From Mycolicibacterium holsaticum DSM 44478 = JCM 12374 (GTDB lineage: Bacteria; Actinomycetota; Actinomycetes; Mycobacteriales; Mycobacteriaceae), in assembly GCF_019645835.1 (NCBI RefSeq), contig NZ_CP080998.1, forward strand, positions 5,270,001-5,334,000: a DNA stretch of 64,000 nt, written 5' to 3'. Shown piece by piece: positions 1 through 64,000 of this stretch (position 1 is the stretch's first letter; the number at the start of each line of letters is the position of its first letter). The notes below the pieces were generated by a model. That model worked only from the letters and a program-made list of their open reading frames with translations, was not told the origin of the DNA and searched no databases. Made by a program: the position numbers and the translations under genes.

Positions 1-260
1 ATATCGCACTGCCCGGTCACGTCGCAGCTGGTGATCATCTGACGGGAGAAATTCAGCCCGGCGGCGGTGCGTTCGTAGTAGTTGCGCAGATGCTGGCCCT
101 GCATGTAGCTGACCGGCGCCGAACTTTGCGGCGCGCTGCGGGCCTTTTCGACGGCCGCGGGGGTCGGATGCCAGGAGGTGAGCAGGCCCGGTTTCAGCGT
201 CCAATCATCCAGTGCGCCAACCGTGATTTTGCCGATCTGCAAACTCGGCCCCCAATCCAT
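1..260 (-). CDS. papA3: PapA3-type acyltransferase, N-terminal part (runs off left edge)
   Basis: The 86 visible N-terminal residues begin MDWGPSLQIGKITVGALDDW and include VSYMQGQHLRNYYERTAAGL and CDVTGQCD. They align closely with remembered M. tuberculosis PapA3 (VGPLTIGTLDDW, VSYMQAQHIRGY, CQQPGQCD). PapA proteins are condensation-fold acyltransferases that esterify trehalose with polyketide acyl chains. The HHxxxDG catalytic motif would lie outside the window. The start is the ATG at 260. The gene is divergent from the polyketide synthase, the arrangement of trehalose polyphleate loci, where PapA3 loads the acyl chains onto trehalose. That the visible part belongs to an intact gene cannot be checked here. 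Confidence 0.88.
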   Translation of the reverse strand, partial: MDWGPSLQIGKITVGALDDWTLKPGLLTSWHPTPAAVEKARSAPQSSAPVSYMQGQHLRNYYERTAAGLNFSRQMITSCDVTGQCD

Positions 261-478
261 ACTGCTTCTGCCGATTGCCTATCCGGCATCAGGTCATTGC
301 CGCATCAACATACTTCCGTAGCCGCCCGGCGCCTACCGAATCTCGGTTCGTAGCGGATCCAAGCATGCCGCACGCGGTCATGCCATAGTCTGCGGGGGGC
401 CACGCTCTGTTGAGAGGGCGCGACATTTGCCGGGGGGCGTGTTCTGGCCACCGATTTTCAAGGGAGGACAGCAACGGC
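261..478. promoter_or_regulatory. papA3-pks divergent intergenic region with pks ribosome binding site
   Basis: This 218-bp gap separates the two divergent starts and must hold promoters for both genes. A strong Shine-Dalgarno GGGAGGA at 462-468 lies 10 nt before the ATG at 479. It decides the pks start over an in-frame TTG at 410, which has no such signal. An imperfect inverted repeat around 320-345 (CTACCGAA...TTCGTAG) could be an operator. I could not assign -35/-10 boxes with confidence. Confidence 0.5.
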
Positions 479-3400
479 ATGGTATCCGCGGGACGTGTCA
501 ACGAGCCGGATACTCGCATCGCAATCGTGGGCTACGCAGCGCGGTTTCCAGGTGCCGAGGACGTCGACGACTTCTGGAACCTGCTGCACGACGGCCGCGA
601 CGCGATCTCCGAGGTGCCCCAAGACCGCTGGAAGGTCGATGATTTCTTCGATCCGGAACCGGGGACGCCGGGCAAGATCGTGACCCGCCGCGGCGGCTTT
701 CTCGACGACCCCACCGGGTTCGACGCGCCGTTCTTCGGGATCTCCACCCGTGAGGCCAGACAGGTCGACCCGCAGCACCGGCTCCTGTTGGAGACGGCGT
801 GGCGCGCGGTGGAGCACTCGGCCATCGCGCCCTCCGCATTAGCCGAAACCACCACCGGCGTGTTCGTCGGCCTGTCCACCCACGACTACCTGGGCATGGT
901 CTCCGACGGGCTGAACTATCACGAGATCGAGCCCTACACGTCCATCGGATCCTCCAACGCCGCAGCGGCGGGCAGGATCAGCTACCGGCTGGGGCTGCAG
1001 GGTCCCGCAGTCGCCGTCGACACCGCCTGCAGCTCGTCGCTGGTGGCAATCCACCAGGCGTGTCAAGCACTTCGCTTAAACGAATGCGATCTCGCGCTGG
1101 CGGGCGGCGCCAATTCGCTGCTCTCGCCAGCCACCATGGTCACCTTCTCCCTGGCTCGCATGCTCGCACCCGACGGCCGCTGCAAGACCTTCGACGCGGC
1201 CGCGGACGGCTACGTGCGGGGCGAGGGTTGCGGTGTCATCGTCCTCAAGCGTCTCGACGACGCGATCCGCGACGGTGACCGGATCCGTGCCGTGATCCGG
1301 GGCAGCGCGGTCAACCAGGACGGCGCGTCTGGCGGGTTGACGGTGCCCAACGGTGTTGCCCAGAAACGCGTTATCACCGATGCGCTCAACCGCGCCGGCG
1401 TCGACCCCAGCGCCGTCGGATACCTCGAGGCGCACGGCACCGGGACATCGCTGGGCGACCCGATCGAGGCCAAGGCCGCCGGCGAGGTGTTCGGCGCGGG
1501 ACGCGACGCCGACCGTCCGCTGTTGATCGGGTCGGCGAAGACGAACATCGGGCACCTGGAGGCGGCCGCGGGCATCGCGGGCGTCATCAAGGTCATCCTG
1601 GCGCTCGAGCACACGACGCTGCCCAAGCACCTCAACTTCGAGAACCCGTCGCCGCACATCCCGTGGGACCGGCTGCCGATCGAGGTGGTGAAGGAGACCA
1701 TCCCGTGGGAACGCGACGGCGGTCCCCGTATCGCCGGGGTGAGCTCGTTCGGGTTCGCCGGCACCAACGCGCACGTGATCCTCGAAGAGGCCCCGGCAGC
1801 GCGCCAGCCGGCGGACCCTGGTCCGGTCGACGAGCCCGACGAGGCCGACGAGGCTCAGCCGTTCAGCATCCTTCCGCTGTCGGCGCGCACCCCCGGTGCC
1901 CTGATTGCGCTCGCCGATCTGTACCGCGGCTGGCTGACGAAGAATTCCGACGCCACCTTGGCCGACGTGTGCTTCACCGCCGGCGTGGGCCGTGCACATC
2001 TGGAGCACCGGGCGGCGTTGGTCGTCAACACGAGGGACTCGGCCATCGAACTGCTCGGCGCGCTCGCCGACGACCGGCCGGCTACGGGACTGGTCCGCGG
2101 CGACTCGCAGGACCCCCCGAAGACGGCGTGGCTGTTCACCGGGCAGGGCAGCCAGTACCCCGGCATGGCGCGGGAGTTGTTCGACACCGAACCGGTGTTC
2201 GCCGAGACGATGCGGCGGTGCGCCGAGGCGGTCGCCGACGTTCTCGACAAGCCGTTGCTCGACGTGGTCTTCGACGTGGACAGCCCCGACTGCGAAGAGA
2301 CGCTTCGGCAGACCTCCTATGCCCAACCGGCCCTGTTCGCGGTGGAGATGGGCCTGGCCCGGCTTTGGCAGTCATGGGGTTTCGAACCCGACGTGGTGCT
2401 CGGCCATAGTGTCGGCCAGTACGCGGCGGCCTGCGTCGCAGGGATCTGCACCCTCGAAGACGGCGCGTTGCTGATGGCCGAGCGTGGCCGGCTCTTCGCC
2501 AGTTTGTCCGCCGGCGGTCGAATGGTCGCGGTCTTCACCGCGGCCGAGCGCGTCGAGAACGTCGCTGACGAGTTTCCGACCCTTTCGGTCGCCGCGTACA
2601 ACGGCACCAACACCGTATTGTCCGGACCGGCAACGGATTTGGAAAAAGCCGTGGCGGCGCTGGAGGCTGACGGTGTCCGGTGCGACTGGCTGGACACCAG
2701 CCACGCATTCCACTCGGCGCTGCTCGACCCGATCCTCGACGAGTTCGAGTCGTATGCGAATCGTTTCAACTTCGGTGCACCGCAACTGGTTTTGATCGAC
2801 AACCGCACCGGCAGCGCACTCGGCTGGGGCACGACCCTAGACGGGGCGTACTGGCGCAGGCACGCACGGCAACCGGTGGAGTTCGCCAAGAGCGTGCGCA
2901 CCCTCGCCGAGATGAACTGCAAACTGCTCGTCGAGATCGGTCCGCGCCCCGTGCTGACCGCCGCGGCCATGGGCGCCTGGCCCGATCCGGCCACCGCGCC
3001 ACGGGCGGTGGCCTCGCTGCGGCAGAACACCGCCGACCACCGGCAGATCGTCGAAGCCCTCGCCGACGCCTACACCCTCGGCCACCTGCCGGAGTTCAGC
3101 ACCCTCAGGCGCGGACGCCCTCGTAAGGTCGACCTTCCGACCTATCCGTTCGAGCACCAGCAGTACTGGTTCACCGACAATCGGCCGGAAGACCACCCTG
3201 ACGACGCCTCGCGGCCTCCGACCGCACGGACCGAAGCCCTGGGCCTGCTCGAGGACGGCCGCATCGAGGAACTCGCCGCCCTTCTCGACGGATCCGGCAG
3301 CGATCAGCAGACCCTTGACGTGCTGACCAAGTTTGCGGCGCAGCACAACCGGCAGCTGACGACCCGGTCCATCGCAGACGATCGCTACGAAATCTGCTGG

Positions 3401-6400
3401 GAAGAAGTGACTTCGGGCGCTGCGGGAGCTCCTACCGGCGAGGGGCCCACCTGGATCCTCGTCGGTGAGATCACCCCCGCCGTCGCACCGCTGGTCGACG
3501 CGTTGACCGCACGGGGCCACCGACATCGGATCGTCGGGCTGCCGGGTTCCGATGCCGACGAGGCGCAGCTGTCCGACACGCTGCGCGACGCGGCGTCGGC
3601 CGATCTGCGAATCGTGCATGTCGCGGCCCTCGACGCGGATCCGGGCCGCCCGGCCGCATTCTCGATGCGGTCGCTGCTGCGGATGCAACACCGGATCCTC
3701 GCCGGAACACGGCGACTCTTCCGCGCGGTGAACGCCGCCGGCCAGCGGGTGCCGATCTGGTTGGTGACCCGGAACGCGCAACGTGTCACCGACGCCGACA
3801 CCGTGGCGCCCGATCAGGGTTGCCTGTGGGGTTTCGGGCGCGCCGCGTCGCTGGAGCTTCCGCAGGTGTGGGGCGGACTGGCCGATCTGGCGCAGGGAAC
3901 CGCCGACGAATGGTCCCGGCTCATCGACCGGATCGCCGCACCGCGCGACGCCGGCATCATCGAAGACCAGGTCGCGCTTCGCCACCACGCCGTCTACGCG
4001 CCGCGCCTGGTCCGGCGGGTTTCACCGCCCGGCCTCACCCCCCTGCAACTCCGCGCTGACGCAACGTATCTGGTGACCGGCGGGCTGGGTTCCCTTGGTA
4101 TGGAGATCGCCGGTTACCTGGCCGGCCACGGTGCCAGGCAACTGGTGCTGACCGGCCGGCGTCCGCCCACCGAGGCCGTCCGCCAACGCCTGGACGCGCT
4201 GAGCGAACAGCACGGCTGCGAACTCCGCGTGATCACCGCCGACGTCGCAGATGCCCACGACGTCGCGCGGCTGTTGGCACGCGTGGCCGACGAGCTACCG
4301 CCGTTGGCGGGCATCGTGCACGCCGCGGGCGAGATCGGCACCACCCCACTGAGCGACCTCGACGACGCTGAAATCGACCGGGTCTTCGCCGGAAAGGTCT
4401 GGGGCGCCTGGCATCTGAGCGAGGCGGCGCCGGACTTGAAGCTCGACTTCTTCGTCAGCACCTCCTCGATCGCCTCGGTGTGGGGCGGATTCGGTCAGAC
4501 GGCCTACGGCGCGGCTAACGCGTTCCTCGACGCGCTGGGGTGGCGGCTGCGGGAGCAGGGCATCGCGGGCATCAGCGTCAACTTCGGGCCGTGGTCGGCG
4601 GGCATGGCCGATGTGGAATCTCGTGCACGCCTGGATCAGCGCGGCGTCAAGACGATGTCACCTGCTGACGCATTGACCGGTCTGGCCGACGCCGTCGCGA
4701 CGTCCACGGCCGGCCCGGCACAGGCCGTGGTGGCCCGGATCGACTGGTCGCGTTTCCTTCCGCTGTACCAGCAGGCCGGGCGGCGGGCATTCCTCACCGC
4801 GCTCGAGCGTGAGGTGCCCACTGCGCCGACAACCCCGGCCGATGTGCTGGCGTCGGGCAAGACAGAGCTGGTCGAGAGGCTCACCAACGCTCCGGTGCAA
4901 CAACGCAAGAAGCTTGTCACCACCTACCTGCGCGACGCGGTGGCCGAGGTGACGCGGGTGGATGCGGCGGAAATCCGCGAGGACACCGGCTTTTTCGACC
5001 TCGGCATGGATTCGTTGATGGCTGTCGAGCTTCGCCGCCGCCTCGAACAGGCGGTGGGCAAGGAGATCCCCGTCACGCTGGTTATGGATCATCCGCGGGT
5101 GTCCGACGCGGCGGACTACCTGCTCGGCGACGTGCTCGGGCTGGCGGTCCAGACGCCGGCCAAAGCAGATCCGGTATCCGCGGCTGTGGAGCCGACGCGC
5201 ACCGACGAACCGATCGCGATCATCGCGGTGTCGTGCCGGTTCCCCGGCGCCGCCGATCCGGAGGCGTTCTGGGAGCTGCTGTCCGGAGGAGTCGACGCGA
5301 TCCGCGAAGTTCCGGAAGATCGATTCGACATCGACGAGTTCTACGACCCGGATCCCGAAGCTGCCGGCAAGACCTACACCCGCTTCGGTGGATTCCTCGA
5401 CGCCATCGACGAATTCGATCCCGAGTTCTTCGGCATCTCCCCGCGCGAAGCGGTCTGGATCGAACCGCAGCAGCGGCTGATGCTCGAAACGGTGTGGGAG
5501 GGTCTGGAAAGGGCCGGGTACGCGCCGGCCGCCTTGCGCGGCAGTCGGACCGGAATCTTCACGGGCGTGGCGGCCAACGAGTACGCGCACCTGCTGTCCA
5601 CCCAGTCGATCGACAAGATCGAGCCGCATTTCATCACCGGCAACGCGCTCAACGCCGTCTCCGGCCGGGTCTCCTTCGCGCTGGGACTCGAGGGACCAGC
5701 GGTCGCGGTCGACACCGCGTGCAGCTCCTCGTTGGTGGCCGTCCATCAAGCACGTCAGGCGCTGCAGTCAGGTGACTGCGATCTGGCCGTGGCCGGCGGC
5801 GTGAACGTCTTGCTGAGCCCGGTGTCAACGGTGGCCGCTTCCCGGGCCAGAATGCTGTCCCCCGGCGGACGGTGTAAAACCTTCGACGCCTCCGCCGACG
5901 GGTATGTGCGCAGCGAAGGCTGCGGGGTTCTCGTCCTCAAGCGGATGAGCGACGCAGTGCGCGACGGAGACCGAATCGCCGCCGTCATCGTGGGTAGCTC
6001 GGTCAATCAGGACGGCGCCTCGAGCGGGTTGACGGTGCCCAACGGTGGTGCCCAGCAACGCCTTATCGAGGCGACGCTGAGCCGTGCCGGCCTCTCCGGT
6101 GGCGAGGTGGACTACCTCGAGGCGCACGGGACGGGCACCCCGCTGGGTGATCCGATCGAGGTGCAGGCGGCCGCGGCGGCCTATGGCGTGGCCCGCGACG
6201 CGGATCGGCCCTTGCTGATGGGTTCGGTGAAGACCAACATCGGCCACCTCGAATCCGCCTCCGGCGCTGCGGGGCTGATCAAAGTCGTATTGTCGCTGCA
6301 GCATGGCCTGCTGCCGCAAAGCCTGCACTTCGATGACCCGTCACCGCATATCCCTTGGGACACACTGCCGGTGCAGGTGGTCGACGAATCGGTTCCGTGG

Positions 6401-9400
6401 CAGACCAACGGCAGGCCGCGGCGTGCCGGGGTGAGCTCGTTCGGGTTCACCGGAACCAACGCGCACGTGTTGATCGAGGAGGCGCCGTCCACACCGGTCG
6501 GTGAGCCCGAACAGCACGATCCTCGCGACACGTCCGTGCACGTACTCCCGTTGTCTGCACGGTCACCGGAATCGCTGGTGGCGTTGGCGCGGCGCTACGA
6601 GACCTGGTTGGGCACACACCAGGATGTCGACCTCGCCGACGTGTGCTTCACGGCCGGAACGGGCCGTTCACATTTCGAGCATCGCGCCGCACTGGTCGTC
6701 GACTCCGTCGACACGGCCCGCCAGGGTCTGGCCGACATCGTCGAGAACCGCACCCGACCCGGCGTGGTGCGCGGCGAGCACACCCATCCCCCGACGACGG
6801 CCTGGTTCTTCACCGGACAGGGCAGCCAGTATCCCGGGATGGCGCGTGAATTGTTCGACGCCGAACCGGTTTTCGCCGAGACGGTGACACGGTGCGCGGA
6901 GGCGGTCAAGGACATGTTGCCGCAGCCGCTGCTGGAGGTGCTGTTCGCCGCCGACCGGGAGACCGGGGCCCGGCTGCAGCACACGTCGTATGCGCAGCCG
7001 GCGTTGTTCGCGCTCGAGATGGGGCTGGCCCGGCTGTGGCAGTCGTGGGGCGTCGAACCCGACGTGGTGCTGGGGCACAGCGTCGGCCAGTACGCGGCGG
7101 CGTGTGTGGCCGGGGTGTTCAGCGTCGAAGACGGCGCACGGCTGATGGCCGAACGCGGCCGGATGTTCGGCAGCCTGGCCGAAGGCGGACGCATGGTGGC
7201 GGTGTTCACCGACGCCAAGCACGTCGAAGACGTCGCGGGCGAGTTCGCCCGGGTGTCGGTCGCTGCCTACAACGGGCCCAACACCGTGCTGTCGGGTCCG
7301 GGCCACGACCTGGAGCAGATCGTCAGCAGGTTCGCCGACGAGGGCATCCGCTGCACCTGGCTGGCGACCAGCCACGCCTTCCACTCCGAACTGCTCGATC
7401 CGGTGCTCGACGAGTTCGAGTCCTATGCCGCACAATTCGAATTCGCCACCCCCACGTTGCCGCTGGTCTGCAACCGCACCGGCGCCGTGCTCACCGCGCA
7501 GACCCCGCTCGACGCGTCCTACTGGCGCCGGCATTCCCGCCAGCCCGTGCAGTTCGCCGAGAGCGTGCGCACCGTGGCGGCGCTGGGATGCTCGATTCTG
7601 ATGGAGATCGGTCCGCAGCCTGTGCTGACCGGTGCGGCGGTGCAGGTGTGGCCCGAGCACCTGGCGGCGCCAAGGGCGATCGCGTCGTTGCGTAAGGGCG
7701 TCGGCGACCGGCGCCAGATCGCTGACGCGCTGGCTTCGGCCTATGCCGGCGGGCACCACCCCGATTTCGCCGCACTGCAGCGGCGCCCGGGTCGCCGGCT
7801 GGAACTGCCAACCTATCCGTTCCAGCGCCGCCGGTTCTGGCCGCAGACCTCCAACATCGCCTTCGATGGCGCACCGGTTTCTGGAATACTGGGCAGCGCA
7901 AAGGAACTCGCATCCGGGGACACCGTCTACACCAGCAGGTTGTCGGTGAAATCGTTGCCATGGGTGTCCGACCACGTCATCTACGGCACCGTCGTCGTCC
8001 CCGGGGCGACGTACGTGACGATGGCGTTGGCCGCGGCGGGTCCACCTGCCCGTGTATCGAACATCTTCTTCTACGAGCCGATCATCTTGCCTGAGAAGAG
8101 TTCCCGGGAGGTGCAACTCACGTTGCACCCGCTGGACAACGCGGGGGAGAACGCGGCCGAGTGGAGGTTCCAGGTCCACAGCCGTCCGTACGGGGCGCGC
8201 GGTGCCGAATGGTCGTTGAACGCCGACGGCACCGTCGTGCGCGACGACGCCGGCTTCCCCGACGATCCGGCGTCGCCGCAAGCGAATTCGATCAACGAAA
8301 TCGTCGAGCGGTGCACGCGTTCGCGCCCGCAAGAGCTGTTCGAACTCGTCGCCGACGCCGAGCTGGAATGGGGACCGACCTGGTCGGGCTCCCTGAAGTC
8401 GCTGTGGGTCGGCGAGGCCGAGGCGATCGGTGACATCCTCGTCGGCGAGGAACTGGCCCAACATCTCGGCACCGAACCGATGCACCCGGTGTTATTGGAC
8501 TTGTGCACCGGGCTCACGTTTCCGGCGTTTCCGACGCGCCAGGCGATGGACCAGGGCGTGGACGATCTGCTTCTGCCGTTGCGGTACGGCCAGCTGACGG
8601 TGCAGGAAAAGATGCCTCGCCGGTTCTACTGTCACACGAAGTGGCATCCCAGCGACGTCGACGCCGAAACGCAGCTCTTCGACCTGGATTTCTTCGATCG
8701 AGAGGGCCGCAGGCTGGGCGGCATCCGCGAGTTCACCGTCAAACGCGCGCCCCGCGAAGTGCTGCTGCGCGGATTGAGCGGTGATAGCACCCGGATGCTG
8801 TACACGCTCGGTTGGCACGAGGTGCCGACGCCGGCGTCAGGCGAGGGCGCCGCGGCGATCAACGGAACCTGGCTGGTCGCCGGCTTAAACGATCTGGCGG
8901 CCCTGCTGCCGGGCTGTATCCCGTTGGACCGCGACGCCGAAACGCGGCCGTTGGGACAGGTACTGACGCAGGCTCACGAGCGCGGCGAGGCCTTCTCCGG
9001 CGTCGTGTGGCGTTGCGCCGCCCCGCCGGCCGAGGAGTCGAGCGCCGAGGCCACCGCGCGGATCGAGAACGAGATCGCCAACCTGCTCAGCGCCGTGCAC
9101 GCGGTGCAACGCGGAGAGGTGAAACTGCCTGGCGGACTGTGGATCATCACGGAGCGCGCGGTGGCCACCGACTCGGGCGAACCGGTCGACCCCGTGCAGG
9201 CGGCGATGTGGGGTTTCGGGCGCACGGCGATCAACGAGGAACCCGCCCTGCGGTGCAGGCTCGTCGATTGTGACGGATCACCGGACGCCGTGCAGGTGTT
9301 GGCCGACCTGGTGGCCGCGCCGGTCGACGAACCGGAACTCGCAGTGCGACAAGGAAAGCTGCTGGCGTCGCGGTTGCTGCCGTGGGCGCGGGGCGGGCAT

Positions 9401-11476
9401 CTCACGGTGCCGCGGGCCGATGATTACGTGCTGGCGCCCACCGAACGCGGCGCGATCGACAACCTGCGGCTGAGCGAGGCCGATGTGCCGCCACCCGCGC
9501 CTGGCTGCGTGCAGGTCCGGGTGGAGGCCGCGGGCCTCAACTTCCGGGATGTGCTCAACGTGCTCGGCCTCTATCCGGGCGACCCCGGCCCGATCGGCGG
9601 CGACTTCGCAGGCGTCGTCACCCAGTTGGGTGACGGTGTCACCGGACTCGAGGTGGGTCAGCGGGTGTTCGGCTGCATGCAGGGCGCGTTCTGCAGCCGG
9701 TTCAATGTGCCCGAACAGTTGCTCGCACCGATACCCGACGGCGTGGGCGCGGTCGAGGCCGCCACGGTTCCCGCCGCGGCGTTGACGGCCCGCCTGGCGT
9801 TCGATTGGGCGCAGCTGCGACCCGGTGACCGGGTGCTCATCCACGCCGCCAGCGGCGGCGTCGGCATGGCGGCCATCCAGATGGCCCGGGCGCACGGCGC
9901 CACGGTCTTCGCGACCGCAAGCACCTTCAAACGCGCGACGCTGCGCCAGATGGGGGTGGAATATGTATACGACTCGCGCAGTACCGATTTCGCCGATCAG
10001 ATCCTGGCCGACACCGACGGCGCGGGCGTGGACGTGGTGCTCAACAGCCTGACGAACGACGGGTTCATCGAAGCGACCGTGCGCGCCACCGCCAAGAACG
10101 GCCGCTTCGCCGAGATCGCCAAGCGTGACATCTGGACACCCGAGCAGATGGCCGCGGCCCGCCCCGACATCGCCTACGAGATCGTCGCGCTGGACACCGT
10201 GACGTTCGAGGACCCGGTGCGTATTCGGGGCCTGCTGGGCCAGGTGTCGGAAGGGCTGGGCAAGGGCGAGTGGGCGCCGCTGCCCGCCGAGGTGTACCCG
10301 CTCACGGAGGCCAGGGCCGCGTTTCGCCGCATGCAGCAGGCGCGGCATATCGGCAAGATCGTGCTACAGATACCCACCCCGTTGCAGCCCCGTCCGGACC
10401 GCAGCTATCTGATCACCGGTGGACTCGGCGCGATCGGGCTGCACACCGCCTCCCACCTCGCCCAACGAGGCGCGGGCGACATCGTGTTGACCAGCAGGCG
10501 CGGACCCGACACGCAGGCGCAGCAGGCGATCGCCGAGCTCACCGAGCGCTACAAGTGCCGCATCCACGTCCGGACCGCCGATGTCGGCGACGAGTCCGAG
10601 GTGACCGGACTGCTCGAGCGCATCCGCGCGGAGTTGCCGCCGCTGGCCGGCGTGGCCCACCTCGCGGGCGTGCTCGATGATGCGCTGCTGTCGGCGCAGA
10701 ACATGCAGCGGTTCCAGACGACGTTGGCGCCCAAGGCATTCGGCGCCTGGCATCTGGACCGCTTGACCCGGGATGACGACCTCGACTTCTTCATCGTGTC
10801 CTCGTCGGTGTCCAGCGTGCTCGGATCGCCCGGTCAGTCCAACTACGCGACGGCCAACGCGCTGCTCGACGGTCTGGTCGCCCACCGCAAGGCGCAGGGC
10901 CTGCCCGCCACCGCGATCAACTTCGGCCCGTGGGCCAAGGGCGGCATGGCGTCGTCGGACGCCGCAGGCGCCAATGTCCGGGCGCAGGGCCTGGTTCCGT
11001 TGGAGCCGTCGTCCGCGCTGAGCGCGATGGCCGAGGTCGTCGCGAACGGCACCGCGCAGGCCGCGATCATCAACGCCAACTGGCAACGCGCGGCGAAGAT
11101 GTTGGGCGCCACGCGCCCGCCGATTCTTGACCTGGTGCTGCCCAGAGCGGGCGACGACGCCGCCGGGGACAGCCAGTTGCTTCACCAGCTGATCGAGATA
11201 CCCGCGCCTCAACGGGCCGGCTTCGTGACCGAGTTCCTTCAACGCGAGGTGCAGAACTTCCTGCGCCTGGCCCAGCCGCCTGCGCCGACCAGTCGGTTCC
11301 TCGACCTCGGTACGGATTCGTTGATGGCCATCGAACTGCGCAACCGGTTGCACAGTCAGTTCGGCGACGCGTTCACGATCGATGTGACCGCGGTGTTCGA
11401 CTATCCGACGATCGGGTCGCTCGCCGAGTACCTGGTCGCCCAGATGCCCGATATGAAGCCGCCGACCGGCGGGTGA
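479..11476 (+). CDS. pks: Two-module type I polyketide synthase of the trehalose polyphleate type
   Basis: The 3665-aa protein reads KS-AT-KR-ACP-KS-AT-DH-ER-KR-ACP with no loading domain and no thioesterase. KS1 spans about 12-437 (Cys184, His319, His359). AT1 spans about 550-850 (Ser644; HAFH at 742-745, the malonyl type). KR1 has its Rossmann motif near 1195 and Tyr1343. ACP1 carries Ser1512. KS2 spans about 1576-2001 (Cys1748, His1883, His1923). AT2 has Ser2201 and HAFH at 2299-2302. The DH has His2499 in HVIYGTVVVP and Asp2674 in HPVLLD. The ER spans about 2981-3298 and KR2 has Tyr3456. ACP2 carries Ser3614. Module 1 has no dehydratase. KR1 lacks LDD and has Trp1335 eight residues before the Tyr, an A-type signature; KR2 has LDD at 3399-3401, the B-type. 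Malonyl-only modules fit unbranched phleic acids, which repeat a four-carbon unit with one double bond. Its divergence from papA3 supports a TPP role, like M. smegmatis MSMEG_0408. Its stop is 1 nt from the convergent downstream gene. Confidence 0.9.
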   Translation: MVSAGRVNEPDTRIAIVGYAARFPGAEDVDDFWNLLHDGRDAISEVPQDRWKVDDFFDPEPGTPGKIVTRRGGFLDDPTGFDAPFFGISTREARQVDPQHRLLLETAWRAVEHSAIAPSALAETTTGVFVGLSTHDYLGMVSDGLNYHEIEPYTSIGSSNAAAAGRISYRLGLQGPAVAVDTACSSSLVAIHQACQALRLNECDLALAGGANSLLSPATMVTFSLARMLAPDGRCKTFDAAADGYVRGEGCGVIVLKRLDDAIRDGDRIRAVIRGSAVNQDGASGGLTVPNGVAQKRVITDALNRAGVDPSAVGYLEAHGTGTSLGDPIEAKAAGEVFGAGRDADRPLLIGSAKTNIGHLEAAAGIAGVIKVILALEHTTLPKHLNFENPSPHIPWDRLPIEVVKETIPWERDGGPRIAGVSSFGFAGTNAHVILEEAPAARQPADPGPVDEPDEADEAQPFSILPLSARTPGALIALADLYRGWLTKNSDATLADVCFTAGVGRAHLEHRAALVVNTRDSAIELLGALADDRPATGLVRGDSQDPPKTAWLFTGQGSQYPGMARELFDTEPVFAETMRRCAEAVADVLDKPLLDVVFDVDSPDCEETLRQTSYAQPALFAVEMGLARLWQSWGFEPDVVLGHSVGQYAAACVAGICTLEDGALLMAERGRLFASLSAGGRMVAVFTAAERVENVADEFPTLSVAAYNGTNTVLSGPATDLEKAVAALEADGVRCDWLDTSHAFHSALLDPILDEFESYANRFNFGAPQLVLIDNRTGSALGWGTTLDGAYWRRHARQPVEFAKSVRTLAEMNCKLLVEIGPRPVLTAAAMGAWPDPATAPRAVASLRQNTADHRQIVEALADAYTLGHLPEFSTLRRGRPRKVDLPTYPFEHQQYWFTDNRPEDHPDDASRPPTARTEALGLLEDGRIEELAALLDGSGSDQQTLDVLTKFAAQHNRQLTTRSIADDRYEICWEEVTSGAAGAPTGEGPTWILVGEITPAVAPLVDALTARGHRHRIVGLPGSDADEAQLSDTLRDAASADLRIVHVAALDADPGRPAAFSMRSLLRMQHRILAGTRRLFRAVNAAGQRVPIWLVTRNAQRVTDADTVAPDQGCLWGFGRAASLELPQVWGGLADLAQGTADEWSRLIDRIAAPRDAGIIEDQVALRHHAVYAPRLVRRVSPPGLTPLQLRADATYLVTGGLGSLGMEIAGYLAGHGARQLVLTGRRPPTEAVRQRLDALSEQHGCELRVITADVADAHDVARLLARVADELPPLAGIVHAAGEIGTTPLSDLDDAEIDRVFAGKVWGAWHLSEAAPDLKLDFFVSTSSIASVWGGFGQTAYGAANAFLDALGWRLREQGIAGISVNFGPWSAGMADVESRARLDQRGVKTMSPADALTGLADAVATSTAGPAQAVVARIDWSRFLPLYQQAGRRAFLTALEREVPTAPTTPADVLASGKTELVERLTNAPVQQRKKLVTTYLRDAVAEVTRVDAAEIREDTGFFDLGMDSLMAVELRRRLEQAVGKEIPVTLVMDHPRVSDAADYLLGDVLGLAVQTPAKADPVSAAVEPTRTDEPIAIIAVSCRFPGAADPEAFWELLSGGVDAIREVPEDRFDIDEFYDPDPEAAGKTYTRFGGFLDAIDEFDPEFFGISPREAVWIEPQQRLMLETVWEGLERAGYAPAALRGSRTGIFTGVAANEYAHLLSTQSIDKIEPHFITGNALNAVSGRVSFALGLEGPAVAVDTACSSSLVAVHQARQALQSGDCDLAVAGGVNVLLSPVSTVAASRARMLSPGGRCKTFDASADGYVRSEGCGVLVLKRMSDAVRDGDRIAAVIVGSSVNQDGASSGLTVPNGGAQQRLIEATLSRAGLSGGEVDYLEAHGTGTPLGDPIEVQAAAAAYGVARDADRPLLMGSVKTNIGHLESASGAAGLIKVVLSLQHGLLPQSLHFDDPSPHIPWDTLPVQVVDESVPWQTNGRPRRAGVSSFGFTGTNAHVLIEEAPSTPVGEPEQHDPRDTSVHVLPLSARSPESLVALARRYETWLGTHQDVDLADVCFTAGTGRSHFEHRAALVVDSVDTARQGLADIVENRTRPGVVRGEHTHPPTTAWFFTGQGSQYPGMARELFDAEPVFAETVTRCAEAVKDMLPQPLLEVLFAADRETGARLQHTSYAQPALFALEMGLARLWQSWGVEPDVVLGHSVGQYAAACVAGVFSVEDGARLMAERGRMFGSLAEGGRMVAVFTDAKHVEDVAGEFARVSVAAYNGPNTVLSGPGHDLEQIVSRFADEGIRCTWLATSHAFHSELLDPVLDEFESYAAQFEFATPTLPLVCNRTGAVLTAQTPLDASYWRRHSRQPVQFAESVRTVAALGCSILMEIGPQPVLTGAAVQVWPEHLAAPRAIASLRKGVGDRRQIADALASAYAGGHHPDFAALQRRPGRRLELPTYPFQRRRFWPQTSNIAFDGAPVSGILGSAKELASGDTVYTSRLSVKSLPWVSDHVIYGTVVVPGATYVTMALAAAGPPARVSNIFFYEPIILPEKSSREVQLTLHPLDNAGENAAEWRFQVHSRPYGARGAEWSLNADGTVVRDDAGFPDDPASPQANSINEIVERCTRSRPQELFELVADAELEWGPTWSGSLKSLWVGEAEAIGDILVGEELAQHLGTEPMHPVLLDLCTGLTFPAFPTRQAMDQGVDDLLLPLRYGQLTVQEKMPRRFYCHTKWHPSDVDAETQLFDLDFFDREGRRLGGIREFTVKRAPREVLLRGLSGDSTRMLYTLGWHEVPTPASGEGAAAINGTWLVAGLNDLAALLPGCIPLDRDAETRPLGQVLTQAHERGEAFSGVVWRCAAPPAEESSAEATARIENEIANLLSAVHAVQRGEVKLPGGLWIITERAVATDSGEPVDPVQAAMWGFGRTAINEEPALRCRLVDCDGSPDAVQVLADLVAAPVDEPELAVRQGKLLASRLLPWARGGHLTVPRADDYVLAPTERGAIDNLRLSEADVPPPAPGCVQVRVEAAGLNFRDVLNVLGLYPGDPGPIGGDFAGVVTQLGDGVTGLEVGQRVFGCMQGAFCSRFNVPEQLLAPIPDGVGAVEAATVPAAALTARLAFDWAQLRPGDRVLIHAASGGVGMAAIQMARAHGATVFATASTFKRATLRQMGVEYVYDSRSTDFADQILADTDGAGVDVVLNSLTNDGFIEATVRATAKNGRFAEIAKRDIWTPEQMAAARPDIAYEIVALDTVTFEDPVRIRGLLGQVSEGLGKGEWAPLPAEVYPLTEARAAFRRMQQARHIGKIVLQIPTPLQPRPDRSYLITGGLGAIGLHTASHLAQRGAGDIVLTSRRGPDTQAQQAIAELTERYKCRIHVRTADVGDESEVTGLLERIRAELPPLAGVAHLAGVLDDALLSAQNMQRFQTTLAPKAFGAWHLDRLTRDDDLDFFIVSSSVSSVLGSPGQSNYATANALLDGLVAHRKAQGLPATAINFGPWAKGGMASSDAAGANVRAQGLVPLEPSSALSAMAEVVANGTAQAAIINANWQRAAKMLGATRPPILDLVLPRAGDDAAGDSQLLHQLIEIPAPQRAGFVTEFLQREVQNFLRLAQPPAPTSRFLDLGTDSLMAIELRNRLHSQFGDAFTIDVTAVFDYPTIGSLAEYLVAQMPDMKPPTGG

Positions 11477-11477
11477 C

Positions 11478-12566
11478 TCACTCGGCCCAGCGCTGGGCTT
11501 CCACCTCGGGCGGCAGGGCAGACTGCATCGGCACGTCGAGGCCGTCGTAGATACCGGGCTTCTGCCCGGCCAGCCAGCCCAGCGCACCGAGCAGACGGTT
11601 GGCCGCGGTGGTGTTGCCGCCGTCGGCGCGGGTGCCGCCCGGCACGTCGGCGCGGCTGACGATCGTCAGCTGCGGGTCACCGTCGATGATCACGCGGTGA
11701 TCGCCCGCCCCTTCGTCGGGTTGGGGCCAGTCCGGTGCGCACGAGGGATGGATGCGGGTGATGTGGTCGATGACGATGCGTTCGCGCCCGCGCGACTTTC
11801 CGATCACCTTCAGCCAGAACGCACCCTGGGTGCCCTGATCGAATCGGCCCATCACGGTGTCGACGGTCTGCTCGAGTGGCCGGCGTTCGACGTCCGCGGC
11901 GATCTCGTCGATCTCCATACCCAGGCCACGGCCGATCAGCCGAAGGTTTCCGCCCCACACCATCGTCGGGATCGAGGGCAGCAGCATCATCGGCACCTGG
12001 TCCATCGGGCCGCCGAAACCACAGAGCACCTTCACCGCGTGCGGCTGGTCGTACGTCGAGTAGTCGAAGATCTCCTGGCAGCGGATCGTGCGGATCCGGG
12101 TGCACAGCCCAGCGGCGAGCACGGCCAGGGCGTCGTTGCCCCAGCCCGGGTCGACACCGCTGACCAACAGGGTGGAGCCACCTTCTACAGCGGCGTCGGT
12201 CAACCGCTCGACCCACTCCGGCGGGGCCGAACGCGGATCGTAAAGCGAGTACAGCGACGGCGTCACCACATGCTTACCCGCGCGCAGGCAGCGCTCGATG
12301 TCGGCGACGGCCTCGTCGGGCCGGATGTCACCGGACGCCATGTAGGCCACCGCGTCGGCGGCGCCCAGCGCTGCGTCTATATCGGTGGTGGCGGTGACGC
12401 CCGTCGGGCTATCCAGGTTCGCGAAGGTGGCGGCGTCGCGACCGGCCTTGTCCGGCGACGACGTGATGACGCCGGATAGTTGCAACCCCGGAAACGCCAC
12501 CGTCGACCGGATCGCCGCCGACCCCATGTTGCCCGTTCCCCACACCGCGACACGCTGCACCCGCAC
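11478..12566 (-). CDS. DapB-like NAD(P)-binding oxidoreductase (diaminopentanoate dehydrogenase-like)
   Basis: The 362-aa protein has an N-terminal Rossmann motif, VAVWGTGNMGSAAIR. A C-terminal part rich in conserved glycines (VSGVDPGWGNDALA) matches the dihydrodipicolinate reductase-like family that includes 2,4-diaminopentanoate dehydrogenase. The substrate cannot be told from sequence. The start is GTG at 12566; the protein begins MRVQRVAVWGTG, which places the dinucleotide motif right at the N-terminus as usual for the family. It is convergent with pks, with stops 1 nt apart. It is divergent from fadE5, so it could share the fadE5 control region, although no separate promoter for it was recognised. 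It may belong to amino-acid or ketone metabolism rather than to TPP synthesis. Confidence 0.72.
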   Translation of the reverse strand: MRVQRVAVWGTGNMGSAAIRSTVAFPGLQLSGVITSSPDKAGRDAATFANLDSPTGVTATTDIDAALGAADAVAYMASGDIRPDEAVADIERCLRAGKHVVTPSLYSLYDPRSAPPEWVERLTDAAVEGGSTLLVSGVDPGWGNDALAVLAAGLCTRIRTIRCQEIFDYSTYDQPHAVKVLCGFGGPMDQVPMMLLPSIPTMVWGGNLRLIGRGLGMEIDEIAADVERRPLEQTVDTVMGRFDQGTQGAFWLKVIGKSRGRERIVIDHITRIHPSCAPDWPQPDEGAGDHRVIIDGDPQLTIVSRADVPGGTRADGGNTTAANRLLGALGWLAGQKPGIYDGLDVPMQSALPPEVEAQRWAE

Positions 12567-12695
12567 ACCCTAACGGGCCGTCCGTGACGATCGTCACATA
12601 ACCGGGAAAGCCCAGGTGAAACACGTGCCAACTGGGCGTTTGGGGTACGCCGCCAAGCCCGTAATGGCTAGCCCATTGAAATAGCTCACAGCTGC

Positions 12696-12724
12696 TTGGT
12701 GTTGAAGTTACCGAGCGGTATAGT
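12696..12724 (+). promoter_or_regulatory. Candidate sigma-A-type promoter of fadE5
   Basis: TTGGTG at 12696-12701 and TATAGT at 12719-12724 are separated by 17 nt, the ideal spacing. They lie about 75-100 nt before the fadE5 start. A transcript start near 12731 is inferred. The TetR-like palindrome at 12734-12747 would then sit directly on the initial transcribed region. Confidence 0.5.
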
Positions 12725-12733
12725 TTCGGCCAG

Positions 12734-12747
12734 TTACTGGTGGGTAA
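12734..12747. promoter_or_regulatory. Putative TetR operator upstream of fadE5
   Basis: TTACTGGTGGGTAA is an imperfect palindrome matching TTACTC-N2-GAGTAA at 10 of 12 fixed positions. Near-perfect copies stand at the fadA2/fabG4 promoter (19694-19707) and over the start codon of the TetR gene (27600-27613). Its place just after the -10 box suits repression by blocking polymerase. The regulator is inferred, not shown. Confidence 0.5.
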
Positions 12748-12798
12748 CTTACGGAGTGAGTACCCAACCGTATGTGGCCATCTCGACGAGGAGGAACC

Positions 12799-14646
12799 GT
12801 GAGCCACTATAAGAGCAACGTCCGCGACCAGGTTTTCAACCTGTTCGAGGTATATGGCGTAGACAAGGCGTTCGGTGAGGGCGACTACGCCGACCTGGAT
12901 CTCGAGACCGCCCGCGACATGCTGGCTGAGGTGGCGCGGTTGGCCGAGGGGCCGATCGCGGAGTCGTTCGCCGACGGTGACCGCAATCCGCCGGTGTTCG
13001 ATCCGGAGACCCATACGGTGACGCTGCCGGAGTCGTTCAAGAAGTCGATGCGTGCGCTGTTCGACGCCGGCTGGGACAAGGCCGGGGTCGGCGAGGAGCT
13101 CGGCGGTATGCCGATGCCCCGCGCCCTGCAGTGGGCACTGATCGAGCACATTCTCGGCGCGAACCCCGCCGCGTACATGTACGCGATGGGCCCGGGCATG
13201 GCGCAGATCTTCTACAACCTGGGCACCGAAGAGCAGAAGAAGTGGGCTCAGCTGGCCGCCGAGCACAACTGGGGCGCCACCATGGTGCTCACCGAGCCCG
13301 ATGCCGGCTCCGACGTCGGCGCCGGCCGCACCAAGGCCGTCCAGCAGCCCGACGGCACCTGGCACATCGACGGTGTCAAGCGGTTCATCACCTCCGCTGA
13401 CTCCGACGATCTGTTCGAGAACATCATGCACCTGGTGCTGGCCCGCCCCGAGGGCGCAGGTCCGGGCACCAAGGGGCTGTCGCTGTTCTTCGTCCCGAAG
13501 TTCCACTTCGATCCGGAGACCGGTGAGCTCGGCGAGCGCAACGGCGTGTTCGTGACCAACGTCGAGCACAAGATGGGCCTGAAGGTTTCGGCCACCTGTG
13601 AGTTGACGTTCGGCCAGCACGGCGTGCCCGCCACCGGCTGGCTGGTCGGCGAGGTGCACGACGGCATCGCGCAGATGTTCGAGGTCATCGAGCAGGCGCG
13701 AATGATGGTCGGCACCAAGGCCATCGCGACGCTGTCGACCGGTTACCTCAACGCGCTCGAGTACGCCAAGGAGCGGGTGCAGGGCGCCGACATGACGCAG
13801 ATGACGGACAAGACCGCGCCGCGCGTGACGATCACGCACCACCCGGACGTGCGCCGGTCGCTGATGACCCAGAAGGCCTACGCCGAGGGTCTGCGCGCGC
13901 TGTACCTCTACACCGCCACCTACCAGGACTCGGCGGTGGCCAAGGCGCTGCACGACGTCGAGCCGGACCTGGCAGTTCGGGTCAACGACCTGATGCTGCC
14001 GATCGTCAAGGGTGTCGGCTCGGAGCAGGCCTACGCCAAGCTGACCGAATCGCTGCAGACCTTCGGTGGTTCGGGCTTCCTGCAGGACTACCCGATCGAG
14101 CAGTACATCCGCGACGCCAAGATCGACTCGCTGTACGAGGGCACCACCGCGATCCAGGCGCAGGACTTCTTCTTCCGCAAGATCGTCCGCGACAAGGGTG
14201 TGGCGCTGGCGCACGTGGCCGGTCAGATCGAGCAGTTCGTCAAGAACGAGTCCGGTAACGGCCGGTTGAAGGCCGAGCGCAAGCTGCTGGCGACCGCGCT
14301 GGAGGATGTCCAGGCCATGGCCGCCTCGTTGACCGGTTATCTGATGGCGGCGCAGGACAATCCGGCCGAGCTCTACAAGGTCGGCTTGGGCTCGGTGCGC
14401 TTCCTGATGAGCGTCGGTGACCTGGTCATCGGCTGGCTGCTGCAGCAGCACGCGGCGGTGGCGATCGACAAGCTCGACGCCGGCGTCAGTGCAGGTTTGA
14501 CAGCCGACGACCAGGCCTTCTACGAGGGCAAGGTCGCGGTCGCGTCGTTCTTCGCGAAGAACTTCCTGCCGATGCTGACCAGCACCCGTCAGGTCGTCGA
14601 AAACCTCGACAACGATGTGATGGAACTCGACGAGGCGTCCTTCTAA
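12799..14646 (+). CDS. fadE5: Acyl-CoA dehydrogenase FadE5
   Basis: The 615-aa protein begins [20 protein letters not shown] and matches mycobacterial FadE5, a broad-chain-length FAD-dependent acyl-CoA dehydrogenase that introduces the alpha-beta double bond in the first step of beta-oxidation. The catalytic glutamate is Glu447 in [13 protein letters not shown], and the FAD/substrate loop [10 protein letters not shown] lies near residue 170. It is longer than ordinary acyl-CoA dehydrogenases because of the extra C-terminal helical domain of this subfamily. GTG at 12799 is chosen because GAGGAGG at 12788-12794 precedes it; an upstream in-frame GTG lacks this signal. A strong terminator follows at 14661. 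It carries the same palindrome class as fadA2/fabG4, which suggests joint control. Confidence 0.92.
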
Positions 14647-14660
14647 GACCGCCTCGCGAC

Positions 14661-14693
14661 AAAACGCCCCCGGTCTCTTCCCGGGGGCGTTTT
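14661..14693. terminator. Rho-independent terminator after fadE5
   Basis: A perfect 13-bp stem (AAAACGCCCCCGG at 14661-14673 with its complement at 14681-14693) and a 7-nt loop end in TTTT. The A-run on one side and T-run on the other make it able to work in both directions. It begins 14 nt after the fadE5 stop. Confidence 0.88.
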
Positions 14694-14798
14694 GCATCGC
14701 GCCGGGTGCCGGGCGGCCCGTCGGCTGATCGTCAGAACCTATGATGAGGCCGCCGGCCCGCTCGGTCGGCCCAAGGGTGCGACGACGAGGACGAGCCA

Positions 14799-15971
14799 GT
14801 GCAGACAGGGGGCGACGCCCGGGCCCGGACAGCCATGGCGCGGGTTCGTCGCGGTCTCAGCCGGGCCGCACGCACCCCGGCCGCCGGGGCCGAGGTGGTC
14901 GCCCGGCTGGTGTTGACCAGCGCGGTCGCCACCGCGCCGAGCCTGATCGTGGCGCTGCACCACGCGCCGGACATTCAACCGACGGCAGCCGTCGCGCCGC
15001 GGCCGACCTTTCCGGACGGCCCCCTGGCCGCGACGCCTGCCGTGATGGACCCGACGACCGTGTCGCACGTCGTCGGTCCACCGCCGCCGGCCGCGGTCAG
15101 CGCAGCCGGCGTCTTGAACATCCCCGCCATCGCCCTGACGGCGTATCGCAACGCCGACGGCCTGATGGCGCGCATCGAACCGGGCTGCGGGGTCAGCTGG
15201 AACATGCTGGCCGGGATCGGGCAGATCGAATCCCGGCACGCCTTCGGCGGCAGGACCGACGACCGGGGCACGGCCGTGGAGCCCATCTTCGGCCCGACGC
15301 TCGACGGCTCACTGCCCGGCAACGAAATCATCGTCGCCGGCCGCACCAGCGGGCGCACGGTCTACGCCAGGGCGATGGGGCCGATGCAGTTTCTGCCCAG
15401 CACCTGGACGCACTACGCGGCCGACGGTGACAGCGACGGGCATGCCGACGCGCAGAACCTCTTCGACGCCACCCTGGCTGCTGCCCGCTACCTGTGCAGC
15501 GGAGGGCTCAACCTTCACGATCGCGCCCAGCTGATCACCGCGGTGTTGCGCTACAACAACTCAATGGCCTACACGCAGAACGTGCTGGGGTGGGCCGACG
15601 CGTATGCCACCGGCGTTCCCCCGGTATACCTGCCGCCGATCACCGGGCCGATACGCCCGCTCGGCAGCACCCGCTCGGTGGCCCGGGCGACCAACCCCGA
15701 TCCGGGCCAAAGCCGTTCCGGCGACACACAATCGGAGCCCGATGCGATCCGCACCGAAACGTGGGCGGAACGGAACGCCGGCAGAACCGGTGCCGGCGCA
15801 CCGACCGGCGGGACGGGTTCGTCCCCGACGGGCACACGCTCGGCGAGCGAGCCTGGCGGCGTGCACACCGGCAGCAGCGGCCGCGCAACGGGCATCACCA
15901 GAAGCGACACGTCGACACCGCGGGTGAAGTTCGGAAACGGCCGCAGCGGCGGCGTGCGCGACACCGAATAG
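14799..15971 (+). CDS. Secreted lytic murein transglycosylase (SLT/MltB-like)
   Basis: The 390-aa protein has an N-terminal basic then hydrophobic stretch (residues about 25-52, a signal anchor). A Pro/Ala-rich linker follows, then a transglycosylase domain at about 115-275. QIESRHAFGG holds the likely catalytic glutamate, and GPMQFLPSTW plus AAARYLCSGG and LRYNNSMAYTQNVL are hallmarks of the MltB/SLT_2 family. Such enzymes cleave peptidoglycan glycan strands to 1,6-anhydro products in the periplasm. The C-terminal 110 residues are low-complexity (Thr/Gly/Ser/Arg-rich), probably a flexible wall-spanning tail. The start is GTG at 14799 behind GAGGACGAG. It stands alone between the fadE5 terminator and a convergent oxidoreductase gene. 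Confidence 0.82.
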   Translation: MQTGGDARARTAMARVRRGLSRAARTPAAGAEVVARLVLTSAVATAPSLIVALHHAPDIQPTAAVAPRPTFPDGPLAATPAVMDPTTVSHVVGPPPPAAVSAAGVLNIPAIALTAYRNADGLMARIEPGCGVSWNMLAGIGQIESRHAFGGRTDDRGTAVEPIFGPTLDGSLPGNEIIVAGRTSGRTVYARAMGPMQFLPSTWTHYAADGDSDGHADAQNLFDATLAAARYLCSGGLNLHDRAQLITAVLRYNNSMAYTQNVLGWADAYATGVPPVYLPPITGPIRPLGSTRSVARATNPDPGQSRSGDTQSEPDAIRTETWAERNAGRTGAGAPTGGTGSSPTGTRSASEPGGVHTGSSGRATGITRSDTSTPRVKFGNGRSGGVRDTE

Positions 15972-16154
15972 CGCGCACTGGCACCGGGCTGCCGAGACAA
16001 AAGGGCGGGTTCGGGAGGACACTCAGGTGCGTCACGTTAGTATCGCGCGACCGGCTTTCAACCCTTACCGGTTCTTCGGATCAGTCACTCCCGAACCCGT
16101 CGTGCGGTCGATCGTACGCCGGTGTCCGGCGGCGCGCCAGAGGTCTTTTTCGCC

Positions 16155-17087
16155 CTACCGATCCGTTGATCGCAGCAGTGCGCGGGTGCGCGCACGCGCC
16201 TCGGGGTCCGCGTCGAAAACGCTGGCGACGAACTCGTCGACGCCGGCTGCGCTCAGCTCGGCGAGGCGGTCGGACACGGTTTTCTCGTCGCCGATGATCG
16301 CCGCGTCCTCGGGTCCGGCGTAACCCTCCCGGTCGAGCATCGCGCGGTAGGACGGCAGCTGCCCGTAGATCGCGAACTCCTCGGCGGCGCGGGCCCTGGC
16401 GCGCGCCACGTCGTCGGTGACGGTGACCGGCAGCGAGGCCACCACCCGCACCGATGACTCGTCGCGCCCGGCTTCGGCGGCCGCGGTGCGCAGGGTCGGC
16501 ACAACGTGGCCGGCCAACGTCTTGGGTCCGGTCATCCACGTCATCGTGCCCGCGCTGCGCCGCCCTGCCAGCCGCAGCATCTGCGGCCCGAGCGCGGCGA
16601 GGTACACCGGCGGCGTCGGCGCCCCCGGCACCTGCAGCGAACCGCGCGTCGTCCAGAACTCCCCGGAGGCGTCCGCGGGCTCACCGGCCAGCAGCGGCAG
16701 CAGCGCGTCGAGATACTCGCGCATCTGGCGCACCGGCCGGTCATACGAAATGCCCCACACCCCTTCGGTCACCATCCGGTGGCTCAACCCGATCCCGAGG
16801 AGAAAGCGGCCCTCGGCAATGGTGTTGAGCGTCAGCGCCCGCTGCGCCAACTGGGTGGGGTGCTGGATCTGGATCGGGATGACGCCCGACGCGATCTCGA
16901 GGGTGTCGATCTCGCGGAACGCGACCGCCAAGACGGTCAGGAGGTCGGGGTCGTAGGGCAGCTGAGCCATCCACACCCTGCGAAATCCCTCGTCGCGCAA
17001 CGACGCCAGCCGCTGCACGGTGGCGTCGACCGGGTTGCGCGCGTCGGCGTCGGGGAGAAGTCCGGTGAGAGCGACGCTGGTCTGCAT
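16155..17087 (-). CDS. Luciferase-like (LLM class, probably F420-dependent) oxidoreductase
   Basis: The 310-aa protein follows the TIM-barrel pattern of bacterial luciferase-like enzymes: ALTGLLPDADARNP at the start, IQIQHPTQLAQRALTLNTIA, GRFLLGIGLSHRMV (a flavin/F420 phosphate-binding strand) and VYLAALGPQMLRLAG. In mycobacteria most such proteins use F420. The substrate is unknown. The start is ATG at 17087 (MQTSVALTGL); an upstream ATG at 17114 would add nine residues with no family match. It is divergent from the TDT transporter gene, with 36 bp between starts, so the two probably share a control region. Confidence 0.78.
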   Translation of the reverse strand: MQTSVALTGLLPDADARNPVDATVQRLASLRDEGFRRVWMAQLPYDPDLLTVLAVAFREIDTLEIASGVIPIQIQHPTQLAQRALTLNTIAEGRFLLGIGLSHRMVTEGVWGISYDRPVRQMREYLDALLPLLAGEPADASGEFWTTRGSLQVPGAPTPPVYLAALGPQMLRLAGRRSAGTMTWMTGPKTLAGHVVPTLRTAAAEAGRDESSVRVVASLPVTVTDDVARARARAAEEFAIYGQLPSYRAMLDREGYAGPEDAAIIGDEKTVSDRLAELSAAGVDEFVASVFDADPEARARTRALLRSTDR

Positions 17088-17123
17088 CCCACCATCGAAG
17101 CACGGCCAGAACATACTTCTGGC

Positions 17124-18248
17124 ATGACAAGTGAGTTGGCGCGGCTACAGCACCTCGGGCCGAACTGGTTCGCATCGGTGATGGGCACCGGAATCGTCGC
17201 GACGGCGGGCGCCACGCTGCCGGTGCGGCTGCCCGGGCTGCACGTGTTCTCCGAGGTGGTGTGGGTGGCGGCGGCCGTGCTGCTGGTGGTGCTCGTCGTC
17301 GCGGTGGGCGCGCAGCGGATCCGCCATCCGGTGGCGGCGCGAGGTTACGTGCGCAACCCGCAGATGACCCACTTCTACGGCGCCGCGCCGATGGCGTTGC
17401 TGACCGTCGGCGCGGGTGCGCTGCTGATCGGCAAGGACCTGATCGGCGAGCGGGTAGCCGTCGACCTGGCATGGGTGCTGTGGACGGCAGGCACCGTCGG
17501 CGGGCTGTTCACCGCGGCGACCATCCCGTTCCTGATGTTCACCCAACTCAACGTCGAACCCGACGCCGCGTTCGGCGGCTGGCTGATGCCGGTGGTGCCG
17601 CCGATGGTGTCGGCGGCCTCCGGTGCGCTGCTGATTCCGCATATGGCTCCGGGGACAGGGCGCGCGACCATGCTGTACGGCTGTTACGCGATGTTCGGGC
17701 TGTCGTTGTTCGCGGCGCTGATCATCATCACGATGATCTGGAGCAGGCTTGCGCTGTACGGGACGTCGGGCACCGCGCGAGTGCCCACATTGTGGATCGT
17801 GCTGGGCCCGCTGGGGCAGGGCATCACCGCGGCGGGCCTGCTCGGCGCCCACGCCAGCGCGGCAGTGCCAACCGAGTTGGCCGACGCGATGAACGTGTTC
17901 GCGGTGCTGTTCGGCGTCCCGGTCTGGGGGTTTGCGGTGCTGTGGATCGTGCTGGCCACCGAACTGACCGTGCGCACGCTGCGACGCGGGATGCCGTTCG
18001 CGTTGACGTGGTGGAGCCTGACCTTCCCGGTCGGCACCTTCGTCACCGGGACCACCCAGCTGGCCAACCACACCGGCCTGCCCGCGTTCGCGGTGGCCGC
18101 CGTCGTCGCCTACGTCGGGTTGCTGGGCACCTGGGCGCTGGTCGCCGTCCTGACCACCCGCGGCAGCCTCGGCGGCGCGTTGTTCGCACCGGCGGGGGCC
18201 GGGCCGATCAAGGCGAAAAAGGACGCCCCGCCGGGCCAGGACCGGTAA
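17124..18248 (+). CDS. TDT-family transporter (TehA/SLAC1-like anion channel or exporter)
   Basis: The 374-aa protein is highly hydrophobic with about ten membrane segments. It opens with LGPNWFASVMGTGIVA, the family signature of tellurite-resistance/dicarboxylate transporters (PF03595), which also includes malate permease Mae1, sulfite exporter Ssu1 and plant SLAC1. A Phe gate like that of TehA may lie among the many Phe residues of the later helices. The ligand cannot be predicted. The C-terminus ends in a charged tail (KAKKDAPPGQDR). ATG at 17124 places the signature at residue 11. The gene is followed by a hairpin at 18261-18300 and faces fadA2. Confidence 0.82.
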   Translation: MTSELARLQHLGPNWFASVMGTGIVATAGATLPVRLPGLHVFSEVVWVAAAVLLVVLVVAVGAQRIRHPVAARGYVRNPQMTHFYGAAPMALLTVGAGALLIGKDLIGERVAVDLAWVLWTAGTVGGLFTAATIPFLMFTQLNVEPDAAFGGWLMPVVPPMVSAASGALLIPHMAPGTGRATMLYGCYAMFGLSLFAALIIITMIWSRLALYGTSGTARVPTLWIVLGPLGQGITAAGLLGAHASAAVPTELADAMNVFAVLFGVPVWGFAVLWIVLATELTVRTLRRGMPFALTWWSLTFPVGTFVTGTTQLANHTGLPAFAVAAVVAYVGLLGTWALVAVLTTRGSLGGALFAPAGAGPIKAKKDAPPGQDR

Positions 18249-18260
18249 AACTTAAGAGCC

Positions 18261-18300
18261 CCGTACTGCCATCGGGTCGGGGGGTCAGACGGCAGTACGG
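18261..18300. terminator. Inverted repeat after the TDT gene, possible terminator
   Basis: CCGTACTGCC at 18261-18270 pairs perfectly with GGCAGTACGG at 18291-18300 across a 20-nt loop. No T-run follows, so it may be a factor-assisted terminator or an RNA-stabilising stem rather than a classic intrinsic terminator. Confidence 0.5.
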
Positions 18301-18348
18301 AGCTACCAGGACTATCGACCCACCTCACCGCAGCGTTACAACCCCGCG

Positions 18349-18374
18349 AAAAAAACTTTCGATCTAGTTTTTTT
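18349..18374. terminator. A/T-stem hairpin between convergent TDT and fadA2
   Basis: AAAAAAACT at 18349-18357 pairs with AGTTTTTTT at 18366-18374 across 8 nt, so each strand presents a U-run. It lies between convergent genes and overlaps the fadA2 stop codon at 18373-18375. It probably ends transcription from both sides, helped by the GC hairpin just before it. Confidence 0.5.
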
Positions 18375-19671
18375 ACGCCTCGAGGATCGCGGCGACGCCC
18401 TGCCCACCGGCGGCGCAGATCGAGATCAGGCCGCGTACGGGCTGCCCGGTCTCCTTTTTCTTCTCGCTCAACTGCTTGGCCATCTGCGCGACGATGCGCC
18501 CGCCGGTGGCCGCGAAGGGGTGCCCCGCCGCGATCGAGGAGCCGTTGACGTTGAGCTTGGAGCGGTCGATGCTGCCCAGGGCCTTGTCCAGGCCCAGCCG
18601 TTCCTTGCAGTACTCGTCGGACTCCCACGCCTGCAGGTGCGCGAGCACCACCGACGCGAACGCCTCGTGGATCTCGTAGAAGTCGAAGTCCTGCAGCGCC
18701 AAGCCGTTTCGGGCCAGCAGCCGCGGCACCGCGTACGTCGGCGCCATCAACAGGCCGTCGCGGCCGTTGACGTAGTCGACCGCCGCGGTCTCCCCGTCGA
18801 CCCAGTAGGCCAGCGGTTCGATGCCACGCTCGGCGGCCCACTCCGGGGTGGCGAGCAGCGCGACCGACGCGCCGTCAGTCAGCGGCGTCGAGTTGCCCGC
18901 GGTCATCGTCGCGTCACCTTGTTTCGCCCCGAACACCGGCTTGAGCTTGGCCAGCTTCTCCGCCGACGAGTCCGGGCGCAGGTTGTTGTCGCGGTACAGC
19001 CCGAGGAACGGGGTGACCAGGTCGTCGAAGAAGCCGCGGTCGTATGCGGCGGCCATGTTGCGGTGGCTGGCCGCGGCGAGCTCGTCCTGGTCGGTGCGCT
19101 TGATCCCCATCTCCTTGGCGGTGAGCGCGGCGTGCTCGCCCATCGACATGCCGGTGCGCGGTTCGCTGTTGACGGGGATCTCCACGCCGAGGGAGGCGGG
19201 CAGCTTGCCGACCAGCTTGAGCCGTTCGAGGTTGGATTTGGACCGGCGCAGCCCGAGCAGCACCCGCCGCAGGTCGTTGCCGAACGCGATCGGGGCGTCG
19301 GAGGTGGTGTCCACGCCGCCGGCCGCGGCCACGTCGTAGCGCCCGGCGGCGATACCGTCGGCGGCCGCGATCGCGGCCTGCAGCCCGGTGCCGCACGCCT
19401 GCTGCAGGTCGAAGGCGGGGGTGTAGGACGACAGCGCGCTGCCGAGCACGCATTCGCGCGTCAGGTTGAAGTCGCGGCTGTGCTTGAGCACGGCGCCGCC
19501 GATCACGGCCCCGAGCTTCTCGCCGTCGAGGTTGAACCGGTCGATCAGCCCGCCCAGCGCCGCGGTGAACATGTCCTGGTTGGAGGCGTTTGCATACGCG
19601 CCATCCGATCGGGCGAAGGGAATTCGGTTGCCGCCGAGGATGGCGACCCGTCGGTGGGTATTACTAGCCAT
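18373..19671 (-). CDS. fadA2: Acetyl-CoA acetyltransferase / 3-ketoacyl-CoA thiolase FadA2
   Basis: The 432-aa thiolase has its nucleophile Cys93 in QQACGTGLQ, His384 in AAGHPFAATGG and the second Cys419 in ISICAAGGQG. The complete catalytic set for thiolytic cleavage, or the reverse Claisen condensation, of 3-ketoacyl-CoA is therefore present. The sequence and its divergent pairing with fabG4 match M. tuberculosis fadA2 (Rv0243). The start is ATG at 19671 (MASNTHRRVAILGGNRIPFA); upstream in-frame codons would add residues with no thiolase match. Only 46 bp separate it from fabG4, and a perfect TTACTC-N2-GAGTAA palindrome sits in that gap. Confidence 0.92.
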   Translation of the reverse strand: MASNTHRRVAILGGNRIPFARSDGAYANASNQDMFTAALGGLIDRFNLDGEKLGAVIGGAVLKHSRDFNLTRECVLGSALSSYTPAFDLQQACGTGLQAAIAAADGIAAGRYDVAAAGGVDTTSDAPIAFGNDLRRVLLGLRRSKSNLERLKLVGKLPASLGVEIPVNSEPRTGMSMGEHAALTAKEMGIKRTDQDELAAASHRNMAAAYDRGFFDDLVTPFLGLYRDNNLRPDSSAEKLAKLKPVFGAKQGDATMTAGNSTPLTDGASVALLATPEWAAERGIEPLAYWVDGETAAVDYVNGRDGLLMAPTYAVPRLLARNGLALQDFDFYEIHEAFASVVLAHLQAWESDEYCKERLGLDKALGSIDRSKLNVNGSSIAAGHPFAATGGRIVAQMAKQLSEKKKETGQPVRGLISICAAGGQGVAAILEA

Positions 19672-19693
19672 GAACCCATAGTACCCACTCTTC

Positions 19694-19707
19694 TTACTCT
19701 GGAGTAA
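19694..19707. promoter_or_regulatory. Putative TetR operator in the fadA2/fabG4 divergent promoter
   Basis: TTACTCTGGAGTAA, extended by one more pair to CTTACTC..GAGTAAG (19693-19708), is a perfect 7-bp-arm palindrome. It is the same motif as at the start of the TetR gene at 27.6 kb. It stands 10 nt before the fabG4 ATG and 22 nt before the fadA2 ATG, so one bound dimer could block both directions. Confidence 0.62.
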
Positions 19708-19717
19708 GTTCGTTTTC

Positions 19718-21070
19718 ATGGCTACCGATCTGTATTCGCAAATCGTCCATTCGGCGCCCGGATCGTTCCTCGCCAAGCAGCTCGGCGTCCCGCAGCCCGA
19801 GACGTTGCGCCGGTATAAGCCGGGTCAGCCGCCGCTGGCGGGCTCGGTGCTCATCGGCGGGAACGGCCGCGTCGTCGAGCCGCTGCGCACCGCGCTGGCC
19901 GAGGACTACGAGGTGGTGTCGAACAACATCGGCGGACGCTGGGCCGACTCGTTCGGGGGTCTGGTGTTCGACGCGACCGGCATCACCGATCCGTCCGGGC
20001 TCAAGGAGCTGTACGAGTTCTTCACCCCGGTGCTGCGCAACGTCGGGTCGTCGGGGCGCATCGTCGTCATCGGCACCACGCCCGAGGAGGCGGGCAGCGC
20101 CCACGAGCGCATCGCGCAGCGCGCGCTGGAGGGCTTCACCCGCTCGCTCGGCAAGGAGATGCGGCGCGGCGCGACGGTGAACCTGGTGTACCTCTCCCCG
20201 GCGGCCAAACCGGCCGCCACCGGCCTGGAGTCGACGCTGCGGTTTGTCCTTTCGGGCAAGTCGGCCTACGTCGACGGGCAGGTGTTCTCGGTGGGTGCGG
20301 CGGATTCGTCGCCGCCCGCGGACTGGGACAAGCCGCTGGACGGCAAGGTCGCCATCGTCACCGGCGCGGCGCGCGGTATCGGCGCGACGATCGCCGAGGT
20401 GTTCAGCCGCGACGGGGCGCGGGTGCTGTGCATCGATGTGGAGGCCGCCGCCGAGCCGCTCGGCGTGACGGCGACCAAGGTCGGCGGCACCGCGCTGACG
20501 CTCGACGTCACCGCCGACGACGCCGTCGACAAGATCACCGAGCACCTGCGGGAGAACTACGACGGCCGCGCCGACATCCTCGTCAACAACGCGGGGATCA
20601 CCCGCGACAAGTTGCTGGCCAACATGGACGAGGCCCGCTGGGACTCCGTCGTCGCGGTGAACCTGCTTGCGCCGCTTCGGCTTACCGAGGGCCTGGTGCG
20701 TAACGGCACGATCGGCGACGGCGGCCGGGTGGTCGGCCTGTCGTCGATGGCCGGGATCGCGGGCAACCGGGGCCAGACCAACTACGCGGCCACCAAGGCG
20801 GGCATGATCGGGCTGACCGACGCGCTGGCCGAGGAGTACGCCGACAGGGCGGTCACGGTCAACGCCGTCGCACCCGGTTTCATCGAGACCAAGATGACCG
20901 AGGCGATTCCGGTGGCCACCCGGGAGGTCGGCCGCCGGCTGAACTCGCTGTATCAGGGCGGCAAGCCGGTCGACGTCGCCGAGGCCATCGCCTATTTCGC
21001 CAGCCCGGCGTCAAATGCCGTCACGGGCAACACGATTCGGGTGTGCGGACAAGCGTGGCTGGGGGCTTGA
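19718..21070 (+). CDS. fabG4: Long-chain 3-oxoacyl reductase FabG4
   Basis: The 450-aa protein has an N-terminal flavodoxin-like Rossmann region (about 1-205) that lacks a usable glycine motif. A classical short-chain reductase domain follows, with TGAARGIGA near residue 214, NNAG, Ser343, Tyr356 and Lys360 (YAATK). This two-domain build and length are those of the high-molecular-weight FabG4 (Rv0242c), an NADH-dependent 3-ketoacyl-CoA/ACP reductase. ATG at 19718 is the only plausible start. htdX begins 1 nt after its stop, so reductase and dehydratase are made together. The divergent fadA2 adds the thiolase step, making a compact acyl-CoA cycle with fadE5. Confidence 0.93.
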
Positions 21071-21071
21071 G

Positions 21072-21914
21072 GTGACGCAACCGTCTGGGCTGTTGAACCT
21101 GGTGCGCGCGGCGGCGGGCGCGCTGCCATTCGTGCCGCGCGACGACAAGCTGCCCGAGCGCACGCTGACCGTCGAGGACGTGAGCATCGACCCCGCGAAC
21201 GTCGCGGCGTACGCCAACGTCACCGGGTTGCGGTTCGGTGACGCTGTGCCGCTGACGTATCCGTTCGCGTTGACGTTTCCCACCGTGATGGCGTTGGTCA
21301 CCAGCTTCGATTTCCCTTTCGCCGCAATGGGTTCGGTGCACATCGAGAACCACATCACGCAGTACCGGCCGATCGCGGTCACCGACACGGTGTCGGTGCG
21401 GGTGCACGCCGAGAACCTGCGCGAGCACCGGCGCGGGCTGCTGGTCGACATCGTCACGGACGTGAACGTCGGCAACGAGCGGGCATGGCATCAAGTGACG
21501 ACGTTCCTGCACCAGCAGCGCACCAGCCTGTCCGACGAGCCGAAGCCGCCACCGCAGAAGCAGCCGAAGCTGGGCCCCCCGAATGCGGTACTGCGGATCA
21601 CGCCCGGCCAGATCCGCCAGTACGCGTCGGTCAGCGGGGACCACAACCCGATCCACACCAACGCGATCGCGGCCAAGCTGTTCGGCTTTCTCACGGTGAT
21701 CGCGCATGGAATGTTCACCGCCGCGGCGGTTCTGGCGAACATCGAGGGCCAGTTACCGGACGCGGTGAAGTATTCGGTGCGCTTTGCAAAGCCGGTGGTG
21801 CTGCCCGCGGCCGCGGGTCTCTATGTCGACCGGGTGACCGACGGCTGGGATCTGACGTTGCGTCACCTGAAGAAGGGCGATCCGCATCTGATGGGGACGG
21901 TCCACGCGCTGTAG
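21072..21914 (+). CDS. htdX: (R)-3-hydroxyacyl dehydratase HtdX
   Basis: The 280-aa double-hotdog MaoC-type protein begins MTQPSGLLNLVRAAAGALPF, matching HtdX (Rv0241c). The hydratase-2 motif SGDHNPIHTN carries Asp190 and His195, the catalytic pair for reversible hydration of trans-2-enoyl-CoA/ACP to (R)-3-hydroxyacyl. The N-terminal half (about 1-150) is the degenerate hotdog that binds the acyl chain. The start GTG at 21072 is 1 nt after the fabG4 stop, with a G-rich ribosome site inside the fabG4 end. The product of FabG4 is its natural substrate. This gene marks the left border of the accessory island. Confidence 0.93.
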   Translation: MTQPSGLLNLVRAAAGALPFVPRDDKLPERTLTVEDVSIDPANVAAYANVTGLRFGDAVPLTYPFALTFPTVMALVTSFDFPFAAMGSVHIENHITQYRPIAVTDTVSVRVHAENLREHRRGLLVDIVTDVNVGNERAWHQVTTFLHQQRTSLSDEPKPPPQKQPKLGPPNAVLRITPGQIRQYASVSGDHNPIHTNAIAAKLFGFLTVIAHGMFTAAAVLANIEGQLPDAVKYSVRFAKPVVLPAAAGLYVDRVTDGWDLTLRHLKKGDPHLMGTVHAL

Positions 21915-22406
21915 GTGCTGGTTTTGCGAGAAGTGCGCACGTGGAAGCGTGATCGTTGCCCGATCGTCATTGGCAGCGCTGCGCAATGTCGATGCGCCTC
22001 TTGCGATATCGGCTTTGAGTATTCGGTAGTTGTAGACACGTATAGCGAAAGGAGTCGAAGGGGCAGCGTGCCAGCGCCTGCATAGGCATGTGACATGGCA
22101 GAACAGGGCACCCGCGAAGGGCTTCTAGCGCTCTTCGAAGAGCACCTGGGGTGCCCGGCGCGGGCGAACCAGGTGTTCGATGGGGGCACTCCAGCGCGTC
22201 GAAACGAATGGCCGTCTCTATTCGCGTGGTATTCCACAACACCGGGATGTCCCATGCGCTGCTTAACCCGGCTGGAGCTCCACGACAGAGCTCTACTTTG
22301 TCGACAAAGCAGGCATGCCTGACCCAAAGAACATAGCCCCGTGGTGGAGTCGGTCAGGCAGCAGCGAGACGGCATCAAATAAGCGACGACCGCACCGCGA
22401 TCAATC
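21915..22406. other. Gene-poor island border
   Basis: This 492-bp stretch is visibly less GC-rich than its left neighbour. It holds only short ORFs with no ribosome site or recognisable protein family, including one of 75 codons at 22095-22322. No tRNA or attachment core was found. It is probably decayed mobile DNA left of the TIR gene. Confidence 0.4.
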
Positions 22407-22768
22407 TCAGGTAGAAACACCGAATTCTGCACCCCACCGCATGAAAACCCGTAGCCCCATCGGGGTAGCGGCGTAGGTGACTATAGGAATGGGCATTGGA
22501 GGCAGATCACTGCCTGGCACCGGGTCGCGCTTCCGTTTCAGCGCCTCAATCAAACCGGAATTTATGAGCAGGTCGGTGATGCGTCGCGGCTTGCTGTCCC
22601 CGAAGCGCTCCATCATGTCGACGGATAAAATCCACTCGGGGCTGAGCTCTTGCTTTATCCAAGTCCTGTAACACCGGTGACGCTCGTTAGCGGTGAGGAT
22701 AGATCCAACAGATTCGGCCATTTCCACCGCAGCACGCGCAGCTGCGATCTCTTCTGCGATGCCGACTG
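22407..22768 (-). pseudogene. 3' part of the IS-interrupted TIR gene (winged-helix-like C-terminus)
   Basis: This fragment encodes the C-terminal 120 residues. It starts in AVGIAEEIAAARAAVEMAES, continues through RTWIKQELSPEWILS and MMERFGDSKPRRITDLLINS, and ends RVFMRWGAEFGVST. The second half has the helix-turn-helix then beta-wing spacing of a winged-helix domain, which is inference. The open frame continues upstream only into the IS end (a GTG at 22802), so as it stands it lacks its own start. Removing the element and one copy of the 7-bp duplication joins it in frame to the TIR domain at 25414-25783, giving 243 aa in total. On its own it is probably not made or not functional. Confidence 0.75.
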
Positions 22769-22775
22769 CTCCAAG
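22769..22775. repeat. Target-site duplication, left copy
   Basis: CTCCAAG occurs here and again at 25414-25420, directly abutting the TG...CA ends of the IS21-family element. A 7-bp duplication is within the 4-8 bp usual for IS21. The pair fixes the insertion point to the base. Confidence 0.85.
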
Positions 22776-22836
22776 TGTCATTCGCCAGGGTGATGGGACC
22801 ACCGTTTAGCCACGAGGTAGGGACCACCTGTTTGGC

Positions 22837-23640
22837 TCAACGGGGATGATCTGTGGTTGACGGCGAGCTGTCAACTGAGGGCTTCTGGCGTTGCCGGTAG
22901 GACGGCCCCTCGATGATGAGTTCGTGCGCGGTGGAGGTAAGTCGGTCGACGGCGGATTCGGCGAGCATCGCGTCGGTCATGACCGACAACCATTCATCGG
23001 GTCCACGATTTGAGGTCACAATGGTCGCGCTGCGTTGATGTCTGGCGACAACCAGTTCGTAGAAGTCGGCGGTGGCTGTAGCGTCGAGCGGTTGCAGTGC
23101 GAAGTCATCGATAATCAGCAAGCGCACTTGCGCGAGTCGCCGTATCTCGGCTTCGGTGCTGTTGTCGAGTCGAGAAGCTCTGAGCCGCTTGAACATTGCA
23201 TCAGCACGCAGCATCAGTGTCGGGACTCGTCGACGCACCGCAATGTGGCCCAGCGCGGTCGCGAGGTGAGTTTTGCCGACGCCGACCGCCCCGAGGACCA
23301 CCGCACCGTGGGCGGCGTCGAGGAACCGCAGACTGGTCAGGTCGGTCCACAGGGTCCGGTCGTAGCGCACCGCAGCATCTTCGTCCCAGGTGTCTAGACG
23401 CATGGTGGGATCGAGGCCGGCGATGCGGGCTCGCCGCGCGGCGGAGCTGGTGTCGCGGCGGGTGGCTTCGTCGGCGAGGACCAGTTCGAGGAACGCGGCG
23501 TGGGAGAGGTGCTGTTGGCGGGCCAGGGCGAGTCGGTCGGGCAGGGTGTCGAGTATCGGTGAGAGTTTGAGTTGGCGCATCGCCTTCTTCAAGTCGGGTG
23601 AGATCGGATCAGTGACAACCTCTTTGGCAGGCTTGGTCAT
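22837..23640 (-). CDS. istB: IS21-family helper ATPase IstB
   Basis: The 267-aa protein has Walker A GAVGVGKTHLATALG, Walker B VRLLIIDDFAL and the sensor-like ATIVTSNRGPDEW, the DnaA/DnaC-like AAA+ pattern of IstB. IstB oligomers remodel target DNA and stimulate the IstA transposase. The start is ATG at 23640 (MTKPAKEVVTDPIS), overlapping the istA stop by 1 nt (TGATG), which indicates translational coupling. An upstream start at 23691 would lie inside istA and is rejected. Nothing suggests inactivation. Confidence 0.93.
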   Translation of the reverse strand: MTKPAKEVVTDPISPDLKKAMRQLKLSPILDTLPDRLALARQQHLSHAAFLELVLADEATRRDTSSAARRARIAGLDPTMRLDTWDEDAAVRYDRTLWTDLTSLRFLDAAHGAVVLGAVGVGKTHLATALGHIAVRRRVPTLMLRADAMFKRLRASRLDNSTEAEIRRLAQVRLLIIDDFALQPLDATATADFYELVVARHQRSATIVTSNRGPDEWLSVMTDAMLAESAVDRLTSTAHELIIEGPSYRQRQKPSVDSSPSTTDHPR

Positions 23641-25253
23641 CACAGCCCCTTCTGATCGTCGGTGGTGCCGCCGTCGATGACCTGCAACCATTCCGGCCGC
23701 GGTGTGGGGCGGTAGTCGCGGGGATCGCGGGCGAACCGGGCTGCAGCCAACCCGGAGGCAGCCCGCGGCGGCGGGACGGGGCTGTTCTCGATGGCCTGCT
23801 CCAGCATGGCGGTGATCTTGGTCATCGAGACGACATCGAGATCCAGGGCGCGCGCGCAGGCGGTGTCCACCGGGGCGGGGCCGTAGCGTTTGACCAGCCC
23901 GAGCAGCCGATACACCTGACGCATCCTGGTCCAGGGCAGATCGTGATCGAGCAGGCGTTCGGCGTAGATGCCGATATTCGGGCCGTGACCGGCTGCGGTG
24001 GCGATGAGCCGGTGCAGATCGCGCATCGCGTATCCGGTCTTATCTGCGGGCAGATCAGCGGGGTCAGTAGAGCGGGTCCCGGCGGGTTGACGTGGGTGAG
24101 TCTTCACCAGCTGTCCGCGATGGTAGAACTTGGCCAACTCGCCATCGGCCCGCGCCGATAGCGTCTGGCCGCGCAGGTGGTGCGGGATCGAATACAACGC
24201 CTTGGCCAGCTGGACGTGATAGTCGCGGGCCACTTTGACCTCGGCATATACCGGCACCACATACCGCAGCGTCGGAGCAGCCAACAGTGCCGGTGCCTCC
24301 CGGTCGGCGAACACCACCGCCGGCTGGGCGCAGGTGGTGCCATGGATACGCAGACCCGCTTTCTGGGCGCACCACAGCTGGGCGCGGTGTTGGGCGTCAG
24401 CGAGGTCGCTGAACTCTTCGCCGGCGAAGAAGTTGTTGCGCACGTACTGCACCATCCGCTCCACACGCGGTTTGTCTTGTGGGTGGGCCACCCGAGCCGG
24501 GTCGGTGGCGAAGCCGCGGGCCTGGGAGTATTCCAGCCACCCCACGGTGAACCTGGGGTTCACTGAATCTGCATGGGCAACAACCGTTCCCATGTTGTCG
24601 GGAATGAGGACTTTGAAGACACCGCCGAAGAAATCCCAGGCTGCTTCGCAGCCGTCGATGACCGCGGTCAGGGTTTGGGAAAACGTCAGCCATACGAACA
24701 TGTGCCGGGAATACACCGCGGTGAAGATCAGCGCATGCACCACCCGACGCCTGCCCGTCGCAGTGTCAAACAGCATGCCCATCCGGGCGAAGTCGATCTG
24801 GCATTCCATCCCGGGTTCGCCGTCGACGACCGGCACCGTCCCACCGCGGCGCCGGCCCTGATACTTGGTGTGTTCCTGGCAGTAGCGGTGCAACGTGCGC
24901 TGCGGAACGATCACGCCCTGGCGGGCCAGCAGGTCACCGATCTTGACCACCGTCAGGCCCTTGTCGACCCACTGGTTGATCTGACTATGGTTGGTGCACA
25001 GCACTTCCCACGCTGATCCGTGCCCTTGCGGCCGGTCCGGGCGCACCACGGTGACCACCGCGCCGATCAACGCGTCATCGAGCTGATCGACCCCACCGGC
25101 CCGGTCCAAGCCAGCAGCCACCGCGGCCTCGACATAGCGCCGTGCAGTTTTGCGATCCACCCCAGCCTGGCTGGCCGCCACCCGCAGTCCGTGGCCAGCC
25201 AGCCACGTCCGAAGCACTTCACGAATCTCGACCACAGAAACCTCCCGAAACAT
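23640..25253 (-). CDS. istA: IS21-family transposase IstA
   Basis: The 537-aa transposase has an N-terminal helix-turn-helix (ASQAGVDRKTARRYVEAA). Its RNase H-fold DDE catalytic core shows CQIDFARMG (first Asp), VLIPDNMGTVV (second Asp) and DKPRVERMVQYVRNNFF (Glu), followed by the C-terminal beta-barrel region typical of IstA. It cuts and joins the element ends. The start is ATG at 25253, about 160 bp inside the right end. Full length and intact catalytic residues indicate an active copy. Confidence 0.93.
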   Translation of the reverse strand: MFREVSVVEIREVLRTWLAGHGLRVAASQAGVDRKTARRYVEAAVAAGLDRAGGVDQLDDALIGAVVTVVRPDRPQGHGSAWEVLCTNHSQINQWVDKGLTVVKIGDLLARQGVIVPQRTLHRYCQEHTKYQGRRRGGTVPVVDGEPGMECQIDFARMGMLFDTATGRRRVVHALIFTAVYSRHMFVWLTFSQTLTAVIDGCEAAWDFFGGVFKVLIPDNMGTVVAHADSVNPRFTVGWLEYSQARGFATDPARVAHPQDKPRVERMVQYVRNNFFAGEEFSDLADAQHRAQLWCAQKAGLRIHGTTCAQPAVVFADREAPALLAAPTLRYVVPVYAEVKVARDYHVQLAKALYSIPHHLRGQTLSARADGELAKFYHRGQLVKTHPRQPAGTRSTDPADLPADKTGYAMRDLHRLIATAAGHGPNIGIYAERLLDHDLPWTRMRQVYRLLGLVKRYGPAPVDTACARALDLDVVSMTKITAMLEQAIENSPVPPPRAASGLAAARFARDPRDYRPTPRPEWLQVIDGGTTDDQKGL

Positions 25254-25413
25254 CCGCGGACCCCTTCACATGACTTCGATGTGAAGCGATCCGATCCAGT
25301 TATCGAGCGGCCCCCGACGCGACACGCCGGTGGTCCCATAACTGGCAATCAGGTGGTCCCATGACCGTGGCTAAACCCAGGTCAAACCGGTCCCATCACC
25401 CTGGCGGGCGACA

Positions 25414-25420
25414 CTCCAAG
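25414..25420. repeat. Target-site duplication, right copy
   Basis: CTCCAAG directly follows the ACA end of the IS21-family element and repeats 22769-22775. On the coding strand it reads CTTGGAG in the same codon phase (Leu-Gly) on both sides of the element. Confidence 0.85.
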
Positions 25421-25783
25421 CACCGCTGACATGCCGGCGGCGAAGTCATCGCGGAAATCGGCGTACTTGATGTCTGCTAGCAGCGCGGGAGGGTCTGAGT
25501 CATCGAGTCGGCAAGGGACTATGGGTTTATCATTCGCCATCGCGGTCATGAAGAAAGCATTCAACTCTCGTTTGACCCATCGCGATTGCAGGGCTTGATG
25601 CGAGAACGCTAGTAGCAGGAGATCGCTGCTAACAAGGCCTGACGTAACGCCTTCCGTTATGGACTCGCCGACTCTTATATCGGCCTCGTCCAGCCAGACA
25701 TTCACCCCCGAGTCTTTCAGTGCCTGGGTTATCGCCCTTACCGTCGGCTTATCAGCCGATGCGTGCGAGATGAATACCTTCAT
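25414..25783 (-). pseudogene. 5' part of the IS-interrupted TIR-domain gene
   Basis: The fragment encodes a TIR domain: MKVFISHASADKPTVRAITQ, VNVWLDEADIRVGESI, then SDLLLLAFSHQALQSRWVKR and EL. The WxxxEL arrangement places the catalytic NADase glutamate at Glu73. TIR domains of this kind cleave NAD+ or make cyclic ADP-ribose signals, and many act in anti-phage defence. ATG at 25783 is preferred; an in-frame GTG at 25801 starts 3 nt after the phage stopper gene stop. The truncated frame now runs 10 codons into the IS and stops at 25382. The intact ancestor would join to 22407-22768 as TIR plus a winged-helix-like tail. Whether the lone TIR domain is still made is unknown. Confidence 0.82.
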
Positions 25784-25804
25784 AGAACGAATTATCGTCA
25801 CAAC

Positions 25805-26134
25805 TCAATGGCGCGCTACGGGGTAGTCGACTTGCGCCGTTCGACGGCTTCCGTTGACGATAGTCGCGTCCCCAACGATGGTGTGCCGCTTGTTGTTCCA
25901 TTCGATCTGTGACTGAGCGCCAAGGACGACGGGGTAGTTGATCAACCGGAGCCGGTAGCGGCTCTCGGTGTTGAAACCGCCCTCAGCGCTCTCGGTCGAA
26001 CCCATTGGTTGGACGACCGCACGGCACACGAGTCCGATCGCTGAGGGTCGAGTGAACGTGTTCCCGTCTGAGCCGGTGATGACCTTTCGGTGAAGACGGC
26101 CATGGTCTCGAGTTCCGCGATTGAGGAGACTCAC
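25805..26134 (-). CDS. Phage head-to-tail stopper/connector-like protein
   Basis: The 109-aa protein reads TGSDGNTFTRPSAIGLVCRA, then ESRYRLRLINYPVVLGAQSQ and EWNNKRHTIVGDATIVNGSR. This is the pattern of small actinophage head-tail joining proteins (stoppers) made beside the capsid and adaptor genes. GTG at 26134 overlaps the TGA of a short upstream frame (26131-26202, ending LFGLIPSIGGVVL) in a GTGA, a phage-style coupling; that upstream frame is cut off by a stop and is probably the tail of a decayed gene. The remaining DNA up to 26429 holds only broken frames. The TIR gene follows within a few bases on the same strand. No other tail genes remain. Confidence 0.6.
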   Translation of the reverse strand: MSLLNRGTRDHGRLHRKVITGSDGNTFTRPSAIGLVCRAVVQPMGSTESAEGGFNTESRYRLRLINYPVVLGAQSQIEWNNKRHTIVGDATIVNGSRRTAQVDYPVARH

Positions 26135-26379
26135 AGCACCACACCTCCGATGCTCGGGATGAGCCCGAACAGCCGGCTCGGCTTATTCCAAGCCGCTGCC
26201 ATTCGTCAGAAGATATCCACGGCGAGTTATCCACCACATCAGTTGATTCATTTAAGTGAAGTTGCCTCACTCTCCGACTAGACCTCGTAAGGTCGCGGGC
26301 CACTCGGTAGACAGTGTCGGCCTCGAGGTCGACCACGACATCCTGTCGGTCTCCCGGCAGCGATCTGCCCATTCATCTC

Positions 26380-26409
26380 AAGGCCCAAGGCTCAACTGTG
26401 TTGGGCCTT
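26380..26409. terminator. Hairpin between phage remnants
   Basis: AAGGCCCAA at 26380-26388 pairs perfectly with TTGGGCCTT at 26401-26409 across a 12-nt loop. It lies between the minus-strand connector gene and the plus-strand capsid remnant. It resembles a phage terminator but lacks a long T-run. Confidence 0.45.
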
Positions 26410-26429
26410 GACTGGTCTAGGAGAAGCGC

Positions 26430-26818
26430 ATGGCAATGCAGCATTCGAGCACCGATTACGCATTCAACCCGCACGACTTCGTCAAACTGCCGAACACCGC
26501 GCTCCAAGCGGAGTCGGTTGCTCTGCACGTTTCGAGGGTCGTCAAGACAACAAGATCTCGATGACCTTCCCTATCTGGGACGAGGATCCGGCCTGTGAGC
26601 TGGCTGACCGAGCTGGGCACCATCACCCAGCACCGACGGCAGCACCGAAGGTCTGACGGTCACCCCGAGCAGGGTCGACGGCATCACCCGCCTGTCCAAC
26701 GAGCTCGCCGATGACAACTCCCCGAGGTGGTACTACCACGCTGACGCTCCTGGCGAGAGAAGAGCCGAGCAGCAGGGTTCATCGAGTGGGCAAATCAGGA
26801 GCTCATGCGACTTCTGAG
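26430..26818 (+). pseudogene. Degenerate HK97-fold phage major capsid gene fragment
   Basis: Capsid-like peptides occur in successive frames. MAMQHSSTDYAFNPHDFVKL and ALQAESVALHVSR come first, then RFEGRQDNKISMTFPIWDED, then SWLTELGTIT, then STEGLTVTPSRVDGITRLSN with ELADDNSP. The last motif is a typical stretch of tailed-phage major capsid proteins. At least three frameshifts within about 200 nt, and loss of the whole C-terminal half, make it non-coding. Its orientation is opposite to the connector gene 300 bp away, so the prophage has also been rearranged. Confidence 0.65.
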
Positions 26819-26943
26819 TGGAGCGCCAGGCGTGTGACGCTACATCTGCTGTAAATGTCATGCATGCCAACGAGTATTCGATCATCGACATACCGCTGTC
26901 GCCGCGTCGTCGATCCGAGACTGCGCACAGATCGCGATTTGAC

Positions 26944-27600
26944 CTAGTTCTGCGATCCAGCAGCAGTCTCGACGGCTGGTGACGGCGGTCCGTGCTCGGT
27001 TGGATGATCGGACGGGGTGCCCTTCAGGCCACGCCAGAACAGGTTGATCATCAGCTCGGCGGCCTCGTTGACGTCGGCGTCGCCGGTACTGACGCGGCTG
27101 GCCACCGCCTCACCGGCGCCCACCAGCGCGACGGCCATCATGTCGAAGTCAGTGTCGGGATCGGGGTTGCGGGTGCCCGAGGTGAGCAGGCGGCCAACCA
27201 GGTCGATGATGCGTTCGCGGCCCTCGCGCACGGTGTGGGCGAAGGCCTGGCTGCTGGTCGCCTGGTTGTAGAGCACCATCCACGACGCCCGGTTGGAGTC
27301 GATGTAGGTCAGAAACGCCAGCACGGCGTTGCGCAGCATGTCCTTGGGGCTCTGGGTGAAGTCGATCTGGCTGCGGACCTCGTCGACGAACCGGGACAGC
27401 TCGCGGTCCAGGCATGCGCCGAACAGTTCTTCCTTGGAGCCGTAGTACAGGTACAGCATCGGTTTGGAGATCTGCGCCTGGGCGGCGATGGCGTCCATCG
27501 AGGTCTCGTGGTAGCCGTTCACCGAGAAAATCTCCACGGCAGCATCCAGCATCTGCTGTTCGCGCACTGCGCGAGGTAGACGTTTGGTGCCTCCGGCCAT
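26944..27600 (-). CDS. TetR-family regulator (Rv0238-like), putative regulator of the fadE5/fadA2-fabG4 set
   Basis: The 218-aa regulator begins MAGGTKRLPRAVREQQMLDA. Its N-terminal DNA-binding domain has the helix-turn-helix MDAIAAQAQISKPMLYLYYG and is very like remembered M. tuberculosis Rv0238. The C-terminal ligand domain (about 60-190) contains QATSSQAFAHTVREGRERI; its ligand is unknown, but an acyl-CoA would fit the targets. The perfect palindrome TTACTC-N2-GAGTAA overlaps its start codon, which indicates autoregulation and a leaderless or very short-leader transcript. The same motif marks fadA2/fabG4 and, weaker, fadE5. It stands at the right edge of the accessory island, which separates it from htdX. 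Confidence 0.85.
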   Translation of the reverse strand: MAGGTKRLPRAVREQQMLDAAVEIFSVNGYHETSMDAIAAQAQISKPMLYLYYGSKEELFGACLDRELSRFVDEVRSQIDFTQSPKDMLRNAVLAFLTYIDSNRASWMVLYNQATSSQAFAHTVREGRERIIDLVGRLLTSGTRNPDPDTDFDMMAVALVGAGEAVASRVSTGDADVNEAAELMINLFWRGLKGTPSDHPTEHGPPSPAVETAAGSQN

Positions 27601-27613
27601 TACTCAAGAGTAA
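27600..27613. promoter_or_regulatory. Putative autoregulatory TetR operator
   Basis: TTACTCAAGAGTAA is a perfect 6-bp-arm palindrome whose first base is part of the start codon of the TetR gene. It is the same motif as 19694-19707 and close to 12734-12747. Overlap with the start codon is typical of TetR autorepression in actinobacteria. Confidence 0.62.
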
Positions 27614-27636
27614 GCAACGACCGCCGCGCGGCTGTG

Positions 27637-27684
27637 AGCAGCGGGTGGTGGGCGGGAACTAGCAGCGGGTGGTGGGCGGGAACT
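27637..27684. repeat. 24-bp tandem duplication at the lpqI 3' end
   Basis: Two perfect copies of a 24-bp unit (27637-27660 and 27661-27684) end in AACT, followed by a partial third start (AGCAGCG). The lpqI stop codon lies at the edge of the second copy, and the duplication repeats a stop in the same frame. It looks like a recent slippage event without effect on the protein. Confidence 0.8.
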
Positions 27685-28855
27685 AGCAGCGCGGATTCGG
27701 GCCCTTGAACCCGGCGATGCGCAGCACCGACGCGTCCACGTTGCCCATCGTCAGCTCGCCTGCGTCCAGCGCCTTCTCCAGCCGGTCCAGCACGGCGGGC
27801 ACCTCGCCGGTGGTCACCCACAGCGCGGTGTCCGCACCAGCCTGCAGACCCCGCAGTGCGGCCTCGGCGACACCGAACCGGTCGGAGATCGCCTGCATGG
27901 ACGAGATGTCGTCGGTGAACACCGGCCCGTTGAACGGCGGTCCGCCGTAGCCGCCGGAACGCAGCAGCCCGTAGACGGCCGGGCTCAGGCTCGCCGGGTC
28001 GCTTCCGGTCAGCCCGGGCACCTGCACGTGGCCCACCATGACGCCGACCGGCGCCTGACCGGTCAGGGTGCGATACGGCACCAGGTCGACGTTCTGCAGT
28101 TCGGCGATCGGGGGTGTGGTGACGCTGCCGGTGTGCGAATCACCCGAGCCGTGGCCGTGGCCGGGGAAGTGCTTGAGCACCGGCAGCACGCCCGCGTCGC
28201 GCAGCCCCCTGGCGTACGCCCCGGCGTAGTCGGTGACGGCGGCCGGGTCGGACCCAAAGGACCGGTCGCCGATCACGGTGTTGTCGGGGGCGTCGGAGAC
28301 GTCGACCACCGGCGCGAAGTCGACGGTGATGCCCAGGTTGCGCATGGCCTGACCGCGCGTGCGGGCGATCTCGTACACCTGCTCGGGGGTCTGCGTCTGC
28401 GCCAGCACCCGCGCGGACGGCTGTGTGCCGATCAAAGGGGCCAGCCGGGACACCCGGCCGCCTTCCTCGTCGACGCTGACCGCCAGCGGCAGCGGGCCCG
28501 CGGATCCGGCGATCTCAGCCAGCGACCCGTTGGTCAGCATGGACAGGTCGGTCCAGCTGCCGATCATGATGCCGCCGACGTGGTGGTTGTCGACGACGGC
28601 CCGCGCATCGGCGGCGTCGGAGACACCGACCATCAGCAGCTGCGCGAGCTTGTCGCGCGTCGACATCGCGGCCAGCATCGCCTGCGGATCACCGCAGGCC
28701 GGGGGCGCAGGCGCGGCCGGCACATCCCCGCGCTGATGGGTGACCGCACTCGACGGGCCTGCGTTCGGCGGTGGGGCGGGCGGTTCGGCGGGCGAGCAGG
28801 CCAGCACGAGCCCGGACATCGTCACAGCGGCGCACAGCGCGCGGGGCAAGGCCAT
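27683..28855 (-). CDS. lpqI: Lipoprotein beta-N-acetylglucosaminidase LpqI (GH3, NagZ-like)
   Basis: The 390-aa protein has a signal peptide ending in a lipobox (GLVLAC, lipidated Cys at about residue 19), then a Pro/Ala-rich linker and a GH3 domain. KHFPGHGHGSGDSHTG is the NagZ signature carrying the Asp-His acid/base pair. FTDDISSM holds the likely nucleophile aspartate. LpqI releases GlcNAc from muropeptide fragments in cell-wall recycling. The start is ATG at 28855 (MALPRALC), as in the M. tuberculosis protein; ATG at 28867 adds only MSRP and cannot be excluded. It is divergent from the small secreted protein and aftD. Confidence 0.9.
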   Translation of the reverse strand: MALPRALCAAVTMSGLVLACSPAEPPAPPPNAGPSSAVTHQRGDVPAAPAPPACGDPQAMLAAMSTRDKLAQLLMVGVSDAADARAVVDNHHVGGIMIGSWTDLSMLTNGSLAEIAGSAGPLPLAVSVDEEGGRVSRLAPLIGTQPSARVLAQTQTPEQVYEIARTRGQAMRNLGITVDFAPVVDVSDAPDNTVIGDRSFGSDPAAVTDYAGAYARGLRDAGVLPVLKHFPGHGHGSGDSHTGSVTTPPIAELQNVDLVPYRTLTGQAPVGVMVGHVQVPGLTGSDPASLSPAVYGLLRSGGYGGPPFNGPVFTDDISSMQAISDRFGVAEAALRGLQAGADTALWVTTGEVPAVLDRLEKALDAGELTMGNVDASVLRIAGFKGPNPRC

Positions 28856-28936
28856 GGGCCTCGACATTAGCGGACGACGGCGGCCGGCATCAGCAGCGCA
28901 CGTAGCCACGGGGTGTGCCGTGCTAGTTTTGGCCGC

Positions 28937-29110
28937 ATGGATCGGTTCCTCGTGCCTGCCGGCGCCAGCATTGTCGTCGGCCTGCTGCTCGGCGCGGCTG
29001 CCGTATTCGGGGTGACGCTGATGGTGCAGCAGGACACAAAGCCTCCGCTGCAGGCGGGCGATCCGGCGTCGTCGGTGCTCAACCGGGTTGAGTACGGCGA
29101 CAGAAGCTAG
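28937..29110 (+). CDS. Small secreted/membrane DUF2613 protein
   Basis: The 57-aa protein begins MDRFLVPAGASIVVGLLLGA, continues AAVFGVTLMVQQDTKPPLQA and ends SSVLNRVEYGDRS. It is almost entirely one hydrophobic N-terminal helix followed by a polar tail, an uncleaved anchor or a signal peptide. It corresponds to the mycobacterial small protein next to aftD (Rv0236A). Its last 23 bases overlap the predicted start of aftD, so the two are probably translated together; a role helping AftD is conceivable but unproven. Confidence 0.85.
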   Translation: MDRFLVPAGASIVVGLLLGAAAVFGVTLMVQQDTKPPLQAGDPASSVLNRVEYGDRS

Positions 29111-32100
29111 GGTCACGCCGCTGTCGCGGCGCTGGCTGTGGGTGGCCGCTGCGACGGCGCTGATCCTGACGTTCGCCCAGTCCCCCGGTCAGATCTCGCC
29201 CGACACCAAGCTGGACCTGACCGCCAACCCGCTGCGGTTTCTCGCCAGGGCGTTCAACCTGTGGAACAGCGAGCTGCCGTTCGGGCAGGCGCAGAACCAG
29301 GCCTACGGCTACCTCTTTCCGCACGGCACCTTCTTTCTGGCCGGTGATCTGCTCGGCATACCGGGGTGGGTGACCCAGCGGCTGTGGTGGTCGCTGCTGC
29401 TGGTCGCCGGGTTCTGGGGGCTGCTGCGGGTCGCCGAGGCGCTCGGCATCGGCAGCCGAACCTCGCGGGTGATCGCCGCGGTGGCGTTCGCGCTCTCCCC
29501 GCGGGTGCTCACCACGCTGGGCGCGATCTCCTCGGAGACGCTGCCGATGATGCTGGCGCCGTGGGTGCTGCTGCCGGTGATCCTGGCTTTAAAGGGCGAT
29601 CCGCGGATCCGGGTGCTGGCCGCCCGGTCGGCGGTGGCGATCGCGTTGATGGGCGCCGTCAACGCCGTCGCGACGTTGACCGGATGCCTGGCGGCGGTGA
29701 TCTGGCTGGCCTGTCACCGGCCCAACAAGCTGTGGTGCCGCTTCACCGCGTGGTGGGCGCTGTGCATCGCGCTTGCGGTGTCGTGGTGGGTGGTGGCGCT
29801 GCTGCTGCTGGGCCGGATCAGCCCGCCGTTCTTGGACTACATCGAGTCCTCGGGTGTGACGACCCGATGGCTGTCATTGACGGAGATGCTGCGCGGCACC
29901 GACGTGTGGACGCCGTTCGTCGCGCCGAACGCGACGGCGGGTGCGTCGTTGGTGACGGGTTCGGTCGCGGTGTTGGCGACGACGTTGGTGGCCGCGGCGG
30001 GTCTGGCCGGCCTGGCGATGCGGTCGATGCCCGCGCGCGGACGGCTCGTCACCATCCTGTTGTTCGGCGTCGTGCTGCTGGCGGCCGGGTACTCCGGCGG
30101 GCTGGGATCGCCGGTGGCGCACTACGTTCAGGCGTTCCTCGACGACGCCGGGACGCCGCTGCGCAACCTGCACAAGCTCGAGCCGCTGCTGCGCCTGCCG
30201 TTGGCGCTGGGACTGGCGCATCTGCTCGGCCGCGTCCCGTTGCCCGGCAGCGCGCCGCGGCAGCAGTGGACGGCCGCGCTGGCCCATCCCGAACGCGACA
30301 AACGCGTCGCGGTCGGCGTCGTGGTCCTCACTGCGTTGGCGGCCGCTACGTCGCTGGCCTGGACCGGGCGGCTGGCCCCGCCGGGCGCCTTCGACGCGAT
30401 CCCGCCGTACTGGCACGAGACCGCGGCGTGGCTCGACGAACACAACACCGAGGGCCGGGTGCTGGTGGCACCGGGTGCGCCGTTCGCCACCCAGGTGTGG
30501 GGCAACAGCCACGACGAGCCGCTGCAGGTCCTTGGCGAAAGCCCATGGGGTGTGCGCGACTCGATCCCGTTGACCCCGCCGCAGACGATCCGCGCGCTGG
30601 ACTCGGTGCAGCGGCTGTTCGCCGCGGGTCGGCCATCGGCTGGGCTCACCGATACCCTTGCCCGCCAGGGTATTTCGTATGTGGTGGTACGCAACGACCT
30701 GGATCCGGAGATGTCGCGGTCGGCGCGTCCGGTGCTGGTGCACCGGGCCATCGAGGGTTCGCCCGGGCTGACCAAGGTCGCCCAGTTCGGCGATCCGGTC
30801 GGTCCGGGCACACTGGCCGGGTTCGTCACCGACAGCGGGTTACGTCCGCGGTATCCGGCTGTGGAGATCTACCGGGTCGAGGCCACCATGCCCGTCGTGC
30901 CCTACCTCGTCGACACCGACGCGATGGCCCGCGTCGACGGTGCTCCCGAGGCGCTGCTGCGCCTCGATGAGCGCCGCCGGGCACTCGGCCAACCGCCGCT
31001 GGGCCCGATGCTGCTGACCGGGGATGCCGAACGGGCGGGCGTGCCCGTTCCGGTCGTCACGGTCACCGGCACGCCGCTGGCCCGCGAAACCGACTATGGC
31101 CGCGTCGACGACCATTCCTCGGCGATCCGCACCCGCGACGATCCCCGGCGCACGTTCAACCGGGTGATGGACTATCCCGCGCCCGGCGCCGACCTGGCCT
31201 ACGGGAAGTGGAACGGCGGGCAGATCTCGGTGTCGAGTTCGGCGGCCGATTCCACCGCGCTGCCCCACGTCGCACCCGGGACCGGGCCGGCCGCCGCGAT
31301 CGACGCGGACTCGTCGACGGCCTGGGTGTCCAACGCGTTGCAGTCGGCGATCGGCCAATGGTTGCAGGTCGACTTCGACCACCCGGTCACCAACGCCACC
31401 ATCACGATCACGCCCAGTGCCAACGCCGTCGGCGCCCAGATCGGCCGCATCGAGGTGTCCACCGTCAACGGCACCAGCACCCTGCGGGTCGATGAACCCG
31501 GCAAGCCGCTGTCAGCGGCGCTGCCTTACGGCGAGGCGCCGTGGGTGCGCATCACCGCGGTAGGCACCGAGGACGGCTCGCCCGGTGTGCAGTTCGGTAT
31601 CACCGACTTCGCGGTTACCCAGTACGACGCCAACGGTTTTGCCCATCCCGTGCCCCTCCGGCACACCGTGGAGGTGCCCGGGCCGCCCGCGGGTTCGGCT
31701 GTGGCGCAATGGGATCTGGGTGCAGAGCTGTTGGGCAGACCGGGCTGTGCGCGAAGCCCGACCGGGGTGAGGTGCGCGGCGAGTATGTCGCTGGCTCCAG
31801 AGGAATCGGTGAGTCTGAGCAGGACACTGACTGTGCCCGAACCGATCTCGGTGACCCCGACGGTGTGGGTGCGGCCCCGGCAGGGCCCCAATCTGGCGGA
31901 TCTGATCAGCGAGCCAGGCAGCACCCGCGCGATGGGCGACGCGGACGTGCTCGACGTGCTCGGTTCGGCTTACGCCGCCACCGACGGTGACCCTGAGACC
32001 GCGTGGACGGCGCCGCAACGCGTCGTGCAGCACCGGACGCCACCGACGCTGACGCTGAAGCTGCCGCAGCCCAGCGAGGTGGGTGCGCTTCAGATCACGC

Positions 32101-33359
32101 CGAGTTCGTCTGTGCTGCCCGCGACGCCGAGGCTGGTCGCCGTCGATCTCGGTGACGGGCCGCAGGTGCGTCGGGTGGCCGGCGACGCCGGCGCGCAAAC
32201 GCTCGACCTCACCCCCCGCGTCACCGATAAGGTCACGTTGTCGATCCTGGACTGGGACGACATCATCGACCGCACCGCGCTCGGGTTCGATCAACTCAAG
32301 CCGCCCGGCCTGGCCGAGGTCGTCGCGCTCGAAACCGACGGAACACCGATCGGTGCGGCCGACGCGGCCGCCAACCGGGCCCGTAGCATCGAATTACCTT
32401 GCGGCAGTGGGCCGATCATCGGTGTGGCCGGACAGTTCGTGCAGACCTCGGTCACCACGACGGTCGGTGCGCTGCTCGACGACGAGCCGGTGCCCGCACG
32501 ACCCTGCCGCGACGGGCCCATCGACCTGCCTGCGGGACAGCAGGAGTTGGTGATCAGCCCGGGTGCCGCGTTCGTCGTCGACGGCGCGCAGTTGGCCGGT
32601 CCGCTGGCTGCCGACGTGCGCTCGGCCGACGCGGTTCGCGCGCAGACCGGCCGGTGGAGCCCCGACCACCGCGAGGTGACCGTGACGTCGGCGCCGCAGT
32701 CGCAGGTGCTGGTGGTGCCCGAAAGCGTCAACCCGGGCTGGACCGCGCGCAGCGCCGACGGCACCGTGCTGACACCGGTGACCGTCAACGGCTGGCAACA
32801 GGGCTGGGTGCTGCCTGCGCAGACGGCGGGCCCCGTCACGCTCACGTTCGACTCCAACTCGCTCTACCGCGCCGGCCTGATCGGCGGGCTGGCGTTGTTG
32901 CCCGTCCTGGCGTTGCTCGCGTTCCTGCCGGTGCGCAGACGACCCGAGCCCGAGGAGCCGGCCCGGGTGTGGCGTCCGGGCCGGGCGGTGACCAGCGTGG
33001 CGGTACTGACCGTCGGCGCGGTGGTGTCCGGGGCGGTCGGCGTCGTCGTGGTCGGCACCGCGCTGGGGATCCGGCACCTGCTGCGCAACCGTGAACGGCT
33101 TTGCGAGGCAGTCACCGTCGGGGTGTCGGCTGGGGGTCTGATCCTGGCGGGCGCCGTCCTCAGCCAGAACCCGTGGCGCTCTGTCGACGGATATGTCGGC
33201 CACTCCGCGGGCGTGCAGTTCCTCGCGCTCACCTCGCTAGCGATGGTCGCGGCGTCAGCCGTCGCGGCGTCGCCCGTCGCGCCGCCGAACGTTGGGTACC
33301 GCTCGAAACTGGCGCGGATTTTCGAGGGGTACCGAACGTTCGGCAGGGAAACGACCTAG
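29088..33359 (+). CDS. aftD: Arabinofuranosyltransferase AftD
   Basis: The 1423-aa membrane enzyme adds arabinofuranose branches to arabinogalactan/lipoarabinomannan on the periplasmic side, using decaprenyl-phosphoryl arabinose. The N-terminal GT-C part (about 1-430) has many membrane spans, with acidic SPDTKLDL in the first outer loop (Asp39/Asp43, catalytic candidates). The periplasmic part holds two discoidin-like carbohydrate-binding modules, at about 717-848 (AIDADSSTAWVSN) and 960-1040 (ATDGDPETAWTAP). About four C-terminal helices follow residue 1262. The start TTG at 29088 overlaps the preceding gene; the homolog starts near VTPLSRRW, where only GTC is present, so a TTG start upstream is the best choice. 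The 3' end contains a large palindrome. Confidence 0.92.
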   Translation: MSTATEARVTPLSRRWLWVAAATALILTFAQSPGQISPDTKLDLTANPLRFLARAFNLWNSELPFGQAQNQAYGYLFPHGTFFLAGDLLGIPGWVTQRLWWSLLLVAGFWGLLRVAEALGIGSRTSRVIAAVAFALSPRVLTTLGAISSETLPMMLAPWVLLPVILALKGDPRIRVLAARSAVAIALMGAVNAVATLTGCLAAVIWLACHRPNKLWCRFTAWWALCIALAVSWWVVALLLLGRISPPFLDYIESSGVTTRWLSLTEMLRGTDVWTPFVAPNATAGASLVTGSVAVLATTLVAAAGLAGLAMRSMPARGRLVTILLFGVVLLAAGYSGGLGSPVAHYVQAFLDDAGTPLRNLHKLEPLLRLPLALGLAHLLGRVPLPGSAPRQQWTAALAHPERDKRVAVGVVVLTALAAATSLAWTGRLAPPGAFDAIPPYWHETAAWLDEHNTEGRVLVAPGAPFATQVWGNSHDEPLQVLGESPWGVRDSIPLTPPQTIRALDSVQRLFAAGRPSAGLTDTLARQGISYVVVRNDLDPEMSRSARPVLVHRAIEGSPGLTKVAQFGDPVGPGTLAGFVTDSGLRPRYPAVEIYRVEATMPVVPYLVDTDAMARVDGAPEALLRLDERRRALGQPPLGPMLLTGDAERAGVPVPVVTVTGTPLARETDYGRVDDHSSAIRTRDDPRRTFNRVMDYPAPGADLAYGKWNGGQISVSSSAADSTALPHVAPGTGPAAAIDADSSTAWVSNALQSAIGQWLQVDFDHPVTNATITITPSANAVGAQIGRIEVSTVNGTSTLRVDEPGKPLSAALPYGEAPWVRITAVGTEDGSPGVQFGITDFAVTQYDANGFAHPVPLRHTVEVPGPPAGSAVAQWDLGAELLGRPGCARSPTGVRCAASMSLAPEESVSLSRTLTVPEPISVTPTVWVRPRQGPNLADLISEPGSTRAMGDADVLDVLGSAYAATDGDPETAWTAPQRVVQHRTPPTLTLKLPQPSEVGALQITPSSSVLPATPRLVAVDLGDGPQVRRVAGDAGAQTLDLTPRVTDKVTLSILDWDDIIDRTALGFDQLKPPGLAEVVALETDGTPIGAADAAANRARSIELPCGSGPIIGVAGQFVQTSVTTTVGALLDDEPVPARPCRDGPIDLPAGQQELVISPGAAFVVDGAQLAGPLAADVRSADAVRAQTGRWSPDHREVTVTSAPQSQVLVVPESVNPGWTARSADGTVLTPVTVNGWQQGWVLPAQTAGPVTLTFDSNSLYRAGLIGGLALLPVLALLAFLPVRRRPEPEEPARVWRPGRAVTSVAVLTVGAVVSGAVGVVVVGTALGIRHLLRNRERLCEAVTVGVSAGGLILAGAVLSQNPWRSVDGYVGHSAGVQFLALTSLAMVAASAVAASPVAPPNVGYRSKLARIFEGYRTFGRETT
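33285..33343. repeat. Large imperfect palindrome inside the aftD 3' end
   Basis: A 22-bp arm at 33285-33306 (CCGAACGTTGGGTACCGCTC...) pairs with 33322-33343 at 20 of 22 positions across a 15-nt loop. Each arm includes GGTACC and AACGTT. It lies within the last 25 codons of aftD and just before php. It could be a terminator/attenuator or an operator; no T-run follows. Confidence 0.7.
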
Positions 33360-33369
33360 CATCGGCTGG

Positions 33370-34347
33370 GTGGCGGCGCTGAACACCGTCCGGGGACCCG
33401 TCGACACCGACGACCTGGGCGTGACCCTCATGCATGAGCACGTTTTCGTTTTGTCCCCCGACATCACCGCCAACTACCCGGAGGTGTGGGGCGACGAAGC
33501 CGACCGGGAAGCCGACGCGATCGCCCGGCTCAACGAGCTGAAAGCCAACGGCGTCGACACCATCGTCGACCTCACCGTGATCGGGATGGGCCGCTACATT
33601 CCGCGCATCGCGCGCGTCGCCGCGGCCACCGAACTCAACATCGTGGTCGCCACGGGCGTGTACACCTACAACGACGTCCCGATGTACTTCCACTTCACTG
33701 CGCCCGGCGGCATGCTCGGCGACGTCGAACCCATGGTCGAGATGTTCGTCCGCGACATCGAGGTCGGCATCGCCGACACCGAGGTCAAGGCCGCGATCCT
33801 CAAGTGCGCCACCGACGAGCCCGGTGTGACGCCGGGTGTCGAACGCGTGCTGCGGGCGGTGGCCAAGGCGCACCGGCAGACCGGGGCGCCGATCTCGACG
33901 CACACCCACGCCGCGACCCGTCGCGGCCTTGACCAGCAGCAGATCTTCGCCGAGGAGGGCGTCGACCTGTCGCGCGTCGTCATCGGCCATTGCGGCGACA
34001 CCACCGACCTGGGCTATCTGGAGGAGCTGATCGGCAACGGCTCCTACATCGGGATGGACAGGTTCGGCGTCGACGTCTTTTTGTCGTTCGAGGACCGGGT
34101 GAACACCGTCGCCCAGATGTGCGAGCGCGGGCACGCCGACAAGATGGTGCTGTCGCACGACGCGGCATGCTTCATCGACTGGCTGCCCGAAGAGGTTGTG
34201 CCCGTTGCCATGCCCAACTGGCATTACCTACACATCCACCACGACGTCATACCGGCGCTGAAACAACGCGGTGTCAGCGACGAGCAGCTCACCACGATGC
34301 TCGTCGACAATCCGCGCAGGATATTCGACGCCACGGGCGGTTACTGA
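33370..34347 (+). CDS. php: Phosphotriesterase-like lactonase (Php)
   Basis: The 325-aa metal-dependent TIM-barrel hydrolase has HEH at the first strand (TLMHEHVF), the bridging lysine in KAAILKCATDE, then STHTHA, VIGHCGD and LSHDAAC for the remaining His/Asp ligands. All six expected binuclear-metal residues are present. It closely matches M. tuberculosis Php/PPH (Rv0230c), a lactonase with side activity on organophosphates. The start is GTG at 33370, only 10 nt after aftD ends, and its stop is 1 nt before the ligase ATG, so aftD-php-ligase may form one transcript. Confidence 0.92.
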   Translation: MAALNTVRGPVDTDDLGVTLMHEHVFVLSPDITANYPEVWGDEADREADAIARLNELKANGVDTIVDLTVIGMGRYIPRIARVAAATELNIVVATGVYTYNDVPMYFHFTAPGGMLGDVEPMVEMFVRDIEVGIADTEVKAAILKCATDEPGVTPGVERVLRAVAKAHRQTGAPISTHTHAATRRGLDQQQIFAEEGVDLSRVVIGHCGDTTDLGYLEELIGNGSYIGMDRFGVDVFLSFEDRVNTVAQMCERGHADKMVLSHDAACFIDWLPEEVVPVAMPNWHYLHIHHDVIPALKQRGVSDEQLTTMLVDNPRRIFDATGGY

Positions 34348-34348
34348 G

Positions 34349-35824
34349 ATGGCAGACCAGACTCCACCGATCAACACCCAGGTGTCCGCGCTGGCCCAAC
34401 AGGCGCCGGACGCCCCGGCCGTCACCTGCGAGGACCGCACCATCACCCGCGGTGAGCTGGACGCCTCGACCAACCGGCTGGCCCGCGCCTACGCCGAACT
34501 CGGTGTGCGCCAAGGCGACTACGTGACCATCGTGCTGCCCAACTCGATCCAGTGGGCTCAGGCGGTGCTGGCGACGTGGAAGCTCGGCGCGGTTCCGCAG
34601 CCGCTGTCCCCGCACCTGCCCGACGCGGAGCTGACCGGGCTGCTCGCCCTGCGGCCGCGGGCGCTGATCGTGGGCCGCGCCGACCCGGACGGCAAGATCC
34701 TCAGCGTCCCAGCAGATTTCGCCGCTGACCCCGGACTGTCGGACGAGCCGCTGCCCGAGGCGGTGTCGCCGGTGCTGAAGGCCATGGCGTCCGGCGGCAG
34801 CACCGGGCGCCCGAAGTTGATCGAGGCGGGCGGTGATAGCCGCTTTCCGGCCCTGGTCGGCTATGCGATGGGCACGCAGGACGACGATGTCAATTTGTTC
34901 TCGGTTCCGTTGAGCCACAACACCGGGTTCACCACGTTCGCCATCGGCCTGGTGCAGGGACATCACAACGTGTTGATGCCGCGGTTCGATCCCCACGAGT
35001 TCCTCCGCCTGGTGACCGAGTACCGCGTGACGTATCTGGCCACCGTGCCCACGATCATGCAGCGGCTGCTGCCGGTGTACCGGGCCGACCCCGACGCCTA
35101 CGACCTGTCGTCGATCCGGCGGTTCTGGCATGTGGGTGCGGCGTGCCCGCCCGCCGTCAAGCAGGCGTGGATCGACCTGCTTAGGCCCGAGGTGGTCTGG
35201 GAGTTGTACGGGGGCACCGAACTGCAGGCGTTGACGTTCATCTCCGGTGAGCAGTGGTTGGCGCATCCCGGTTCGGTCGGGGTCGTCGTCGCAGGCGAGA
35301 TGAAGGTGCTCGACGACGACGGCAACGAATGCCCGCCCGGCGTGGTCGGCGAGGTCTACATGCGGCCTGCCCCCGGCAGCGCACCCACGTACCGCTACGT
35401 CGGCGCGAAGGCCAAGAGCCGCGACGGCTGGGACTCTCTCGGCGACCTCGGCTACTTCGACGAAGACGGTTTCCTGTACCTCAACGACCGTCGGGTGGAC
35501 ATGTTCACCGTCGGCGGGCGCAACGTGTACCCCGCGGAGATCGAGTCGGCATTGTCGGCGCACCCGAGGGTGCTGTCGTGCTTGGTGGTCGGAATCCCCG
35601 ACGACGCCGGTGATCTCGGCCAGGTCCCGCACGCGATCGTGCATGCCGACGGCGACCTCGACGAAGCCGCCGTCGTCGACTTCCTGACCGAACGCATCGA
35701 GCGCTACAAGGTGCCCCGCAGCGTCGAGTTCACCGACACGCCATTGCGCGACGACGCGGGCAAGGCCAGGCGTTCGGCGGTGCGCGACGAGGTGCTCGCC
35801 CGGCGCGCGACGACGGGCAGCTAG
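34349..35824 (+). CDS. AMP-forming acyl-CoA synthetase (ANL superfamily)
   Basis: The 491-aa adenylating enzyme has the P-loop ASGGSTGRPKLIEAG near residue 151, YGGTE near 291, GDLGYFDEDGFLYL and the hinge DRRVDMF. The C-terminal domain ends with DAGKARRSA, where Lys is the catalytic adenylation lysine. The N-terminus lacks the long-chain FadD signature, and the sequence resembles bile-acid/aryl CoA ligases. The substrate is therefore probably a hydroxylated, cyclic or short acid. ATG at 34349 follows the php stop by 1 nt. It converges with the acyltransferase gene; the two stops share CTAG at 35821-35824. Confidence 0.85.
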   Translation: MADQTPPINTQVSALAQQAPDAPAVTCEDRTITRGELDASTNRLARAYAELGVRQGDYVTIVLPNSIQWAQAVLATWKLGAVPQPLSPHLPDAELTGLLALRPRALIVGRADPDGKILSVPADFAADPGLSDEPLPEAVSPVLKAMASGGSTGRPKLIEAGGDSRFPALVGYAMGTQDDDVNLFSVPLSHNTGFTTFAIGLVQGHHNVLMPRFDPHEFLRLVTEYRVTYLATVPTIMQRLLPVYRADPDAYDLSSIRRFWHVGAACPPAVKQAWIDLLRPEVVWELYGGTELQALTFISGEQWLAHPGSVGVVVAGEMKVLDDDGNECPPGVVGEVYMRPAPGSAPTYRYVGAKAKSRDGWDSLGDLGYFDEDGFLYLNDRRVDMFTVGGRNVYPAEIESALSAHPRVLSCLVVGIPDDAGDLGQVPHAIVHADGDLDEAAVVDFLTERIERYKVPRSVEFTDTPLRDDAGKARRSAVRDEVLARRATTGS

Positions 35825-36990
35825 CGCGCGATCGGCTCCGCAACGCTGCTGACCGAGGAATCCAGCGGCGGCACCGGACGTTGCCGCCGGAATTCCCAGC
35901 GTCGCAACGCTTCCCGGCAGGGGGACTCGACAAGCGCGTAGCTGACCGCGGCGATCGCCCAGCCGAACACCAGCGTGAGCACCAGCACCACCGGCATGTG
36001 CCCGTTGAACGCGAACTCACCGATGACAGGAAACACCATCGCCAGCGCGGCCAGGTGCCAGATGAACAGCCCGTAGGACCATCGGCCCAGGGTCACCATC
36101 GTCTGGCTGCCCAGCAGCCGGTGCGGGGTGTCGGGCCGGTCCAGCACCAGCGGCGCGACCAGCGCGCCGGCCACCACCGCACCCATCGCCGTCTTCACGA
36201 TGAACTGGTCCAGGGTGCCGGGGGTGAGCCCCTCGGGGCCGGCCACCGGGGAGGCCGCGACCAGAAACGCCGCCACCGCGATGACGGCCATCAACACCCG
36301 GCGGCGCGCCAGCCGGTGCGCCCAGCCGACCGGGGACACGGTCAACTCGGCCAGCAGCATGCCGGCGGCGAACCACGAGAAGAAGGCCGGCGGCCAGTTC
36401 AGCGCGTTGACCCCGTACGGGGTGTCAAACGGGATCAGCCCCCAGGCCAGGCTGGCCACTGCCGCCGTCGCGATCACCGTCACCCGGGCGCGCACCGGCA
36501 CCCACCGCACCCCCAGCGCCAGCAGCGGCAGCACCAGGTAGAACGCCACCTCCACCGACAGGCTCCACATCTGGGTGAGACCGGCGGTCAGCGTCAACGG
36601 CACGTAGATCTGGGTGAGCGTGAGGTTCGCCAGCCATACCGTCAGGTCGGCCTTGGCGTCGGGTAGCAGTAGGAGGATGACCACCACGGCCACCAGATAG
36701 CCCGGCATGATGCGCACGACCCGTGACCGCAGGTAGTGCCCGGTCGGCGGACTCGGCCGCAGTCCGCGGGCCGCCGCGGCGTGTCCGCGCCACAGCAGGA
36801 AGCCCGAGAGCGCGAAGAACACCGCGACCGCGAGGTCGAAGCGGCCGAACAACCGCCCGGCCACACCGCTGTTGTGACCGGTCTGAAACGCGACGTGGGT
36901 GACCACCACACCCATTGCGGCGCAGGCCCTCATGCCCTCGACCGCGGGCAGGAAGCTGCGTGTCCCGCCGACCCCGGAGGATTCCGTCAC
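35821..36990 (-). CDS. Membrane acyltransferase-3 family protein (Rv0228-like)
   Basis: The 389-aa protein has about ten membrane spans and the acyltransferase-3 N-terminal pattern FLPAVEGMRACAAMGVVVTH, with VEGMRA in place of the usual glycine-leucine core and VFFALSGFLL as the second motif. YSLSVEVAFYLVLP-type sequence (MWSLSVEVAFYLVL) is also present. Such enzymes O-acylate exported sugars or lipids. The start is GTG at 36990, which places the motif near residue 13; a longer frame up to 37173 adds a soluble, low-similarity stretch. It is divergent from the DUF3068 gene across 149 bp. Confidence 0.82.
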   Translation of the reverse strand: MTESSGVGGTRSFLPAVEGMRACAAMGVVVTHVAFQTGHNSGVAGRLFGRFDLAVAVFFALSGFLLWRGHAAAARGLRPSPPTGHYLRSRVVRIMPGYLVAVVVILLLLPDAKADLTVWLANLTLTQIYVPLTLTAGLTQMWSLSVEVAFYLVLPLLALGVRWVPVRARVTVIATAAVASLAWGLIPFDTPYGVNALNWPPAFFSWFAAGMLLAELTVSPVGWAHRLARRRVLMAVIAVAAFLVAASPVAGPEGLTPGTLDQFIVKTAMGAVVAGALVAPLVLDRPDTPHRLLGSQTMVTLGRWSYGLFIWHLAALAMVFPVIGEFAFNGHMPVVLVLTLVFGWAIAAVSYALVESPCREALRRWEFRRQRPVPPLDSSVSSVAEPIAR

Positions 36991-37139
36991 GGCGACCAGT
37001 GTGCCGCGCAGGTGAGAATTGGTCGAAAATGGGTCGTCACACGCCGGTCGTCTGATGCGGTCGTAGTAAGCGACGACTTTAAACCGGGCTGTTAGTGTCG
37101 AACGGGTTTGCGGGTGGCCGCAGGTGAAGGAGGCACGGT

Positions 37140-38345
37140 TTGAACCGCGCAGTGGCGCTGCGAATCGCGGCATGCGGGATCATGGGGCTCGGCGCTGCCC
37201 TGCTGATCGCCGCGCTGTTGCTGTCGACCTACACCGAGGGCAAGATCGCGAAGATTCCGCTCGATCTGGACGCGACCCTGGTCAGCGACGGCACCGGAAC
37301 GGCCTTCGACCCGGCCTCGCTCAACGAGCAGACGTTCGTCATCGACCGTGACGTGCCGTTGGTGCAGCAGCAGCAGATGACGGTGGAATCGCCGTCCAAC
37401 GCCGACGTCGTCACCCTTCAGGTCGGCACCACGCTGCGCCGCACCGACAAACAGCAAGACAACGGCCTGCTACTCGCGATGGTCGACACCGTCACGGTCA
37501 ACCGGCACACCGCGGCGGCCGTGTCCAGCGAGAGCAACCCCGGTGGCGCCGTGCAGAAACCGCGTTCCATCGACGACGATCAGCCGCCGACCAACATCGC
37601 GCTGCCCCATGAGGGGCTGGCCTACCGGTTCCCGTTCGACACCGAGAAGAAGACCTACCCGGTGTTCGACCCGATCGCGCAGAAGGCGTTCGACGCCAAC
37701 TACGACGGTGAGGAAGACGTCAACGGGCTGACCACCTACCGGTTCAGCCAGAACGTCGGCTACGACGCGGACGGCAAGCTCGTCGAACCGGTCAGGTACG
37801 CGTCGCTGTTCGACGACGAGGCCGACGCCGACGTCACCGCGACCGCGGCGATGTGGGGGGTGCCCGGCGAACCGGACGAGTCGATCACGATGGCGCGTTA
37901 CTACGCCGCCCAGCGCACGTTCTGGGTGGACCCGGTGTCTGGCACCATCGTCAAGCGCGAAGAGCACGGCTACCACTACTACGCGCGTGAGCCGCTCAAG
38001 CCCGAGGTGACGTTCGTCGACTACAAGGTCTCGTTCAACGAGGAGACGGTCGAAGCCCAGGTCGCCAGCGCCCGTGACGAACGCGACCGGGTGGCGCTGT
38101 GGGGCCGCATCCTGCCGATCACGTTCACCGCGATGGGGTTGGTGTTCCTGGTCGGCGGCGCGCTGCTGGGCTCGTTCAGCCTGCGGGCCGAGTCCGCGCT
38201 GATCGACCCCGGTCTCGACGAGTCCGATCACCGCTTCTTCGGGCAGCGCGGTCCGTCTGGTGAACCCGTGCCCGGCGCAGAAGCCCAGACCGAGAAGCTG
38301 CCCGCGCCCCGGCCGTCCGATCTGCCACCGGACAGACCGGTCTGA
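37140..38345 (+). CDS. DUF3068 (PorA-family-like) membrane-anchored protein, Rv0227c-like
   Basis: The 401-aa protein has one N-terminal membrane helix (about 6-29), a large extracytoplasmic domain (about 35-330) and a second helix (about 340-362). A Pro-rich cytoplasmic tail ends PPDRPV. This is the two-pass layout of the actinobacterial DUF3068 family; the homolog Rv0227c is conserved in mycobacteria, and its molecular function is not established. The start is TTG at 37140, supported by the strong ribosome site GAAGGAGG at 37127-37133 seven bases upstream. The stop overlaps the frame of the next membrane protein, pointing to an operon. Confidence 0.85.
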   Translation: MNRAVALRIAACGIMGLGAALLIAALLLSTYTEGKIAKIPLDLDATLVSDGTGTAFDPASLNEQTFVIDRDVPLVQQQQMTVESPSNADVVTLQVGTTLRRTDKQQDNGLLLAMVDTVTVNRHTAAAVSSESNPGGAVQKPRSIDDDQPPTNIALPHEGLAYRFPFDTEKKTYPVFDPIAQKAFDANYDGEEDVNGLTTYRFSQNVGYDADGKLVEPVRYASLFDDEADADVTATAAMWGVPGEPDESITMARYYAAQRTFWVDPVSGTIVKREEHGYHYYAREPLKPEVTFVDYKVSFNEETVEAQVASARDERDRVALWGRILPITFTAMGLVFLVGGALLGSFSLRAESALIDPGLDESDHRFFGQRGPSGEPVPGAEAQTEKLPAPRPSDLPPDRPV

Positions 38346-38413
38346 CCGCGCGGTTCGGTGCGCCCGCGCGGGCGCTGACGGCCCCGGCGTACGCGCTGGC
38401 ACTGGCCATCGCG

Positions 38414-40048
38414 GTGACCGCACCGTTGTTCGCACCGGGCTACCTGCTGCTGCGCGACGCGGTGTCCACACCACGCTCGTATCTGTCCGATGCCGCGCTG
38501 GGCCTGACGGAGGCCGCCCCGCGTGCGCTGCCGCAGGATTTCTTCGTCGCGGTCGTGTCGGCGGTGGTCGACGGCGGCGTGGTCGTCAAGGTGTTGTTGG
38601 TGGCCGGGCTGTGGGCGGCCGGCGCCGGCGCGGCGCGGCTGGCGGCCGACGTACTCGGCTGCGGGCCGGCCGGCCAGTGTCTCGCGGTGACGGTCGCGGT
38701 GTGGAATCCGTATGTCGCCGAACGTCTTCTGCAGGGCCACTGGAGCCTGCTGGTGGGCTACGGGTGCCTGCCGTGGGTGGCGGCGGCCATGCTGCGGCTG
38801 CGCGGTTCGGCCGGGTCGGCGCCCATGTGGGCGCTGTTGTTCTGGATGGCGTTGGCCGGGCTCACCCCGACCGGGCTGCTGCTGGCGGCGACGGTCGCGC
38901 TGGCCTGCGTCTTCGCCCCCGGCGCGGGGCGGGCGCGCTGGGTGTGCGCGACGCTCAGCATGGGCATCGCGGTGCTGGTGGCGCTGCCGTGGCTGGTGGC
39001 GGCGGCGGTCGCCGGTTCGCTGTCGTCGTCACAGGCGGCGGGGGCAGACGCGTTCGCTGCCCGCGCCGAGCCCGGTCTTGGCACCCTGTTCAGCCTCGCC
39101 GGCCTCGGCGGCATCTGGAACGGTGAGGCGGTACCTACTACGCGTACAACGGTTTTCGCCGTTGTGGCAACGGTGGTGCTGCTGGCCGTCGTCGCGCTGG
39201 GGCTTCCGGTGCTGATCCGCCACCCGGCCGCGGTGCCGCTGCTGGTCCTGGCCATCGTCGCGGTGGTGGTACCCGCCGCGATGGCCACCGGTCCCGGGTT
39301 GGCGCTGGTGGAGGCCACGATCCGCACGCTGCCCGGCCTCGGAGTGGTGCGCGACGCGCAGAAGTGGGTGGCGTTGGCGATGCCCGGCTACGCGCTCGCA
39401 GCGGCCGCCGCGGTGCTCACGTTGCGCCGCTGGCTTCCCGCGGCCGCGGCGGCCGTGCTGTGCTGTGTGGCGCTGATCGCCACGCTGCCGGACCTGGCGT
39501 GGGGGGTCGGCGGCAAGGTTGTCGCGGTGCAGTACCCGCCGGGCTGGGCAAGCGTCGCGGCGCTCGTCAACGCCGACCCGCGGCCGGTCGCGGTGCTGCC
39601 CGCCGAAAGCATGCGCCGGTTCGGGTGGGCCGGTGACGCGCCGGTGCTCGACCCGCTGCCGCGCTGGGTGCGCGCCGACGTGTTGTCCACCGGGGACCTG
39701 AACATCGGTGGCCAGACGGTGCCCGGTGAAGGTGAACGTGCGCGGAAGGTGCAGGACATGCTGCTGCGCGGCGCGTCCCGCGACGAGTTGGCGCAGGCGG
39801 GCGTCGGCTGGGTGGTCGTCGAATCCGGCCCGCCCGCAGCGTCTTTGGAACTGCCGGTCGCCTACCAGGACTCGAGCCTCACCCTTTACCGGGTAGGCGG
39901 GGACAGACAGCAGGCGTCGGGTCGCGGTCTGGTGCTGGCGGCGCACCTGGCGTGGCTGGCAGCGTTGTTCGCAGGGTTGACGGGGATGGTCGTCGCGCGG
40001 CTTCGCCGAGCCCACCGACCGCGCGGCTACACCACGCCGCTGACGTAA
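38414..40048 (+). CDS. Polytopic membrane protein (Rv0226c-like)
   Basis: From GTG 38414 the protein is 544 aa with about 12 hydrophobic segments, and it resembles GT-C-type glycosyltransferase-like membrane proteins (LLRDAVSTPRSYLSDAALGL at the N-terminus; a soluble C-terminal part with NIGGQTVPGEGERARK). The open frame extends upstream without an ATG, GTG or TTG. It contains LTARFGAPARALTAPAYALA, which would complete the first membrane helix and could start at CTG 38342, overlapping the TGA of DUF3068 (CTGA). I think the upstream start is likely the real one. No enzymatic motif is recognised. The 3' end overlaps the convergent glycosyltransferase by 22 bp. Confidence 0.78.
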   Translation: MTAPLFAPGYLLLRDAVSTPRSYLSDAALGLTEAAPRALPQDFFVAVVSAVVDGGVVVKVLLVAGLWAAGAGAARLAADVLGCGPAGQCLAVTVAVWNPYVAERLLQGHWSLLVGYGCLPWVAAAMLRLRGSAGSAPMWALLFWMALAGLTPTGLLLAATVALACVFAPGAGRARWVCATLSMGIAVLVALPWLVAAAVAGSLSSSQAAGADAFAARAEPGLGTLFSLAGLGGIWNGEAVPTTRTTVFAVVATVVLLAVVALGLPVLIRHPAAVPLLVLAIVAVVVPAAMATGPGLALVEATIRTLPGLGVVRDAQKWVALAMPGYALAAAAAVLTLRRWLPAAAAAVLCCVALIATLPDLAWGVGGKVVAVQYPPGWASVAALVNADPRPVAVLPAESMRRFGWAGDAPVLDPLPRWVRADVLSTGDLNIGGQTVPGEGERARKVQDMLLRGASRDELAQAGVGWVVVESGPPAASLELPVAYQDSSLTLYRVGGDRQQASGRGLVLAAHLAWLAALFAGLTGMVVARLRRAHRPRGYTTPLT

Positions 40049-41187
40049 CGGCGCGCGTGCACCGCATCGAGCACGGTGCGCATCGCGTCGGCGCTTTGCC
40101 GCCAGGAGAACTCACCACTGCGGGTCTGGGCCTTGGCCCCCAACTGTTCGCACAACACCTCGTCGGACAGGAGCTGTTCGATTCCGTCGACCAGTTCGTC
40201 ATGGTCGTCGACGAGCAGACCGGTGACGCCGTCGATGATCGAATCCGTCAGGCCGCCTGAGGAGCGGTAGCCGACCGTGGGCACCGCGTGCTGGCCCGCT
40301 TCGGTGACCGCCAACCCCCAACCTTCCTTGCGCGAAGGGAGCACGTGTACCCAACAGCGTTGTAGCACACGATGTTTCGTCTCGTCGTCGACGTGGCCGT
40401 GAAACGTAACCGCGTCGGTGATGCCCAGCAGCGCAGCGTGGTCGACGAGGCGCTGTCTCCACCAGCCGCCGCCGAGAACATCCATGTGCACGTCCGGGAT
40501 GCGTTTGCGCAGTTCGGCGATCGCATCCAACGCGTCCTCGATCTGCTTGTGCGGCACCAGCCGCGACAGCACCGCCACCCGAGGCGTTTCGGACCGCGGC
40601 ACATCCATGGTGTGCGGAGGTGCCTCGTCAAGGCCGTTGCGCACCACCGCGATCCGGTCGGGGTTCACACCGAGACGGGTCAGGTCCCGCGCCGACGGCA
40701 GCGAGACGGTGACGTACTGGTTGCGGCGGTGCGCCTTCGGCGAGAGCTTGGATTCGACGAACCAGCCGACCCGGCCCATCACCGGACCGGCCACCGGCCA
40801 CTGCTCACGGTGGCAGTGGTGCACGAGCACCGCGACGCGCCTACCGTAGGCCAGGCGCGCCAGGAACGGGATGCCGTTTTGGGTGTCGATGACCACGTCG
40901 GGCCTGACCGTGCGCAGCGGTCCGAGCCCGATGCGGGCCAGCACCATCGCCAGCCCGGCCCAGATGTACACGCTGTGGCGGCCGCCGCCGCGGCTGACCT
41001 GCACGCCGTCGACCGTCTCGCGGCGCGGGGCACCGGGATAGCGCGCCGTGCGCAGCGTCACCGCGACGCCGGACTCAGCCAGTTGCGCCCCGATGCGCTG
41101 CAGGTAGGCCTCGCTGCCGCCGCCCTGGGGGTGACCGGTGTCGCGCCAACACAGCAGCAACACGGAGCGAACGCGACGGTCGGACAT
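40027..41187 (-). CDS. GT4-family glycosyltransferase (Rv0225-like)
   Basis: The 386-aa GT-B enzyme has the N-terminal GGGSEAYLQRIGAQLAESG glycine loop and the C-terminal donor-binding motif SRKEGWGLAVTEAGQHAVPT with the EX7E pair. VAVLSRLVPHKQIEDALDAI is the start of the second Rossmann domain. It is cytosolic or membrane-associated; donor and acceptor are unknown, but neighbours suggest a surface glycolipid or polysaccharide. The start is ATG at 41187. It is divergent from the methyltransferase gene (35 bp) and converges with the membrane protein, with overlapping ends. Confidence 0.87.
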   Translation of the reverse strand: MSDRRVRSVLLLCWRDTGHPQGGGSEAYLQRIGAQLAESGVAVTLRTARYPGAPRRETVDGVQVSRGGGRHSVYIWAGLAMVLARIGLGPLRTVRPDVVIDTQNGIPFLARLAYGRRVAVLVHHCHREQWPVAGPVMGRVGWFVESKLSPKAHRRNQYVTVSLPSARDLTRLGVNPDRIAVVRNGLDEAPPHTMDVPRSETPRVAVLSRLVPHKQIEDALDAIAELRKRIPDVHMDVLGGGWWRQRLVDHAALLGITDAVTFHGHVDDETKHRVLQRCWVHVLPSRKEGWGLAVTEAGQHAVPTVGYRSSGGLTDSIIDGVTGLLVDDHDELVDGIEQLLSDEVLCEQLGAKAQTRSGEFSWRQSADAMRTVLDAVHARRYVSGVV

Positions 41188-41222
41188 CCGTGCCAGCGTA
41201 GCGGCTGGATATGGTCGGTCGG

Positions 41223-42032
41223 ATGGCCGTCACCGATGTCTGCGATGTGCTGGCCCGCCGGGCCACGCTGACCCGGTCGATCAAGCTGCTCAGCGAGTTC
41301 CGGTTCGAGCAGCGCGATCCCGCGCGGTTCTACGGGGCGCTGGCCGCCGACACTGCCGCGATGGTTGCCGACCTGTGGCGCGGGGTGCACGGCACCTCGC
41401 CGGCCGGTTGCACGCTGCTCGACGTCGGCGGCGGGCCCGGATACTTCGCGGCCGCGTTCGCCGACGCCGGGGTGCACTACATCGGGGTGGAACCCGACCC
41501 CGGCGAAATCCACGCGGTGCCCGCAGCGCCGGCGGCGACCGGTGCGGCCACGTACGTGCGCGCCTCGGGCACCGCGTTGCCGTTCGCCGACGCCAGCGTC
41601 GACATCTGCCTGTCATCCAACGTCGCCGAGCATGTGCGCGATCCGTGGCGGCTGGGCCGGGAGATGCTGCGCGTCACCCGCCCCGGCGGGCTGGTGGTGC
41701 TGTCCTACACGGTGTGGCTGGGCCCGTTCGGCGGCCACGAGACCGGGCTGTGGCACTACCTGGGCGGTGCCCGCGCGGCCGCCCGCTACACCCGCAAACA
41801 CGGCCACGCGCCGAAGAACAACTACGGCTCGTCATTGTTCGCGGTGTCGGCGGGCGCCGGACTGCAATGGGCCGCCAGCACCGGCGCGCTGCTCGCCGCA
41901 TTCCCCCGCTACCACCCGCGATGGAGCTGGTGGATGACACGGGTGCCGGTGCTGCGGGAGTTCCTGGTGAGCAACTTGGTGCTCGTGCTCATGCCGCCGA
42001 CTGCAACAGGTTCTACTTTCGCGGGTCGGTAG
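41223..42032 (+). CDS. SAM-dependent methyltransferase (Rv0224c-like)
   Basis: The 269-aa class I methyltransferase has motif I LLDVGGGPGYFAAAF, motif II YIGVEPDP, and the Methyltransf_11 signatures LPFADASVDICLSSNVAEHV and MLRVTRPGGLVVLSY. It closely resembles M. tuberculosis Rv0224c throughout (GPFGGHETGLWHYLGGARAA, PKNNYGSSLFAVSA). The substrate is unknown; the conserved C-terminal FPRYHPRWSWW suggests a membrane-facing lipid. The start is ATG at 41223 (MAVTDV). The aldehyde dehydrogenase starts 14 nt downstream, so they are probably cotranscribed. Confidence 0.87.
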   Translation: MAVTDVCDVLARRATLTRSIKLLSEFRFEQRDPARFYGALAADTAAMVADLWRGVHGTSPAGCTLLDVGGGPGYFAAAFADAGVHYIGVEPDPGEIHAVPAAPAATGAATYVRASGTALPFADASVDICLSSNVAEHVRDPWRLGREMLRVTRPGGLVVLSYTVWLGPFGGHETGLWHYLGGARAAARYTRKHGHAPKNNYGSSLFAVSAGAGLQWAASTGALLAAFPRYHPRWSWWMTRVPVLREFLVSNLVLVLMPPTATGSTFAGR

Positions 42033-42046
42033 GTAGTGTGACGGGC

Positions 42047-43522
42047 ATGACACAGAGCACCGCGTTCAGGACCGACTGGGACAAGCTTTTCATCGGTGGC
42101 AAGTGGGTCGAACCCGCGTCCTCGGAGGTCATCGAAGTTCACTCGCCCGCCACCGGTGAGCTGGTCGGCAAGGTGCCGATGGCGGTGGAGGCCGACGTCA
42201 ACGCCGCCTGCGCCGCCGCCCGCAAGGCGTTCGACGAGGGTCCGTGGCCGCACAAGTCGCCCGAGGAGCGGGCCGCGGTGCTGGGCGCCGCGGTCAAGCT
42301 GATGGAGGAGCGCGGCGACGAGCTGAAGTTCCTGCTGGCCGCCGAGACCGGACAGCCGCAGACGATCGTCGACATGATGCAGTACGGCGCCGCGATGTCG
42401 GCGTTCCAGTACTACGCGGGCGCAGCCGACAAGTTCCACTGGAAAGAGATCCGCGACGGCGTCTACGGGCAGACGCTGGTGGTGCGTGAGCCGATCGGTG
42501 TCGTCGGCGCCGTCACCGCATGGAACGTCCCGTTCTTCCTGGCCGCCAACAAGCTCGGCCCGGCGCTGCTGGCCGGCTGCACCGTGGTGCTCAAGCCCGC
42601 CGCCGAGACCCCGCTGTCGGTGTTCGCGATGGCGGAGATGTTCGCCGAGGCGGGGCTGCCCGAGGGTGTGCTGTCGATCGTGCCGGGCGGTCCGGAGACC
42701 GGCCGCGCGCTGACGGCCAACCCCGAACTGGACAAGTTCACCTTCACCGGCAGCTCCGCGGTCGGCAAGGAGATCGCCAAGATCGCCGCCGAGAAGCTCA
42801 AGCCGTGCACGCTCGAGTTGGGCGGCAAGTCGGCCGCGATCATCCTCGAGGACGCCGACCTCGACGCGACGCTGCCGATGCTCGGGTTCTCGGGTGTGAT
42901 GAACAGCGGTCAGGCGTGCGTCGCGCAGACCCGCATCCTGGCGCCCCGGTCACGGTACGACGAAGTCGTCGAGAAGGTCGCCAACTTCGTCTCCGCGATG
43001 CCGGTCGGGTTGCCCGACGATCCCAACGCGGCGATCGGGCCGCTGATCTCGGAAAAGCAGCGGGAGCGGGTCGAGGGCTACATCAAGAAGGGCGTCGAGG
43101 AGGGTGCGCGCATCGTCACCGGCGGTGGCCGCCCCGAGGGCCTGGACAACGGCTGGTTCGTCGAGCCGACGGTGTTCGCCGACGTGGACAACTCGATGAC
43201 GATCGCCCAGGAGGAGATCTTCGGACCGGTGCTGGCGGTGATCCCCTACGACACCGAAGAGGACGCCGTGCGCATCGCCAACGATTCGGTGTACGGCCTG
43301 GCGGGCAGCGTGTGGACCACCGACAACAAGAAGGCGCTCGAGATCGCCTCGAAGATCCGCACCGGTACCTACGCGGTGAACATGTACGCCTTCGATCCCG
43401 GCGCTCCGTTCGGCGGATACAAGAACTCCGGCGTCGGACGCGAGAACGGGCCGGAAGGCATCGAGGCATACGTCGAGCCCAAGAGCGTGCTGCTGCCGTT
43501 CGGCTACACCCCGGAGGACTGA
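42047..43522 (+). CDS. NAD(P)-dependent aldehyde dehydrogenase (Rv0223c-like)
   Basis: The 491-aa aldehyde dehydrogenase has the general base in LELGGKSAAIIL and the catalytic cysteine in MNSGQACVAQTR, with WNVPFFLAANKLGPALLAGC and TFTGSSAVGKEI (the NAD-binding GxxxxG) in the expected order. It oxidises an aldehyde to the acid; the preferred substrate cannot be read from sequence. The start is ATG at 42047, 14 nt after the methyltransferase stop. The 3' flank (43523-43655) holds no gene before the TetR promoter. Confidence 0.9.
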   Translation: MTQSTAFRTDWDKLFIGGKWVEPASSEVIEVHSPATGELVGKVPMAVEADVNAACAAARKAFDEGPWPHKSPEERAAVLGAAVKLMEERGDELKFLLAAETGQPQTIVDMMQYGAAMSAFQYYAGAADKFHWKEIRDGVYGQTLVVREPIGVVGAVTAWNVPFFLAANKLGPALLAGCTVVLKPAAETPLSVFAMAEMFAEAGLPEGVLSIVPGGPETGRALTANPELDKFTFTGSSAVGKEIAKIAAEKLKPCTLELGGKSAAIILEDADLDATLPMLGFSGVMNSGQACVAQTRILAPRSRYDEVVEKVANFVSAMPVGLPDDPNAAIGPLISEKQRERVEGYIKKGVEEGARIVTGGGRPEGLDNGWFVEPTVFADVDNSMTIAQEEIFGPVLAVIPYDTEEDAVRIANDSVYGLAGSVWTTDNKKALEIASKIRTGTYAVNMYAFDPGAPFGGYKNSGVGRENGPEGIEAYVEPKSVLLPFGYTPED

Positions 43523-43655
43523 CCTCCCCGCGACGTACGCCGGTGACCTGCTGCCATTTCTATGACGTCTCCCATAATCCGGCGTTGTGCGTGGCGGCCC
43601 TCCGAGCTTTGAAGAGCGCATTTCCTGGGAATTGATGTGACCGGGAATACATAAA

Positions 43656-43684
43656 TTGCACTTATGTGTTGTGCATTTTATGCT
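43656..43684 (+). promoter_or_regulatory. Promoter with embedded inverted repeat upstream of small ORF and TetR
   Basis: TTGCAC (43656-43661) and TATGCT (43679-43684) have an exact 17-nt spacing. Between them lies TGCAC-N9-GTGCA (43657-43675), an inverted repeat overlapping the -35 box, which fits an autorepressor site for the TetR encoded downstream. Confidence 0.5.
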
Positions 43685-43710
43685 GCTCGTCATACTAAGG
43701 GAGGCGCTCG

Positions 43711-43848
43711 ATGTGGATCGTTGAGGTCAACTTCGCCGGCCGTCGGTTCACACGTCGTGTGCCTGATCGCCGTCGATCGATCTTTGGATTGGGCGCCCGC
43801 GGCTTCGGTTGGCGTCCGTCGCAGACGCGGCAGACGCGCGCGGCCTGA
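43711..43848 (+). CDS. Putative 45-aa small basic protein or leader peptide
   Basis: ATG at 43711 is preceded by AAGGGAGG (43697-43704) with a 6-nt spacer, a strong ribosome site, and lies just downstream of a well-formed promoter. The product begins MWIVEVNFAGRRFTRRVPDR and is very basic (about ten Arg), with no known family. It ends 8 nt before the ribosome site of the TetR frame. This suggests translational coupling or a leader-peptide role. It may instead simply be a leader without protein function. Confidence 0.42.
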   Translation: MWIVEVNFAGRRFTRRVPDRRRSIFGLGARGFGWRPSQTRQTRAA

Positions 43849-43920
43849 CCGCACTGGAGGTTACTGCTGTCTGCCACCCCGCCCAAGAACCGGAACAAGC
43901 GCGGTTCGACGCGGACCAAC

Positions 43921-44493
43921 ATGCTGATCAGCGCCGCCGAGATGCTGCGCGAGCGCGGGGTCGCCGGTGTCACGATCGACGAAGTGCTGGCCCGCAGCGG
44001 TGCGCCCCGGGGTTCGGTCTACTACCACTTCCCCGGGGGGCGTAACCAGATCCTGACCGAGGCGCTGCAGTACGCCGGGGATGTGATCACCGAGGTGATG
44101 GACGAAGCCGCCGGCCACGGCGGGATGTATTTGGTGCGCCAGTCCGTCGAGTTCTGGGAGCAACTGCTCGTCAACAGCGAGTTCACCGCGGGCTGCCCGG
44201 TTGTCGCCGCGACGATCGGGGCTGCCGACGACGAACCTGCGCTGACCTCGGTTGCCGGCGGCATCTTCGGCCACTGGCGCGATGCGCTGACCCGGGCGTT
44301 CGTTTCCGACGGGTTCGACGAGTCCGAGTCCGCCTCGCTGGCGATCATGTGCATCGCGTCGCTGGAGGGTGCGGTGGTGCTGTGTCGGTCCACCCGCAGC
44401 GTCGATCCTTTGCAAGACGTCGCTCAGCAGGTCGAATTCCTGATCAGGTCAAGGGAATTCATCCGCCGTCACGGCGTGCCGGACCACCGCTAG
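43921..44493 (+). CDS. TetR-family regulator (LmrA/YxaF-like)
   Basis: From ATG 43921 the protein is 190 aa; its helix-turn-helix VTIDEVLARSGAPRGSVYYH and PGGRNQILTEALQYAGDVI match the LmrA/YxaF branch, repressors of exporter or detoxification genes. The first DNA-binding helix begins right at this ATG, which is unusually tight. The frame extends upstream as LSATPPKNRNKRGSTRTN, a normal TetR N-arm, from CTG 43867 with GGAGG (43856-43860) six bases before it. A CTG start giving 208 aa is therefore plausible. It may control itself through the repeat at 43657-43675. It converges with the DHFR-like gene, with stops overlapping by 4 nt. Confidence 0.83.
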   Translation: MLISAAEMLRERGVAGVTIDEVLARSGAPRGSVYYHFPGGRNQILTEALQYAGDVITEVMDEAAGHGGMYLVRQSVEFWEQLLVNSEFTAGCPVVAATIGAADDEPALTSVAGGIFGHWRDALTRAFVSDGFDESESASLAIMCIASLEGAVVLCRSTRSVDPLQDVAQQVEFLIRSREFIRRHGVPDHR

Positions 44494-45011
44494 GCCTTAC
44501 GCCATCGCGCGCAGACGAACTCCCCGTTGACTGCGGACTCCGTCAGCACCCATTCCGATCGGATCGGCAACACGCGCGAACCGGCGCCGAGCGAGCACGG
44601 GGCGTAGCTGACCACCATCTCGTCAACCAGACCCGCCGCGACGAACTGCGCGGCGACGTCCCCACCGCCGACCACCCAGACGTCCTTGCCCTCCGCGGCG
44701 GACACCAGCATGGGATGCAACTCGGTCACATCGCCGTCGTACGTGTGCACGGGATGCCCGTCGGCGATGATGTGGGGCCTGCTGGTCAGTACCCAGGCCG
44801 GCTGCTCGTACATCCATTGGCCCGGTTGGTTTTTCACAATCCACTCGTAGGTCGCCGATCCCATCACGATCGCGCCGACGGACCCGATGAACGTCTCGTA
44901 GCCGAACGGCCCGACCTGGTCGATGTCACGCGACGTCAACCAGTCCAGGCTGTCGGCGTCATCGACGATGTAGCCGTCGAGGCTGGACGCGGTGTAGTAC
45001 ACGGTCACCAT
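44490..45011 (-). CDS. Dihydrofolate reductase-family protein (RibD C-terminal-like)
   Basis: The 173-aa protein follows the RibD_C/DHFR-like fold: VTVYYTASSLDGYIVDD, GAIVMGSATYEWIV and VWVVGGGDVAAQFVAAGLVD, where the GGG loop binds NADPH. Members reduce varied substrates; it is not the housekeeping DHFR. The start is ATG at 45011. The AraC-DinB gene ends 1 nt upstream, so the two form an operon, and this reductase may act on whatever the fused protein senses. Confidence 0.82.
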   Translation of the reverse strand: MVTVYYTASSLDGYIVDDADSLDWLTSRDIDQVGPFGYETFIGSVGAIVMGSATYEWIVKNQPGQWMYEQPAWVLTSRPHIIADGHPVHTYDGDVTELHPMLVSAAEGKDVWVVGGGDVAAQFVAAGLVDEMVVSYAPCSLGAGSRVLPIRSEWVLTESAVNGEFVCARWRKA

Positions 45012-45012
45012 G

Positions 45013-45930
45013 TCAGCTGCTCCTCATCCATTCGAGCGGATCGCCGTGGCCGGTGCGCACGCCTTGGCGAGCCAGCATCGCGCGTGCGAGTTGGCGGCGG
45101 TGCGCGGAATAGGTCAACACATGGGCCACGATGCCGTAGAGCTGGAAGGATTCCGGCGGGTCGCACAGCGCGTCGATGATGGTGTCGCGCAGCCTGCCTT
45201 CCGTGGTGTATTCGGAAACCATTGCAGTCCAACGCTTGCCAATACCATCGTGGTGGACCGCCAACTGTGCCGGTGTGGTCGATTCGGGTCGCGTCACCGT
45301 GCGGTCCGGGAAGTCACGGCCCTCGATCGTGGCCAGCCACACCTGTTTGGTCCACACGATGGCGCCGAGCACCGCGCCGATGCTTGGCTCCGGGCCGTCC
45401 CATTCCAGAACCACCTGTGCCGGCGAAATCGGTTCGCACCATTGGTCGTTGGACAGTTGAGCGGCCTGGTCGATCAGATACGACGTATCGGCGACGTCGT
45501 GGGCGACCATCAGCTGAGAAATATCGGGCTCCGTGGTGTCACCGTCGCTGTCCAGCCACAGCGACTGGGGCGGATGGAAGTGCAGGCCGTTGGGCGCCGG
45601 AACGCGAAACGGCAGTTCGGCGGCCCGCGACGGCGGCACCCCGAAGGTGCGCCGAAAGGCGCGCGAGAACACCTCGGCCGACGACCACCCTTCGTCGGTG
45701 GCGACGGCCGAGACGCTTTCGCCGCGGTGCAACCGCCACGCCGCCCGCTCGAGCATGATGCGCCGCCGCAGCGCGGCCGGCGACTCCCCCGTCAGCCGGC
45801 GCACCTCACGGGAGAAGTGGAATTCGGAGGCGTAGCTGCTGCGCGCCATGTGGCCGACGGCGGTGTTGTCGGCGTCGACGACCGCGTCGAGCAGTTCGCG
45901 GAGCCGGTCCCGGCGTGATCCGTCGCTCAC
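45013..45930 (-). CDS. AraC-type regulator fused to a DinB-like domain
   Basis: The 305-aa protein has an N-terminal AraC DNA-binding domain (about 5-105): EFHFSREVRRLTGESPAALR then AATDEGWSSAEVFSRAFRRT, the two helix-turn-helix units. The C-terminal domain (about 135-300) has the DinB/MSMEG_5817-like four-helix pattern with conserved histidines (VAHDVADTSYLIDQ, GIVAHVLTYSAHRRQL). DinB folds often bind metal and act in thiol-dependent transfer. The start is GTG at 45930. Its stop is 1 nt before the DHFR-like ATG. It is probably a sensor-regulator of that operon. Confidence 0.85.
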   Translation of the reverse strand: MSDGSRRDRLRELLDAVVDADNTAVGHMARSSYASEFHFSREVRRLTGESPAALRRRIMLERAAWRLHRGESVSAVATDEGWSSAEVFSRAFRRTFGVPPSRAAELPFRVPAPNGLHFHPPQSLWLDSDGDTTEPDISQLMVAHDVADTSYLIDQAAQLSNDQWCEPISPAQVVLEWDGPEPSIGAVLGAIVWTKQVWLATIEGRDFPDRTVTRPESTTPAQLAVHHDGIGKRWTAMVSEYTTEGRLRDTIIDALCDPPESFQLYGIVAHVLTYSAHRRQLARAMLARQGVRTGHGDPLEWMRSS

Positions 45931-45996
45931 GTTGATCGAGTATGGTCGCGCGCCGGCGGCATGGACATGACAATTCCTGCTCTGCCCTCCCGCCGC

Positions 45997-46833
45997 TCAG
46001 GCGTCGAGTACCTCGTTGACGCGCGCCTCGACGTCACCCAGCCCTGTCAGGTCGATACCGAAGCGATCGGTCAACGCGGTCAGCACGTCGGACGCATCCT
46101 CGAAGCTAACCCGTTCTGTGCCGCCTGCGCTGTGGATGGCGAGGTTGCGGCCACGCAGGTTCCAGCGTGCGTCGTCGGTCACCAACGCGGCGGACAGGCC
46201 GGTAACGAACTTGGACTCGGGATGTGTTGAGACGTACCAGCTTGCGACCTCCCGGTCGATGCGCGGCTGCGGCTGAATGCCGAACATGTAGAGCGGTTGC
46301 CACTGGTCGCGGACCCGCGCATCGAGAAGGTAGCCGTCTTCGTGTTCGCGCAGGCGGTAGGGCTCAAGGCGGGTCTGCTGGGTTGGGCCGGCTTCCAGCC
46401 GGATCGGCGAGGGCAGCGTCTGACCGCCGAAGCCGACGTCGACGAGCCAACGGCCGTCGTCGCCGGGCACAGTCACCGACAGCGCCTCGTGCGTTTGCGC
46501 GGGCAACTCGTCGGAGTCGCACATCCACACCACCCGGCCACCGAGCCGGTCCACCCCGTACCCGAGTTCCGCGAGCACGTAGCCCATCAAGCCGTTCTGC
46601 TCGAAGCAGTAGCCGCCCCGGCGGCGCTGAACGAGCTTGGCGGTGAGGGCTGCTGCGCTCAAATCGGCGACCGGCACCCCCGTCAGCGGATCGAGGTTTT
46701 CGAACGGGATGGCTCGGAGGTGCGCGGCGACCAGCCCGTGCAGTGTGTCGACGGTCGCTGCGGTTGAGCCGGTGTAGCTGATCCGGTCGAAGTAGGCAGC
46801 CAGGTCGAGCCCGGGGATTACATCGGCAGTCAT
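45997..46833 (-). CDS. nat: Arylamine N-acetyltransferase
   Basis: The 278-aa protein carries the NAT catalytic triad: Cys in RRRGGYCFEQNGL, His in PAQTHEALSV and Asp in WLVDVGFGGQ. IPFENLDPLTGVPV and NGLMGYVLAELGY are typical of mycobacterial NAT. It transfers acetyl (or propionyl) from CoA to arylamines and hydrazines, including isoniazid, and in M. tuberculosis lies in a sterol-catabolic operon; here it stands alone. The start is ATG at 46833 with GGAGG nine bases upstream; a TTG at 46854 would overlap that ribosome site. Confidence 0.93.
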   Translation of the reverse strand: MTADVIPGLDLAAYFDRISYTGSTAATVDTLHGLVAAHLRAIPFENLDPLTGVPVADLSAAALTAKLVQRRRGGYCFEQNGLMGYVLAELGYGVDRLGGRVVWMCDSDELPAQTHEALSVTVPGDDGRWLVDVGFGGQTLPSPIRLEAGPTQQTRLEPYRLREHEDGYLLDARVRDQWQPLYMFGIQPQPRIDREVASWYVSTHPESKFVTGLSAALVTDDARWNLRGRNLAIHSAGGTERVSFEDASDVLTALTDRFGIDLTGLGDVEARVNEVLDA

Positions 46834-46895
46834 GACCACATCCTCCGGGCTCAACCACAGTTGAGGTCAATTTTTGTCGTGGGCCTCTGGCAGTA

Positions 46896-46911
46896 TCGAA
46901 CGTATGTTCGC
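46896..46911 (+). promoter_or_regulatory. SOS box (LexA operator) overlapping the HNH gene start
   Basis: TCGAACGTATGTTCGC matches the mycobacterial LexA consensus TCGAAC-N4-GTTCGA at 11 of 12 fixed positions. It covers the ATG of the DUF222-HNH gene at 46904. LexA bound here would block both transcription and, in a leaderless transcript, the first codon. 13E12-repeat genes of M. tuberculosis are known to carry SOS boxes. Confidence 0.72.
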
Positions 46912-48375
46912 CTCGGAGTTTCGGTCGGCCGATGAGGCCGCGCTGGTCGCCGAGATTCAAGCGTGCACGCGTGCTGAGGCGGTGACGGCGGCGCGACGGT
47001 TCGCCGCGATCGGGGAGCTGGCCGCGCGCGCCGACGCGCCCGGGCTTGATGAGCGCCAGCAGTGGGCGGTGGATCTGTGGGCGTGTGCGGCCGCGGAGGT
47101 GGCCGCGGCGATGGGTATCAGCCAGCGCAAAGCCTCCGGGCAGATGAGGATCGCGTTGGCGCCGCGCGAGCGCCTGCCCAAGCTGGCCGCCCGGTTCAGT
47201 GCCGGTGAGATCAGCGCCAAGCTGGTCTCAGCGATCACCTGGCGCACCCACCTGGTGATCGATGCCGAGCTGATGGCGCGCATCGATGAAGCGGTCGCCG
47301 AACGCGCCGTGGCCTGGGGGCGTTGTCAGAGAAACGCCTGGAGTTGGCCATCGACGCGATCGTGGAAACCCACGACCCCGGTGCCCGGCGGCGCTTTCAT
47401 GACGCCGAACATGGCTGTGATGTGCGGCTGGGCAAGCCCGATGACGACACCGGCACCGCGTCGTTGTGGGGGCGGTTATCGGCCGTCGATGCCGAACTGC
47501 TCGACAAGCGCATCGCCGAGATGATCGCAGGGGTGTGTGAGGGCGATCCGCGCACCGAAGGCCAACGCGGCGCTGCGGCCCTGGGGGCGATGGCGGCCGG
47601 GGCTGATCGGCTGGCCTGCCACTGCGGGGGCGCGCAGTGCCCGCGGGCCGGGGCGGCTGACCCCCGCGCAGCGGCCTTCGTCATCCACGCCATCACCGAC
47701 ACCACCCCCACCCCGACGAAGGCCAAGGCCACTTTGTCGCGCCCCACCAACACCAACGCCGAATCATCGGCGCCCAAGCCCGACGCGCAACCGCCGATGG
47801 CGTTGATCGTCGGGGGCGGGGTGATTCCGCCGGCGTTGTTGGCTGAGTTGATCGACAACGGGGCCACCGTGGGCCCGGTGTATCGGCCCTACGGCGTCGC
47901 CGATCCGGGCTATCGGCCTTCGCGGGCCTGTGAGCGCTTCGTGCACATGCGCGATATGACGTGTCGGTTCCCCGGCTGCGACCGCCCCGCCCGAAACTGC
48001 GACATCGACCACACCACGCCCTACCCCGGCGGGCCCACCCATCCGTCAAACAACAAGTGCCTGTGTCGTTTTCATCATTTGCTGAAAACTTTTTGCGGCT
48101 GGCGCGACGAGCAGTATCCCGACGGCACCGTCGTGTGGACGGCCCCTAGCGGACACACCTACCGCACCTATCCGTTTAGCCGGGTGCTGTTTCCGAACTG
48201 GGACACCACCACCGCCGACTTACCCCCACGGGCCAACGCACCCCCACCTTCGGCGCAACGCGCCCTGAAGATGCCGCGACGACGCCGCAGCCGCGCCGCC
48301 GACAACCAAGCACGCATCAACGCCGAACGCGAACTCAACAAGGGCGATGCCGCACGCGATATACCGCCGATCTGA
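46904..48375 (+). pseudogene. DUF222-HNH endonuclease-like gene (13E12 type) with a frameshift at a G5 tract
   Basis: The N-terminal DUF222 part (46904 to about 47320, reading QRKASGQMRIALAPRERLPK and AVAERAVAWG) continues in the -1 frame from 47323 (LSEKRLELAIDAIVETHDPG) to the HNH domain. There CRFPGCDRPARNCDIDHTTP, NNKCLCRFHHLLK hold the zinc cysteines and HNH residues. The break is at GGGGG, 47316-47320. A one-base slip there gives AWGALSEKRLEL, the expected family sequence. It is thus either a 1-nt deletion or a slippage site; the two halves are otherwise intact (about 490 aa joined). The start overlaps an SOS box. The second half could start alone at TTG 47323. Confidence 0.82.
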
Positions 48376-48396
48376 CACCGACGCGGCCGTCAGCGT

Positions 48397-48720
48397 CTAC
48401 GGCTTGCCGCGCGATGGGGTCTGCGAGGCCACCCCGTGCCGCAGCGGAGTTCCGGGCTCGGCCGCGGTCGACTCCTGCACCGGTGAGCCGCCCGCCGTTC
48501 CGCTGACACCCGGCGCCTTGTCCGGGTCACCGGCGGACGGCTCGGCGCCGTGGGTCAGCTCCCGCAGCCGCGCGTGCAGAACGTCGAGCACCGGGATGCG
48601 GTTGCCGTGCTCGGTTTCGTGCTCGAACAGCGTGCGCAGTTGCGGCTCGTCCAGCGCGCGGATGCGGTGGCGCAACTCGGTGATGGGTAGTTGGTCGTAG
48701 TCCGTCAGCGGGAGGTCCAT
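48397..48720 (-). CDS. DUF8129 small protein (lipid-droplet-associated-type)
   Basis: The 107-aa protein begins MDLPLTDYDQLPITELRHRI and continues RALDEPQLRTLFEHETEHGN. This is the short helical domain found in actinobacterial proteins annotated as lipid-droplet-associated. The C-terminal half (GAEPSAGDPDKAPGVSG) is disordered. The start is ATG at 48720. It is encoded just downstream of echA1 on the same strand (37 bp), so they may be cotranscribed. The biochemical role is not established. Confidence 0.72.
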   Translation of the reverse strand: MDLPLTDYDQLPITELRHRIRALDEPQLRTLFEHETEHGNRIPVLDVLHARLRELTHGAEPSAGDPDKAPGVSGTAGGSPVQESTAAEPGTPLRHGVASQTPSRGKP

Positions 48721-48757
48721 ACCCGACGGTTGCCCGCCGCGGCGCGACGGAAAACCG

Positions 48758-49540
48758 TCAGGTGCCGGTCCAGTTCGGCGCGCGCTTCTCGGCGAAGGCG
48801 ATCGCACCCTCTTTGGCGTCGTTCGACCCGAAGACGGGCCCGAGGATCTTCATCTGCTTGCGCCACATCTCGTCGGGGCTCCAGTTGCGCGACTCGACGA
48901 TGATCCGCTTGGTGGCCGCCACGGCCAAGGGTCCGTTCGCGGTGATCTTCTCGGCCAGCGCGATCGCCGCCTCCAGCGCCTGCCCCGGTTCGGCCAGCGC
49001 GTTGACCAATCCGAGTTCGTGCGCGCGCACCGCGGGCAGGTTCTCCCCCGTCAGCGCGAGTTCCATGGCGATCGCGTACGGAATGCGCTGCGGCAACCGC
49101 AACAGCCCGCCGCCGCCGGCGACCAGCCCCCGCTTGACCTCCGGAATGCCGAACGCCGACTCCTTCGACGCCACGATGAGGTCCGTGGCCAGCGCCAACT
49201 CGGTGCCGCCTGCCAGGGCGAAACCTTCCACCGCCGCGATCAGCGGTTTGACCGGCGGCCGCTCAGTGAAACCCAGCCCGCGGCCCTGAATCGCGACGTT
49301 CTCGCCGCGGGCGAAGGCCTTGAGGTCCATTCCGGCGCAGAACGAGCCGCCCGCGCCGGTCAGCACCGCGACCGACAAGCCCTTGTCGAGGTCGAGGCGG
49401 TCCATCGCGTCGGCCAGGCCGCGGCTGACATCGGCGTTCACCGCGTTCTTCGCCTCGGGGCGGTTGATCGTGATAATCAGGATCCGGTCCCGCTGCTCGA
49501 CCAGTACTGCTTCTTTGGTTCCACTGGTTTCGTCGCTCAC
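48758..49540 (-). CDS. echA1: Enoyl-CoA hydratase/isomerase EchA1
   Basis: From GTG 49540 (MSDETSGTKEAVLVEQRDRI) the protein is 260 aa. It is a crotonase with the oxyanion-hole strands GGSFCAGMDLKAFARG and FALAGGTELALATDL. The place of the usual first catalytic glutamate is taken within AFGIPEVKRGLVAGGG, as in EchA1 (Rv0222). It should hydrate or isomerise 2-enoyl-CoA. An alternative ATG at 49573 adds MSSPAAATITR; the alignment of EAVLVEQ with the homolog favours the shorter form, without strong ribosome-site support for either. It is divergent from the KstR-linked acyltransferase operon and may share its control. Confidence 0.87.
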   Translation of the reverse strand: MSDETSGTKEAVLVEQRDRILIITINRPEAKNAVNADVSRGLADAMDRLDLDKGLSVAVLTGAGGSFCAGMDLKAFARGENVAIQGRGLGFTERPPVKPLIAAVEGFALAGGTELALATDLIVASKESAFGIPEVKRGLVAGGGGLLRLPQRIPYAIAMELALTGENLPAVRAHELGLVNALAEPGQALEAAIALAEKITANGPLAVAATKRIIVESRNWSPDEMWRKQMKILGPVFGSNDAKEGAIAFAEKRAPNWTGT

Positions 49541-49602
49541 GCGGGTGATCGTAGCGGCCGCCGGACTCGACATTTAGGCGCACCGCGGCGGCCAAGCTAA
49601 AC

Positions 49603-49616
49603 TAGAACACGTTCCA
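49603..49616. promoter_or_regulatory. KstR-type operator
   Basis: TAGAACACGTTCCA fits the KstR consensus TnnAACnnGTTnnA at every fixed position, and the palindrome extends outwards (ACTAGAAC...GTTCCAGT, 49601-49618). It lies 22 nt before the acyltransferase ATG and 63 nt before the echA1 start. KstR is the TetR repressor of mycobacterial sterol catabolism, relieved by a cholesterol-derived CoA ester. Confidence 0.7.
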
Positions 49617-49637
49617 GTTTCCATCGAAGGGGGCCGC

Positions 49638-50447
49638 ATGGCCGCGACCGAGACCAAGCCGTCTGAGCTCGCCAAATGGGACCCCGGGTTGACCGAACGG
49701 GTCATGGGCCTGACCCGTCCCTTTCTCAAGCGCTACTTCCGCTCGCAGGTGCGTGGCCTCGACAACATCCCCGGCGGGGGCGCGCTGCTGGTCAGCAACC
49801 ACTCCGGCGGCCTGTTCCCGATGGACGTGCCGATCCTGGCGGCCGACTTCTACGGCCAGCACGGCTACCACCGGCCGCTGTACACGCTGAGCCACGACAT
49901 GTTGATGACGGGGCCGACGGGCGATTTCTTCCGGCGGATCGGGTTCATCAGCGCCAACCGGGAAAACGCCGATGAGGCACTGCGTTCGGGTGGCCTGGTC
50001 GTGGTGTTCCCCGGCGGTGACTACGACGTGTATCGGCCGACGTTGTCGGAGAACGTCATCGACTTCGGCGGCCGCACCGGCTACGTGAAGGCGGCGCTGA
50101 ACGCGGGCGTGCCGATCGTGCCGACGGTGGGCATCGGCGGCCAGCAGACGCAGATCTTTCTGTCCCGGGGCACGTGGCTGGCCAAGCGACTCGGCCCGAT
50201 CGCACGCCTGGCCCGCACCAAGATCGTGCCGATTTCGTTCGGCTTCCCGTTCGGGCTGTCGCTGGTGGTGCCGCCCAACATCCCGCTGCCCGCCAAGATC
50301 GTCATGCAGGTGCTGCCACCGATCGACATCGAGGCCGAGTTCGGCCAGGATCCAGACATCGACGAGGTCGACGCCCATGTGCGCCGGGTGATGCAACGGG
50401 CGCTGGACGAACTGGCCGCAGAACGTCGACTTCCGGTGTTGGGCTAG
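49638..50447 (+). CDS. PlsC-like acyltransferase (Rv1428c-like)
   Basis: The 269-aa protein has the HX4D motif in NHSGGLFPMD, the FPGGDYDVYRP motif III and IVPTVGIGGQQTQIF, typical of LPLAT-family acyltransferases acting on glycerophosphate or similar acceptors with acyl-CoA. It resembles the M. tuberculosis gene Rv1428c, which also stands beside fadD12 and lipO. The start is ATG at 49638 with AAGGGGG at 49626-49632. fadD12 follows 7 nt after the stop. A KstR operator precedes it, so the operon is likely sterol- or fatty-acid-responsive. Confidence 0.86.
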   Translation: MAATETKPSELAKWDPGLTERVMGLTRPFLKRYFRSQVRGLDNIPGGGALLVSNHSGGLFPMDVPILAADFYGQHGYHRPLYTLSHDMLMTGPTGDFFRRIGFISANRENADEALRSGGLVVVFPGGDYDVYRPTLSENVIDFGGRTGYVKAALNAGVPIVPTVGIGGQQTQIFLSRGTWLAKRLGPIARLARTKIVPISFGFPFGLSLVVPPNIPLPAKIVMQVLPPIDIEAEFGQDPDIDEVDAHVRRVMQRALDELAAERRLPVLG

Positions 50448-50454
50448 CGCGACG

Positions 50455-52074
50455 ATGGCCATCACCGACCGGCTCTCTGACACGCTGGGCCTGATCACCA
50501 CGATGCGCAGGGCCCGGCTCATCGCCCCGTTGCGCCCCGACAAGTACCTGCGCATCGCCGCCGCCATGCAGCGCGAAAACATGAGCATCACTTCGGGTTT
50601 CGCCAGCGCCGCGCAACGCTGCCCGGACCGCCCGGGCCTGGTCGACGAAGTCGGCACCCTGACGTGGCGGGAAATCGACGAGCGCGCCGACGCCCTCGCC
50701 GCAGGGCTGCAGGCGGTCGCGAACCCGAAGGTCATCGGCATCATGGCGCGCAACCACCGCGGCTTCGTCGAGTCGTTGATCGCGGCGAACCGGATCAGCG
50801 CCGACGTGCTGCTGCTCAACACCTCGTTCGCCGGTCCCGCGCTGGCCGAGGTGGTGCAGCGCGAACAGGTCGACGCGATCATTTACGACGAGGAGTTCAC
50901 CGCCACCGTCGATCGGGCACTGACCGGCCGACCCGACACCACCCGCATCGTCGCGTGGTCCGACGGCCCGGTCGACGGCCTCACCGTCGACGGTCTCGTG
51001 AAAACCCACGCCGGGCGTCATCCCGACCGGCCGGGCACCAAGAGCAAGGTCATCCTGCTGACGTCCGGCACCACCGGAACACCCAAGGGCGCCAAGCATT
51101 CCGGTGGTGGGCCCGAGATCCTCAAGGCGATCCTCGACCGCACCCCGTGGCGCGCCGAGGAACCCGTCGTGATCGTGGCGCCGATGTTTCACGCGTGGGG
51201 TTTCTCGCAGCTGGCGTTCGCCGCGTCGATGGCGTGCACGATCGTCACCCGCCGCAAATTCGACCCCGAGGCGACGCTGGAACTGGTCGACCGCCACCGG
51301 GCGACGGGGCTGTGCGTGGTGCCGGTGATGTTCGACCGGATCATGGAACTGCCGGACGAGGTCAGGGCCCGCTACAGCGGCCGTTCGCTGCGGTTCGCCG
51401 CGGCGTCGGGTTCCCGGATGCGCCCCGACGTCGTCACCGCCTTCATGGACCAGTTCGGCGACGTCATCTACAACAACTACAACGCCACCGAGGCCGGCAT
51501 GATCGCCACCGCGACGCCGCAAGACCTGCGCGCCGCCCCCGACACGGCGGGCCGGCCCGCCGAAGGTACCGAGGTCCGGATCCTGGACAGCGAACTGCGT
51601 GAGGTCCCCACCGGCGAGGTCGGCGGGATCTACGTGCGCAACTCGACCCAGTTCGACGGCTACACCTCGGGTGCCACCAAGGATTTTCACGACGGGTTCA
51701 TGGCGTCGGGCGACGTCGGGTACCTCGACGACGCGGGCCGGCTGTTCGTGGTCGGCCGTGACGACGAGATGATCGTCTCGGGCGGCGAGAACGTCTACCC
51801 GATCGAGGTGGAGAAGACCCTGACTGCGCACCCCGAGGTGGCAGAAGCCGCGGTGCTCGGGGTGACCGACGAACAGTTCGGCCAGCGGCTGGCCGCGTTC
51901 GTGGTTTTGAAACCGGGCGCTTCGGCTACCCCGGACTCACTGAAGCAGCACGTCCGGGATAACCTGGCGAATTACAAAGTGCCCCGGGAGATTACGATCT
52001 TGCCTGAACTTCCCCGCAATAACACCGGAAAGATCGCGCGCCGCGACCTGCAAGGCCTCGCCGACCGTGGCTAG
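50455..52074 (+). CDS. fadD12: Fatty acyl-CoA synthetase FadD12
   Basis: The 539-aa ANL enzyme has the P-loop LLTSGTTGTPKGAKHSGG, the acyl pocket motif NNYNATEAGM, SGDVGYLDDAGRLFVVGRDD and the C-terminal NNTGKIARRDL, where Lys catalyses adenylation. It activates fatty acids to acyl-CoA. Its order acyltransferase-fadD12-lipO matches M. tuberculosis Rv1428c-Rv1426c, supporting the name. The start is ATG at 50455, 7 nt after the upstream stop; lipO overlaps its end by 8 nt. Confidence 0.86.
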   Translation: MAITDRLSDTLGLITTMRRARLIAPLRPDKYLRIAAAMQRENMSITSGFASAAQRCPDRPGLVDEVGTLTWREIDERADALAAGLQAVANPKVIGIMARNHRGFVESLIAANRISADVLLLNTSFAGPALAEVVQREQVDAIIYDEEFTATVDRALTGRPDTTRIVAWSDGPVDGLTVDGLVKTHAGRHPDRPGTKSKVILLTSGTTGTPKGAKHSGGGPEILKAILDRTPWRAEEPVVIVAPMFHAWGFSQLAFAASMACTIVTRRKFDPEATLELVDRHRATGLCVVPVMFDRIMELPDEVRARYSGRSLRFAAASGSRMRPDVVTAFMDQFGDVIYNNYNATEAGMIATATPQDLRAAPDTAGRPAEGTEVRILDSELREVPTGEVGGIYVRNSTQFDGYTSGATKDFHDGFMASGDVGYLDDAGRLFVVGRDDEMIVSGGENVYPIEVEKTLTAHPEVAEAAVLGVTDEQFGQRLAAFVVLKPGASATPDSLKQHVRDNLANYKVPREITILPELPRNNTGKIARRDLQGLADRG

Positions 52075-53338
52075 GCGCCGCTACCCGCTGCTGCGCGCGG
52101 TCGCCGAACTCGTCAACGCCGCCAACGGCGTGCGCCCACTGGGACGGGAGGGATACATCACCCTGCCGGTGTTCGCATTCGGGTGGCCGACCACCGAGAT
52201 GTCCCCGCTCTACTTTTTCGTGTCGGTGCTCGACGCGCTGCGCCGTGGCCTGCGGGGGGACTTCCGCGGCGCCAGGGGTCGGATCGCCTTGTTGCTCACC
52301 GCGATCGCGTGGGCGCTGCTGGGCCTCATCTCATATCGGAACCTCAACGCGCAGCCGTATTTCGAAGAGCCGCTACGCAAAGAGTTGGGCGACGACTACG
52401 AAGCGGTCGGCGCACGGTCGCAGCCGGCGACGCGCAGGCGGATGATCGGCGTATGGCCCAACGAATCGGTTCGGCGCCGGTACGTGCACAAGGCGAGCAC
52501 CGTGCAGTACGGCCCGCATCCGCGGGTCAACCGCGCCGACATCTGGCGGCGCGCCGACCTGCCGCGCGACGGGAAGGCGCCGGTGCTGCTGCAGGTGCCC
52601 GGTGGCGCGTGGGCGATCGGTATGCGCCGTCCGCAGGCCTACCCGCTGCTGAGCCATCTGGCCGAACGCGGCTGGGTCTGCGTGTCGATCGACTACCGCG
52701 TCAGCCCGCGCCACACCTGGCCGGACCACATCGTCGACGTCAAGCGCGCGCTGGCGTGGATCAAGGAGAACATCGCCGCCTACGGCGGTGACCCGGATTT
52801 CGTGGCGATCACCGGCGGATCGGCGGGCGGCCACCTGTCGTCGCTGGCCGCGCTGACGCCCAACGAGCCGCAGTGGCAACCGGGTTTCGAGGACGCCGAC
52901 ACCTCGGTGGTGGCGGCGGTGCCGATCTACGGCCGCTACGACTGGGTATCCGCGCGAGGGTCGGGCCGCAAGGAGTTCATCGCGTTCCTGCAGAAGTTCG
53001 TGGTCAAAAAGCGCATCGTCGAGCACAAGCAGACGTACGTCGACGCCTCGTCGATCATGCGGGTACGGCCCGACGCGCCACCGTTTTTCATCCTGCACGG
53101 CCAGGACGATTCGATCATTCCGGTGCAGGAGGGGCGTGAGTTCGCCGACGCTCTGCGTAAGGTGTCGACATCCACGGTCACCTACGCCGAGATCCCGCAC
53201 GCTCAGCACGCGTTCGATTTCTACTACGGTTCACCGCGGGGGCACTACACCGCGCAGGCGGTCGAGAAGTTCCTGTCCTGGGTGCACGTCAAACACGGCA
53301 AGGCCGACTCGGCAGTCACGCCAGCACGGAGTCGATGA
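52067..53338 (+). CDS. lipO: Alpha/beta-hydrolase esterase LipO
   Basis: The 423-aa protein has an N-terminal region with two hydrophobic stretches (about 40-55 and 75-90) that may anchor it. A hormone-sensitive-lipase-type esterase domain follows: VPGGAWAIG (oxyanion loop), TGGSAGGHLSS (Ser nucleophile), HGQDDSIIP (Asp) and PHAQHAFDFYYG (His). It should hydrolyse acyl esters. GTG at 52067 overlaps fadD12 by 8 nt, so translation is coupled. It is a clear paralog of lipC, 1.4 kb downstream on the opposite strand. Its end overlaps the convergent acyltransferase gene by 23 bp. Confidence 0.87.
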   Translation: MARRRYPLLRAVAELVNAANGVRPLGREGYITLPVFAFGWPTTEMSPLYFFVSVLDALRRGLRGDFRGARGRIALLLTAIAWALLGLISYRNLNAQPYFEEPLRKELGDDYEAVGARSQPATRRRMIGVWPNESVRRRYVHKASTVQYGPHPRVNRADIWRRADLPRDGKAPVLLQVPGGAWAIGMRRPQAYPLLSHLAERGWVCVSIDYRVSPRHTWPDHIVDVKRALAWIKENIAAYGGDPDFVAITGGSAGGHLSSLAALTPNEPQWQPGFEDADTSVVAAVPIYGRYDWVSARGSGRKEFIAFLQKFVVKKRIVEHKQTYVDASSIMRVRPDAPPFFILHGQDDSIIPVQEGREFADALRKVSTSTVTYAEIPHAQHAFDFYYGSPRGHYTAQAVEKFLSWVHVKHGKADSAVTPARSR

Positions 53339-54731
53339 CGGTCAGCTCCTCGGAAAGCCCTGCAGCGCGGCGGATCTCGATAAAGGCTTCGACCATCGCG
53401 TCGGTGAGTTCATGCGGGTCGGACAGCGTCGCGCCGTCGGAGAGCACCGAGATGTTGAGTTGGTCGACGTAGCTCCACACCGTGATGTTCAGACCGCTGC
53501 CGGTGGTCAACGGCCCGACGGAGTAGATCTCGGTCACCAGCGCGCCGCCGACCCGGCCGTGCTCACGCGGGCCCGGCACGTTTGAGATCGGGATGTTGAG
53601 CACCTTGTTCTGCCCGTCCTTTTCGGCCAGCCAGTGGAACAACCGCTCGGCGGGTGCCGGCGGCAGGTAGGCCGACCACCTGCTGACCAGTTCGGGGCCC
53701 AGCAGGTGATGGGTTTCTTTGGCGCTCACCGCGGCGTCGTGCACGGCCTGCACCCGTTCGAGCGGATCGGACAGTTGGATCGGCACGGTCATCATGACGC
53801 CGGTGAAGTAGTTGCCGGAGATGCGTTCCCTGGAGAAGTCGAAACTGACTGGGACGGAGGCTAACAGCGGGTGATCGGCGTGCCCGTCGTACTTGAGCGC
53901 CAGGTTGCGCAGGGCGCCGGACGCGATCGCCAGGACCATGTCGTTGATCGTGACGCCCAGTTGCTTGCCGGTCTGCTTGACGTCGGCCAGCGACAGCGTG
54001 GCGGTGGCGAACCGGCGCTGCGCGTCGACCCGGTGGTTCATGAACGACGGCGGCGGCGTGAACGGGCGCGTCAGCTCCGGCGACAGCTTGTAGGTGCTCT
54101 TACGGACCCGGCGCATTCCCTGCGCGGTGTAGCGCAGCACCGCAGGCAGCCGGCCGATCTGGCGCATGTGGTCGCCGAACGCGGTGCGCACCAGTTCGGC
54201 CCGGGTGGGTGCGGGGTCGGTCGCATACGAGTCGCGGTCCTGCGGTGGTCCTGTCTGCAGGTCCATCCCCCGCGCGAGCAGGTTGGCCGATGCCACACCG
54301 TCGGCCAGGGCGTGGTGGATCTTGCCCAGCACGGCGATCCGGCCGTTGGCCAGCCCCTCGATGAAGTACATCTCCCACAGGGGTCTGCTGCGATCCAGCG
54401 GTGTGCTGGCGATCCTGCCGATGGCCTCGTCGAGTTCGCGTCGGCCGCCGGGGCTGTTCACCCGGTAGGGCCGCACGTGGTATTCCAGGTCGACCTCGCA
54501 GTTCTCCCGCCACATCGGGTGGTGGAACTTGAACGGGATGTCGATGAGCTCGTAGCGGAAGGGGTCGAGCTTGTAGAGCCGGCCGTGGATGACCTTGCGG
54601 AAGTCCTCGATACCGAACGTGCGGCCCTTGAGCTCCGAAAGGTCGATCACCGCCAGCTTGAGGGTGTGCATGTGCACCGCCGGTGTTTCGCTGTACAGCA
54701 GTACCGCGTCCCAGCCACTCAGCCTCTTCAT
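53316..54731 (-). CDS. Wax ester synthase/diacylglycerol acyltransferase (Rv0221-like)
   Basis: The 471-aa WS/DGAT protein begins MKRLSGWDAVLLYSETPAVH and carries the catalytic HHALADG in GKIHHALADGVASANLL. PLDRSRPLWEMYFIEGL, the C-terminal NVPGPREHGRV motif and TVWSYVDQLNISVLSD are all standard for the mycobacterial triacylglycerol synthase family. It esterifies diacylglycerol or alcohols with acyl-CoA for storage lipid. The start is ATG at 54731, 30 nt after lipC stops, so lipC and this gene form an operon: an esterase and a synthase of neutral lipid made together. Confidence 0.9.
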   Translation of the reverse strand: MKRLSGWDAVLLYSETPAVHMHTLKLAVIDLSELKGRTFGIEDFRKVIHGRLYKLDPFRYELIDIPFKFHHPMWRENCEVDLEYHVRPYRVNSPGGRRELDEAIGRIASTPLDRSRPLWEMYFIEGLANGRIAVLGKIHHALADGVASANLLARGMDLQTGPPQDRDSYATDPAPTRAELVRTAFGDHMRQIGRLPAVLRYTAQGMRRVRKSTYKLSPELTRPFTPPPSFMNHRVDAQRRFATATLSLADVKQTGKQLGVTINDMVLAIASGALRNLALKYDGHADHPLLASVPVSFDFSRERISGNYFTGVMMTVPIQLSDPLERVQAVHDAAVSAKETHHLLGPELVSRWSAYLPPAPAERLFHWLAEKDGQNKVLNIPISNVPGPREHGRVGGALVTEIYSVGPLTTGSGLNITVWSYVDQLNISVLSDGATLSDPHELTDAMVEAFIEIRRAAGLSEELTVIDSVLA

Positions 54732-54761
54732 AAGCCACCCCCTCTCCGGAGCAGCATCATC

Positions 54762-55985
54762 CTAGATGACTTCTTTGGCACCGATCAGCGATCGATTTCG
54801 GTGAATATGGTTGAGGAACAGCGAGATTGCCGTGGCCGTCGAACGTGTTCGCGCGCCGTCGGTCATGTCGAACCCGTGCCCTGCCCCCGGCAGCTCCAGA
54901 TAACTCACCGGGGAGCGCGACACCGTGCGCAGCTGTTCGACGAACTCCTGTGCCTGCGCCACCGGTATCACCGTGTCACCGGTTCCGTGGATCACCATGA
55001 ACGGCGGCGCGTCGGGATGTACCCGCGCGATCGGGGATGCCTTCCGGAAGATCTCCGGATGCTTGGCGATCTTGCGTTTGACGACCACGCGCTCCAGGAA
55101 GTCGACGAACCGCGCCCGCTCGGCGGTCGACTTGTCCTCCCAGTCGTAGCGACCGTAGATGCCGATCACGGCATCCACCGACGTGTCCGAACCTTCGGGC
55201 AGTTCGTCCTGCATCTCGGCGTCGTTCTCGGTCAGACCGGCCAGCGCGGCCAGGTGCCCGCCGGCCGAGGTGCCCGCGATCGTCACGAAGTTGCGGTCGC
55301 CACCGAACTTGTCGACGTTGGCGCGCGCCCACGCAATCGCGGTCTTGACGTCGGTGATGTGCGCCGGCCAGCGATGGTGCGGCGCCACCCGGTAGTCGAT
55401 GGACAGGCACACCCAGCCCTTCTCGGCCAGATGTGACATCAGCGCATAGCCCTGCAGTATCCGGCTGCCGTGCACCCAGGCTCCGCCCGGCACGAAGATC
55501 AACACCGGCGCCGGTTGAGTCGGCAACTCCTTGGGCCGCCACACATCGAGCAACTGCGACGGCCGCGGGCCGTACCGCACCGAGGTGCGGTAGACGCTGC
55601 GGCGATGCTCGAGCAGGTTCCACAGCGGCGGCATACGCTGCGGCGCCGGCCAGTCGATGTCGAGGTCGTTGGGGTTGACGACGTCACGCAGCGCGGCGGC
55701 GGAGACGGCGTTCGTGCTTTCCCGTTCCGACCGTTTCAGCTCGGCATTCCCGGAGCCGAGCAAGGACTTGGCCGTCGCGCCGAAAAAATCCGGGAGATGA
55801 CGTGAGCCCCACACCCCCATCGCGGTGGCAGCGCCAAGCGGCTCAAGGTGTTTCCCGATCACGGGCAGCGACGCCGACGCCACGCTCATCGCCAACAGAT
55901 AATCCGACGGTCCGGCGTTCAGAAACCACCTGGCACGTGTCCACATCGTCGCTCCGGGATACCGGGTCTCCGGCCGTACCGCCAT
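54762..55985 (-). CDS. lipC: Esterase/lipase LipC
   Basis: The 407-aa protein shares its fold and motifs with LipO: VPGGAWVHGSRILQGYALMS, GTSAGGHLAAL (Ser), HGTGDTVIPVA (Asp) and GAGHGFDMTDG (His). It matches Rv0220 in order and sequence; LipC is described as a cell-surface esterase acting on short acyl chains. The first 60 residues include a moderately hydrophobic stretch (YLLAMSVASASLPVIG) but no clear cleavable signal. The start is ATG at 55985. It is divergent from the double-length acyl-CoA dehydrogenase across 176 bp that contain a CRP-like site. Confidence 0.9.
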   Translation of the reverse strand: MAVRPETRYPGATMWTRARWFLNAGPSDYLLAMSVASASLPVIGKHLEPLGAATAMGVWGSRHLPDFFGATAKSLLGSGNAELKRSERESTNAVSAAALRDVVNPNDLDIDWPAPQRMPPLWNLLEHRRSVYRTSVRYGPRPSQLLDVWRPKELPTQPAPVLIFVPGGAWVHGSRILQGYALMSHLAEKGWVCLSIDYRVAPHHRWPAHITDVKTAIAWARANVDKFGGDRNFVTIAGTSAGGHLAALAGLTENDAEMQDELPEGSDTSVDAVIGIYGRYDWEDKSTAERARFVDFLERVVVKRKIAKHPEIFRKASPIARVHPDAPPFMVIHGTGDTVIPVAQAQEFVEQLRTVSRSPVSYLELPGAGHGFDMTDGARTRSTATAISLFLNHIHRNRSLIGAKEVI

Positions 55986-56065
55986 TGCGGAACTGTACCC
56001 CGCAGCCCGTTTCGTAAACGGTCACATCGCGAAGATGTGCGGCGCCCGGCTCGGTCACGATCGGG

Positions 56066-56081
56066 TGTGATCCGCATCACG
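56066..56081. promoter_or_regulatory. CRP-like binding site between lipC and the acyl-CoA dehydrogenase
   Basis: TGTGATCCGCATCACG matches TGTGA-N6-TCACA at 9 of 10 fixed positions, and its core GTGAT-N4-ATCAC is a perfect palindrome. It lies 96 bp before the dehydrogenase start and 81 bp before lipC. Mycobacterial Crp (Rv3676 type) binds similar sites. The functional link is inferred. Confidence 0.45.
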
Positions 56082-56161
56082 CACACGTTGAGCTGTGCAA
56101 AGGGGTTAGCGTTACTCACCGAGCGTCAACTGTTAAGCCGAAACCATCGAGGACTTCTACC

Positions 56162-58330
56162 GTGAGTAAGTCAGCCCTTGCCATCACCGAGGAACACACC
56201 GCCCTGGCCGACTCGGCGTTTGGCCAGCTCAGCAGGCTGAACAGCCGATCCGCCGCGCGCGCCACGCTGGAGGACGGCGCGTCGCACCCGCCGGACGTCT
56301 GGTCGGCGGTGACCGGCAACGGTTGGACCGGGTTGGCGATCGCCGAGGAACACGGCGGCTCCGGGTTCGGTCTGGCCGAGTTGGCCGTGGTGCTGGAGGC
56401 CCAGGGCCACGAACTGTGCCCGGGCCCGTTTCTGCCGAGCGTGGCTGCAGCGGTGGTGATCGACCGCTGCGCACCGGATTCCGTTCGTGCTCAACTGCTT
56501 CCGGGTCTCGCCGACGGATCGGCTGTCGGTGCGCTGGCGGCATCGGGGAACGTGGCGGTCGGCGCGGACCTGGCGCTCACCGGTGAGTGCCGCGCGGTGC
56601 TGGGTGCTCCCGACGCCGACGTGCTCGTCATCGTCGCAGGTGAGGACGTCGTCGTGGTCGACGCGAGCGCAGACGGGGTGAGCGTCACGGCGCTGGAGTC
56701 CCTGGACACCACCCGCAGTGTCGGCGTCGTCGCCCTGCGCGGTGTCACCGTACCCGAGGACCGGGTACTGCGCGGCGCGGCCCGCAAGGCGCGCACCGTG
56801 TTTCGCACCCTGGCGTCGGCCGAAGCGGTCGGCGTCAGTTGGGCAAGCCTGGAAATGGCCGTCGAATACGCCAAGGTCCGCGAACAGTTCGGTCGCACCA
56901 TCGGCACCTTTCAGGCCGTCAAACACCACGCCGCCAACATGCTGGTGAACGCCGAGGTCACCACCGCAGCCACCTGGGATGCGGCCCGCGCCGAGAACCT
57001 CGACGGCGCCTGGTTCGCCGCTGCGGTAGCCGCCTCACACGCCATCCGCACCCAGATATTCAACGCGCAGAACAATATTCAGCTGCACGGCGGCATCGGC
57101 TTCACGTGGGAGCACGACGCGCATCTGTACCTGCGTCGGGCCCGCACCCTCGCCGCGCTGATGGCCGAGGCTGGCGATCCGCTGCTGGAGATCGTGGACG
57201 CCCAGCGCAGTGGCCAGGCGCAGGGTGCCTCGTTCACCCTGCCCGCCGAGGCGGAGAAGTACCGCGAACAGGCCCGCGAGGCGGTCAAGACGTTGCAGTC
57301 GTTACCCGCCGAGCAGCAGCGCGACTACCTCGTCGACTCGGGATACCTTGTGCCGCACTGGCCCACGCCGTGGGGTCGCGGTGCCGATGTGCTCGAGCAG
57401 TTGGTGATCGAAGAGGAGTTCGGCGGCATCGAACGCCCCGACATGGGAATCACCGGCTGGGTGACGTTGACCATCGCCCAGGCCGGCACCGACGACCAGC
57501 GTGAACGCTGGGTGGAGCCGGTGCTGCGTGGCCAGGTGATGTGGTGTCAGCTGTTCTCCGAACCGAATGCGGGCTCCGACGCCGCCGCGGTGCGGACGTC
57601 GGCCAAGAAGGTCGACGGCGGTTGGCGCGTCACCGGGCAGAAGGTTTGGACCAGCCTGGCGCATCTGTGCCAGTGGGGGCTGGCCACCGTGCGCACCGAT
57701 CCCGACGCACCCAAGCACGCCGGGGTGACGATGATGGCGATCGACATGAACGCGCCGGGCGTGACGGTCAATCCGCTGAAGGGTCTCACCGGTCACTCGC
57801 ACTTCAACGAGGTCTTCTTCGACGACGTCTTCGTACCGGACGCCGACGTGGTGGGCGACATCAACAAGGGCTGGCTGGTAGCGCGCGCAACCCTGGGCAA
57901 CGAACGCATCTCGATCGGCGGAGGCTCCGGCGGCACAACCGGTTTCACCGTCGAGGATCTCGTCAAGCTGCTCGACGACGCGCCTGCCGAGACCGCGGCG
58001 CACTACGTGCGCAATGCCGGAGAGGTCATCGCCGAGATCCACACGCTGCGGCTGCTGAACCTGCGTCGGGTCACCCGCGCGATCGCAGGCTCCGAACCCG
58101 GGCCCGAGGGCAACGTCACCAAACTGCTGGTCGCCGAGTCCGGCCAGCGGATGACCGAGTTGGCGATGGAACTGGCGGGCCCCGCGCCGGTCGTCGGGCA
58201 GGCGCCGGTACTGACGCTGGCCTACCTGGGCAACCGGGCGATGACGATCGCGGGCGGCACCTCCGAGATCACCCGCAACACGATTGCCGAACGCATCCTG
58301 GGTCTGCCGCGTGATCCCCTGCTGAAATAG
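56162..58330 (+). CDS. Double-length acyl-CoA dehydrogenase (FadE22/FadE6-like)
   Basis: The 722-aa protein contains two acyl-CoA dehydrogenase units in one chain. The first (about 1-345) ends NIQLHGGIGFTWEHDAHLYL and the second (about 365-722) has SEPNAGSDAAAV, QKVWTSLAHLCQWG and the C-terminal GGTSEITRNTIAERILGLPR. This is the fused form of the two-subunit FadE enzymes used on sterol side chains and branched acids in mycobacteria, with probably one competent FAD/active site per pair. The start is GTG at 56162 behind GAGGA. The stop is 7 nt from the convergent LuxR gene. The substrate is unknown. Confidence 0.85.
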   Translation: MSKSALAITEEHTALADSAFGQLSRLNSRSAARATLEDGASHPPDVWSAVTGNGWTGLAIAEEHGGSGFGLAELAVVLEAQGHELCPGPFLPSVAAAVVIDRCAPDSVRAQLLPGLADGSAVGALAASGNVAVGADLALTGECRAVLGAPDADVLVIVAGEDVVVVDASADGVSVTALESLDTTRSVGVVALRGVTVPEDRVLRGAARKARTVFRTLASAEAVGVSWASLEMAVEYAKVREQFGRTIGTFQAVKHHAANMLVNAEVTTAATWDAARAENLDGAWFAAAVAASHAIRTQIFNAQNNIQLHGGIGFTWEHDAHLYLRRARTLAALMAEAGDPLLEIVDAQRSGQAQGASFTLPAEAEKYREQAREAVKTLQSLPAEQQRDYLVDSGYLVPHWPTPWGRGADVLEQLVIEEEFGGIERPDMGITGWVTLTIAQAGTDDQRERWVEPVLRGQVMWCQLFSEPNAGSDAAAVRTSAKKVDGGWRVTGQKVWTSLAHLCQWGLATVRTDPDAPKHAGVTMMAIDMNAPGVTVNPLKGLTGHSHFNEVFFDDVFVPDADVVGDINKGWLVARATLGNERISIGGGSGGTTGFTVEDLVKLLDDAPAETAAHYVRNAGEVIAEIHTLRLLNLRRVTRAIAGSEPGPEGNVTKLLVAESGQRMTELAMELAGPAPVVGQAPVLTLAYLGNRAMTIAGGTSEITRNTIAERILGLPRDPLLK

Positions 58331-58337
58331 CCGCCGA

Positions 58338-61079
58338 TCACGGCGGGGGAGCCAGCGACCGGCCGAGCGCGGCGCGCGACCGGACGCCGAGCTTGCGGTA
58401 GATCTGGGTCAGGTTCGCCTCGACCGTCTTGACGCTGATGAACAGCTTGGCGGCGATGTCACGGTTGGACATGCCCGACGCCGCCAACTCGGCCACACGT
58501 TGTTCGGCGGGCGTCAGGTCGACGGTGCGGTTGGCGCCGACGTTGGTGCGCGCCAACTCAACACGGGCCCGTTCGACCCACAACGGGGCACCGAGCGCCT
58601 CGAACGCTGCCAGCGCATCCCCGAGAGTCGTTGCAGCTGTGCGCTTCTGCCGTCGACGGCGCTGGAGTTGGCCCAGCAGCAGCTGGGTGCGCGCCCGTTC
58701 GAACGGCATCGCGAGGCGGTCGTGCTGCTTCATCGCCGACAACGCCACCCGTTCGGCGGCCTCGACGTCGCCGTCCGCGCCGAGCACCATCGCCCGGCAC
58801 CTACCCCCGATCGCCAGCATCCAGGGCCGGTCCAGGCGGGCACCGTCGCGTTCCAACGCCTCGACTATGTGCTCGGCGTCCCGCTGCCGACCCAACGCGA
58901 CCATCGCCTCGACGACATCCGGCACGAACGCCGCCTTGATGATCTCGGTACAGAGGAGTTGGTCGAATCCGGAGATCAACGGCTGCAGGTCCTTCAGCGC
59001 CTGCTCAGGATCGCCCAGCGACACCGCCAGGAAGCCCAGCGTCGTCATCGGCCAGTCGGCGAGCAGCGGCGCCTCGAAACGCTCGGCGGCCTCGATGGCC
59101 GCATGCGCGTCGGCTCGCGCCTGTTCGACCCGACCCGTGTACGCCGACAACAGACCCCGCACGGTCAGCGCGATGACCAGACCGTGGTCGCCGCCCATCT
59201 GTTCCGCGCACACCATCGCGATGTCGGCTGTTTCGGCTCCCTTGACGAAGTCTCCCCGCCACACGTTGATCAGCGTGCCCCAAACGGAGATGAACAACAT
59301 GTCGCTGTCCGCCCCGGTATCGGTGCAGCGGCGCCACAACGCCTCGATGTGTTCGTACGCCTCGTCGGGCCGGCCCGCCCACGAGAGCAGCTGGGCTGCA
59401 GCGGAACTCGCTCGGAACGGAATCGGCACGTCGACATCGGGATCTGCCAGCTCGAGCGCGCGGCGCAGAACCGATTCGTCGAACCCGTTTCCGGTCAGCG
59501 CGCTCAGCAGCTGTTGGTCGGCCAGCGCCTGGCTGGTCAAAACGCCGATGCCGAGTTCCTCGGCATATTCGACCGACTTCTCGGCGTTGCGCAGCGCCTC
59601 GCCGTAGTTGCCCGAGTTGGCCTGCGCGAACGACAGCAGGAGCAGCGTCTGCGCCAGCACCGGCGGGGTGTCTTCGGCGTCGTGCACGGCTTTGACCAGC
59701 ACCTCGGCGGCCGCGGTGAAACCGCGTCGGTAGACCCAGATCCCGGCGAGAAGGTTCAGTGCGAGCGCCCGCACCATCCCCGGACGCAGCTTGTCGATCG
59801 CCGGTTCGAGCACTGCGAGCGCCTGGTCGGCATCGCCCGCCCGGAGGTGGTGCTCAGCCGACCGAAGCCGCCGAATCGGGGCATCACCGCCGAGTTTTAT
59901 GGCCATGTCCAATAATTCGGCCGCCGTCGCTGGGGCGCCCCTGGCCCGTGCCGCGTCCGCAGCCGCGTCGAGCGCCTGCAGGATCTCCGGATCGTGGCGG
60001 GAGGATGCCAGGGCCAGATGCCGCGCCTTCAGTTCGAGGTGCTCGACCACGTCGGCAAGCGCGCGGTGGATCCGCCTGCGCCGGGCCGGTTTCGCGTCGG
60101 CGTACACGCCGCGAGCCAGCAGCGGATGGGTGTAACGCACCCGGTTACCGACGATGTCGACGATCCCGCGGCTTTCGGCTTCCTCCAACTGCACCAACAT
60201 CTGATCGGCCGTCGTGCCGGTGGCCCGTGCGAGCAGGTCCACGGTCGGATCAGCGGTGCTCGCCGCGGCCAGCAGCGCGTCGCGGGTTTCCTCGTCGAGG
60301 TCGGCGAGCCGCAACCGCACGACATCGGCGAGCGTTCCGGGCAGGTCTGTTCCGGTATCGAGGCCGCGGGCCATTTCCAAGGCGTAGAAGGGGTTTCCTC
60401 CGGAGACATCGGCGAGCCGCACCATGGTCGGGCGGGGCAGCGACCGGCCCAGGCGGCTGCTCACCAACTGATGCAGACCACCCAGGCTCAACGGGCGCAT
60501 CCGGACCACGGTGAGGGCCTCGGGTCGCGGAAGGTGCAGCCACGGAACCGTGCCGGCGGACTCGGAGGTCGTGCGTTCGGTTGCGATCAGGGCGACCCGG
60601 CCGCGCAGCCGCCGTGCCACAAAGGCGATGACCGCCCGACTCGACGAGTCGAGCCACTGCAGGTCGTCGATGCCGATGATGACGGGTGCCTGGGCGGCGA
60701 GCGCGGCGATTGCCGACAGCAGCGCCGCCGCCGCGACGTGCTGATCGGTATCCGGCCCGACGCCGCTGCCGCGGAACAGCACGCGGTCGACCGCGACGCG
60801 CTGGACGTCCGGCAACGCCGACAGCAGCGCGGGGTCGATGCCCGAAAGCAGATCCGCCACCGCGCCGTACGCCAGGACGGACTCCGCCTGCCAGGCCCGC
60901 GCGGAGAGCACGTGATAACCGTTGGTGCGCGCCTCTTGCAGCGCGGTCAACCACAACGTGGTCTTGCCGATCCCGGCCTCGCCGTCCAGAAGTAGCCCGG
61001 CAGGCCAACTGTCCACCGCCGAGCAGAACGCGGCTATCGTCGCGAGCTCGGCCGAACGGCCGACCACGTCAATCGGCAT
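58338..61079 (-). CDS. LuxR-family ATPase regulator (LAL type)
   Basis: The 913-aa regulator has an N-terminal AAA/STAND ATPase with Walker A GEAGIGKTTLW (about residue 33) and Walker B VIIGIDDLQWLDSSSR. The central helical TPR-like region (about 330-830) probably serves ligand or partner binding. A C-terminal LuxR helix-turn-helix follows: LTPAEQRVAELAASGMSNRD and VKTVEANLTQIYRKLGVRS. Such LAL regulators switch on metabolic clusters in actinobacteria. The start is ATG at 61079. The targets are unknown; the neighbouring dehydrogenase or lipW are candidates only by position. Confidence 0.9.
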   Translation of the reverse strand: MPIDVVGRSAELATIAAFCSAVDSWPAGLLLDGEAGIGKTTLWLTALQEARTNGYHVLSARAWQAESVLAYGAVADLLSGIDPALLSALPDVQRVAVDRVLFRGSGVGPDTDQHVAAAALLSAIAALAAQAPVIIGIDDLQWLDSSSRAVIAFVARRLRGRVALIATERTTSESAGTVPWLHLPRPEALTVVRMRPLSLGGLHQLVSSRLGRSLPRPTMVRLADVSGGNPFYALEMARGLDTGTDLPGTLADVVRLRLADLDEETRDALLAAASTADPTVDLLARATGTTADQMLVQLEEAESRGIVDIVGNRVRYTHPLLARGVYADAKPARRRRIHRALADVVEHLELKARHLALASSRHDPEILQALDAAADAARARGAPATAAELLDMAIKLGGDAPIRRLRSAEHHLRAGDADQALAVLEPAIDKLRPGMVRALALNLLAGIWVYRRGFTAAAEVLVKAVHDAEDTPPVLAQTLLLLSFAQANSGNYGEALRNAEKSVEYAEELGIGVLTSQALADQQLLSALTGNGFDESVLRRALELADPDVDVPIPFRASSAAAQLLSWAGRPDEAYEHIEALWRRCTDTGADSDMLFISVWGTLINVWRGDFVKGAETADIAMVCAEQMGGDHGLVIALTVRGLLSAYTGRVEQARADAHAAIEAAERFEAPLLADWPMTTLGFLAVSLGDPEQALKDLQPLISGFDQLLCTEIIKAAFVPDVVEAMVALGRQRDAEHIVEALERDGARLDRPWMLAIGGRCRAMVLGADGDVEAAERVALSAMKQHDRLAMPFERARTQLLLGQLQRRRRQKRTAATTLGDALAAFEALGAPLWVERARVELARTNVGANRTVDLTPAEQRVAELAASGMSNRDIAAKLFISVKTVEANLTQIYRKLGVRSRAALGRSLAPPP

Positions 61080-61223
61080 CCGGCAATTCTGTCACTGAGC
61101 AAACGTTGAGGCTGCCCGAACGAGCCACGCGCCGGTACGCCAACAGATGTTTCACGCGTCCTGGCACCCATCGATTTCGATGATCTCCGGCCGACCCACT
61201 GACGTCGCGGCTTTACTGGTCGG

Positions 61224-62150
61224 GTGCCACGTAACCGAGCGTCCCGCCGTGCCCACCCGAACTTCCATCCCGACCTGCGCCGCGCCGCGCGGTTCATGCC
61301 CAAGCAGGTCATCACGCCGGTCACGTTGCCCATGGTCCGGATGGCGACGCGAGCGCTGTGGCGGCGGGTACCGCGCGACGTCGAGGCGCTGACCCTGCCG
61401 TCGGGGGTCGGGGTGCGGTTGTTCCGGCCGGGCGGCGGGTCGGGTACGGAGCCTGCGCTGTTGTGGATCCACGGCGGCGGATACGTCATCGGCCATCCGG
61501 CCCAGGACGATGTGTTGTGCCGCCGTTTCGCCCGCGAACTCGGGGTCACGGTCGTGTCGGTCGACTACCGGTTGGCGCCCGAGCATCCGTATCCCGCCTC
61601 GCTGGAGGACTGCTATTCGGCGTTGACCTGGCTGGCGGCTCTGCCGTCGGTGGATCCCGCGCGGGTGGCGATCGGTGGGGCCAGCGCGGGCGGCGGGTTG
61701 GCTGCGGCGTTGGCGTTATTGGCCCGCGACCGCGGCGAGGTGCCGGTGGCGGCGCAGTTGCTCGTGTATCCGATGCTCGACGACCGCAGCTCCGAACGCC
61801 GCGAGCTGGACAATCCGGGTCATCGGCTGTGGACCCAGTCGAGCAACAGGTTCGGTTGGTCGGCCTACCTCGGTGACGCCGACCCCGACGTCGCGGTGCC
61901 CGCGCGCCGCGAGGATCTCAGCGGGCTGCCGCCTGCCTGGATCGGCGTCGGGACACTGGACCTCTTTCACGATGAGGACCTGGCCTATGCCGAACGGCTG
62001 ACGGCCGCAGGCGTGCCGTGCGAGGTCGAGGTCGTCGACGGCGCGTTTCACGGCTTCGACGGGATCGCACCCAAAGCCGCTGTGTCCCAAGCGTTCTTCA
62101 ACAGCCAGTGCGCGATGCTGCGACAGGCGCTGGCCCCCGCGGCGGCCTGA
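61224..62150 (+). CDS. lipW: Alpha/beta-hydrolase esterase LipW
   Basis: The 308-aa hormone-sensitive-lipase-family esterase has the oxyanion HGGGYVIGHP, VDYRLAPEHPYPA, the nucleophile elbow GGASAGGGLAAAL, then IGVGTLDLFHDED (Asp) and GAFHGFDG (His). It is similar in length and sequence to LipW (Rv0217c). It should act on short to medium acyl esters. The start is GTG at 61224 (MPRNRASRRAHPNFHPDLRR); a later start near MPKQVITPV is possible. It is divergent from the LuxR gene and convergent with the amidohydrolase, with 2 nt between stops. Confidence 0.87.
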   Translation: MPRNRASRRAHPNFHPDLRRAARFMPKQVITPVTLPMVRMATRALWRRVPRDVEALTLPSGVGVRLFRPGGGSGTEPALLWIHGGGYVIGHPAQDDVLCRRFARELGVTVVSVDYRLAPEHPYPASLEDCYSALTWLAALPSVDPARVAIGGASAGGGLAAALALLARDRGEVPVAAQLLVYPMLDDRSSERRELDNPGHRLWTQSSNRFGWSAYLGDADPDVAVPARREDLSGLPPAWIGVGTLDLFHDEDLAYAERLTAAGVPCEVEVVDGAFHGFDGIAPKAAVSQAFFNSQCAMLRQALAPAAA

Positions 62151-62152
62151 CC

Positions 62153-63457
62153 TCAGCCGCGTTCATAGACCACCTCGCCGGCGATCAGCGTGGCGGCCAC
62201 CATGGCCGCGTCGAGTTCGCCCAACACGTCGGCCGGCGGCGCCGACAGCACCACCAGGTCGGCCGGTTGGCCGACGTCGACGGTCCTTCGGACCTCGGGA
62301 CGCTCGGGCGTGCCGAAGAACATGCTCAACGCCGCGCCCGCCGTGACGCGTTCGTCGGCGCCCAGCACCGTGCCGCTGACCGTCGTGCGGTGCACCGCGG
62401 CGCGTATCGCCAGCCACGGGTCGGCGTCACCGTACGGCAGGTCGGTGGAAAGCGCCACCGGCACGCCGGCATCCCGCAGCTTGGCGAGCCGCCACAGCTC
62501 GTGATGTTCGGCGGCCGGCACGTCGGTGAGGTACTGCTCGCCGCGCTCGAAGACGAAGTTCGGCTGGGTGACCACCGTGACACCGCATTCGGCGAGCTGC
62601 GCCAGGGTGTCCTCGGGCACCACCGCCGCGTGCTCGATGCGGTCTTGCGGATGCGTGCCCGCCGTCTGCAGCGCCGACAGTGTGATGACCAGCTGGGCCG
62701 CGGTCACGCAGTGCACGGCGACCGCCACTCCGGCGGCGTGCCGTGCGGTGATCCAGGCGGTGAGCTCCTCGAGGTCGAGATCGGTGTCGTGCAGGATTCG
62801 CTTGCCCGGCGCCAGACAGTGCACCCGCTGGCGTACCTCGCCGCGGCGGTGCGCGACCATCAGCTTCACCACGTCGTCGACGCCGAGATCGGGCGTGGCG
62901 TCGGTGACGCCCGTGACGCCGTAGGCGCACAGCCGACGGCTGACCTGCGCCAGCCCGGATTCGTTGCGCTGCAGCCGTTCCGACCACGACGAATCCGAGC
63001 TGGGTAACCTGCCGTCGGGGTGGTCAGGCAGCCCGACGCGGGCCAACCCCGCCGAGTTCAACGTCCACAGCACCCCGCTGCGGTGTTGGATGCGGACCGG
63101 CACCGGTGGGCACAGCTCGTCGAGCACGGCACGGTCCAGTGGCCCGGCGACCGCCTCGTGGTAGCCGACCGCCCTGATCCACCCGTCCTCACCGACCTCG
63201 GCCGTGGCCAGCACCCGGGCCAGATCCGCGCGGCTGGGCGCCTCACCGGGTCCGACGCGGACGGACGTCAGCGCCGCGGCCGCAGACCGCAGATGAACGT
63301 GATGGTCGTGCAGTCCCGGGATGACGGTCGCGCCCGCGGCGTCGTACACCGGTTCGCCCGGTTCGGGGGGCAGCCGATCGGCGATGGCCACGATGTGGTC
63401 GGCGACGCGGATGTCGGCGGCTGTTCCATCGAGCAGCGCGGCGCGCGCGATCAGCAC
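62153..63457 (-). CDS. Amidohydrolase family protein (YtcJ/exoenzyme-regulatory type)
   Basis: The 434-aa amidohydrolase has HDHHVHLRSAA (the first metal His pair), later AVHCVTAAQLVI, DRIEHAAVVPEDTLAQLAEC and STDLPYGDADPWLAI, the normal metal-His and Asp positions for amidohydrolase family 3. The substrate, probably a cyclic amide or N-formyl compound, is unknown. The start is GTG at 63457 (MLIARAALLDGTA), which overlaps the end of the CoA-transferase gene by 7 nt, so the two are an operon. A longer upstream frame would be Arg-rich with no match. Confidence 0.83.
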   Translation of the reverse strand: MLIARAALLDGTAADIRVADHIVAIADRLPPEPGEPVYDAAGATVIPGLHDHHVHLRSAAAALTSVRVGPGEAPSRADLARVLATAEVGEDGWIRAVGYHEAVAGPLDRAVLDELCPPVPVRIQHRSGVLWTLNSAGLARVGLPDHPDGRLPSSDSSWSERLQRNESGLAQVSRRLCAYGVTGVTDATPDLGVDDVVKLMVAHRRGEVRQRVHCLAPGKRILHDTDLDLEELTAWITARHAAGVAVAVHCVTAAQLVITLSALQTAGTHPQDRIEHAAVVPEDTLAQLAECGVTVVTQPNFVFERGEQYLTDVPAAEHHELWRLAKLRDAGVPVALSTDLPYGDADPWLAIRAAVHRTTVSGTVLGADERVTAGAALSMFFGTPERPEVRRTVDVGQPADLVVLSAPPADVLGELDAAMVAATLIAGEVVYERG

Positions 63458-64000
63458 GACGCCAGGCCCAGCAGCTGCTCGACGGCCGCGTTGTCCGCGC
63501 CAAGGGCGGCCGCGGGCGCGTCGAGCTGTGGCATTGCCGCGCAATCGGTTTCGCCGAGGTACGGCAGTTCGGCGTAGGTGGCGGCGACGGCGGACATGGA
63601 CATCTCGATCAGCTCACCGCCGCCGTCGCGCAGCGATTCGGCCACCGTCAGCGCGGCCTGCAGCCCGGTCAGCGGGTCGGCGATGGCGTCCCCGCAGAAC
63701 GTCGGGCTTTCGACGGATCCGCCGATCAGACACCCCGACGCCGCGGCGTCGTCGCCGAACGCGACCCAGTTCGCGCGCTCGCCGTCGGTGCCGTGTCCGG
63801 TGATCCGCAGCCAGATCCGGCCGTCGCGCGGCGCCACGTCGGTGGGGCCGAGCCCGCGACGGGCCAGTGCGGCCGGACGCGACGACTCGATCACGATGTC
63901 GGCGGCCGACAACAATGCCTTCAGCCCGGCGGGTTCATCGAAATCGGCGGCGTAGGACAGCTTTCCGGCGTTCATCCAGTTGAAGAACGCGGCCGGGCCC
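63451..64000 (-). CDS. Class III (CaiB/BaiF) CoA-transferase, C-terminal part (runs off right edge)
   Basis: The visible 182 residues include AAFFNWMNAGKLSYAADFDE, ADIVIESSRPAALARRGLGP, RIWLRITGHGTDGERANWVA and SFCGDAIADPLTG-type sequence (SPTFCGDAIADPLTGLQAAL). These are the standard middle motifs of family III CoA-transferases. The expected catalytic aspartate would lie in the missing N-terminal part. The C-terminus is short for the family, suggesting a half-length or degenerate member. The amidohydrolase start overlaps its stop; the pair may handle activation and ring opening of one compound, which is inference. Confidence 0.84.
   Translation of the reverse strand, partial: GPAAFFNWMNAGKLSYAADFDEPAGLKALLSAADIVIESSRPAALARRGLGPTDVAPRDGRIWLRITGHGTDGERANWVAFGDDAAASGCLIGGSVESPTFCGDAIADPLTGLQAALTVAESLRDGGGELIEMSMSAVAATYAELPYLGETDCAAMPQLDAPAAALGADNAAVEQLLGLASC

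What the first reader, a model, noticed from the sequence alone, without database searches (positions are those of the whole stretch)
22407..25783. IS21-family element split one TIR plus winged-helix-like gene; the ancestor can be rebuilt to the base
The element (22776-25413) has 22/25 matching inverted ends with TG...CA tips and is flanked by CTCCAAG at 22769-22775 and 25414-25420. Deleting it with one repeat copy joins the TIR reading frame (25783-25414) to 22768-22407 in perfect phase, giving 243 codons: a TIR domain with catalytic Glu73 and WxxxEL, and a helical, winged-helix-like tail. This is one gene, not two small ones. A TIR NADase joined to a DNA-binding-like domain could be an uncharacterised defence or signalling protein.
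Basis: seen in the sequence. Interest (0 to 1): 0.82.

Follow-up and report, generated by a model that had tools for sequence, protein, structure and literature searches.

The report
Satellite-borne TIR immunity gene, IS-split
A mobile transposon has cut in two a bacterial immunity-type gene (a TIR enzyme domain joined to a winged-helix tail) that sits in the decayed remains of a small virus-hijacking element in a mycobacterium; intact copies in relatives show that it was one gene, and several relatives of the element carry TIR genes at the same spot.

Summary

It lies directly behind a phage head-closure (Hc1) gene, near a capsid fragment, in an eroded island between htdX and tetR. In IS-1742 it lies inside an 11.3-kb integrated element with serine integrase, scaffold, capsid, small terminase, Ad1, Hc1 and 17-bp att repeats. 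Of 27 genomes (of 392 in the genus) with Hc1 relatives, six carry a TIR gene within 2 kb downstream (three distinct types; 0.013 expected). Most likely it was a TIR NADase abortive-infection protein triggered through its tail; activity is not shown. The window copy is probably dead.

The parts
25421..25783 (-). TIR half of the split gene (121 codons up to the target-site repeat; W69, E73)
   Evidence: PF13676 7e-28 on the ORF as it stands; 81% identical to the TIR part of the M. sp. IS-1742 protein, dN/dS 0.107; E73 identical in 9 of 9 full-length homologs
22407..22766 (-). C-terminal (winged-helix) half of the split gene, with stop
   Evidence: 49% identical to the IS-1742 protein, 56% to P0008; model of this half alone resembles winged helices
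22776..25413 (-). IS21-family insertion element, 2638 bp
   Evidence: 22/25 terminal inverted repeat; two further copies in the genome, one complete
22776..22800 (+). terminal inverted repeat, left
25389..25413 (-). terminal inverted repeat, right
22769..22775 (.). target-site duplication CTCCAAG, left copy
25414..25420 (.). target-site duplication CTCCAAG, right copy
23640..25253 (-). IstA transposase of the IS
   Evidence: NF033546 3.9e-51
22837..23691 (-). IstB helper ATPase of the IS (true start may lie further in)
   Evidence: PF01695 5.4e-48
25805..26134 (-). phage head-closure protein Hc1, 21 bp upstream of the TIR start
   Evidence: phrog_320 9.3e-18; 56% identical to the Hc1 in front of the intact gene in IS-1742
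26429..26728 (+). frameshifted 5' fragment of a satellite capsid gene
   Evidence: 86% nucleotide identity to the IS-1742 element; PF05065 gene there; frames broken
22110..22379 (+). frameshifted, internally deleted remnant of a second slot gene (relative of the 253-aa gene of G114)
   Evidence: tblastn pieces 41-77% identical, three of them at 5e-9 together, the last at 0.009
26856..26896 (-). probable 5' end of the same second slot gene, displaced by rearrangement
   Evidence: 81% over 42 bp, E 1e-4 to 5e-4
21015..21914 (+). host gene bordering the island on the left (MaoC family; the name htdX is recalled)
   Evidence: PF01575 2.1e-24; similarity to relatives stops here
26944..27600 (-). 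host tetR-family gene bordering the island on the right
   Evidence: TetR_N and TetR_C_46; similarity to relatives resumes at its 3' end

Best explanation
The gene was cargo of a ~11-kb mycobacterial phage satellite (PICI-like: integrase plus its own capsid and head-connector genes; no portal, large terminase or tail module recognised). Its slot lies directly behind the head-closure gene Hc1, where related elements carry different genes, TIR genes among them more often than chance allows. The protein is a single-gene abortive-infection effector. The TIR domain is the NADase. The winged-helix tail is the sensor or clustering part: when it meets a phage component (protein or DNA) made during infection, it brings TIR domains together and NAD+ is destroyed before the competing phage matures, which protects the cell population and the satellite. 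In the window the satellite has decayed, and an IS21 element then cut the gene between TIR and tail, which uncouples effector from sensor and most likely inactivates it. SHOWN: split, ends, uninterrupted homologs, satellite setting, TIR genes in the slot of several elements, conserved W69/E73, TIR and winged-helix models. INFERRED: NADase activity, trigger through the tail, anti-phage role, loss of function.
For: Uninterrupted gene 42 bp behind Hc1 in IS-1742. Element there delimited by a 17-bp repeat at L038:9906 and L039:1188 (11,282 bp apart), with similarity switching at this repeat in 15 of the 16 same-genus loci compared, which keep the target gene whole. Serine integrase, scaffold, capsid, TerS, Ad1, Hc1 recognised. 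Hc1 relatives in 27 of 392 genus genomes; 6 of these 27 have a TIR gene within 2 kb downstream: TIR-winged helix in G253 and the window, a TIR-TM-like type in G004 with a 65% relative in G166, a ThsB-like type in G035 with a 64% relative in G055. Without the query genome and the window: 4 of 25 genomes, 0.011 expected, Poisson 6e-10, shared descent not corrected. A Stk2/mad6-like kinase next to a broken Hc1 in one more. SPARTA, SARM1 and AbTir TIRs are among the nearest folds. Precedents, seen in passages: SpbK, a TIR with a sensor domain clustered by a phage portal (PMC12847820); TIR genes among the cargo of P4-like satellites (PMC9122126).
Against: No activity measured; not every bacterial TIR need be an NADase. 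The tail's Z (at most 8.3) is middling, and winged helices also do protein-protein work. The exact family is rare: of 396 genus genomes only the window and G253 show both halves; the C half also gave two weak partial matches (G011, 3.4e-4, in a 477-codon frame; G220, 8.5e-4, with a stop) that I did not follow. 14 of the 25 proteins match over the TIR part only and carry other tails, so TIR and tail are not an obligate pair seen from the TIR side. The two 11-kb M. aichiense records opened gave no TIR match. Nine of 29 slots hold a tail-completion-like ORF instead (by eye; four checked by tblastn, one of which is the source of the query).
Confidence: 0.6

Rival explanations
1. The protein serves the satellite's own life cycle (regulator or helper interference): the winged helix binds satellite DNA and the TIR part acts on induction, not against foreign phages.
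For: Placed at the end of the packaging/head cluster, co-directional and 21-42 bp behind Hc1; winged-helix tail.
Against: Slot content differs from element to element and often has the opposite orientation, which suits cargo; the two isolated relatives opened do without it.
Confidence: 0.15
2. The truncated TIR half is still made and kept: a bare TIR domain (133 aa) with low activity or a new partner.
For: Nearly the whole TIR model is kept (positions 1-118 of 122); the 133-aa form stands for a cluster of 4 contigs; both halves and Hc1 remain open while the capsid fragment and second slot gene are frameshifted.
Against: Open halves fit a recent insertion as well (IS copies differ by only 7/2638); dN/dS 0.107 mostly reflects time before the insertion; its tail is lost.
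Confidence: 0.13
3. An ordinary prophage remnant, not a satellite: the TIR gene is a phage moron.
For: Hc1 relatives also occur in full-size mycobacteriophages (1021 phage records matched).
Against: In that search the 11 best records are 10.9-11.1 kb (62% for the first, 50% for the others) and the four full-size phage records listed have 46%; the IS-1742 element is 11.3 kb with no tail, portal or TerL gene recognised.
Confidence: 0.08
4. Two separate genes that meet by chance at the IS.
For: None found.
Against: Nine uninterrupted homologs, and the tail found with TIR in the search.
Confidence: 0.02

Closest known systems
SpbK of ICEBs1 (Bacillus subtilis)
   Same: Small single-gene, two-domain TIR protein on a mobile element; TIR NADase with a separate sensor domain (PMC12847820, passages)
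   Different: Sensor is an N-terminal 4-helix bundle binding the SPbeta portal; here a C-terminal winged helix, trigger unknown
AbTir / SPARTA TIR / SARM1 TIR (solved structures)
   Different: Different partner domains; activity not tested here
Candidate PICIs and phiRv1-like elements of Mycobacterium (PMC10654092)
   Same: Integrase plus capsid gene, small, integrated; serine-integrase type known there
   Different: TIR cargo behind Hc1 is not mentioned (0 occurrences of 'TIR' in the main text; supplements not seen); sequence relation to phiRv1 not tested
Immunity hotspots of P2-like phages and P4-like satellites (PMC9122126)
   Same: A fixed slot with variable anti-phage genes, TIR among them
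   Different: Other satellite family, other host phylum, other slot
Mycolicibacterium phages Alyssa1, WillG (OR387110, OR387121; 11 kb)
   Same: TerS-Ad1-Hc1-slot-serine integrase ... capsid order; matching parts 40-77% identical
   Different: Slot holds hypothetical genes, no TIR match

Membership tests
IS21 insertion family | IstA transposase and IstB helper ATPase | tested here: met
   NF033546 over cut-off; PF01695 over cut-off
IS21 insertion family | Inverted ends with TG...CA tips and short target duplication | tested here: met
   22/25; 7 bp at both complete copies
TIR NADases | TIR fold | tested here: met
TIR NADases | Catalytic Glu in WxxxE | tested here: met
   E73 in 9 of 9 homologs; aligned with AbTir; that this Glu is the catalytic one is recalled
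TIR NADases | NAD+ hydrolysis | not testable with these tools
   needs an enzyme assay
Winged-helix domains | three-helix core followed by a beta-hairpin wing | tested here: met
Winged-helix domains | DNA binding | not testable with these tools
   needs an assay
Mycobacterium candidate PICIs (integrase plus major capsid gene) | integrase and capsid in one delimited element | tested here: met
   Met for the IS-1742 element. The window itself keeps only Hc1 and a capsid fragment; no capsid-family match in its whole genome
Capsid-forming PICIs (cf-PICI) | own portal, protease and large terminase beside capsid and connectors | tested here: inconclusive
   None of these recognised among 19 element ORFs scanned with PHROGs, some of them overlapping; divergent ones could be missed. 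Not filed as cf-PICI
Thoeris | ThsB TIR together with a ThsA effector | tested here: inconclusive
   The window gene gives only partial ThsB model matches (best 1.1e-11); ThsA was not searched for specifically, and none showed among the neighbours scanned with Pfam. Not filed as Thoeris

The most novel reading that the evidence does not exclude
A bacterial TIR NADase switched on by clustering on phage DNA through a winged-helix tail, carried in a dedicated immunity slot behind the head-closure gene of a family of mycobacterial satellites that still makes particles (the 11-kb M. aichiense 'phages').
Probability: 0.18. Interest if true: 0.8.

Novelty: new variant of a known kind. Interest (0 to 1): 0.56.

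Why it matters
Phages are being tried against mycobacteria, and what mycobacteria and their mobile elements carry against phages bears on that. This points to a defined place (behind Hc1 in small capsid-bearing satellites) where such genes can be looked for systematically, gives three TIR types found there, and supplies an intact, named homolog (M. sp. IS-1742) for testing. It also suggests that a set of 11-kb deposited 'phages' are satellites whose helpers should be sought.

Tried and rejected
Two-gene reading: rejected. Chance target repeat: rejected (second copy with its own repeat). Plain chromosomal gene: rejected in favour of satellite cargo. Relatives of the protein in viral contigs: none by single protein or alignment. 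Named phage relatives of the protein: only a 37%-coverage TIR match in two records of Enterococcus phage EFC-1. Order-wide search: 28 of 397 genomes matched at 1e-10; apart from the window the listed matches cover mostly the TIR part, the longest reaching model position 181 of 232 (G253 is not among the matches, so was evidently not drawn). Sequence search for the tail in PDB and Pfam: nothing significant. The VIA list for the full model covered only residues 1-130, so the tail was modelled alone (mean pLDDT 77.7, pTM 0.69); the Foldseek list for that model could not be started. The att repeat of IS-1742 is not in the window, so the window island's own att site is unknown. The contigs of P0005-P0011 and P0015 were not fetched, so their setting is unknown. 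The species of the window is named by no tool; the genus follows from G253, which is M. sp. IS-1742, being listed as same genus. No publication on the M. aichiense 11-kb records was seen in the listings of searches (open-licence PMC only; papers of 107 not opened for this, except that PMC10654092 was read in part). TIR cargo in mycobacterial satellites was not seen in the listings of searches; the last used 'mycobacter' as a whole word and so tests little.
Full report
OBSERVATION. The window holds an IS21-family element at 22776-25413 with inverted ends (22 of 25) and CTCCAAG on both sides; IstA and IstB are recognised. The genome has two more copies: one complete, 7 differences in 2638, with its own 7-bp repeat GCATGGG; one lacking the right end. 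The TIR frame from 25783 and the frame ending at 22407 (both - strand) are in phase once the IS and one repeat are discounted (363 + 9 + 360 bases). This is arithmetic only; the halves were searched apart throughout, since the window belongs to the genus of a listed agent.

ONE GENE. The C half found an open frame of 238 codons in genome G253 (47%); the TIR half found the same frame (79%). The frame is L005:1129-1842, 237 aa, P0004, Mycobacterium sp. IS-1742. One search gave two further weak partial matches to the C half (G011, G220), not followed. Of the 25 proteins, nine are full-length and uninterrupted (P0004-P0011, P0015; 222-245 aa), one is the truncated form (P0012), one is partial (P0013), and 14 match over the TIR part only. 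At residues 122-124, which the target repeat encodes in the window, eight of the nine have G123 and eight of the nine A124. A search with the C-terminal part alone gave 6 proteins: five full-length TIR-tail proteins and P0013, which begins inside the TIR part (sequences); proteins under about 135 aa could not appear there, so a stand-alone tail is not excluded. Pairwise with IS-1742, dN/dS is 0.107 (TIR half), 0.382 (C half) and 0.46 (Hc1) (dS near 1, so rough).

SETTING. The ORF 25805-26134 directly upstream is a head-closure Hc1 protein (phrog_320 9.3e-18), 56% identical to the Hc1 in front of the intact IS-1742 gene. 26429-26728 is a broken capsid 5' fragment, 86% identical in DNA to that element. 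22110-22379 is a frameshifted relative of a 253-aa gene that in G114 follows Hc1, and 26856-26896 resembles its first 41 bp; the block has thus been rearranged. Similarity to relatives stops at the end of htdX and resumes at the 3' end of tetR. The two genes lie 5029 bp apart here, at most 275 bp apart in 11 of 24 same-genus relatives, 749 bp in 1, 1.1-1.3 kb in 6, and tetR was not within the fetched stretch (0.8-1.5 kb) in 6 (these 24 are the same-genus loci, in which 34 of 41 genomes matched). In G114 a different satellite remnant (Hc1 77%, capsid 35% to IS-1742) occupies the same interval, so the site is used repeatedly, or the islands share an old insertion with later exchange.

THE SATELLITE. 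In IS-1742 the element runs between two copies of a 17-bp repeat (L038:9906, L039:1188; 11,282 bp apart) at the 5' end of a gene of the nitronate monooxygenase family; 15 of the 16 same-genus loci compared switch from left to right flank at that repeat, and for the sixteenth no right-hand match was found. The element carries a serine integrase, a DNA-binding/replication-protein-like gene, scaffold, capsid, TerS, Ad1, Hc1, the TIR gene and unknown genes. No portal, large terminase or tail gene was recognised. The published criterion for candidate mycobacterial PICIs is integrase plus capsid gene (PMC10654092, passages and section 9); cf-PICIs carry portal and large terminase too (PMC10690885, passages), so I do not file it there. 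Relatives of Hc1 occur in 1021 phage records; the best is the 11,078-bp Alyssa1 (62%), and 12 Mycolicibacterium records are counted, 11 of them listed, all 10.9-11.1 kb. The two that I opened have TerS-Ad1-Hc1-slot-serine integrase...capsid and an annotated tape-measure gene; that they are satellites is my inference.

THE SLOT. Hc1 relatives were found in 27 of 392 genus genomes, the window's included (29 places, two of them pieces of one gene). Downstream content was read for all 29 loci. TIR genes follow within 2 kb in 6 of 27 genomes: the present type in G253 and the window; a type scoring as PADLOC TIR-TM (7.5e-41) in G004, with a 65% relative in G166 beside a truncated Hc1; a type matching a PADLOC ThsB model over its whole length (1.3e-105) in G035, with a 64% relative in G055. 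The 27 genomes hold 37 TIR_2 matches in all at E 0.01, so 0.013 would be expected within 2 kb downstream of Hc1; without the query genome and the window, 4 against 0.011. Since these four form two related pairs, they are about two independent events beside the query type. One more genome has a Stk2/mad6-like kinase beside a broken Hc1. Slot proteins of G114, G354, G040 and G147 matched no PADLOC model; nine loci have a tail-completion-like ORF there (by eye), and the rest were not assigned.

MECHANISM. TIR NADases become active when a partner domain clusters them; SpbK does so on phage portals, and its authors note that self-association on DNA is known for some plant TIRs but not yet described for a bacterial TIR system (PMC12847820, passages). 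TIR genes in satellite hotspots that protect against phages are known from P4-like satellites (PMC9122126, passages). I therefore take the present protein for a satellite-borne abortive-infection effector whose tail senses a phage component. The IS separates TIR (133-aa product, the last ten residues from the IS) from the tail; loss of function is likely, not shown.

NOVELTY. Satellite-borne TIR immunity is a known kind; this architecture, this slot and this host group make it a new variant. No report of it was seen in the listings, within an open-licence library.

Noticed in passing
L179 (OR387110), L180 (OR387121): 11-kb Mycolicibacterium aichiense 'phage' genomes have the satellite gene order with serine integrase and no portal annotated, one 'terminase' (TerS-like by tblastn) and, of tail genes, only a 'tape measure'; probably satellites.
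   Followed up: partly
L143 (G114), 7003-10812: A different satellite remnant lies between the same two host genes as in the window, with a 253-aa gene of no recognised family in the slot.
   Followed up: partly
L038:16442-17593 (-); L179:10353-11021 (-): Genes behind the capsid, opposite to the head operon, with an R-x4-H-like stretch (REIRNAYEH, EIRHAVQH) recalling HEPN ribonucleases, by eye; no model matched. Possibly a second cargo slot.
   Followed up: partly
L162:6713-7816 (+): IMG/VR 12.5-kb contig with Ad1 and Hc1 has a 367-aa gene in the slot with weak HNH_2 and DUF6941 matches below cut-off.
   Followed up: partly
L140:274-1485: Protein kinase (mad6/Stk2/PD-T4-6-like) next to a broken Hc1.
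   Followed up: partly
L074, L078, L083, L084, L085, L088 (downstream of htdX): Six relatives have 1.1-1.3 kb between htdX and tetR; the interval looks like a general insertion spot.
   Followed up: no
G000:C1:1000395-1000718 and G000:C1:3629913-3630209: Two further TIR_2 matches (frames of 598 and 946 codons) in the window's genome.
   Followed up: no
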